Assembly (NCBI GenBank): GCA_955652195.1
Contig: CATPBC010000393.1
Location: forward strand, 1-12,118
DNA: 12,118 nt
Reading direction: 5' to 3'
Source of the DNA: an uncultured Xanthobacteraceae bacterium
GTDB taxonomy: Bacteria; Pseudomonadota; Alphaproteobacteria; Rhizobiales; Xanthobacteraceae
The notes below the pieces were generated by a model. The model did not search any database and was not told the DNA's origin. It worked only from the letters and a program-made list of their open reading frames with translations. Each line of letters starts with the position of its first letter. Positions within the stretch are counted from its first letter, which is position 1. Positions 1-12,118 of the stretch are shown piece after piece. Position numbers and translations under genes: made by a program.

Positions 1-242
1 ACGAACATGTAAGTGGCGAGTTCCTGCGCCCAGGAGAGATTGATTGAGGCAAGCCAAGTGTAGACCGCGTTAGCGGCCGCTTTGAGCAACAGAAGGTGGT
101 GCAGGCTCGCCCATCGCGCCAGGCTTGCCGAGTTGCTGGCGCCGTAGCGATGAACCACCGCGACAAAGGTAAGCGCGGTCGCCGCGCCAATGAGCGTGAC
201 GATAATCCACTCTTCGAGCCGGTTGAGAATACGGTCGAGCAC
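1..242 (-). CDS. TRAP transporter small permease, DctQ family (partial, 3' end off the left edge)
   Basis: This is the N-terminal part (about 80 residues) of the small membrane subunit of a tripartite ATP-independent periplasmic transporter. DctQ couples the periplasmic binding protein to the large DctM channel in the inner membrane. The translation opens with VLDRILNRLEEW, then a hydrophobic helix (IIVTLIGAATALTFVAVVHRY), and near the edge has the motif LSWAQELATYMFV, typical of DctQ ahead of its next helix. The start is a GTG at 240-242 preceded by a purine-rich GGGGG stretch. No in-frame ATG exists, because a TAG at 282-284 lies inside the neighbouring palindrome. It follows the DctP-type gene on the same strand across a 205-nt gap filled by two hairpins, which fits lower expression of the permease than of the binding protein. 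The family call is firm; the exact start is uncertain. Confidence 0.8.
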   Translation of the reverse strand, partial: MLDRILNRLEEWIIVTLIGAATALTFVAVVHRYGASNSASLARWASLHHLLLLKAAANAVYTWLASINLSWAQELATYMF

Positions 243-256
243 CCGGCGCCCCCACG

Positions 257-337
257 CGCTAGTGCGGTGGATTTGAAGTTCCTACAGCTCAGCCGGAAGC
301 TCTCATAGGAACTTCAAATCCAGAAACCGCACTAGCG
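257..337. repeat. Long intergenic palindrome (hairpin 1)
   Basis: The left arm at 257-284 and right arm at 306-337 are exact reverse complements over 28 bases (CGCTAGTGCGGT plus GGATTTGAAGTTCCTA), apart from a 4-base AGAA insertion at 322-325 in the right arm. The loop at 285-305 is 21 nt. It lies in the dctP-dctQ gap and contains the nearest in-frame stop upstream of dctQ. In RNA it would form a very stable hairpin. Its look matches dispersed palindromic elements common between genes in Bradyrhizobium-like genomes (family knowledge from memory, not searched). Confidence 0.9.
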
Positions 338-345
338 TTTATATG

Positions 346-422
346 CCAGTGTCCCTTTGATTCCGAAGTTCGCATGAGAGCCTGCCGAAAAGAGCGTGCG
401 AACTTCGGAATCGGGACGCTGG
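346..422. repeat. Long intergenic palindrome (hairpin 2)
   Basis: GATTCCGAAGTTCGCA at 359-374 is perfectly complementary to TGCGAACTTCGGAATC at 397-412. The stem extends outward through CCAGTGTCCC (346-355) against GGGACGCTGG (413-422), with one mismatch and a 3-nt bulge. The loop at 375-396 is 22 nt. It shares the core GATT..GAAGTTC and an outer C(T/C)AGTG with the palindrome at 257-337, so the two are probably diverged members of one repeat family. A small CCCGAAAGGG hairpin (429-438) follows just before the dctP stop codon. Confidence 0.9.
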
Positions 423-447
423 TCCGTTCCCGAAAGGGCCTAGAGCC

Positions 448-1467
448 TTACGACTGCGGCGGCACGAAGCCGGACTCTTTGTAGACCCGTTCGATGAAAT
501 CCTTACCGAAGCGCCCCTGCATGTCCTTGTGCACCGGCATCAGCTTGGTCACCCAAGCCTGCTTCTCGGTTTCGGTCAGGACATGCATTTGCACCCTGCC
601 GGTTGCCTTGATCTGCACGAGCGCATCGGCATTGTCCTTCGCCGCCGTCTCGTTGAAGAATTGAGTGGATTCCTTCACGGCACGATCGAGGCCCGAACGA
701 ACGTCGGCCGGCAGCCCATCCCAGAATTTTTTGTTCGTTATAAGCGAATAAGTGAGCCGCCCGTGGTTTGAGACTGTCAGGTGCTTCTGCACGTCATAGA
801 ATTTCTGAGTCCAGATGTTCGACGGCACATTGTCCTCGCCGTCGACCACCCCAGTCTGCAAGGACTGATAAAGTTCGCCGAAGGCGATGATCTGCGGAAT
901 AGCGCCCAGTTGCCGCGCCACTGCATCCAGCACTTTGCTGCCTTGAATGCGCATTTTCAGCCCGCGAAAATCGTCTGGCACGATCAGCGGTACGTTGGCG
1001 GTGTAGACGTGAGCGCCATTGTCCCAATAGGCGAGCGGCTCAACGCCTTTGTCCTCCAGCTTCTTGTTTAGCTCGCCGATCATCGGGCTCGCCATCATCT
1101 GCCGGGCATGGGAATCGTCGGTCATCAGGAACGGCAGATCGAAAACGTCGAACTCCTTGACACCGAGCGGGCCGAATTTCGAGATAGACGGCGCCAGCAG
1201 CTGGACAGACCCGAGCTGCAAGGCTTCGAGTTCTTCCTTGTCCTTGTAAAGCGATGAGTTCGGATAGACTTCAACGGTCACTTTGCCGTTTGTGTATTTT
1301 TCGGCGAGCTGTTTGAACAGCAATGCCGCCTTGCCCTTCGGTGCGTCAGGCGAGACGACATGGCTGAACTTGACGATGATCGGATCGGCAACCGCCGACT
1401 TGCCGCCGGCAAAGAGCAAAGCGGCGGCGAACGCCAATACCAGCAATTTGGCAACTGAAGCCTTCAT
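448..1467 (-). CDS. TRAP transporter substrate-binding protein, DctP family
   Basis: This is a periplasmic solute receptor (339 aa) that captures a carboxylate-bearing substrate for the DctQM permease. The start at 1467 is chosen over an open frame reaching 1551 because a strong ribosome binding site (GGGAGGAG, 5 nt away) precedes it and a clean signal peptide follows (MKASVAKLL, hydrophobic core, likely cleavage after Ala27 in AVA-DP). Family features include FSHVVSPDAPKGKAA near the mature N terminus, the KMRIQGS motif (Arg173 is expected to bind the substrate carboxylate), FGELYQSLQTGVVDGEDN at 197-213 and NKKFWDGLP. Length is normal for DctP. It lies 172 nt downstream of a KDG-kinase-like gene and upstream of dctQ, so sugar acids are the favoured substrates, although DctP proteins also take C4-dicarboxylates. 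The 172-nt gap upstream holds a small GGGCC/GGCCC hairpin and no clear promoter. Confidence 0.93.
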   Translation of the reverse strand: MKASVAKLLVLAFAAALLFAGGKSAVADPIIVKFSHVVSPDAPKGKAALLFKQLAEKYTNGKVTVEVYPNSSLYKDKEELEALQLGSVQLLAPSISKFGPLGVKEFDVFDLPFLMTDDSHARQMMASPMIGELNKKLEDKGVEPLAYWDNGAHVYTANVPLIVPDDFRGLKMRIQGSKVLDAVARQLGAIPQIIAFGELYQSLQTGVVDGEDNVPSNIWTQKFYDVQKHLTVSNHGRLTYSLITNKKFWDGLPADVRSGLDRAVKESTQFFNETAAKDNADALVQIKATGRVQMHVLTETEKQAWVTKLMPVHKDMQGRFGKDFIERVYKESGFVPPQS

Positions 1468-1639
1468 GAAACTCCTCCCGATGCGACCGCGTGGGCCGCC
1501 TTTATTGCAGTTTCCTCGTCCTTCCATAGCGCGAATGGAACAGCGGGCCAAGGACGGCCCGGTGGGAATTTTCGATCAGTTCCAAACAGAGACACCGACC
1601 CGCCGCGCCGAGTGGACTTCAACCCTCCAGCATCTCCGC

Positions 1640-2566
1640 TCAATGGATGGCGGCGGCGGAACGCGGCAGGAGTGCGCCGGGATGGCGGAGGACATCGGCA
1701 GCCAGCCGGTGCGCAGCGCTTGCCGCCTGTTCGGGCTCGCTGCCTAAGAGCCGGGCCGCAAGATAACCAGCATTAAATCCATCGCCTGCTGCCGTCGGAT
1801 CGACCGGCGCTAGGATTTCGGGCACCGGGACAAATTGCAGAGCGCCGGGTGCAGCGACCAGCGCGCTGCTCGGGCCATTCTTGACCACGATTTCGCCGAC
1901 ACCGAAGGCCTGCAGCCGAGCTACGGTGCTCTCCGGTGATGGATCGCCCCACAGCACGGCTTCATCATCGAAGGTCGGCAGCGCGATATCGACGCGTTTG
2001 AGTGCTTCCATAAAGACAGTACGCGTGCGCGCCAGGTTTCCCTTCCAGCCTGAGGGGCGAAAATTGCCGTCGAAAGCAACCTTGGCGCCGTGCTGCCGCG
2101 CGACCTCGAGCGCAGCAAACAAACGGCCAAGCCCGTTATTCGAGTAAAGCGACAGCGTGATGCCGGAAAAGTAAATCAGCCGCGCCGATACGAGGCTTTC
2201 GGCAATGCGCATCCAATCGGGAAGCTCGAATAGTTCTCGCGCCGGGGCGCTGTCTGCCCAGACTCGGCTAACGCGTTCCCCCGATCGGCCGCGCTCAATT
2301 ATACATAACGCCGGCAGACGGCCTGGCACGCGCAGGATGAGATTGCCGGCCAGTCCTTCGGCCGACGCCAGAGCCATGATGCTGTCGGAATAAGGATCGT
2401 CGCCAACGGCAGTGGCGAAGCCGACGTCGAGCCCGGCACGCGCAAGGTAGATCGCGGCATTGAAACCATCGCCCGCGCAGGCCGGCGCGAACGTGCCATC
2501 TGCGCCACGCGTCAATTCGAGCTGCACCTCGCCGATACAGACGACCCGCGGGTTTTGTTCGGTCAT
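1640..2566 (-). CDS. PfkB-family sugar kinase, probably 2-dehydro-3-deoxygluconokinase (KdgK-like)
   Basis: This is a cytoplasmic ribokinase-fold kinase (308 aa, full length). The C-terminal PfkB signature is DPTAAGDGFNAGY at 256-268, with Asp262 the expected catalytic base and GAGD-like anion hole residues before it. The N-terminal substrate loop is CAGDGFNAAIYLARAG (30-45), matching the GD.FN.AIYLAR pattern of 2-keto-3-deoxygluconate kinases. RVWADSAPAR resembles the W..SAAR segment that contacts the acid in KdgK. Such enzymes make KDPG from KDG, feeding the Entner-Doudoroff pathway. The ATG at 2566 has only a weak AAGG upstream. It heads the minus-strand group with the TRAP genes, which supports transport and phosphorylation of one sugar acid. 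Other PfkB sugar kinases (fructokinase, ribokinase) are the alternative. No KDPG aldolase lies in the window. Confidence 0.85.
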   Translation of the reverse strand: MTEQNPRVVCIGEVQLELTRGADGTFAPACAGDGFNAAIYLARAGLDVGFATAVGDDPYSDSIMALASAEGLAGNLILRVPGRLPALCIIERGRSGERVSRVWADSAPARELFELPDWMRIAESLVSARLIYFSGITLSLYSNNGLGRLFAALEVARQHGAKVAFDGNFRPSGWKGNLARTRTVFMEALKRVDIALPTFDDEAVLWGDPSPESTVARLQAFGVGEIVVKNGPSSALVAAPGALQFVPVPEILAPVDPTAAGDGFNAGYLAARLLGSEPEQAASAAHRLAADVLRHPGALLPRSAAAIH

Positions 2567-2675
2567 GCACGAACCTTATCAGGACAGGCGCGATAATCGG
2601 CAGCGGTGTCGGCTTGCGCAGGAGCCGCGCGGGGGCAAACAAGACCAAAGCCCGCTGGCTGGCGTGCACCGGGCA

Positions 2676-2696
2676 TGATGTTATATTGTAACATCA
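2676..2696. promoter_or_regulatory. Zur box (zinc uptake regulator operator)
   Basis: The core GATGTTATATTGTAACATC (2677-2695) is a palindrome with 8 of 9 half-site bases matching, and T2676/A2696 add one more pair. It closely resembles the alphaproteobacterial Zur operator (GTTATA-N-TATAAC type). A TATATT at 2682-2687 inside it could be a -10 element, so Zur-Zn binding would block RNA polymerase. It stands 55 bp before a His-rich small gene and the znuC-znuB genes, exactly the genes Zur normally represses. The divergent kinase gene starts 110 bp to the left and may or may not be affected. No clear -35 was found. Confidence 0.85.
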
Positions 2697-2733
2697 CTTG
2701 TAACCCCATTTGTACGCCCACGTGTAAGCCCCA
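2686..2733 (+). repeat. Four 12-bp direct repeats next to the Zur box
   Basis: Four head-to-tail 12-base units can be read: TTGTAACATCAC, TTGTAACCCCAT, TTGTACGCCCAC and GTGTAAGCCCCA. The GTA of each unit falls at 2688, 2700, 2712 and 2724, an exact 12-nt period. The first unit is also the right half of the Zur palindrome, so the array may derive from copies of a Zur half-site or may form the untranslated leader. It is not coding, because the frames contain TAA stops. Confidence 0.65.
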
Positions 2734-2751
2734 CCCGGTCTTGACCAACCG

Positions 2752-2901
2752 ATGAGCCACCACCATCACCATGACAATGGACCGCATCCGTCAGCGGCAA
2801 TCGGACCATCGCTTTTGCGGTTATCCGCGCCTCACCGTCTTGTGGCGGCTGGAATTATCATCGCTTTGTTATGGGTGGCGTTCTGGTGGGCCATTCGCTG
2901 A
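2752..2901 (+). CDS. Small His-rich membrane protein upstream of znuC
   Basis: This is a 49-residue open frame that begins MSHHHHHDNGPHP. It continues through a short linker with another His and ends in one strongly hydrophobic segment (about residues 31-48, VAAGIIIALLWVAFWWAIR). The layout suggests a metal-binding N-terminal tail on a single membrane span, with the tail probably cytoplasmic if the RLSAPHRL basic stretch follows the positive-inside rule. It lies between the Zur box and znuC; its TGA is 15 nt before the znuC ATG, so it is placed as the first gene of the Zur-controlled operon. The start is the only plausible one, because a TAA at 2725-2727 closes the frame upstream, but no good ribosome binding site precedes it. 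I do not recognise a named family. A role as zinc-buffering or accessory subunit of the importer is inference. Confidence 0.65.
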   Translation: MSHHHHHDNGPHPSAAIGPSLLRLSAPHRLVAAGIIIALLWVAFWWAIR

Positions 2902-2916
2902 GGGCGGAGCGAAACG

Positions 2917-3657
2917 ATGCCGGAATTGCGATTCAAAAATCTGACGCTTGGCTATGAACGCCATCCCGCCGTGCATCACCTCGAAGGTGCGGTAAAAAAC
3001 GGCGCGCTGGTTGCCGTGGTCGGACCAAACGGGGCCGGCAAATCGACCCTGTTCAAGGGCATCGTGGGCACGCTCAAGCCGCTTGCGGGTTCAATCGAGC
3101 GCCACGGGATCGATGGCGGCGGCATCGCCTATCTGCCGCAGGTACCGGAGATCGACCGCTCGTTTCCAATCGGTGTTTACGACATGGTGGCGATGGGACT
3201 GTGGCGCAGCCGCGGCGTGTTCGGCGGCATTGCCGGCAAGGATAATCACGCCATCAAAGCGGCAATCGCAGCAGTCGGACTGACGGGCTTTGAGCACCGC
3301 GCCATCGGCACGCTTTCCGGCGGGCAAATGCAGCGCATGCTGTTCGCCCGGCTGGTTGCCCAGGATGCGCGCCTGATTGTGCTCGACGAGCCATTCGCCG
3401 CTATCGATGCCAGAACCTCTACCGAACTCTTGGCTCTCGTGCAGCGCTGGCATGCCGAGCGGCGCACGGTACTTGCCGCTCTCCATGACGTCGATCTGGT
3501 GAGAGCGGTATTCCCCGAGGCATTATTGCTGGCACGCGAACCGGTCGCGTGGGGTCCGACCCACGAGGTACTCACCGTCGAGAATCTGAATAAAGCGCGG
3601 CGCATGTGCGAAGCCTTCGACGAGAGCGCCGAGGCTTGCGCCGTGGCGGCGGAATAA
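2917..3657 (+). CDS. znuC: Zinc ABC transporter ATP-binding protein (ZnuC/AztA type)
   Basis: This is a cytoplasmic ATPase (246 aa) that powers metal import with the ABC-3 permease encoded next. All nucleotide-binding motifs are intact: Walker A GPNGAGKST at 36-44, Q-loop Gln75 in YLPQ, signature LSGGQMQR at 133-140, Walker B LIVLDE at 153-158 and the switch His190 in ALHD. The segment YLPQVPEIDRSFPIGVYDMVAMG is characteristic of Mn/Zn/Fe chelate-type importers. The start is supported by GGAG at 2906-2909, 7 nt before the ATG. The permease ATG follows after 11 nt. The zinc assignment rests on the Zur operator upstream and the CobW-type GTPase downstream; from sequence alone manganese would also be possible. 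Confidence 0.92.
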   Translation: MPELRFKNLTLGYERHPAVHHLEGAVKNGALVAVVGPNGAGKSTLFKGIVGTLKPLAGSIERHGIDGGGIAYLPQVPEIDRSFPIGVYDMVAMGLWRSRGVFGGIAGKDNHAIKAAIAAVGLTGFEHRAIGTLSGGQMQRMLFARLVAQDARLIVLDEPFAAIDARTSTELLALVQRWHAERRTVLAALHDVDLVRAVFPEALLLAREPVAWGPTHEVLTVENLNKARRMCEAFDESAEACAVAAE

Positions 3658-3668
3658 AGCCGCACGCG

Positions 3669-4538
3669 ATGCTCTATGAAAATCTAATTGCTCCGTTCGC
3701 CGATTTCGAGTTCATGCGGCGTGCGCTGCTCGGCACATTCGCGATCGCGTTCGGGGCCCCGCCTATCGGCGTGTTTCTGATGCTGCGCCGCATGAGCCTG
3801 ATGGGTGACGCCATGGCGCATGCGATCCTCCCCGGTGCGGCAATCGGGTTCCTGCTCGCGGGTTTGAGTTTGCCGGCAATGGCAGGGGCCGGCCTGATCG
3901 CCGGCTTTCTGATTGCAATCGGCGCCGGCCTGATCGCACGCGCGACTCCGTTGAAAGAAGATGCCTCGCTGGCTGCATTGTTTGTGATTTCACTGGCGCT
4001 TGGCGTCACCATCGTTTCGCTTAAGGGCAGCAACATCGATCTGATGCATTTTCTGTTCGGTTCGGTACTCGCCATCGATAATGCCGCGCTCGGTTTGATC
4101 CTCGCCATCACGTCCGTTTCGCTTTTAGTGCTCGCGCTTATCTGGCGGCCGCTGGTGCTCGATTCCGTCGATCCCGGATTCCTGCGTTCGGTCAGCCGCG
4201 CCGGCGGCGCAGCGCATGTCGTCTTCCTCGCGCTTGTAGTGGTCAATCTCGTCGGCGGCTTCCAAGTGCTCGGCACGCTGCTTGCCGTCGGCATGATGAT
4301 GCTGCCGGCGATCACCTCACGATTCTGGGCCCGCGATGTAACGGGAATGATCGTGGTGGCGGTCGCGAGCGCACTCATTTCCAGCTATGCCGGCCTGCTG
4401 CTCTCCTATGCCGCGGACCTGCCGTCAGGCCCTGCTATCATCCTGGTCGCCGGGCTGATCTATCTGCTATCGGTCGCGCTGGGGCCCTTTGGCGGTCTGC
4501 TCTGGCTCGTTTGGCCGCGCCGCCATCTTGAGGCGTGA
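3669..4538 (+). CDS. znuB: Zinc ABC transporter permease (ABC-3 family, ZnuB type)
   Basis: This inner-membrane channel subunit (289 aa, usual length) has about eight hydrophobic segments. Family motifs are visible: RRMSLMGDAMAHAILPG at 40-56 (the conserved SL.GDA..HA.LPG), VLGTLLAVGMMMLPAITSR at 200-218 and LPSGPAIIL at 251-259. The start at 3669 (MLYENLIAPF) is preferred to one at 3606, which would overlap the end of znuC and add an arginine-rich non-family leader (MRSLRRERRG). The ribosome binding site is weak, so translation may be coupled to znuC, whose stop lies 11 nt upstream. No substrate-binding protein gene follows; the next gene is a metal-chaperone GTPase after a 222-nt gap. Metal specificity is inferred from the Zur box. 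Confidence 0.92.
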   Translation: MLYENLIAPFADFEFMRRALLGTFAIAFGAPPIGVFLMLRRMSLMGDAMAHAILPGAAIGFLLAGLSLPAMAGAGLIAGFLIAIGAGLIARATPLKEDASLAALFVISLALGVTIVSLKGSNIDLMHFLFGSVLAIDNAALGLILAITSVSLLVLALIWRPLVLDSVDPGFLRSVSRAGGAAHVVFLALVVVNLVGGFQVLGTLLAVGMMMLPAITSRFWARDVTGMIVVAVASALISSYAGLLLSYAADLPSGPAIILVAGLIYLLSVALGPFGGLLWLVWPRRHLEA

Positions 4539-4562
4539 GTGAGCCTGCCGACCTTGAGGGTT

Positions 4563-4591
4563 TTGAGTGCGCCAGGGATCGCCTATATAGA
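4563..4591 (+). promoter_or_regulatory. Candidate sigma-70 promoter for the CobW-type gene
   Basis: TTGAGT (4563-4568) and TATAGA (4586-4591) are separated by exactly 17 bases in the znuB-cobW gap. This would give a leader of about 160 nt before the ATG at 4761. No copy of the Zur palindrome was seen around it, so zinc control of this gene, if any, would come from read-through of the znu operon. The rest of the gap (4592-4748) shows no clear structure beyond a weak GTGG/CCAC inverted pair near 4597-4615. Confidence 0.45.
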
Positions 4592-4760
4592 CTACGTGTG
4601 GTTTCAAAGCGCCACTGGTTGAACGGCAAGCCGATTACACTCTCAATATCAATAGCGTAGCAGAGCGATCAATCGCCCAGCGTGCTTTCGATTCCGAGCT
4701 TCCGGTCAGGATCGGCGCCGACAGGCGCGAAGCTCGCATCGAGCCGCCAGGAGAATGTGA

Positions 4761-5795
4761 ATGCCTGAGCAAACTTCGATCGACAAAATCCCGGTGACGG
4801 TGCTGACGGGTTATCTCGGCGCCGGCAAGACGACGTTGCTCAACCGCATTCTGTCGGAGCCGCACGGCAAGAGATATGCCGTGATCGTCAATGAATTCGG
4901 CGAAATCGGCATCGACAATGAGCTGGTGGTCGGGGCCGACGAGGAAGTGTTCGAGATGAACAACGGCTGCATTTGCTGCACCGTGCGTGGCGATCTCGTG
5001 CGCATCCTCGACGGCCTGATGCGGCGAAAGGGAAAATTCGATGCCATCATTGTCGAGACCACCGGTCTGGCCGATCCGGCACCGGTCGCCCAGACCTTCT
5101 TCATCGACGAGAATGTCGGCCGCAGGACTAAACTGGATGCCGTGGTCACGGTCGCCGATGCCAAATGGCTCAACGAGCGGCTCAAAGACGCCCCGGAAGC
5201 CAAAAATCAGATCGCCTTTGCCGACGTGATTTTGATCAACAAGACCGATCTCGTCTCGCCTGAGGAACTCAGTGAAGTCGAGGCGCGCATTCGCGGTATC
5301 AACCCTTACGCCAAGGTGCACAAAGCCGAGCACGCCAAGGTTCCGCTTGATGCAGTGCTAGGCCGCAATGCTTTCGATCTCGATCGCATCCTCGATCTGG
5401 AGCCGGAATTCCTCGGCAGCGAGAATGACGATCATCACCACCGTCATGATCATGATCATGCGCACGCCCACGGCGGGCTGAAGCACTATCACGACGAGGA
5501 GATGCAATCGATTTCGCTCCACATCGATAGGCCGCTCGATCCCGATAAGTTCTTTCCCTGGGTGCAGGACCTCGTGCAGAAGGAAGGCCCGAACATTCTG
5601 CGATGCAAAGGCATTCTCGCGTTCAAGGATGACGATGAGCGCTTCGTCTTTCAGGGTGTTCACATGATCCTTGACGGCGATCATCAGCGGCCATGGAAAA
5701 CGGATGAGAAGCGCGAGAGCCGAATCGTTTTCATCGGCCGCAACCTGCCCGGCAAAATGATCAGCGAAGGTTTCGAAAGCTGCATCGCGAAATAG
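4761..5795 (+). CDS. CobW/COG0523-family GTPase, probable zinc metallochaperone
   Basis: This is a cytoplasmic G3E-family P-loop GTPase (344 aa). It has Walker [10 protein letters not shown] at 17-25, switch-like NEFGEIGID (44-52), the diagnostic metal-binding CxCC in [11 protein letters not shown] (Cys70, Cys72, Cys73), ETTGLADP (99-106) and the base-specificity motif NKTD at 160-163. A His-rich flexible loop at 225-244 ([19 protein letters not shown]) separates the GTPase from the CobW C-terminal domain (about 248-340). COG0523 members with CxCC and His loops deliver zinc, cobalt or iron to client enzymes. The start is fixed by AGGAG at 4749-4753, 7 nt before the ATG. Proximity to Zur-controlled znuCB favours zinc (ZigA/ZagA/YciC-like). 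A role in cobalamin synthesis is unlikely because no cob genes are near. Confidence 0.93.
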
Positions 5796-5879
5796 TGCAG
5801 TTCTTCGCCAGCTGGAATTAATCTTGGATCGGCGCCTCTCGCGGGGCAGAGACTTCAGAGCGGCACTCAGCAATCATCG

Positions 5880-6887
5880 ATGTCCGTCCATAGCAGCGAC
5901 ACAGCATCCGTGGTCGAGCGCACGCGACCGATCGTCGTCGGTGGCGGCAGCATCGTAGCTGCGCATTTTCTCGGCCGTACCGCCGCCTTCGTTCTCGGCG
6001 AAGAAGCCATCGTGCTCGTACCGTCCGACGGCGATCCGCGTCGCGTCGCCGCCCACAGCGGCGCTATCCTGACCACCGCGGCCGACAGTGCGCGCATCAT
6101 TACTGGCGGCGACGACAGCAAACTTGTCCTGACCGGTGCGAATGGGGAAAGCCGCATCTTGGCGAGTGACCCGAAGCACCGGTGGATCGATCAGGTCGCG
6201 CTCGGGCCGGACGGCGCGGTCGCCTGGTCCGCGGGTAAAACCGCCTATGCGCAGTCAAAGGAGTTGCGCACATTCGAAGCGCCATCCACGGTCGGCGGGC
6301 TCGCATTTTTTCCCAAGGGGTTCCGGCTCGCGATCGCCCATTACAATGGCGCCACGCTCTGGTTTCCGAATGCTTCCGGCGCAACGCCGGAAAAGCTCGA
6401 ATGGAAGGGTTCGCATCTCGGCGCAACCGTAAGCCCCAACGGCCGGTTTGTGGTTACCAGTATGCAGGAGCCGATGCTGCATGGCTGGCGGCTTGTCGAC
6501 CGGCAGCACATGCGGATGTCGGGCTACGCCACCCGGGTGATGTCGCTTTCGTGGAGCCCGGGCGGCCAGTGGCTCGCCACGTCCGGAGCGACTCAGCTCG
6601 TGCTGTGGCCGTTCCAGAGTAAAGACGGCCCGATGGGCAAGACGCCACGCTTATTGACCCCATCGGGGCACCGCATCGACGTCGTTGCCTGTCATCCGCG
6701 TAGCGACGTAGTCGCAGTGGGTCATAGTAACGGGCTCGTCTTGCTCGTGCGCATCGAAGACGGCGTTGAGATATTGGCTAAAAAACCAGGCGAGGGGCAG
6801 ATCACGGCGCTCGCGTGGAGCAGCGACGGACTGTTGCTCGCTTGGGGCACTGAGGCCGGTGAGGCCGGCATAGTCGATCTCGCCTAA
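5880..6887 (+). CDS. WD40-repeat beta-propeller protein
   Basis: This 335-residue protein is built almost wholly of WD40-like blades. Eight units can be read, at about 20-48, 59-86, 103-124, 137-163, 179-205, 219-245, 265-292 and 307-334. The clearest is RVMSLSWSPGGQWLATSGA ending in LVLWPF. There is no signal peptide or membrane span, so it should be cytoplasmic, and no catalytic domain is attached, which suggests a protein-protein scaffold. It starts 84 nt after the CobW-type GTPase on the same strand, and the gap shows no terminator, so the two are probably co-transcribed. A functional link to metal delivery is inference from this pairing. The ATG at 5880 has no strong ribosome binding site. 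The stop codon overlaps a dispersed repeat beginning at 6886. Confidence 0.85.
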   Translation: MSVHSSDTASVVERTRPIVVGGGSIVAAHFLGRTAAFVLGEEAIVLVPSDGDPRRVAAHSGAILTTAADSARIITGGDDSKLVLTGANGESRILASDPKHRWIDQVALGPDGAVAWSAGKTAYAQSKELRTFEAPSTVGGLAFFPKGFRLAIAHYNGATLWFPNASGATPEKLEWKGSHLGATVSPNGRFVVTSMQEPMLHGWRLVDRQHMRMSGYATRVMSLSWSPGGQWLATSGATQLVLWPFQSKDGPMGKTPRLLTPSGHRIDVVACHPRSDVVAVGHSNGLVLLVRIEDGVEILAKKPGEGQITALAWSSDGLLLAWGTEAGEAGIVDLA

Positions 6888-6966
6888 AGCATGATCCCGA
6901 AAAGTGGGAACCGGTTTTCCGCCTGCGCGAAGCCCAGGTACCGGTTTGTCGTTTCGTTCGATGCTT
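6886..6966. repeat. Dispersed Rhizobiales-type intergenic repeat (decayed)
   Basis: The block at 6886-6921 begins AAAGCATGATCCCGAAAAG and ends TGGGAACCGGTTTTCCG. It is a sequence I recognise as one of the commonest intergenic elements of Bradyrhizobium-like genomes, and it starts on the last bases of the WD40 gene. A perfect AACCGGTT lies at 6909-6916. Usually the partner arm follows at once. Here a looser partner (ACCGGTTTGTC to GATGCTT, 6940-6966) is complementary to the left arm only in parts, so the element looks degraded. No database was searched. Confidence 0.7.
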
Positions 6967-7045
6967 CGGCGGGCGAAGGCAGGTCGGGAAAGATCAGGCT
7001 CGAATGCGCGAGGAACTAGCACGTTTTGCCAATCGTTATTCCCTG

Positions 7046-7327
7046 ATGAAAACGCTCGTTGCGAGTTTTGCTGTCGTACTGGCCCTCGCTTTTGGCGGAG
7101 CTTTGGAAGCTTTCGCCCAGGCGCCTAATGCAGATCGCCAACCATGCTCGGAGATGGGCGGCGATCCATCGAAAACGTTGAGCGAGAAACTCGATCAGGG
7201 CAGCGGCGTCATTTGTCCGCCGGATGTCGATCCGGCGATCAAAGCGCCTACGCCGGACGCCGGCAAAACGCCGGTGATCCCGCCACCGGGCAGTCCAGGC
7301 GGCGATCCGAAAGTGCAGCCGAAATAA
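7046..7327 (+). CDS. Small secreted proline-rich protein of unknown function
   Basis: This is a 93-residue precursor. Residues 1-25 form a classical signal peptide (MKTLVASFAVVLALAFGG, cleavage likely after AFA). The mature part is short and polar with two Cys (in QPCSEMGG and GVICPPDVDP) and a Pro/Gly-rich tail (TPVIPPPGSPGGDPKVQPK). The pattern S..L....GVI.PP..DP, then P.....VIPPPG.PGG, is one I associate with small exported proteins of Rhizobiales, but I know no function. An in-frame ATG at 7004 would add 14 residues (MREELARFANRYSL) before the signal peptide. Neither start has a good ribosome binding site, so the signal peptide decides. It converges on the ornithine decarboxylase gene, with hairpins between the two. 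Confidence 0.7.
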   Translation: MKTLVASFAVVLALAFGGALEAFAQAPNADRQPCSEMGGDPSKTLSEKLDQGSGVICPPDVDPAIKAPTPDAGKTPVIPPPGSPGGDPKVQPK

Positions 7328-7331
7328 GAAA

Positions 7332-7358
7332 ACCTCTCCCCGCTATGCGGGGAGAGGT
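7332..7358. terminator. Perfect 12-bp hairpin downstream of the secreted-protein gene
   Basis: ACCTCTCCCCGC, loop TAT, then GCGGGGAGAGGT is a perfect stem starting 5 nt after the stop codon. In the minus direction the stem is followed by TTTCTTATTTC, so it may also end transcripts of the decarboxylase gene. In the plus direction there is no U-run. It is one end of a larger repeat (7332-7505). Confidence 0.55.
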
Positions 7359-7479
7359 CGAGTGAGCAAAGCGAACGCGGGTGAGGGGCACTCTCCGCGA
7401 TTCCGCGCGCGGCGGTGAACGCGTAGGCGCTGCAAACCGACTGCAATGTTACGCCGGCGCAGACGCTCCCTCATCCCGA

Positions 7480-7505
7480 CCTTCTCCCCGCGCGCGGGGA
7501 GAAGG
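7480..7505. terminator. Perfect 13-bp palindrome after the decarboxylase stop
   Basis: CCTTCTCCCCGCG followed directly by CGCGGGGAGAAGG is fully self-complementary, 10 bp past the end of the decarboxylase gene. It would form a strong hairpin in either transcript but has no U-run on either side, so factor-independent termination is uncertain. It is the right end of the composite repeat. Confidence 0.45.
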
Positions 7506-7515
7506 AGAATAAAGA

Positions 7516-8646
7516 TCAGATGACGTACTGCCGCAGCGGTGGATAGCCGTTGAACCCTACCGAGGAGTAGGTCGCGGTATAGGCGCCGGCCGCCTCGATC
7601 AGCACCTTGTCGCCGATCGCGAGCGAAACCGGCAATGGATAGGGCGTCTTCTCATAAAGCACGTCGACGGAGTCGCAGGTCGGACCGGCGATGATGCATG
7701 GCGCTGTTTCGTCGCGATCATGCGTGGTGCGGATCGGGTAACGGATTGACTCACCGATGGTCTCGGCGAGCCCGTGGAACTTACCGATGTCGAGATAGAC
7801 CCAGCGCACCTCGTCTTCGGGGCTGCGCTTGGCGATCAGCACGACCTCGGCCTCGATGATGCCGGCATTGCCGACCAAGCCGCGACCCGGTTCGACGATC
7901 GTGTTCGGCAGGTTATTGCCGAAATGCTTGCGCAGCGCCTTGAAGATCGCTTTGCCGTAGGACTCCAATTTGGGCGTCTTGCGCACATAGCGCGCCGGGA
8001 AACCGCCGCCCAGATTAACGATGGCGAGTGAGATGCCGCGCTCGGCGGAGGTACGGAAAATCGACGCGGCGGAGGCCAACGCCCGGTCCCACGCTTCCAC
8101 ATTGTGCTGCTGTGAGCCGACGTGGAAGGAAATACCATACGGCACCAGGCCGTTCTTATGGGCGAGTTCCAGAATATCGGCAGCGTAGACGGGCTCGCAG
8201 CCGAATTTGCGTGACAGCGGCCACTCGGCACCCGACCCGTCACAATGGATGCGGCAGATTACCCGGCTACCCGGCGCCGCGCGGGCGACCTTCTCTACCT
8301 CGGCCTCGCAATCGACCGCGAACAAACTCACGCCCAGCTGGAAAGCCTCGGCGATCTCGCGCTCTTTCTTGATCGTATTGCCGTAGGAGATGCGATCGGC
8401 GGTGGCGCCCGCGGCGAACGCCGCGTGGGTTTCGGCGATCGAGGCCACATCGAAGCAGCAGCCGAGATCGGCCAGCAGCTTAAGGATTTCCGGCGCCGGA
8501 TTCGCCTTCACGGCGTAATACACTTTCGTGTCTGGCAGCGCCTTAGCGAAGTTCTGATAGTTCTCGCGGACGACATCGAGGTCGACGACGAGGCAGGGTC
8601 CGATATCGGTACGTTGCTTGAGAAATTCGCGGATGCGTGTGGTCAT
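7516..8646 (-). CDS. Ornithine decarboxylase, group IV (alanine-racemase fold), PLP-dependent
   Basis: This enzyme (376 aa) removes CO2 from ornithine to give putrescine, the entry to polyamine synthesis, in the cytoplasm. PLP Lys47 lies in YYAVKANP, His175 in SFHVGSQ stacks on PLP, and the phosphate is held by GGGFP (213-217) and EPGR (252-255). The catalytic Cys324 and Asp325 lie in GPTCDSVDVL, the signature separating ornithine/lysine decarboxylases from diaminopimelate and arginine decarboxylases. The ATG at 8646 has AGGAG 10 nt upstream. An upstream extension to 8847 adds 67 non-family residues and runs through the structured leader, so it is rejected. Some alphaproteobacterial members also use lysine, which sequence alone cannot exclude. 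The long leader implies feedback control of expression. Confidence 0.93.
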   Translation of the reverse strand: MTTRIREFLKQRTDIGPCLVVDLDVVRENYQNFAKALPDTKVYYAVKANPAPEILKLLADLGCCFDVASIAETHAAFAAGATADRISYGNTIKKEREIAEAFQLGVSLFAVDCEAEVEKVARAAPGSRVICRIHCDGSGAEWPLSRKFGCEPVYAADILELAHKNGLVPYGISFHVGSQQHNVEAWDRALASAASIFRTSAERGISLAIVNLGGGFPARYVRKTPKLESYGKAIFKALRKHFGNNLPNTIVEPGRGLVGNAGIIEAEVVLIAKRSPEDEVRWVYLDIGKFHGLAETIGESIRYPIRTTHDRDETAPCIIAGPTCDSVDVLYEKTPYPLPVSLAIGDKVLIEAAGAYTATYSSVGFNGYPPLRQYVI

Positions 8647-8764
8647 TGCTACCCAGCTCCTAATCCGACTGGCGGCGTAGCCGCCGGGATGAACCTCCTG
8701 CGACGGTTGCGGTGCCGCGCCTGGGCGGAGCACCTGCGTCGCCGTGATTGCTGCCTCGGTCCGG

Positions 8765-8995
8765 ATTAGGGAAATCCCGTTCCGCACTGTTGGCAAAGAT
8801 GGACAAGCCCTTTCGGCGTCCCCGGCATTCGCGCCGGCAGTAACCAAAAAAGCCCTTCCGTCGTTGCTTTAAGCCGCGTCGCCCGTGGAGAGCGGGCATC
8901 GCCGGTTTCGCCTCCGGCTGCCGGTCGCGGGAGCAAGGAAGTAGTGTTCTCTTCCTTAGGCGGCTGTCCGGCCTCTTGTCCGGATGCCCACCGAC
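8765..8995 (-). ncRNA. Structured leader of the ornithine decarboxylase gene, speF-leader-like
   Basis: Reading the minus strand, an outer stem GGGCATC/GATGCCC (8989-8983 with 8900-8894) encloses several hairpins. They are CCGG/CCGG near 8983-8968, a perfect AAGGAAG/CTTCCTT with a 9-nt loop (8957-8935), and CCGG/CCGG at 8917-8902. Just downstream, GCCCG/CGGGC (8897-8893 with 8885-8881) uses the same bases as the closing strand of the outer stem, so the two folds exclude each other. A run of six U at 8851-8846 follows AAAGC/GCTTT, and a CCGGC/GCCGG hairpin lies near 8839-8824. Alphaproteobacterial ornithine decarboxylase genes are known to carry the conserved speF leader motif (Rfam speF). I judge this to be that element from position and general appearance. 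The exact ends are approximate. Confidence 0.6.
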
Positions 8996-9035
8996 CGACA
9001 CACGGCCACAGGCACGTGCGAAATTGGGCAAATCC

Positions 9036-9064
9036 GCAATAAGGGATTTAGTTCGCCCGCGCAA
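9036..9064 (-). promoter_or_regulatory. Candidate promoter for the ornithine decarboxylase leader
   Basis: On the minus strand TTGCGC (9064-9059) and TATTGC (9041-9036) stand 17 bases apart. Directly upstream is the only AT-rich stretch of the area (about 9065-9100, with A- and T-tracts), which would suit an UP element. Transcription from here would start near 9029 and give a leader of about 380 nt that includes the whole structured element. The -10 match is modest. Confidence 0.4.
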
Positions 9065-9130
9065 CCTTTTTTGTTTTAAGAAAACGTAAAATGGCAAACT
9101 TGGCTGTGCATCGGGGCGCCAGTCGGCGAG

Positions 9131-9385
9131 TCAGTCGGCGACGAATGGCTCGACGTGGTGCGCAGCGCGCACGAACTGTACCATCACGGCGACGCCGCAG
9201 AGCATGAACAGCACATCGAGCACGCGCGCGCCGAGCGTGCCGAGCGCGAACAGGTTGGCGATCGCCCAACTTCCGGCAAACGCCGCACCGAACACTTCGG
9301 CGCTGATCAATATCGCCGCGCTGACGACCGTCAGGACGTTCTGCCAGGCAATGCGCCGAGGGCGCTGGGCGGAAGGATCGTTCAT
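9131..9385 (-). CDS. Small membrane protein of unknown function (two membrane spans)
   Basis: This is an 84-residue protein. A polar N terminus (MNDPSAQRPRRIAWQN) is followed by two hydrophobic segments, VLTVVSAAILISAEVFGAAFAGSWAIANLFALGTLG (about 17-52) and VLDVLFMLCGVAVMVQFV (about 57-74), and then a short tail AAHHVEPFVAD. The basic N terminus suggests both ends are cytoplasmic. I know no family function. The ATG at 9385 is preferred to a TTG at 9406, and neither has a clear ribosome binding site. It lies 60 nt downstream of the DapA-like gene on the same strand and could be co-transcribed with it. It ends about 70 nt before the putative decarboxylase promoter. Confidence 0.65.
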   Translation of the reverse strand: MNDPSAQRPRRIAWQNVLTVVSAAILISAEVFGAAFAGSWAIANLFALGTLGARVLDVLFMLCGVAVMVQFVRAAHHVEPFVAD

Positions 9386-9445
9386 GGCAGCAGCAATTAG
9401 GCCCAAACGAGCGGCTGATTCAAGGCACGGCGGTCGGACTGGGCG

Positions 9446-10402
9446 TCAGGCGGCATCGCGCGCGGCCTTGGCCGATAAGAGCCCCGCTTCGACCAGAGCA
9501 CCGCGAATGCGGTCGATCTCAGCGCGCCCGAGCTTGACCAGTGGCGGCCGCACGACGGCCCGCGGTAAGCGCCCGAGCAGCACCAGGGCCTCCTTCATGC
9601 GGTTATGCATGTCGGCCCATGGCTCGGCGTAAAAGACCCGCGCGAGCGGATAGATGCGATCGTTCAGCCGCCGCGCTTCGGCGAGATCGTTGCGTTGCAC
9701 CGCCTGGAACAAAGCCGCCTGCAGGTCGGGGATAACGCTGCCGCTACCGGAGAGCAGACCGTTGCAGCCAAGCACCAGCGAACTCAAAAGCCAGGCGCTG
9801 TGGGTGGTCAGCACGTTGACGGGGCGCTTGAGGCTTTGCAGGGCGCGAACCTGCATTTCATGCTGCGGGACATTGCCTGCCCAATCCTTGATCGCGCGGA
9901 TGGTCGGGACCGCTTCAATCATTTGCAGCAGCGTCTCGCGCGGATAGCCCTGCCCGGTCGCGAGCGGATATTGGAAGACGATGAGCGGCAGGCTGGTGGC
10001 GTCGGCGATGCGCTTGAAGTGCTCGACGGCCATAGCGGGGGTCTGGCCGAGCGTGAACGGCGCCGGCGGAAACACCAGGAGTGCGGACGCCCCGCCCTGC
10101 TCGGCCATGCGTGCGATGCGGGCGGCCTCGATACTGCCATCGGCCCATACACCATTAACGATGGGCAGCCGACCGCCAACCTCGTCCTGCGCAATCTCAA
10201 GGACGCGGCGCTGTTCGTCGAAGCTGCAGGACGCAACCTCGGTCGAATGGGCGTTAATGGTGATCGCGGAGAGCCCGTCGGTTGCCGCGACATCGGACAG
10301 GTGCTTGCGAAAGCCTTTTTCGTCGATGCTCAGGTCATCGGCGAACGGCAGCAGGACGGCCGGTATGACGCCGTGGGGCACATAATGGGCATGGCGGGAC
10401 AT
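9446..10402 (-). CDS. Dihydrodipicolinate synthase (DapA/NAL) family lyase
   Basis: This is a TIM-barrel class I aldolase/lyase (318 aa) that forms a Schiff base with a 2-oxo acid. The Schiff-base lysine is Lys172 in IRAIKDWAGN and the active-site Tyr145 lies in VFQYPLATG. The usual GTTGE phosphate/carboxylate loop is replaced by NAHSTEV (50-56), which keeps Ser-Thr-Glu but not the two glycines. This argues against a true lysine-pathway DapA. Sugar-acid or hydroxy-oxo-acid aldolases and dehydratases have comparable variations. The start at 10402 has GAGGAG 8 nt upstream. No lysine-biosynthesis gene is nearby. The substrate cannot be named from the sequence. Confidence 0.88.
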   Translation of the reverse strand: MSRHAHYVPHGVIPAVLLPFADDLSIDEKGFRKHLSDVAATDGLSAITINAHSTEVASCSFDEQRRVLEIAQDEVGGRLPIVNGVWADGSIEAARIARMAEQGGASALLVFPPAPFTLGQTPAMAVEHFKRIADATSLPLIVFQYPLATGQGYPRETLLQMIEAVPTIRAIKDWAGNVPQHEMQVRALQSLKRPVNVLTTHSAWLLSSLVLGCNGLLSGSGSVIPDLQAALFQAVQRNDLAEARRLNDRIYPLARVFYAEPWADMHNRMKEALVLLGRLPRAVVRPPLVKLGRAEIDRIRGALVEAGLLSAKAARDAA

Positions 10403-10432
10403 TTCGGCTCTCCTCGCGAATGCAGCAGGTCC

Positions 10433-10501
10433 CTAGTACAGCGGACTTGAATTCCCTACATCCAGACGGCCTTCGGATATCAAACCCGCCGCCGGTGTTA
10501 G
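10433..10501. repeat. Decayed copy of the intergenic palindrome family
   Basis: CTAGTACAGCGGACTTGAA at 10433-10451, continuing TTCCCTA, matches in order the palindrome arm at 259-284 (CTAGTGCGGTGGATTTGAA, then GTTCCTA). A looser partner arm, GGATATCAAACCCGCC to GTGTTAG (10475-10501), is complementary in parts, so the whole looks like a degraded hairpin of the same family. It lies in the 146-bp gap between two divergent genes. No convincing promoter was seen in the rest of that gap. Confidence 0.6.
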
Positions 10502-10548
10502 TCCTCCCTATATCACGCCGCTAGCCGCATTTGGTAAGACCTCTCGCC

Positions 10549-12118
10549 ATGCCCGAAACGGACCAGCACGCCAATATTCTCGCGCCGATCTCGGACGGAC
10601 AAAATCCGTTATTGGGGGACTGGGACGCCTCCGGCGGGGTCCCGCCGTTTTCCCGAATTAGCGCCGAGCACTTCCTCCCGGCCTATGCGCGTGCCCTCGC
10701 GGAACATCAGGCGCAGATCGCGGCCATCGCCGGGGACCCAGCACCACCGACATTCGCCAATACGATTGCCGCGCTCGAACGTAGCGGACGCACCCTCGAA
10801 CGGGTCGATAACGTCTTTCATCTGCTTGCCGGCGCACACACCAACGATGCCCTGTTGGAAGTCGAGCGCATAATGGCGCCGCAGATCGCGCGGCACTGGA
10901 ACAAGGTTCACACCGACGCCGCTCTGTTTCGGCGCATCGATGCGGTGATGCGGGCCGTCGGTGCCGCTGGACTCGATGCCGAACAGAAGCGGGTCGTCGA
11001 GCGCTATCACACGAGCTTCCGCCGCTCCGGCGCGGCGGTAGACGACATGGCCAAGAAGCGGCTTGCCGAGATCATCGAGCGGCTGGCAGAACTCGGCACC
11101 GCATTCAGCCAAAACGTCCTGGCCGACGAGCAGGCGTTCTTGCTGCGCCTTGAAACCGAAGCGGAGCTTGCCGGCCTGCCCGTTTTTATGCGCGAGACTT
11201 TGCGGGTGGAGGCGCTCGAGCACGAACTTGAAGGTTATGCGGTCACGCTGTCGCGCTCGATCGTTGAACCCTTCTTGCAATTCTCTGAGCGGCGCGATCT
11301 GCGCGAAAAGCTGTTTCGGGGTTTCGTCATGCGTGGCGATAATGGCGGTTCGACCGACAACAAAGCCATCATCGCCGACATGGCGCGGCTGCGCGCCGAG
11401 CGCGCGCGGCTGCTCGGTTATTCCGATTTCGCCCACTACCGGCTCGACGATGCAATGGCGAAAACGCCCACGGCGGTCCGAAACTGCTCGAGACGGTCTG
11501 GCGGCCGGCGCGTGCCAGCGCGCTTGCCGATCGCGACGCGATGCAAGCTCTGATCCAGGAAGAAGGCGATAACTTCAAACTCGAGTGGTGGGATTGGCGA
11601 TATTATTCCGAAAAACTGCGCCGTCGAATTTGCGATTTCGATGAAGCCGCCATCAAGCCCTATCTGAGCCTGGACCGCATCATCGAGGCCGCGTTCTACG
11701 TGGCCGCGCGTTTGTTCGGATTGAAATTCACGCCGCGGCCGGATGTGCCGGCATGGCATCCCGACGTGCGAGTATGGCAGGTGTCCGGAGCCCAGGACGA
11801 AGAGGTCGGCCTGTTCTTCGGCGATTACTTTGCGCGACCTTCAAAACGCAGCGGCGCCTGGATGACCTCGCTGCGCGACCAGCAAAGGCTCGCTGGAGAG
11901 ATCACGCCTCACATCGTCAATGTTTGCAATTTTGCCAAGGCGCCTGTCGGCGAGCCAACGCTGTTGAGCTTCGACGACGCGCGCACCTTGTTCCACGAAT
12001 TCGGCCATGCGCTGCACGGCCTCTTGTCTGCCGTCACTTATCCGACGATTGCCGGAACTAATGTCGTGACCGACTTCGTCGAGCTGCCGTCGCAGCTATA
12101 CGAGCACTGGCTGGAACA
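10549..12118 (+). pseudogene. dcp: M3-family metallopeptidase (peptidyl-dipeptidase Dcp type), frameshifted and cut by the right edge
   Basis: The first part (10549 to about 11481) has the typical Dcp opening NPLLGDWDASGGVPPFSRI, EHFLPAY and the helical N-terminal half, up to RLDDAMAKTPTAVR. In that frame the next residues are foreign and a stop comes at 11551-11553. One base is missing near 11482. From 11484 another frame continues the family sequence without a break: LLETVWRPARASALADRD, WWDWRYYSEKLR, and the zinc site FHEFGHALHG with HEFGH at 11994-12008, then GTNVVTDFVELPSQ. The intact enzyme would be a soluble peptidase that removes dipeptides or degrades oligopeptides. The downstream frame has no stop or other damage up to the edge, so the shift is recent or a sequencing error. 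The ATG at 10549 (MPETDQHANI) has a weak ribosome binding site; the frame opens from a TTG at 10531. The C terminus lies outside the window. Confidence 0.88.

Follow-up and report, generated by a model that had tools for sequence, protein, structure and literature searches.

A widespread one-helix membrane protein encoded ahead of AztA-type zinc importers, probably an overlooked part of the transporter

Does a 49-codon frame lying directly ahead of the genes of a zinc ABC importer encode a component of that importer, and what might such a component do? The frame lies in a window of 12,118 nucleotides, the whole stretch of DNA analysed here, from an uncultured Xanthobacteraceae bacterium. The window contains the following features:

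2679..2693 (longer palindrome 2677-2695), no strand assigned: putative Zur-type operator TGTTATATTGTAACA, a palindrome match with predicted Zur binding
2752..2901, plus strand: gene for the small one-span protein, first gene of the operon (frame call, homologues and dN/dS)
2758..2787, plus strand: His-rich N-terminal tail, His 3-7 and His 12 (CAC CAC CAT CAC CAT ... CAT), variable between lineages
2827..2895, plus strand: predicted membrane helix, residues 26-48 (AlphaFold2 monomer, mean pLDDT 88.0)
2917..3657, plus strand: AztA-like ABC ATPase, earlier read as znuC (NF040873 215.2 bits, cut-off 220; PF00005)
3669..4538, plus strand: AztB-like ABC-3 permease, earlier read as znuB (NF040871 260.9 bits, cut-off 280; PF00950)
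4761..5795, plus strand: neighbouring COG0523/CobW-type GTPase with a His-rich stretch, 222 bp downstream

The small gene reads from ATG to TGA and its product, MSHHHHHDNGPHPSAAIGPSLLRLSAPHRLVAAGIIIALLWVAFWWAIR, has five consecutive histidines near the N-terminus and one hydrophobic stretch at the C-terminal end. The original prediction had described a 49-codon, one-span frame ending 15 nt before the ATPase gene, and we confirmed both the frame and the 15-nt gap to the ATG at 2917. It had also placed a Zur box 55 bp upstream; the box is present, but its distance from the small-gene ATG is 58 nt, or 56 nt from the longer palindrome. Exact matches to TGTTANNNTNTAACA occur at only two places in the genome, the small-gene promoter and the region upstream of the single ZnuA-type gene, so that the palindrome at 2679-2693 is common to the znuA promoter. 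When one mismatch was allowed, five forward and three reverse matches were found, compared with 8 and 15 in the controls, indicating no enrichment. Zinc-dependent repression of the operon by Zur is putative, and the Zur box together with homology predicts that the operon transports zinc. At L100 (G000:C299), a Zur box lies between the znuA-type gene and a divergent gene read by eye as hisZ.

The reading of the locus as a Zur-controlled znuCB operon was right in that a Zur-boxed zinc-importer operon is present, but its genes are Azt-like, not classical ZnuCB. The nearest named ATPase and permease are AztA and AztB of the AztABCD system of the Paracoccus denitrificans type, and both window proteins score just under the NCBI curated cut-offs for it. 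The window further differs from AztABCD in having the small gene and in lacking adjoining aztC and aztD genes, the aztAB pair being followed by a CobW/COG0523-type GTPase and then a WD40-repeat protein (4761-6887). The same GTPase-WD40 order follows the genes for AztA, the permease and a binding protein in Skermanella (L409). The sole ZnuA-family binding-protein gene of the genome, which is 85% complete, is on another contig. In P. denitrificans, a Zur motif upstream of aztA is described in the accessible text of PMC5387054.

The small frame proved to be a regular companion of aztA. An initial survey of 101 genomes yielded 30 loci, 29 of which adjoined an AztA gene, and among 54 genomes contributing one AztA locus each, a one-span frame lay directly upstream in 52, these frames being hand-picked among candidate frames. 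Among 79 loci from named genomes, a first profile, built from the last 36 residues of those 52 frames, recovered 77 and failed at two with 32 bp or no sequence upstream; among 68 loci from the whole class it recovered 50 at E <= 1e-3. With a retrained profile, a related one-span ORF was detected just upstream of aztA in 308 of 333 unique AztA loci of Pseudomonadota (391 loci minus two with less than 150 bp upstream and 56 duplicates) and in none of 2398 reverse-strand control ORFs. Recovery was 86/93 among held-out loci (L305 onward; the retraining used loci up to L304). One locus scored as a miss (L129) nevertheless has a related frame ending 165 nt upstream. Among eight later additions outside the 333 (L404-L411), five carried the ORF, two did not (a Bradyrhizobium sp. 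172 plasmid and Devosia) and one had no detected AztA. By contrast, ABC-3 importers of other kinds, such as ZnuCB of the E. coli type, have the permease family PF00950 in common with the window's importer, but at 20 control loci for other ABC-3 metal permeases in the relatives' genomes the small ORF was absent from all (1826 ORFs, best E 0.12). No fusion of the small protein to the AztA N-terminus was found at E <= 1e-3 in 272 upstream extensions (best 0.007). The window's frame, a same-strand ORF that ends near the aztA start and matches the helix profile, is a founding member of this family. Conservation in relatives, a check put forward in the original prediction, left its claim unrefuted, the frame being retained in 52/54 picked loci and 308/333 loci by profile.

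Within the window's genus, where several of the 20 genomes are incomplete, three carried AztB (E <= 1e-20), all three with the small ORF (E 3.6e-29 to 5.1e-8), and the remaining 17 gave no small-ORF match better than 4.3e-4, a match that is interrupted by a stop codon and is not accompanied by AztA. The importer itself is patchy among close relatives, 17 of the 20 genomes having no AztB at E <= 1e-20. Among the 25 of 333 loci without the small ORF, 17 have an AztA with at least 45% identity, 14 of these with a His-rich AztA tail, and the other eight encode distant ATPases (<45% identity). The ORF-less loci include operons annotated as AztABCD in Paracoccus alcaliphilus, Sinorhizobium numidicum, S. 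chiapasense, Shinella and Phyllobacterium; because AztABCD operons proper are among them, the importer can work without the small protein. The AztA C-terminal tail has at least three histidines in five of the first six AztABCD-annotated records. The small ORF was likewise absent from the records examined of Mesorhizobium and Devosia with aztAB, and present in Neorhizobium. Related ORFs also occur in Bradyrhizobium and Rhodopseudomonas palustris (L172, L111 and L184).

A Zur-like box occurs within 150 nt upstream of the small gene in 32 of the 52 relatives with picked frames, and in several relatives (L020 (G007) and the L004-L030 upstream regions) it ends just 2-8 nt before the chosen start, a short distance that suggests leaderless or nearly leaderless transcripts. 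No Shine-Dalgarno-like stretch precedes the ATG of the window's small gene; such a stretch was found in 20 of the 52 relatives, against 8.4 expected from shuffling. In 222 ORF-bearing loci, with aztA starts estimated by alignment, the small ORF most commonly stops 2 nt before the aztA start (41/222) or overlaps it by one base (39/222), spacings that would suit translational coupling. The metagenome gene calls for P0008 and P0010 begin 17 codons early and read through the Zur box (MLYYNIA...), so the start codon has probably been miscalled.

These proteins have gone largely unnamed. The window's protein had no Pfam or NCBIfam match, be it to CbtB, KdpF, ZrgA or any other family, and none of ten representatives scored above cut-off, two long His-rich ones having sub-cut-off matches (best E 0.0032). 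A single-protein search returned just 11 relatives, whereas a profile search of the database returned 141 at E <= 1e-4 among 8000 scored candidates. For at least 120 database relatives, the names among the matches listed were hypothetical or uncharacterized protein, apart from three that JGI had assigned automatically (zinc binding protein or adhesin for two, gluconate symporter for the third). In plasmid gene tables, which are incomplete, the small ORF is entered as a hypothetical protein for Comamonas and for Skermanella and is unlisted in Neorhizobium and Thioclava. A literature search, largely at the level of titles and abstract openings, found no description of the protein. The small proteins form a widespread, unnamed one-helix membrane family ahead of one type of zinc importer, in agreement with the earlier view that the protein is short enough to be missed by gene calling.

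The zni loci are among the closest described systems. The Klebsiella locus between mltB and pncC is given as zniCBA in the accessible text of PMC10797113. In Klebsiella pneumoniae, we found a one-span ORF adjoining the ATPase start (profile E 1.6e-9), with a Zur-like box lying 127 nt before the estimated start; unlike the window's protein, its product has no His tail. For Rhizobium leguminosarum ZniCBA, the accessible text of PMC12183173 places a Zur motif 153 bp before the ATPase gene, an interval with room for a small ORF. The portions of these two papers on ZniCBA that were available contained no mention of such a protein that we could find. Caulobacter znuGHI (PMC4176598) and Cupriavidus zniCBA (PMC11647595), judged from the accessible parts of those papers, were rejected as the same system, each being a system of another kind.

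Small single-span proteins of a few dozen residues encoded in the operon of the complex they serve are familiar from CbtB (cobalt), KdpF (potassium) and CydX. The window's protein resembles them in size, single span and operon position, but they serve other complexes; no sequence relation was seen, and none of the three appeared among Pfam matches at E <= 1 for the ten representatives.

A stretch of His codons shortly before an operon is reminiscent of hisL, and the size of the frame is in itself unremarkable, so the frame might be read as a His-codon attenuator leader or as a chance frame. Codon substitutions speak otherwise: dN/dS, another check proposed at the outset, was 0.25 in the small-gene frame, the two alternative frames giving 1.79 and 1.90, as calculated over a 30-codon core, the helix region, from 1258 non-independent pairs of 116 loci, all of them relatives (the window's own sequence is absent from the set, since in this core its DNA is no more than 70% identical to that of any other locus). 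The frame in relatives is under purifying selection. Moreover, the helix is kept where the His codons are missing, and no plus-strand terminator-like site lies between the frame and aztA, the region holding two in total against 2.2 expected. We therefore rejected the leader-peptide and chance-frame readings, on the dN/dS values and terminator-like site counts, as scarcely credible; the frame at 2752-2901 is a genuine gene.

What is conserved in the family is the membrane helix, an arginine followed by LW....WA, and not the His cluster. W41 is the only invariant column in a 61-sequence alignment (A1), with M1, S20, R23 and R29 nearly invariant, and many homologues that keep the helix have no His tail. 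The original description of a His-rich protein applies to the window's lineage, but the family as such is not defined by a His cluster. The window's R23 and R29 lie on the N-terminal side of the helix, and 188 of 205 cores have an arginine directly in front of it. Because arginines flank the helix on this side, the N-terminus is probably cytoplasmic, and the protein would be inserted in the membrane in that orientation. K+R averaged 2.21 over the 15 residues preceding the helix, compared with 0.38 following it, and the N-terminal side had the larger number in 204/205; this charge rule carries little weight here, the C-terminal flank having a median of one residue past the scored helix.

The opposite orientation would place the His tail in the periplasm, where it would catch zinc ahead of the binding protein or alongside it. 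That compartment commonly holds His-rich zinc catchers, and the binding-protein gene does lie elsewhere in the genome. The arginines before the helix and, weakly, the charge bias with its short C-terminal flank argue for an N-terminus inside, as does the alternation of the tail with one on the cytoplasmic ATPase, described below, and we regard a periplasmic tail as very unlikely.

Where a homologue has no His tail, AztA often has one on its cytoplasmic C-terminus. Among 307 loci with a complete AztA end and an AztA at least 45% identical to that of the window, at least three histidines were present on the small protein only in 191, on the AztA C-terminal tail only in 35, on both in 3 and on neither in 78 (Fisher p 4e-14, uncorrected for kinship). 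Because chosen starts are uncertain, histidines of the small protein were scored over the final 70 residues of its open frame; with chosen starts, the four-cell table for the first 215 loci read 1, 131, 14 and 69. In 25 more distant loci, the tail was on the small protein only in three, on AztA only in one, on both in one and on neither in 20. Within the seven families that vary in both traits, no co-occurrences were seen where 9.0 were expected, a result reached by 0/20000 shuffles; one named family in this test may equal a coded one, and the three co-occurrences belong to families f6 and f28, which vary in one trait only and stand outside it. In L369 and L370 of family f6, the small protein and AztA alike have His-rich tails. 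Genus-majority counts were 79 for the small protein, 14 for AztA, 1 for both and 56 for neither (p 1.4e-4). On the AztA tree, eight supported independent pairs changed the same way in 0.0 and the other way in 3.4 cases (means; median p 0.25), so that this phylogenetic sign test did not reach significance. The alternation is striking and recurs in several families, yet is unproven by the strictest test.

One explanation that makes little of the tail is that the helix is merely an assembly or stability factor for AztAB and the His tail a neutral, variable ornament. The helix is indeed the conserved part, and on the AztA tree the small-protein His tail has changed at least 29 times whereas gene presence has changed three times. 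Alternation with the tail of AztA (0 co-occurrences against 9.0 expected within families) is not what neutrality would predict, and we consider this explanation improbable.

We favour, as reasonably likely, a role in which the small protein is a single-span inner-membrane subunit of the AztAB-type zinc importer, and its cytoplasmic His tail, where there is one, receives zinc at the exit. Because the gene pairing is strict, the helix, with its conserved preceding arginine and internal LW....WA, would pack against the importer. The N-terminus would face the cytoplasm; since the AztA C-terminus is cytoplasmic in ABC importers and the tails alternate, we place the tail's work on that side of the membrane. 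In the window's lineage, the His tail would take Zn2+ leaving the AztB channel and may hold it for cytosolic acceptors. The COG0523 GTPase next door is a possible acceptor that would be linked to the small protein in this way. Where the small protein has no His tail, that of AztA may serve instead.

The same anatomy, in which the small protein or the ATPase, but rarely the two together, bears a His tail on the cytoplasmic side, would suit the main rival, a zinc sensor in which Zn2+ bound to the tail locks the ATPase or permease by trans-inhibition. Regulatory cytoplasmic extensions do occur in ABC importers of the MetNI and ModBC type and provide a precedent. The tail, however, has no fold that would signal to AztA, and 78/307 loci have neither tail, which makes trans-inhibition unlikely in our view. 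We also entertain, as a doubtful generalization, that AztAB and ZniCB importers across Pseudomonadota are three-component membrane complexes whose third, single-helix member has been missed even in characterised systems such as Klebsiella ZniCBA, and that a metal-binding His tail at the cytoplasmic face, movable between this member and the ATPase, acts as a zinc sensor that controls transport from within.

Returning to the favoured reading of a zinc-accepting subunit, the AztA-type zinc importer probably has an overlooked part. If so, a piece would be missing from the picture of a well-studied class of importer: purified or reconstituted AztAB or ZniCB would be without a native subunit, and gene deletions that begin at the ATPase may have hit the small gene unknowingly. 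To our knowledge, the role of cytoplasmic His tails has usually been asked of eukaryotic carriers only; the natural exchange of a His tail between subunits would offer a ready test of what such tails do in metal importers.
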